Source: Alphaproteobacteria bacterium (lineage in GTDB: Bacteria > Pseudomonadota > Alphaproteobacteria > UBA828). Taken from it: 15,015 nucleotides of DNA. Shown here in pieces: positions 1 through 15,015 of this stretch. A program made the translations under genes and the position numbers. The DNA is taken from positions 1 to 15,015 of the forward strand of contig JAPYQV010000021.1 in assembly GCA_029937205.1 (NCBI GenBank), in the 5' to 3' direction. Under the pieces are notes generated by a model. The model had not been told where the DNA came from. It saw only the letters and a list, made by a program, of their open reading frames with translations, and did not search any database. How positions within the stretch are numbered: the first letter of the stretch is position 1; every line of letters starts with the position of its first letter.

Positions 1-1036
1 GGATATCAATGTCCCAGCCCGAAAGTTGCGACGCCAGTCTGACATTCTGGCCGCGCCGTCCAATCGCCAGGCTGAGCTGCTCGTCCGGCACCACGACCTC
101 AATGCGCTTGGCATCCTCATCGAGCACGACCTTGGAGACTTCCGCCGGCGCCAGGGCGTTCACAATCAATGCGGCGGGATCGGGCGACCACTGAATAATG
201 TCTATCTTTTCACCCTGCAGTTCGCTCACCACCGCCTGCACGCGCGAGCCCCGCATACCAACGCAGGCACCGACCGGGTCGATACTGGCGTCGTTCGAGA
301 ACACCGCTATTTTCGCCCGGCTGCCCGGGTCGCGTGCGACCGATTTTATTTCGATAATGCCGTCATAAATTTCCGGCACTTCCTGGGAGAATAATTTGGC
401 CATGAAATTGGGATGGGTGCGCGAGATAAATATCTGCGGCCCACGCTGTTCGCGCCGGACATCGTAGATATAGCCGCGGACCCGATCACCGTTGCGGAAC
501 GATTCGCGCGGCAACAGATCCTCGCGCCGGATAACGCCTTCGCCGCGGCCGAGATCGATGGTGACGCCGCCAAACTCGGCGCGTTTCACCAGACCGCTGG
601 CGATTTCGCCAACCCGGTCTTTATATTCCTCGTACTGGCGTGCACGTTCTGCTTCGCGGACCTTTTGCACAATCACTTGCTTGGCAGTTTGCGCGGCGAT
701 GCGGCCAAAATCGATCGGCGGCAGGGCATCGGCCAAATAGTCGCCAATTTGCGCCGCCGGATTGCGTTCCTGGGCATTGGCGATGCTGATTTGCGTTGTA
801 TCGTTTTCCACCGGGTCGGCGACCTCAAGGTAGCGCATCAGGCGAATTTCGCCGGTCTCCCGGTCGATCTCGGTGCGGATATCATGCTCCTGACCGTATT
901 TGCGCTTGCCGGCGTGGGTAATCGCCTGTTCCATCGCCTCCAGTACAAGATCCCGTTCTATGCTCTTTTCCCGCGCCACCACGTCCGCAACCTGCAGCAG
1001 TTCATGGCGCGCGAGACCGACTGTTTCCGTATCCAT
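1..1036 (-). CDS. nusA: Transcription termination/antitermination factor NusA (3' end cut by window edge)
   Basis: NusA binds RNA polymerase and nascent RNA in the cytoplasm and modulates pausing, termination and antitermination. Reading from the ATG at 1036 gives 345 open codons to the window edge, about two thirds of a usual alphaproteobacterial NusA. Visible parts are the N-terminal polymerase-binding domain (about residues 1-130), an S1 domain (about 135-205, with [21 protein letters not shown]), and the start of the KH region with the motifs GMRGSRV and [15 protein letters not shown]. The acidic C-terminal repeats are off-window. The start lies 5 bp after the rimP stop, so the two are almost certainly cotranscribed; infB normally follows. 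Expression is probably governed by the leader upstream of rimP. The identification is secure; only the 3' end is unseen. Confidence 0.96.
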
Positions 1037-1041
1037 TTGCG

Positions 1042-1533
1042 TTACATCCGTTTTTGCGTCTGTGCGGCCGCAATGAGCTCATCCGTAAGCACCAATTTGG
1101 CCTTTTTGATAATTGAGAACGGCACGACAGCAGCGCCATCGCCCTGGGAAATCCGTACATTTCCGTTTTCGATACCGAGGACCTGTCCGCGCAGTCGCTT
1201 GCGCCCATCGACCGCTTCGGTCATCTCGATCTTGGCTTCAAACCCGGCCAACCGTTCAAAATCGCCAATTCGCGTCAAAGGGCGATCCAGGCCCGGTGAA
1301 CTGACTTCCAAATTGTATTTGCCACCAATGGGATCCTCGACATCGAGCAAAGCCGAGACGGTTTTGCTGGCGAGCGCGCACTGGTCCACCGTTAAGGCGG
1401 CACGGTCACTCCGCTCGATCATAATTTGAAGGGTTGGGCGTCCGGCGGCGCCATAGCTCACCCGGACCAACTCGAGGCCCAGGGCCTCAAGCGACGGTGT
1501 TATCAACTCCTCGACACGGTGCGTCTGTTCCAT
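1042..1533 (-). CDS. rimP: Ribosome maturation factor RimP
   Basis: RimP assists maturation of the 30S ribosomal subunit in the cytoplasm. The 163-residue protein is of normal length. The N-terminal alpha/beta domain spans about residues 5-85 and contains the family signature YNLEVSSPGLDRPL (about 73-86); the C-terminal SH3-like domain follows (about 90-155, with RLRGQVLGIENGNVRI). It starts at ATG, with only a weak Shine-Dalgarno match. nusA begins 5 bp after its stop, the classic rimP-nusA-infB arrangement. A strong intrinsic terminator lies only 38 bp before the start codon, inside the spacer to trmB, which suggests attenuation of this operon. Nothing in the protein looks abnormal. Confidence 0.96.
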   Translation of the reverse strand: MEQTHRVEELITPSLEALGLELVRVSYGAAGRPTLQIMIERSDRAALTVDQCALASKTVSALLDVEDPIGGKYNLEVSSPGLDRPLTRIGDFERLAGFEAKIEMTEAVDGRKRLRGQVLGIENGNVRISQGDGAAVVPFSIIKKAKLVLTDELIAAAQTQKRM

Positions 1534-1679
1534 TTTGGCACCACATCGTCAATCTGCCGACAGCAGAAATGAAAAAGCGGGCCAGCGGCCCACCTCAATC
1601 GTCATCACAATCACTACCTCTTCGTTACTGCGCCTAAACTATCTCGCTTTGGCCTGCCGCTACAAGCGCTTTATGTTTT
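1534..1679 (-). promoter_or_regulatory. rimP-nusA leader, probable attenuator
   Basis: This 146-bp spacer between trmB and rimP ends in an intrinsic terminator (1572-1593). Only 38 bp separate its U-tract from the rimP ATG, too little for a complete promoter plus ribosome-binding site, so transcripts reaching rimP probably pass through the hairpin. A segment at 1651-1660 (GCGGCAGGCC on the minus strand) could partly pair with the 3' arm of the terminator (GCGG...GCC against GGCCCGC) as an antiterminator, with a 3-nt bulge. A weak promoter-like pair, TTGTAG and TAGTTT with an 18-nt spacer, lies further upstream. From memory, a 'rimP leader' attenuator with a 3' terminator has been predicted in Alphaproteobacteria; membership of that family is inference. 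The terminator may simply also end the metK-trmB transcript. Confidence 0.6.
1572..1593 (-). terminator. Intrinsic terminator in the rimP leader
   Basis: Minus-strand RNA reads GUGGGCC, loop GCU, GGCCCGC, then UUUUU. The stem is 7 bp (one G-U wobble) with a triloop, directly followed by five U. There is no T-tract on the plus-strand side, so it works only in the minus direction. It lies 86 bp after the trmB stop and 38 bp before the rimP start. Confidence 0.8.
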
Positions 1680-2408
1680 TTACACTGAATTGGCTTGTGC
1701 ACGCGAGCACGCCAGGCGCTCGAAGCGCAGAAACATCGGCGCCCGGCCGGCCTCTCGGGCTTTGCCTTCATAGCGCGTTTCAGGCCAGTCATCCGGCCGT
1801 TCCCGCCAATCGTCGGGGCGTTCAGCGAGCCAGCGAAATCTCGGTTCATCGAGTAATTTTATCAGGCTTGCGCGGCCGTATTCGGGGTGATCGGTGGCGA
1901 ATCTAAATTCGCCGCCATCGGCCATAATATCGGCGAAACGGGCAACATTTTCGCGCGTAACCATGCGTCGCTTGTGGTGGCGCCGTTTCGGCCATGGGTC
2001 GGGGAATAGCAGACATAACCGGTTGATTCCGCCGCCGCCAAGCCGGGCCATAAGAAGACGGGCATCGTCGGGAAAAATGCGCACATTGCTGAGATTTTCA
2101 ATGGCGATCTGATCGAGGAGGGCGGAAACACCATTGAGAAACGGGTCACAGCCGATGAAGCCGACATCGGGGCGGCGCGCGGCCTGCCAGGCCAGATGCT
2201 CGCCCGCGCCGAAGCCGATCTCTAGCCACACTTCCTTGGTGCCATCGGCAAACAGGTCGCGTGGCTGAATGGGATCGCCGTCCGGCGTCAAGTCGATCCC
2301 GATTTGAGGCAGGAGATCTCGCATCAGGGCTTGGCGCTGAGGTCTTAATCTGTGGCCCTGGCGCCGGCCAAACACCACGAGGCGGCGATATTTCGGATTT
2401 CCCGTCAT
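1680..2408 (-). CDS. trmB: tRNA (guanine-N7-)-methyltransferase TrmB
   Basis: TrmB uses S-adenosylmethionine to make 7-methylguanosine at position 46 in the tRNA variable loop. The 242-residue protein shows the SAM-binding motif EIGFGAGEH (63-71), an acidic post-motif segment (FIGCDPF, 84-90), and the family signature FPDPWPKRRHHKRR (135-148). The ATG start has AGGG 5 nt upstream. It begins 32 bp after the metK stop with no terminator between, so metK, which makes its cofactor, and trmB are likely one transcript. The C-terminus (SRAQANSV) is slightly longer than minimal TrmB proteins. The call is secure. Confidence 0.95.
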   Translation of the reverse strand: MTGNPKYRRLVVFGRRQGHRLRPQRQALMRDLLPQIGIDLTPDGDPIQPRDLFADGTKEVWLEIGFGAGEHLAWQAARRPDVGFIGCDPFLNGVSALLDQIAIENLSNVRIFPDDARLLMARLGGGGINRLCLLFPDPWPKRRHHKRRMVTRENVARFADIMADGGEFRFATDHPEYGRASLIKLLDEPRFRWLAERPDDWRERPDDWPETRYEGKAREAGRAPMFLRFERLACSRAQANSV

Positions 2409-2440
2409 GTCGCCCTGCCCTCACATTTGAAGAGGCGCGC

Positions 2441-3610
2441 TTAAGCGAGGGCGCGCTTCAGCTCCTCGGCCAGATCGGTCCGTTCCCACGAAAATCCACC
2501 GTCCGGCTCGGGTGCGCGGCCAAAATGTCCGTACGCTGCGGTGCGCGCGTATATCGGTTTGTTAAGCTCGAGATGTTTGCGAATGCCGCGTGGCGTGAGA
2601 TCCATGGCTTGGCTGAGCGCCTTGGCAAGTTTGGCTTCATCGACTTTTCCGGTGTCATGGGTATCGACATAAAGCGACAGCGGTTTGGCCACGCCGATGG
2701 CATAGCTCAGCTGGATCGTGCAGCGTTCGGCAAGTCCGGCAGCGACGACATTTTTGGCCATATAGCGTGACGCATAAGCCGCCGAGCGATCCACTTTCGA
2801 GGGGTCTTTGCCGGAAAAAGCGCCGCCGCCATGGGGCGCGGCTCCGCCATAGGTATCGACGATGATCTTGCGCCCGGTCAGGCCGGCATCTCCATCCGGG
2901 CCGCCGATGACGAAACGTCCGGTCGGATTGACGTAGAATTCCTCTTCCGGGCACATCCAGCCATCCGGTAGAACATTGACCACGTGGGGACGAACGATTT
3001 CGCGAACTTCATCCTGACTGAGCGTTGCCAAATGCTGGCTGGAGACGACAATCGAGGTCGCGCCGACCGGTTTTCCGTCCACATAGCGCAAGGTCACTTG
3101 GCTTTTTGAATCGGGCAGCAGGCCCGGTTCCGCGCCGGAATGGCGGGCATCGGCGAGCGAACGCAAGATGGCATGGGAATAATGAATGGCCGCCGGCATT
3201 AGCGCTTCGGTCTCGCGGCAAGCATAGCCGAACATGATGCCTTGATCGCCGGCGCCCTCGTCCTTATTGCCGCTGCCGTCGACACCCATGGCGATATCGC
3301 CGGACTGGGAGTGGATATGCACGTCCACATGGGCGCGTGCCCAATGAAATCCGTCCTGCTCGTAGCCGATCTGCTTCACCGCTTCGCGCGCCACATCCTC
3401 CATCATGTCGTGCGTGATGGAGTCCGGGCCGCGCACCTCACCGGCCAAAACGATACGATTGGTGGTGACCATTGTTTCGCATGCCACGCGCGCCTCAGGC
3501 TCGCGCGCCAGGAAGGTATCGACGATCGCGTCTGAGATGCGGTCGCACACTTTGTCGGGGTGGCCTTCCGAAACTGATTCGCTGGTAAATAAATAATTGG
3601 ATAGCGTCAA
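2441..3610 (-). CDS. metK: S-adenosylmethionine synthetase MetK
   Basis: MetK makes S-adenosylmethionine from methionine and ATP, the methyl donor for TrmB and MiaB encoded nearby. The 389-residue product has normal length and all hallmarks: [16 protein letters not shown] at residues 5-20 with the catalytic His of GHPDK, the loop motif [12 protein letters not shown] (about 120-131), and the glycine-rich [19 protein letters not shown]. The start codon is TTG: no in-frame ATG or GTG lies near it, conserved residues begin four codons later, and AAGGGAG lies 8 nt upstream. The unusual start may limit its translation. A 159-bp leader with competing inverted repeats separates it from the HTH regulator gene upstream. 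trmB follows after 32 bp. Confidence 0.97.
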
Positions 3611-3769
3611 GAAACGAACTCCCTTTTACACGGCGCGGCTGTTTTTAAGAGAAGGCCTATAATCCATGTAACACGGCAAAATTGCTCCGCCGTTTTGTGG
3701 CAATCTTTATCGTGGCGGTCAAGCGCTTTGCCAAACCGTCGAGAGCAGCGATAAAAGAGAAGGAGGGGC
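3611..3769 (-). promoter_or_regulatory. metK leader/promoter region with competing inverted repeats
   Basis: This spacer holds the metK promoter and leader. On the minus strand ACGGCG (3693-3688) can pair with GCCGT in the copy at 3677-3671 or with CGCCGT in the copy at 3635-3628; the second copy sits just before the Shine-Dalgarno. The only -35-like box I see is TTGACC (3722-3717), whose best-spaced -10 (CACAAA) is poor. Inside is the near-dyad GCAAAATTGC (3676-3685, plus strand), similar to elements in other leaders of the window. I do not recognise a known SAM riboswitch class. No clear terminator follows the upstream HTH gene. Function is unproven. Confidence 0.4.
3619..3625 (-). promoter_or_regulatory. 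Ribosome-binding site deciding the TTG start of metK
   Basis: AAGGGAG on the minus strand lies 8 nt before the TTG at 3610. This is the strongest Shine-Dalgarno match seen in the window and supports TTG as the real start. Confidence 0.75.
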
Positions 3770-4201
3770 TTAGCTCGAGGAGCTGCGTTTGTCGCCGGAT
3801 GCCGGGCCAGCGACAGCTTTTACCAGCTCGAATACGCGCTTGCGAACACTTGGTTCGGTGATGCGGTAGTAAGCCCGAACCAGTTCAAGTGTTTCCCGTT
3901 TAACCAGCGGATCGCCTTCGAAAGATGCAATTTTAATATCGGCGAGACCGGGGGTTTTTTGGCTGGATATTTCTTCCGGTAAGTCGTCAAAGAAATACGA
4001 AACTGGAATGTCGAGCACTTGCGATAATTGATAGAGGCGGCTGGATCCAATCCGGTTTGTTCCATGTTCATATTTTTGAACTTGTTGGAAAGTTAAATTT
4101 ATCGCTTTGCCAAGTTTTTCCTGGCTCATGCCGAGCAAAGTGCGGCGTAAGCGAACGCGCTTTCCGACGTGAATGTCTATAGGATTTGGATGCAGTGCCA
4201 T
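3770..4201 (-). CDS. XRE-family HTH transcriptional regulator, PhrR/PraR-like
   Basis: This 143-residue cytoplasmic DNA-binding protein has a Cro/cI-type helix-turn-helix at about residues 13-68, with GMSQEKLGKAINLTFQQVQKYE as helices 2-3 region, followed by a linker and a helical C-terminal segment (about 95-132). Its size, HTH sequence and place between lnt and metK match the rhizobial PhrR/PraR regulators; in Sinorhizobium phrR was described next to actA, the lnt homologue. Those proteins affect acid response, adhesion/biofilm and quorum sensing; the role here is inference. It starts at ATG with a purine-rich AAGAGAA nearby. Its 201-bp upstream spacer is AT-rich and holds a perfect dyad that may be an operator. 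The C-terminus ends in a serine run. Confidence 0.85.
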   Translation of the reverse strand: MALHPNPIDIHVGKRVRLRRTLLGMSQEKLGKAINLTFQQVQKYEHGTNRIGSSRLYQLSQVLDIPVSYFFDDLPEEISSQKTPGLADIKIASFEGDPLVKRETLELVRAYYRITEPSVRKRVFELVKAVAGPASGDKRSSSS

Positions 4202-4402
4202 AGGTTCTCTTTATCCGAAGAATTCAACTTTACGTTTCGCCTCGAAATTGCGCTCCGCAATATAAAAGGGCCCCAAATAGTCGAACCCTGTGAACATCTT
4301 TCTCTTAACCTATTTCAATTTATTATGTCAACAACTGCTTCATTCTATTATTTATTGGTAGAGGATTTATTGTATGGGCATTTTCACTGCGGTTGACTTT
4401 AT
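4202..4402 (-). promoter_or_regulatory. AT-rich spacer upstream of the HTH regulator, candidate promoter
   Basis: This 201-bp gene-free stretch between lnt and the HTH gene is much richer in A+T than its surroundings. It contains a perfect -35 box TTGACA (4331-4326), but the best -10 at 17-nt spacing (TTAAGA, 4308-4303) is weak; a TAAGAG at 18 nt is an alternative. A dyad lies at 4247-4261 in the expected leader. I see no convincing intrinsic terminator after lnt. A separate promoter here would set the regulator apart from the miaB-lnt operon. Confidence 0.4.
4247..4261. repeat. Perfect inverted repeat in the leader of the HTH regulator
   Basis: ATTGCG-CTC-CGCAAT is a 6-bp perfect dyad with a 3-nt centre, 46 bp before the regulator start. 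It has no following T-tract, so it is not a terminator. It could be an operator for autoregulation or an RNA hairpin near the ribosome-binding site. Its flank, AAATTGCGCTC (4245-4255), recurs exactly in the fur leader (14382-14392). Confidence 0.6.
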
Positions 4403-5956
4403 TTAATTCTTCTCACGCATAGCACGAATACTAACTAGGCCCAGCGGGATAATAAGGATTAAAATTAAAGTCAGGTCCCCCATCACCGCATAGGGCGTTC
4501 GTCCTAATGCAGCGGGAAGGACAGTCTGCAACACACCCTCCTGGCCCAAAGGAAGGTGTGCCAAACGGCGTCCGAGCGGGTCAAAGACGGCGGAAATTCC
4601 AGTATTGGCAGCACGTACCATGGGCAGACCTTCTTCTACCGCGCGTAGACGGGCGGCCTGCAAATGTTGGTAAGGACCGGCGGTATTTCCGAACCATCCA
4701 TCATTGGTAATATTGAGCAGCCAAGCGGGCCGTATTTCATTAGACGTCACTTGGCCGGGAAAAATCACTTCATAACAGATTAACGGGCTCAACGGGGGCA
4801 GGCCCGGAACATGCACTGTTTGAGCGCCCGGTCCGGAGGAGAAGTCAAAACTTCCATGTGTCAGTTTGGCGATACGGAAGAGGCTCCGGAGCGGCATATA
4901 TTCACCAAACGGCACAAGATGATGCTTGTCGTAGGTGGCCGCCAAGTTTCCGTTCGAATCGATGGCGTGAAGACTGTTCCACAATTGAGGCGTGGCACTG
5001 TCGCCGCCGCTGCCTTGGCGCAGCGCACCGGTCAACAGCAAGCCACCATCCGGTACAGCGCGGGCGAGCCATTTGGCCAGGCCGGTATCGTTGCTGATGT
5101 CATAGGGCACGGCCGTCTCGGGCCAAATAACATGGCTGGCACCGTTTGGCAGGGCGGCCAGCGTCATGCGCATGTGTTTTTCGAGCGCCGCTTGCCGAGA
5201 TCCGGCGCGCCATTTTAAGGTCTGCGGGATATTCGCCTGGACGATCAACAGTTTGACGCCAGGCACCTCGGAAGGGTGCACCAGCGAAAGGCGCACGGTC
5301 CCGCCAATCCAAATTGCGGCAAGAATGAGTATCGCCGTGGTGGGCGCCCGCCAATTGGCCGCAATTGCCTGATCGCCGCGGCGCTCCGCCAATAGCGCCG
5401 GCGCCGACGCGGCGAGGACCGTAAAGAAACTAAGTCCATAAATGCCGGTCAATGCGGTCACTTGAATCATGCCTTCCGAGACACTCCACGACGTGCCGAT
5501 CAAATTCATCGGAAAACCGCCCAGCACATGGCCGCGCAACCATTCCGTGGCGGTCCACGCGACGGCGAACACAAGCACGCGCGACAGGCCAGCGCGGCGG
5601 CTGGCAAAGACGGCAAGCGCGGCGAGAGCCGGGAAGAGCGCCAATGCGGCGCACAAAGCAAGGATCGCGGGCACCGCCACCCAGGCAAACTTGTCGGAAT
5701 CGGTCAGCATGGCGGCGCCGACCCAATAGCAAGCGGCCAAGAAATGACCGAAGCCAAACCACCACCCGACGATGGTGGCGCGCCACAGCGTCGTTGAAGA
5801 CGAAATCAGCCAGAGCAGGCCGACGAATGCCGGCACCAGAAGTGGCAGCGCGTTGGCCGGCGGCAGGGCGCAAGCCGCGCCGGCGCCGAGGACAAAGCCG
5901 AGAAGGGACCGGTGCCACCCGCGCAGCGCCGCGGCACGGCGTGATTGCGCCGCCAT
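4403..5956 (-). CDS. lnt: Apolipoprotein N-acyltransferase Lnt
   Basis: Lnt adds the third acyl chain to the N-terminal cysteine of lipoproteins at the periplasmic face of the inner membrane. The product from the ATG at 5956 is 517 residues, normal for the family. About six hydrophobic segments fill residues 15-230, followed by the nitrilase-like domain. The expected Glu-Lys-Cys triad is visible as E280 (WPETAVPYD), K344 (YDKHHLVPFGEY) and C394 (LICYEVIFPG), with NITNDGWFG after it; a final membrane helix lies near 495-510. An upstream GTG at 6007 overlaps the corC stop as GTGA and would add 17 residues, but the ATG has GGAGA 7 nt upstream and gives a more typical N-terminus. It is the last gene of the miaB-lnt run. 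GC content drops near its 3' end. Confidence 0.95.
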   Translation of the reverse strand: MAAQSRRAAALRGWHRSLLGFVLGAGAACALPPANALPLLVPAFVGLLWLISSSTTLWRATIVGWWFGFGHFLAACYWVGAAMLTDSDKFAWVAVPAILALCAALALFPALAALAVFASRRAGLSRVLVFAVAWTATEWLRGHVLGGFPMNLIGTSWSVSEGMIQVTALTGIYGLSFFTVLAASAPALLAERRGDQAIAANWRAPTTAILILAAIWIGGTVRLSLVHPSEVPGVKLLIVQANIPQTLKWRAGSRQAALEKHMRMTLAALPNGASHVIWPETAVPYDISNDTGLAKWLARAVPDGGLLLTGALRQGSGGDSATPQLWNSLHAIDSNGNLAATYDKHHLVPFGEYMPLRSLFRIAKLTHGSFDFSSGPGAQTVHVPGLPPLSPLICYEVIFPGQVTSNEIRPAWLLNITNDGWFGNTAGPYQHLQAARLRAVEEGLPMVRAANTGISAVFDPLGRRLAHLPLGQEGVLQTVLPAALGRTPYAVMGDLTLILILIIPLGLVSIRAMREKN

Positions 5957-5963
5957 GAAATTG

Positions 5964-5968
5964 TCTCC
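5964..5968 (-). promoter_or_regulatory. Ribosome-binding site favouring the internal ATG start of lnt
   Basis: GGAGA on the minus strand lies 7 nt before the ATG at 5956. The alternative GTG at 6007 has no comparable site, so this decides the start, though translational coupling through the GTGA overlap is possible. Confidence 0.55.
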
Positions 5969-6003
5969 GACCCGCAACAACCCTCCAACGGTTCGCTGCG
6001 AGG

Positions 6004-6933
6004 TCACGTCTGCCCAGGCTCGTCCGGTGGCGTTGTCGCGCTCACGCGCACCCGCTTGACCCGCCTCGGGTCGGCGTCGATGATTTCGAAAGTCAGTCCG
6101 GCCGGATGGTTTAGGTGATCATGGCGGCGAGGCACACGTCCGGCGAGGCGCGAGACAAGGCCGCCCACCGTTTCGATGTCTTCGTCTAGCTCCCCGTCGC
6201 GCAGAACCAGGCTAAAATGCTTTTCAAGTGTCTCGATTTCGGTGCGTGCATCGGCCTCGACAATGCCGTCGGGCGATACACTGAAAGTCGGTGCCGGCGC
6301 GGCATCGTGCTCATCCTCAATCTCGCCGACGATCTCTTCGACCAAGTCTTCAATCGTAACCAGGCCGTCGGTGCCGCCATACTCGTCGACAATGACAGCC
6401 ATATGCAGTCGGCTGGTCCGCATCTTGGCGAGCAAGTCGATGACCGGCATGGATTGTGGAACAAACAGCAACGGCCGCTTGATTTGCTGCAGATCAAACT
6501 TATTCGCGCTGCCCCAATATGCCATGACGTCGCGGATATGCACCATGCCGACGACTTCATCCAGCGTATCGCGGTATACCGGCATGCGCGAATGGCCGCT
6601 TTTCTTGATTGCCGCGACGACATCGTCCAGTGCCGCACTTTCGTCGATGGCAATTATGTCCGGTCGCGGCACCATGGCATCTTCTGCGTTGAGGCGGCCA
6701 AAACGCAGTAAATTCATCAGCAGATCCCGTTCTTCGGGTGTGATCTGCTCGGAGATTTCCTCTTCTTCCTCGATCAATTCTTCGAGGGATTCCTGCCACG
6801 TCGTGTCACCGTTACGCGCAAATGCGCGCAAGAGCCACGCGCTAACGGAGCGGACGATGGAGGGTTCGGGGCGGCTGTCTCCGTTTGGCGAAGCCGCATC
6901 GTTTCCAGATGGAGGTTTGTCGCTTTCCTTCAT
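6004..6933 (-). CDS. corC: CBS-domain protein CorC/TlyC (HlyC family)
   Basis: This 309-residue soluble protein belongs to the CorC/HlyC family, linked to Mg2+/Co2+ efflux and often annotated as hemolysin C. A variable N-terminus and an acidic helix (ELIEEEEEISEQITPEERDLL, about 52-72) precede two CBS domains (about 85-145, with AMVPRPDIIAID and GHSRMPVYRDTLDEVVGMVHIRDVM; about 152-205, with VIVDEYGGTDGLVTIEDLVEEIVGEI). The CorC_HlyC domain fills 215-297. There is no DUF21 membrane domain, as usual for the short form beside ybeY and lnt. It starts at ATG and shares one base with the ybeY stop (TAATG), implying translational coupling. The hemolysin name is historical; the exact biochemical role is uncertain. 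Confidence 0.92.
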   Translation of the reverse strand: MKESDKPPSGNDAASPNGDSRPEPSIVRSVSAWLLRAFARNGDTTWQESLEELIEEEEEISEQITPEERDLLMNLLRFGRLNAEDAMVPRPDIIAIDESAALDDVVAAIKKSGHSRMPVYRDTLDEVVGMVHIRDVMAYWGSANKFDLQQIKRPLLFVPQSMPVIDLLAKMRTSRLHMAVIVDEYGGTDGLVTIEDLVEEIVGEIEDEHDAAPAPTFSVSPDGIVEADARTEIETLEKHFSLVLRDGELDEDIETVGGLVSRLAGRVPRRHDHLNHPAGLTFEIIDADPRRVKRVRVSATTPPDEPGQT

Positions 6934-7424
6934 TACTTTGTTACAACGCCAGCCGGCACGTAGGGATTTGTAATTCCCATACCCGCCAGCGCCTGAATCT
7001 CTAGTTTCTCCATTGTCTCAGCGTCAGAGTCATTGCCATGATCATAGCCTAAAAGATGCAGCACGCCATGTATCACGAGATGGCTTAAATGTTCCTGCAA
7101 ACTTCGCCCCGCCGTTTCTGCTTCGTGGTGCGCCGTTTCCAACGCCACCACCACATCGCCCAACGGTTCAGCGGTCGGTTGCGCAGAAGGCAATTCGGAA
7201 TCGGCGTAACGAAAGGCCAATACATTGGTGGCTTCATCAACGCCGCGATATTTCAGGTTCAAGCGGCGAACCAAAGCGTCATCGGCGAGCATGATGACAA
7301 GTTCATTGGCTTGCGGTTTGGTTGTCAACGCCAAGGCCGCCACCGCTGCTTTCCGTGTCACGCGGCGCGCTTCAGGAAGCGCGGTCCGCCATGCCCTGTG
7401 AGGTATCGTTATTGCGATCTCCAT
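6933..7424 (-). CDS. ybeY: Endoribonuclease YbeY (16S rRNA maturation)
   Basis: YbeY is a zinc-dependent single-strand endoribonuclease needed for 16S rRNA 3' maturation and ribosome quality control. From the ATG at 7424 it has 163 residues, the normal size, with the metal motif HGVLHLLGYDH complete at 119-129 and TNVLAF plus LGDVVVAL upstream. The open frame extends back to 7544, but family similarity begins at MEIAITIPHRAWR. An ATG four codons earlier (7436) is the other option; neither has a strong Shine-Dalgarno. Either start lies inside the 3' end of the 7TM-HD gene, a 53- or 65-bp overlap that is much longer than the 1-4 bp overlaps elsewhere in the operon. corC begins on the last base of its stop region (TAATG). 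Confidence 0.94.
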   Translation of the reverse strand: MEIAITIPHRAWRTALPEARRVTRKAAVAALALTTKPQANELVIMLADDALVRRLNLKYRGVDEATNVLAFRYADSELPSAQPTAEPLGDVVVALETAHHEAETAGRSLQEHLSHLVIHGVLHLLGYDHGNDSDAETMEKLEIQALAGMGITNPYVPAGVVTK

Positions 7425-9732
7425 CGGTGTCTTCATTGTTGCTGTCGCGAGTTTGCCTGTCGCCGGGCAGCACATTGCTGGCCGGGTATTCGATACGGCT
7501 GTGATAGACGCCCAAAATGAGGACCCGTGTAAAGGCGTCTTCAATGCGCGTGAGGTCGGCGATCGTCAGCGCGCAGTCGGACAACTGACCATCCGCCATT
7601 TTCTCGGCGATAATTTTTCCGACCCGTTCTTTTAATTCCGCCGGGCTGGGGTTGCCGAGGGCGCGCGTTGCGGCCTCGACGGAATCACCGAGCATGAGAA
7701 TTCCGGATTCGCGGGTCCGTGGCTTCGGTCCGGGATATCGGTAATCCGCCTCGTTGACCTGTTGTCCCGTGGTTCGAGCGTTCTCCATGGCGCGATGATA
7801 AAAAACACGCAGCAGAGTCGTTCCCTGATGCTGGGTCACGGCTTCGAGGACAGGCCGGCCCATGCGGTGTTTGCGGGCAAGATGGATGCCTTCGGTGATG
7901 TGCGAGAATATGATCCGTGCGGAGAGCTCAGGCGGCAGGCCGTCATGGATATTTCCCTCGCGCTGGTTCTCGGCGAAGTAAACCGGACGCACCGATTTGC
8001 CGATATCGTGATAGAGCGCCATGACCCGGCATTTGAGCGCGTTGGCCTCGATCGCTTCGGCCGCTGCTTCCGAGAGATTGGCGATCATCACAGAATGGTG
8101 GTAGGTGCCCGGCGATTGTAAGGCGAGAGATTTCAGAAGCGGATGATCGCCGGTGGTGAGTTCCATCAAACGGACGTCGGTAATTTCGTCGAAGGCGTAT
8201 TCGAACAGGGGCAGCAGGCCCATGGCAAACGCCGCGACCAAGCTGCCCGAGACAAGTGCAAACACGACCACAAGCGGTATATCGGCATACGCCGTGCCGC
8301 CGCCCAAGATCAGCACCAGAGGCACCGCGACCGCCTGGGCGACGGCCACGGCGGCGCCGACTTTGAGCAAATCCTTGCGGTGGCGGCAGCGCCGGGCGGC
8401 GATACCGGCCACCAGCACACCAATGAGATAATAGGCGGCGAGCCAGATGTCGCCATCGGCGTGATAGGTGACGAGGAGTGAGAGCACGACGCCGACCATC
8501 AGGCTAACCCGTGCGTTGACGAAATTGGAGACGATCACCGCCGACAGCGCGACCGGGCTCAAAAAGGCGGCCGCATGAAGATCTATGCCGATGCCTTCGG
8601 CGATGCCGCGTCCGGCGTAAAGCGCGCCGACGCAGATCAACCCTGTCAGGGTTATCGCGGCGATGGTGATATAGCCGTTCTTGCGGGTGAAATGGAGCGG
8701 TTGGCGGCCGCTGCGGAAAAAGAACGCGCCCAGTCCGACCAGGCCGGCGAGAAAAACGGCAAACGCCACACTGTCGACCCAACCAAGGCCGCCTTGGCGC
8801 ACTTCGTTCAAGGCCAGCAGGCGTGCCTGTGCGCGTTGCGTCACGCGGTCGCCCTCGCGCACGATGACCTCGCCGCGCCCGATATGCATGCTCGCCGGCT
8901 CAACGGTGGCCAGCGCATTTTCGACGGCGCTCTGGGTGGCGGCGGCGCTATACGTCACATTTGGCTCGGTCAGCGCCAGCGCGGTTTGCAGTATCCAGGT
9001 GCGCAAACTTCGCGCCGAGCCGTAGGGCGCCTCACGCGCCTTTGCCCGCATCATGCGCCAGGCGCCAGCGACGTCGATAAGCGCTTCGAAGTGAAACAAT
9101 GTTGCGGGCTCTTGCGTGCCGGTGCGAAGCAGCTGGATGGCGCCGCGCTCGGGTAGAAGGGCGCGATCCTCCATCACCATGCGCTCAGCTGGCAGGGCGA
9201 GAAAGAATGCCAAGGCGGCGCCCGCATCCTCGATATTCGGCAGCCCTTCCAACAGCTCGAAAATGCCGGCATTGACCGGCAAACCCAGCTCGGTTTCGAA
9301 AGCAGTGATGCGCTCGTTGATCGCCATGTCGGTTTGCGTCTTGCGCGTCGATACATTCTCAATCGCCGTGACGGCACCGCTGCGCCGTTCAAACAGCAAT
9401 TCTGAATCATACTCAAACTGCGGCTGCACCCCAGATTTCGCTTGGCTCTGGCGTAACGCGGTTTCTTCCGGGTCCGCGACCTCGAGGCTGCGATCGGCCC
9501 GGATGGTGTCTTCGGCAATACTGTTTAACAGTGGAACTGGCAGGTTCGACAAGCCCAGCGGCGCGAACAGGGCCGTCATGGCGATGACGAACAGAACCAG
9601 CAACGGCCAATCCAGGAGCGGGCGCGGAACGTTCCAATGCTCTTCGGCCAGGGCGCTAATGGCCGAGGAGGAAAGCAGCTCACGCTCGGCCTTAAGGCTG
9701 CGCTCAAACAAGGTCTCGGAGCGATCCGTCAT
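7372..9732 (-). CDS. 7TM-HD membrane phosphodiesterase, PgpH/YqfF-like
   Basis: The 786-residue product has the full architecture of the PgpH/YqfF family, whose Listeria and Bacillus members hydrolyse cyclic di-AMP. A first membrane helix (about 42-61) leads to a large extracytoplasmic domain (about 62-315), then about seven membrane helices (roughly 316-510) and a cytoplasmic HD domain (about 525-745). HD residues visible include H546 (SPGTYHHSVMIANLSEAAAE), H575-D576 (YHDIGK), H596-D597 (NIHDGLPPELSA), H611 and D683 (LGDSVEAATRAL). Where the family usually has His-His before Gly-Thr, this protein has H635-Q636. It starts at ATG in a 4-bp ATGA overlap with the phoH stop, and its acidic, asparagine-rich tail (about 755-786) overlaps the start of ybeY. 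Another nucleotide may be the substrate; no diadenylate cyclase is in the window. Confidence 0.9.
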   Translation of the reverse strand: MTDRSETLFERSLKAERELLSSSAISALAEEHWNVPRPLLDWPLLVLFVIAMTALFAPLGLSNLPVPLLNSIAEDTIRADRSLEVADPEETALRQSQAKSGVQPQFEYDSELLFERRSGAVTAIENVSTRKTQTDMAINERITAFETELGLPVNAGIFELLEGLPNIEDAGAALAFFLALPAERMVMEDRALLPERGAIQLLRTGTQEPATLFHFEALIDVAGAWRMMRAKAREAPYGSARSLRTWILQTALALTEPNVTYSAAATQSAVENALATVEPASMHIGRGEVIVREGDRVTQRAQARLLALNEVRQGGLGWVDSVAFAVFLAGLVGLGAFFFRSGRQPLHFTRKNGYITIAAITLTGLICVGALYAGRGIAEGIGIDLHAAAFLSPVALSAVIVSNFVNARVSLMVGVVLSLLVTYHADGDIWLAAYYLIGVLVAGIAARRCRHRKDLLKVGAAVAVAQAVAVPLVLILGGGTAYADIPLVVVFALVSGSLVAAFAMGLLPLFEYAFDEITDVRLMELTTGDHPLLKSLALQSPGTYHHSVMIANLSEAAAEAIEANALKCRVMALYHDIGKSVRPVYFAENQREGNIHDGLPPELSARIIFSHITEGIHLARKHRMGRPVLEAVTQHQGTTLLRVFYHRAMENARTTGQQVNEADYRYPGPKPRTRESGILMLGDSVEAATRALGNPSPAELKERVGKIIAEKMADGQLSDCALTIADLTRIEDAFTRVLILGVYHSRIEYPASNVLPGDRQTRDSNNEDTDGDRNNDTSQGMADRAS

Positions 9733-10760
9733 TTGTTGCCGCTCTCACGCTTTGCCGCGATTGCCGCCGCGGTTTCCTTTTCGCGTTTTTCATAGGCCCG
9801 TACGATGCGTGTGACGAGCGGATTGCGCACCACATCATCATTGGTAAAGCGAATGAAGGAAGCGCCTTTCATACCCTCTAAAGTGGCCACCGCCTCGGCC
9901 AAACCGGAGCGTGCGCCGATGGGTAAATCTATCTGTGACAAATCGCCCGTGACCACCATGCGGGAGTATTCGCCGAGACGGGTCAGGAACATTTTCATTT
10001 GCACCGGCGTGGTGTTCTGCGCCTCGTCGAGAATGACGATGGCGTTGGCCAGGGTGCGGCCGCGCATGAAGGCGAGCGGGGCGATTTCAATCTCGCCGGA
10101 TTCCAGCCGTTTCAACACCGTATCGGTCGGCATCATGTCGTTTAGCGCGTCGTAGAGCGGGCGCAGATAGGGGTCAATTTTGTCCTTAATATCACCCGGA
10201 AGAAAGCCAAGGCGCTCGCCGGCTTCGACCGCCGGACGGGATAAAATAATGCGATCCACCTGGCCCGACAGAAACATGGAGACCGCAACGGCAACGGCAA
10301 GATAGGTCTTTCCAGTGCCCGCCGGGCCGAGCCCAAAAACCAGTTCATGTTCGCGCATTGCCTCAATATAGGCAGCTTGGCGGGGGGAGCGCGGCGCAAC
10401 TGGACTCTTGCGTGTTTGAATGGGATCTACGCGAATGGCGGGGGCGGAATTACCATCCTGGTCGCGCGCGCTGGCGATTCGAATGGCAGCGTCGACTTCG
10501 CTGGGATCGACCGTTTGGCCGCGTTTCAATCGATCATACAATTCAGTGAGCACTGTTTTCGCCACATCGACAGTGTCGGACGGGCCGGAAATCTCCAATT
10601 CGTTTCCGCGCGAAGCGACCAACACGCCAAGCCCCTGTTCGAGCTGAGCTATGTGACGGTCATGTTCGCCAAACAGCATTGCCAGCAGGCCATTATCGTC
10701 GAAACGCATATGCGCCTGCGCCCCTTGCGCGCCCGATTTGGTCGCCGGATTCTGGCTCAA
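9729..10760 (-). CDS. phoH: PhoH-family ATPase (YbeZ-like)
   Basis: PhoH/YbeZ proteins are cytoplasmic P-loop ATPases related to superfamily 1 helicases, tied by context to YbeY and RNA metabolism; the exact substrate is not settled. The 343-residue protein has a short KH-like N-terminal part (about 20-95), Walker A GPAGTGKT (145-152) and Walker [10 protein letters not shown] (241-249), then the conserved [11 protein letters not shown] (270-280). The start codon is TTG at 10760, overlapping the miaB stop as TTGA, with AAGGA 8 nt upstream. A downstream ATG at 10709 would remove conserved N-terminal length. The stop overlaps the ATG of the 7TM-HD gene by 4 bp. The three genes miaB, phoH and 7TM-HD are thus coupled. 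Confidence 0.95.
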
Positions 10761-12163
10761 GCGGGTTGTCCTTCATCAAACGATTCAGCGCTTATCGGCG
10801 CGTCCGATGTTGGCGCTGGCAGAGAACCTGGCGCTACCTCTCCGGCCAAGCTGTTGGTATGGGCTTCCGTTATGACGATATCCACACAGTGGCCGCGATA
10901 TTCCGCCGGCAGTTCGGCGTGTACCGATTGTGCGTAAGGGGTGCGGCCGAGCAGTTGATTGGCATGGCGCCCGGGGCGCTCGAACAGTACCGGCAACGTT
11001 CGGCCGATCATGTTGGCATTGAATGCCGCTTGCGAGTCGCCAAGGACGGCTTGCAAGGCGGCCAAGCGGGCACTTTTAACAGCTTCGGGTATTTGCGCCT
11101 CATTTTCCGCCGCTGGTGTCCCTGGCCGCGGGCTGTATTTGAAGGAAAACGCCTGGGCGAATTCAATTTCCCGCGCCAGCGTCAGCGTCTCTTCGAACGC
11201 GGCGTCGCTTTCGCCGGGAAAACCGACGATGAAATCGCTGGAAAGCGCTATATCCGGTCGCGCCGCGCGCAGTTTTTCGATCAGGCGGCGGTAATCATCG
11301 GCGCTGTGCTGTCGGTTCATGGCCTTGAGAACGACATCCGACCCCGATTGGACCGGAAGGTGAAGAAACGGCATGAGCACCGCCACGTCGCCGTGTGCGG
11401 AAATGAGATCGGCACTGAGATCACGCGGATGCGAGGTGGTGTAGCGCAGGCGCTGCAAGCCTTCGATTTCGGCCAAGCGGTGAATGAGACGTGCGAGCGA
11501 GAATTCACCCGTATCTCCCGCACCGTGATAGGCATTTACGTTTTGCCCGAGCAAGGTGATTTCACGCGTGCCGTAAGCAACCAACCGGCGCGCCTCATTT
11601 TCCACATCCGCCACCGGGCGGGAAAATTCGGCGCCGCGCGTATAGGGCACAACGCAAAAGGTGCAGAAGCGGTCGCAGCCTTCCTGAATGGTGAGAAAGG
11701 CGCTGACCCTGGAGCCACTCGCCGTGGCGCCGCTCTCTTCCGGCAGATGGTCAAATTTACTCTCGCTCGGAAATTCGGTATCGACCACCCCGCCCGCTTC
11801 GGCACGGCGCAGCAGATCGGGCAGCCTGTGATAGCTTTGCGGCCCCATGACCAAATCAACGAACGGCGCACGGCGCAGAATCTCTTTGCCCTCGGCCTGG
11901 CCGACGCAGCCGCCCACTGCGATATACATGCGACGCCCCTCGGCACGGCGCGCCGCTTTGAGGATGTTGAGCCGGCCCAATTCTGAATACACTTTTTCCG
12001 CCGCTTTTTCGCGAATATGGCAGGTGTTCAGAATCACCAGATCGGCACCTTCCGCACTGTCGGCGGACGAATAGCCATGCGGCGCCAAGACATCCGCCAT
12101 GCGGGCGGAATCGTAGACGTTCATCTGGCAGCCAAATGTCTTTACGTAGAGTTTTTTCGCCAC
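10757..12163 (-). CDS. miaB: tRNA-2-methylthio-N6-dimethylallyladenosine synthase MiaB
   Basis: MiaB is a radical-SAM methylthiotransferase that converts i6A37 to ms2i6A37 in tRNAs reading U-starting codons. From the GTG at 12163 the product is 468 residues, normal for the family. The N-terminal methylthiotransferase domain carries its three cluster cysteines, C12 (FGCQMN), C48 ([10 protein letters not shown]) and C86 (VGGCVGQ). The radical-SAM CxxxCxxC is C163, C167 and C170 ([17 protein letters not shown]). A TRAM domain follows at about 385-450, then a low-complexity tail. The frame is open further upstream to 12337, overlapping plsC, but family similarity begins at [10 protein letters not shown] and GGGGAA lies 5 nt before the GTG. 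A TTGACA promoter candidate lies about 100 bp upstream. Both its SAM supply (metK) and a second tRNA methylase (trmB) are encoded downstream. Confidence 0.97.
10769..10773 (-). promoter_or_regulatory. Ribosome-binding site supporting the TTG start of phoH
   Basis: AAGGA on the minus strand lies 8 nt before the TTG at 10760, inside the miaB 3' end. It supports a TTG start coupled to miaB termination. Confidence 0.6.
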
Positions 12164-12168
12164 GACAA

Positions 12169-12174
12169 TTCCCC
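12169..12174 (-). promoter_or_regulatory. Ribosome-binding site deciding the GTG start of miaB
   Basis: GGGGAA on the minus strand lies 5 nt before the GTG at 12163. It argues against the longer reading frame and against the ATG at 12196, which sits in a hairpin loop. Confidence 0.65.
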
Positions 12175-12187
12175 GCCGCTGTGTACC

Positions 12188-12208
12188 GCGCCACATCTCC
12201 AGTGGCGC
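12188..12208 (-). repeat. Stem-loop in the miaB leader
   Basis: GCGCCAC and GTGGCGC form a perfect 7-bp stem with a 7-nt loop, 24 bp upstream of the miaB GTG. No T-tract follows, so it is not an intrinsic terminator. It may shape translation initiation or mRNA stability; the function is unknown. Confidence 0.5.
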
Positions 12209-12260
12209 CGAAACAGGGGCAGGCTCAATGTTGTCAGGATGGTCGCATTTCCAAGCGGCG

Positions 12261-12288
12261 AATCTAGCACCCGCTCTGAAGCTGTCAA
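12261..12288 (-). promoter_or_regulatory. Candidate promoter of the miaB-lnt operon
   Basis: A perfect -35 box TTGACA (12288-12283) is followed after 16 nt by TAGATT (12266-12261), a 4/6 match to TATAAT. It lies in the 152-bp gap between the plsC stop and the miaB start and predicts a 5' leader of about 90 nt. No terminator is seen after plsC, so read-through from fur may add to expression. Confidence 0.5.
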
Positions 12289-12315
12289 GCAGTGGGAATT
12301 GAGAGAGGCGCTCGT

Positions 12316-13125
12316 TCAGGCCGTTTTGGAAGCCCACCAGGCGTGTTTGGCCGGCTTTCCCAGGCAGCCGTGGATGCCGCGCGAGACGCCTTCAGAGATA
12401 ACCCGGTGACAATGGGCTGACATTTCCTTGCGCGATTTGAATTCCGCCATGGTGACTGGTTTGTGGAATTCGATGGCGACGGTGGTTTGCCCCAAGCTGA
12501 ACACGTTCCACAGATGGCCGGCCATTTCCATATCGCCATACCAGGCGAAAATCGGCCGATAGGTGCGCCCGACGGGGATGCCGTCCAAACGCGTATAGCA
12601 GATCGATACCGGCTGAACGGTGAGCGGCTCGCCGTTGATTTCTTTTTCCGCGACGCCAAAAAAGGCACTTTTAAACGGCAGCACCCGGTTGCCGTCATTG
12701 CTCGTACCTTCCGGGAAAAGAATCAAATTGTCGCCCTGTTCCAGGCGCTGCTGCATTTCATCGCGATGTTCCGCCGTTCGAACAGCGCGGCGCTCAACAA
12801 ACACCGTTCGTTGCAGGCGGGCCAAAAGGCCGAACAGCGGCCAGCCGCGCACTTCTACTTTGGCGATGAAGGAGCCCGGCAGAACAGCGCCGTACATGGT
12901 AATGTCGAGATAGGACGTATGGTTGCAGATGAAGAGGGTCGGCCGGGTGTGTGACATTTCGCCATGCCGCTCGATCTTAAAGGCAATAATTCGGCTCACA
13001 CCGCGGTGGTAAATCATCGGGATACGCTTGGCGAGCGGCAGGTTGAAGCGGACCAAAATTATTTGCAATGGCAACAGCGCCGCCGTCCAGCCGGCAAAGC
13101 GAAGCGCGGTAAAGAATGCCGTCAC
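12316..13125 (-). CDS. 1-acyl-glycerol-3-phosphate-type O-acyltransferase (PlsC/OlsA family)
   Basis: The 269-residue protein is a lysophospholipid acyltransferase of the PlsC family, acting at the cytoplasmic face of the inner membrane. An N-terminal hydrophobic segment (about 8-28) precedes the catalytic HX4D motif NHTSYLD (H69, D74) and FPEGTS (137-142). Its start is GTG, overlapping the stop of the upstream N-acyltransferase as GTGA, with AGGA about 9 nt before it. This coupling to an OlsB-like gene suggests it could be OlsA, which acylates lyso-ornithine lipid; family members of this kind can also act as ordinary PlsC on lysophosphatidate. Sequence alone does not decide between them. If no other plsC exists in the genome, it may do both. 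Confidence 0.87.
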
Positions 13126-13904
13126 GTTAATTTGTCCTTATATTTGCGAGTCACCAGGTCGGTCTTGACGACGATACTGACATCGACGCTATTCCATTGC
13201 GGATCGATCACCGCGCCGTCGCCCACAAATCCGTTGAGCCGCAAATAACCCTTTATTAACGGCGGTACGGCGCGTATTGCGGAACGATTATTGATTTCTT
13301 CTTTGTCCAGCCAGTTCATTTTGACGAAATGCTCGGGCTGTGCGATCGGGCGCAATTCAGGCGGCGCGAGATGAAAGTGATAGAGGTAAGACAATGTCAA
13401 CGCATGCTCAGCCGGATCGACACCCTCGAAGCTGGCGCAGCCAAACATGACCGGAACTTCATAGTGCATGACATAGGCCGCCACGCCGCGCCACAATAAC
13501 GTCATGGATGCGCGGTTGCGGTAGGGCGCCTCGACACAGGACCGGCCCAATTCAAGAATTTCGCCGGGCTGTTCCAATATCCGGTCGATATTGTATTCCC
13601 AGGGAGAATAAAAGCCGCCATGGCGGTCAGCGACAGAGCGGCGCAGAAGTCGATAGGTCCCGACAACTTGCTCGCTGCCGGCGGGACGATCCTGATCGAT
13701 GACCAAAAGATGGTCGCAATATTCGTCAAAGCGGTCGAAATCGCGCTTTTTGGCGGCCATTTCATCGCTCGGGCGTGATGTCATTTCCTCATAAAACACG
13801 CGGTATCTGAGGGATTGCGCGGCGTCGATGTCGACCGCGCCGTTTGCCAAACGCACCGACAGGCTACCCGCCGTAATACCGGCCATGAAATCTTGCCCGG
13901 CCAT
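13122..13904 (-). CDS. OlsB-like GNAT N-acyltransferase (putative ornithine-acyl-ACP N-acyltransferase)
   Basis: The protein belongs to the GNAT-fold family (COG3176, often called putative hemolysin) that includes OlsB, which links a 3-hydroxyacyl chain from acyl carrier protein to ornithine in the first step of ornithine lipid synthesis. From the ATG at 13904 it has 260 residues. Family marks are IDAAQSLRYRVFYEEM (26-41), DRFDEYCDHLLVID (57-70), VVGTYRLL (80-87) and ELGRSCVEAPYRNR (118-131). The frame is open to an ATG at 13952, which would overlap fur by 44 bp; the ATG at 13904 sits 4 bp after the fur stop. Neither has a strong Shine-Dalgarno. The PlsC/OlsA-type gene follows with a 4-bp overlap, supporting a two-step lipid pathway. 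Substrate is inferred, not shown. Confidence 0.82.
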   Translation of the reverse strand: MAGQDFMAGITAGSLSVRLANGAVDIDAAQSLRYRVFYEEMTSRPSDEMAAKKRDFDRFDEYCDHLLVIDQDRPAGSEQVVGTYRLLRRSVADRHGGFYSPWEYNIDRILEQPGEILELGRSCVEAPYRNRASMTLLWRGVAAYVMHYEVPVMFGCASFEGVDPAEHALTLSYLYHFHLAPPELRPIAQPEHFVKMNWLDKEEINNRSAIRAVPPLIKGYLRLNGFVGDGAVIDPQWNSVDVSIVVKTDLVTRKYKDKLT

Positions 13905-13908
13905 ACTA

Positions 13909-14361
13909 TTAGTCGTCCGATTCCGACCCGTCATCGTCGAGCGGGACGGCATAAAGTTCCAGTCGGTGGCCGACCAGCTTGTATCCGAGGCACTTCGCTA
14001 CCGCAGATTGCAGTGTCTCAATTTCGCTATTCTGGAATTCAATCACGTTACCACTTTTGACATCGATCAGATGGTCATGATGATCTTGATCCGCTTTTTC
14101 ATAGCGCGCCCGGCCATCGCCGAAATCGTGGCGCTCCAGGATATCGACTTCTTCGAACAGGCGCAGCGTCCGATATACGGTGGCAAGGCTAATTTTGTTG
14201 TCGATGGCATTGGCGCGGCGATGTACGATTTCCACATTCGGGTGATCCACCGCCTCCGATAGGACACGTGCGATCACACGACGTTGCCCGGTCATTTTCA
14301 GACCCAGTTCAACGCATCGCTGTTCTAAATTCGTCCCGCTGGATTCGGGGCCAGATGCCAT
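13909..14361 (-). CDS. fur: Fur-family metalloregulator (Fur/Mur)
   Basis: This 150-residue regulator resembles the alphaproteobacterial Fur/Mur proteins, which respond to iron or manganese. The winged-helix DNA-binding part covers about residues 8-85 (MTGQRRVIARVL, ISLATVYRTLRLFEEVDILERHDF), and the metal-binding HHDHLIDVKSGNVIEF lies at 94-109. There are no CxxC structural zinc pairs, typical of this subgroup. The frame extends to a TTG at 14382, but that codon lies only about 11 nt after the predicted transcription start, so I prefer the ATG at 14361; a TTG at 14370, with AGGAA just upstream, is a third option. The OlsB-like gene follows after 4 bp, so metal status may influence the acyltransferases through autoregulation. 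Whether it senses iron or manganese cannot be told from sequence. Confidence 0.93.
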   Translation of the reverse strand: MASGPESSGTNLEQRCVELGLKMTGQRRVIARVLSEAVDHPNVEIVHRRANAIDNKISLATVYRTLRLFEEVDILERHDFGDGRARYEKADQDHHDHLIDVKSGNVIEFQNSEIETLQSAVAKCLGYKLVGHRLELYAVPLDDDGSESDD

Positions 14362-14363
14362 AG

Positions 14364-14382
14364 CCTGCAATCGTTCCTGCAA
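14364..14382. repeat. Tandem TTGCAGG repeat in the fur leader
   Basis: On the minus strand TTGCAGG occurs twice with a 12-nt period (14382-14376 and 14370-14364), between the predicted transcription start and the fur ATG. It could be an operator or part of the translation start region. Two copies may be chance. Confidence 0.45.
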
Positions 14383-14399
14383 AATTGCGCTCAGGCGCC

Positions 14400-14427
14400 A
14401 TTATAGGCGCGCGTTGAGTAACGTCTA
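14400..14427 (-). promoter_or_regulatory. Candidate fur promoter
   Basis: A perfect TATAAT (14405-14400) lies 16 nt after TAGACG (14427-14422), a 4/6 match to TTGACA. The predicted start near 14393 gives a leader of about 32 nt to the ATG at 14361. It lies in the 131-bp gap after mucR. Confidence 0.6.
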
Positions 14428-14492
14428 TGCGTGCGGTGATTAAAGATACAAGGATTTAGACAGCACCGTTGGCGCCGACCCCAGACGATCGA

Positions 14493-14909
14493 TCAGTCTT
14501 CTCGGTTAGGCTTGGTACCAAGGCCCATTTTCTTGGCCAATTCGCTGCGCTTTGCGGCATAGCTCGGTGCCACCATGGGGTAGTCGGAGGGCAGTCCCCA
14601 GCGAGATCTATATTGTTCGGGTGTCATGCCAAAAGCCCGCTTCAAATGGCGGCGCAGCATTTTCAGCTTTTTCCCGTCTTCCAGGCAGACGATGTAATCG
14701 TTTGAAATAGATTTTTTGATGGGCACTGCGGGACGGAGTGGTGCGTCTCTTGAATGCCGAGCATCGCCCGTTACCGTGGACAGCGACGCATGAACACTTT
14801 TGATGAATTCGGGTAACGAATCTGGCGTCACAGCATTATTCGAGACGTGCGATGAAACTATATTCGCAGTCAATTCTAACAAAACCAGCGAATTATTCGT
14901 CTTTACCAT
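14493..14909 (-). CDS. mucR: MucR/Ros-family transcriptional regulator
   Basis: MucR/Ros proteins are global alphaproteobacterial regulators that bind AT-rich DNA, with H-NS-like behaviour reported for some, and affect exopolysaccharide, motility and cell-cycle genes. The 138-residue protein has a hydrophobic N-terminal region (about 5-45) that in the family drives oligomerisation, then the DNA-binding core: DYIVCLEDGKKLKMLRRHL (71-89), MTPEQYRSRWGL (95-106), YPMVAPSYAAKRSELAKKMGLG (110-131). The finger is atypical: where Ros has Cys-Cys-His-His, this protein has C75, D78 and H88, and A92-F93 in place of the last histidine pair. Zinc-free relatives are known. It starts at ATG behind a 17-nt-spaced promoter and an AT-rich repeat tract, consistent with autoregulation. 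Confidence 0.93.
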   Translation of the reverse strand: MVKTNNSLVLLELTANIVSSHVSNNAVTPDSLPEFIKSVHASLSTVTGDARHSRDAPLRPAVPIKKSISNDYIVCLEDGKKLKMLRRHLKRAFGMTPEQYRSRWGLPSDYPMVAPSYAAKRSELAKKMGLGTKPNRED

Positions 14910-14942
14910 AGAAAACCCTACTAACTAAAACGTACTCCTAAT

Positions 14943-14971
14943 ATTGTAGTGAAAAATTAAGGCAAAGGCAA
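14943..14971 (-). promoter_or_regulatory. Candidate mucR promoter
   Basis: TTGCCT (14971-14966; 4/6) and TACAAT (14948-14943; 5/6) are separated by exactly 17 nt, predicting a start near 14936 and a leader of about 27 nt. It is embedded in strongly AT-rich DNA that could bind MucR itself. Confidence 0.55.
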
Positions 14972-14986
14972 TTTATAATAATTATG

Positions 14987-15007
14987 AATAATATAGTAAT
15001 AATATAG
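14987..15007. repeat. Tandem AT-rich repeat upstream of mucR
   Basis: AATAATATAG occurs twice, one base apart, at 14987-14996 and 14998-15007, just upstream of the candidate mucR -35 box. It may act as an UP-like element or as a MucR binding tract. The rest of the AT-rich stretch runs out of the window. Confidence 0.6.
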
Positions 15008-15015
15008 CATTAGTT

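Follow-up and report, generated by a model that had tools for sequence, protein, structure and literature searches.

A PgpH-type 7TM-HD phosphodiesterase kept between phoH and ybeY in an alphaproteobacterial clade without a recognisable diadenylate cyclase

The PgpH proteins, represented by Lmo1466 of Listeria and YqfF of Bacillus, are membrane phosphodiesterases that cleave cyclic di-AMP (c-di-AMP), and they join an ectodomain, a seven-helix membrane domain (7TM) and an HD domain, a layout that is common to the protein described here. In PMC8177086, the metal ligands of PgpH are given as H514, H543, D544, H580, H604, H605 and D648. The c-di-AMP phosphodiesterases have been studied where a diadenylate cyclase (DAC) exists; in the present case, a whole clade keeps the phosphodiesterase with no recognisable cyclase. 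Among the matches listed in the open-licence literature no title on an alphaproteobacterial PgpH was found, and no open-licence paper was found that combines PgpH and c-di-AMP with Alphaproteobacteria or with the phylogeny of Proteobacteria.

The window is the whole stretch of 15,015 nucleotides analysed in this work, taken from an alphaproteobacterial genome. The pgpH gene, its domains and its neighbours are located as follows:

7372..9732, minus strand: pgpH/yqfF-type 7TM-HD phosphodiesterase gene, 786 aa, ATG start (ORF, Pfam, PDB match and AlphaFold2 model)
9565..9621, minus strand: presumed N-terminal membrane helix, residues 38-56 (AlphaFold2 model)
8806..9525, minus strand: 7TMR-HDED domain (PF07697), extracytoplasmic, residues 70-309 (Pfam E 1.1e-24)
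8185..8763, minus strand: 7TM-7TMR_HD membrane domain (PF07698), residues 324-516 (Pfam E 2.6e-26)
7672..8106, minus strand: HD domain (PF01966), residues 543-687 (Pfam E 5.2e-12)
7825..7827, minus strand: codon of Gln636, at the position of the Listeria metal ligand H605
9729..10760, minus strand: phoH, upstream of pgpH, with a 4-nt overlap
6933..7436, minus strand: ybeY, downstream of pgpH, start at 7436 or 7424
6004..6933, minus strand: corC-like gene (CBS/CorC_HlyC), after ybeY in the same string

The pgpH gene encodes the full set of the PgpH family in one chain, namely the N-terminal helix, 7TMR-HDED, 7TM-7TMR_HD and HD. In the AlphaFold2 model, a helical bundle begins at residue 317, after the helix 38-56 and the ectodomain, and a count made by hand on the modelled helices suggests one plus about seven transmembrane helices. 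The HD domain of Listeria Lmo1466/PgpH is the sole PDB sequence matched by the window protein at E ≤0.001 (E 4e-63). The two HD domains present 46-47% identity, with a modelled rmsd of 1.4 Å; by both sequence and fold, the domain is of the PgpH type. The window protein is a true member of the PgpH/7TM-HD family, from a clade in which no DAC was recognised. The 3′ end of phoH and the start of pgpH overlap in the tetranucleotide ATGA, and ybeY most likely starts at the ATG of position 7424 or 7436, sharing 53 or 65 nt with the 3′ end of pgpH. These results bear out the sequence-only reading, a first description of the window, which had presented a complete 786-residue protein with an ectodomain, about seven helices and an HD domain, placed between phoH and ybeY with coupled overlaps. 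PADLOC gave no defence-system match for the window PgpH, and a role in defence was dropped on this basis. Elsewhere in the window, at 12316-13952 on the minus strand, a PlsC-like gene lies beside a GNAT (Acetyltransf_5) gene, the Pfam basis being for the GNAT gene only; we take this pair to resemble olsA-olsB for ornithine lipids, and the PlsC name is likewise our assumption.

The membrane-domain model PF07698 exceeded its cut-off in 11 of the 385 genomes of the class sample, and a twelfth fell below it. The 0.9-Mb genome G253, with a match under the cut-off, was dropped; at its locus (L031), neither PgpH nor any other of the 14 window proteins found a match. In the family of the window, 8 of the 21 genomes presented PF07698: all six of its own genus and 1/1, 1/3, 0/8, 0/2 and 0/1 in the other genera. 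The novelty of the locus had been made to depend on its not being shared by nearly all relatives; this stands over the class and falls for the window's genus. The class and family samples combined gave 16 carriers, four of which, the window's genome included, are outside the bound of 90% completeness and 5% contamination, and the locus was inspected in all of them. In the 16 carriers pgpH sits at one same locus, with phoH and miaB on the upstream side and ybeY downstream (partial in L027, at a contig end). Also present are corC and lnt, in 15 of the 16 each (the corC gap is a contig ending first), and fur, an xre gene and metK, in 14 each. Contig ends account for the gaps of L027 and for the metK gap of L035; fur at L028 and xre at L035 were not found. 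Among non-carriers, phoH was searched in 12 genomes and matched in 11, and ybeY adjoins it in ten of these 11, within about 120 nt; in G012 the gap is 0.7-0.85 kb. The adjacency of phoH and ybeY previously supposed to be usual in Alphaproteobacteria holds in this sample.

Three protein searches returned 100 proteins, of which 59, plus the window protein, entered the full-length model and 26 the first tree. The homologues carry names such as Zavarzinia compransoris, Z. aquatilis, Oleomonas cavernae and Oceanibacterium hippocampi, and the assignment of the window to Alphaproteobacteria follows from such names of relatives. For the metagenomic proteins, the labels alpha-type and Magnetococcus-type reflect similarity, plus the tree for the rows within it; the alpha-type row P0060 bears the name Candidatus Cybelea sp., possibly through mis-binning. 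Seven long-branch rows were removed between the first tree (71 rows) and the second (64 rows), which was built on the HD domain and a portion of the membrane domain, with supports given as ultrafast bootstrap/SH-aLRT. The L015 row represents 498 aa of a longer ORF, the reading of L014 begins where its alignment does rather than at a start codon, and L050, truncated at the edge of its contig, was excluded from trees and residue counts. In the 64-row tree, the 28 alpha-type rows form a single clade (100/99), whose sister is a group of 29 non-alpha rows (100/99), and the alpha-type and Magnetococcus-type rows are united against the seven others (100/99); the 71-row tree is concordant. One of the non-alpha rows is the protein of Magnetococcus marinus MC-1 (identical sequence). 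A tree of the HD domain with its homologues had been suggested by the sequence-only reading, and its outcome is an alphaproteobacterial clade with a Magnetococcus-type sister. The same locus and the tree together favour vertical inheritance with repeated loss over a recent gain, and the phoH-pgpH-ybeY order in the class points to an old, vertically kept arrangement, as judged from the sequences.

In the active site, residues H546, H575, D576, H611, H635 and D683 of the window protein correspond to H514, H543, D544, H580, H604 and D648 of Listeria, which preserves the six-ligand H-HD-H-H-D set; the seventh ligand, H605, is replaced by Gln636. This position was not used to decide membership in the family, and about half of the Magnetococcus-type sequences are without the histidine. 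Glutamine occurs there in 77 of 81 alpha-type proteins, in 16 of 31 of Magnetococcus type and in none of the 16 other sequences. As the Magnetococcus-type proteins also have it, the change marks the proteobacterial branch and is probably older than the absence of the cyclase. Its use as a mark of cyclase loss was rejected: in the Magnetococcus-type proteins glutamine is about as frequent as histidine, and their genomes mostly possess a DAC-like protein. H514 is replaced by alanine in 14 of the 81 alpha-type proteins, and those included in the tree, six in number, group in a subclade apart from the window protein. The motif PGSYxA, with this alanine, was observed in P0062, P0067, P0068, P0070-P0073, P0075, P0076, P0080-P0082, P0084 and P0085; such proteins may be inactive or may use another site.

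The alpha-type, Magnetococcus-type and other sequences have 35 near-invariant positions of the HD region in common. In five within-genus pairs, the Nei-Gojobori dN/dS lay at 0.04-0.08 in the HD region, at 0.05-0.16 in the membrane domain and at 0.10-0.19 in the ectodomain; the C-terminal tail, part of which overlaps ybeY, gave 0.32-0.62. The HD value was below those of the ectodomain and tail in the five pairs, with synonymous sites of L014 near saturation and a similar dN in phoH. The HD domain of the window's genus is under strong purifying selection, and these low ratios imply that in this genus the gene is retained for a task depending on its HD domain. The c-di-GMP phosphodiesterases of the HD-GYP group carry a motif of the HHExxDGxGYP type; this signature was not found in the window HD domain.

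No canonical DAC (PF02457) was found in the window's genome (87% complete) or in any of the 16 class carriers. The profile A1, made for divergent DAC-like proteins, also matched none of the 16, 12 of which have a completeness of 90% or more and a contamination of 5% or less. A c-di-AMP system, understood as a phosphodiesterase and a diadenylate cyclase encoded together in one genome, was not found in the carriers by either model. As a control, four named genomes with a PF07698 match all matched PF02457 too. Over the class, PF02457 exceeded its cut-off in six of the 385 genomes, and PF07698 in none of those six; they are G068, G090, G188, G201, G360 and G371 (L036-L041), of 0.9-1.5 Mb, with DAC scores of 133-143 bits. 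A PF02457 match under the cut-off in the non-carrier G081 was dropped, being short and with an internal stop. Profile A1 matched one of the 385 class genomes, a non-carrier (the best seven candidates were scored in genomes with more). The class genome G228, which has no PF07698 match, contains a DAC-like protein (L124) with both DGA and RHR. This was the search for a cyclase proposed by the sequence-only reading, and its negative outcome in the carriers agrees with the idea of a lineage not known for c-di-AMP. Of the ancestral module also supposed there, the phosphodiesterase is kept at its old locus, with genes for RNA processing around it, and the partner cyclase went undetected in 16/16. 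The SMODS domain (PF18144) was found in none of the 16 carriers, and a CBASS-type cyclase was rejected as the nucleotide source on these grounds. GGDEF domains are present in 15 of the 16, with none found in G389, and c-di-GMP is therefore probably made in the carriers.

The comparison set was composed of 46 non-alpha PgpH carriers of the phylum. In nine of these genomes PF02457 gave 20-29 bits, three of them above the cut-off. Ten DAC-like proteins were aligned: DGA is present in eight and DGC in two, SQDGP in all, and the RHR motif is seen as RH in all, with the last R in none. These ten sequences constitute profile A1, and a strongly changed alphaproteobacterial cyclase could escape a profile made from non-alpha sequences. 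A1 matches 41 of the 46 genomes (32/37 among those contributing no row); the misses are G485, G510, G517, G524 and G546, three of which are <80% complete. The difference between 41/46 non-alpha and 0/16 alphaproteobacterial carriers has a Fisher's exact value of 7e-11 on related genomes. Because of this relatedness, the 16 carriers are not 16 independent tests, and a single old loss of the cyclase may lie behind them. In the best matches of 30 genomes the residue following RH is N in 19, A in five, S in five and H in one; DGA is kept in 29, with DCA in L090. A DACNV sensor domain was found in all 30 scanned proteins and PF02457, at E 0.01, in just 20, so that the profile carries part of the case for calling them DACs. 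The altered RHR is shared by L081-L110 and by further A1 matches, including that of Magnetococcus marinus (G405, L092). Of the 41 genomes, 17 gave two or more A1 matches, in some cases fragments of a single protein, and receiver plus PAS domains were observed in five of the 30 scanned proteins. Judged by these motifs and matches, most non-alpha relatives likely own a PgpH partner, a putative cyclase, and the alphaproteobacterial carriers none that is recognisable.

Residues 348-515 of the window protein (8188-8691) are modelled, in the predicted structure, with the fold of the S-components of ECF transporters, which is a fold of six helices. The membrane-domain sequence gave no match against PDB sequences at E up to 10. 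In the paper on the S-component fold (PMC11109136), the terms PgpH, 7TMR and HD domain are absent from the main text. The modelled fold suggests that the S-component-like membrane domain may be a ligand-binding sensor, a concrete lead to what PgpH could sense, perhaps in Gram-positive bacteria too.

The architecture, the locus, the common descent, the purifying selection, the six-ligand set and the lack of a detectable DAC are directly supported by these data. We propose that the window PgpH is a membrane-gated HD phosphodiesterase still cutting a c-di-AMP-like nucleotide of unrecognised source, a reading for and against which we find the chances evenly balanced. PgpH would descend from the ancestor shared by Alphaproteobacteria and Magnetococcus-like bacteria, and only scattered alphaproteobacterial lineages would have retained it. 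The ectodomain and the S-component-like membrane domain would perceive a signal or bind a small molecule, and thereby control how active the cytoplasmic HD domain is. We infer from the sequence that this domain is active on a c-di-AMP-like dinucleotide; its two-metal site would open one phosphodiester bond of c-di-AMP or a close relative. The substrate would come from a cyclase missed by the models, or from outside the cell. In a rather unlikely extension of this proposal, an adenine-type cyclic dinucleotide would be made by a non-DAC cyclase family, and PgpH would be a ligand-gated "transceptor" phosphodiesterase, in which an S-component-like, vitamin- or nucleotide-binding fold controls the HD site.

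A c-di-AMP-like substrate is hard to justify where no maker is recognised, and the prevalence of Gln at H605 and the alanine proteins without H514 also speak against it. These same replacements, the undetected cyclase, the frequent GGDEF domains and the lasting linkage with phoH and ybeY favour the main rival, in which PgpH has shifted from c-di-AMP to another phosphodiester fitting these neighbours, such as a short RNA fragment, a linear dinucleotide or c-di-GMP. This shift seems possible but doubtful: the near-invariant HD residues are common to the c-di-AMP-cleaving PgpH, the glutamine probably predates the absence of the cyclase, and c-di-GMP is not cleaved by Listeria PgpH, according to PMC8177086. 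The conserved pocket argues against a large substrate change. It is very unlikely that PgpH is now chiefly a membrane sensor or scaffold with fading catalysis, as the loss of H514 in some proteins and of H605 in most could suggest, given the six ligands kept in the window's group and the low dN/dS of its HD domain.

Another alternative is production of c-di-AMP in the carriers by a DAC too diverged for PF02457 and A1. The non-alpha DAC-like proteins, near or below the Pfam cut-off and one third of those scanned unmatched at E 0.01, show that Pfam alone misses such proteins, and G228 demonstrates a DAC-like protein in a class genome without PgpH. This explanation is nevertheless unlikely, since A1, built for such proteins, found nothing in the carriers, most of them of high completeness, and a single match in the class sample. 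That the gene came recently from Bacillota by horizontal transfer, or that the contig is mis-binned, is extremely improbable, and both were rejected on the shared locus and the tree. The window assembly is indeed fragmented (630 contigs, 6% contamination, 87% complete) and its gene order resembles that of the Bacillota locus L015; against this, all carriers share the locus among common neighbour genes, the clade is supported at 100/99 and homologues bear the names Zavarzinia, Oleomonas and Oceanibacterium. These are cultured genera, which opens the substrate question to experiment. The answer would be either a new nucleotide source or a second task of the PgpH family, perhaps linked to RNA, as the conserved phoH-pgpH-ybeY order hints.

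In relation to the known systems, the window PgpH is like that of Listeria in its HD fold, near-invariant residues and six metal ligands, and differs from the Listeria and Bacillus proteins in its separate clade, the Gln at H605 and the lack of a DAC found in its genome. The order phoH-pgpH-ybeY is the same in the Bacillota locus L015 and in the alphaproteobacterial carriers. The ECF S-components (RibU, ThiT, FolT and BioY) and the 5TMR sensor kinases have no sequence match to the PgpH membrane part; PgpH, unlike them, has an HD enzyme after its membrane domain. The closest relatives make up the sister clade and are the 7TM-HD proteins from Magnetococcus marinus MC-1 and from non-alpha Pseudomonadota related to it. 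Their loci, like the alphaproteobacterial ones, present phoH upstream (27/29) and ybeY downstream (28/29, one of them weakly), and the two groups differ in the divergent DAC-like protein, which accompanies PgpH in most Magnetococcus-type carriers and has no match in the alphaproteobacterial ones.
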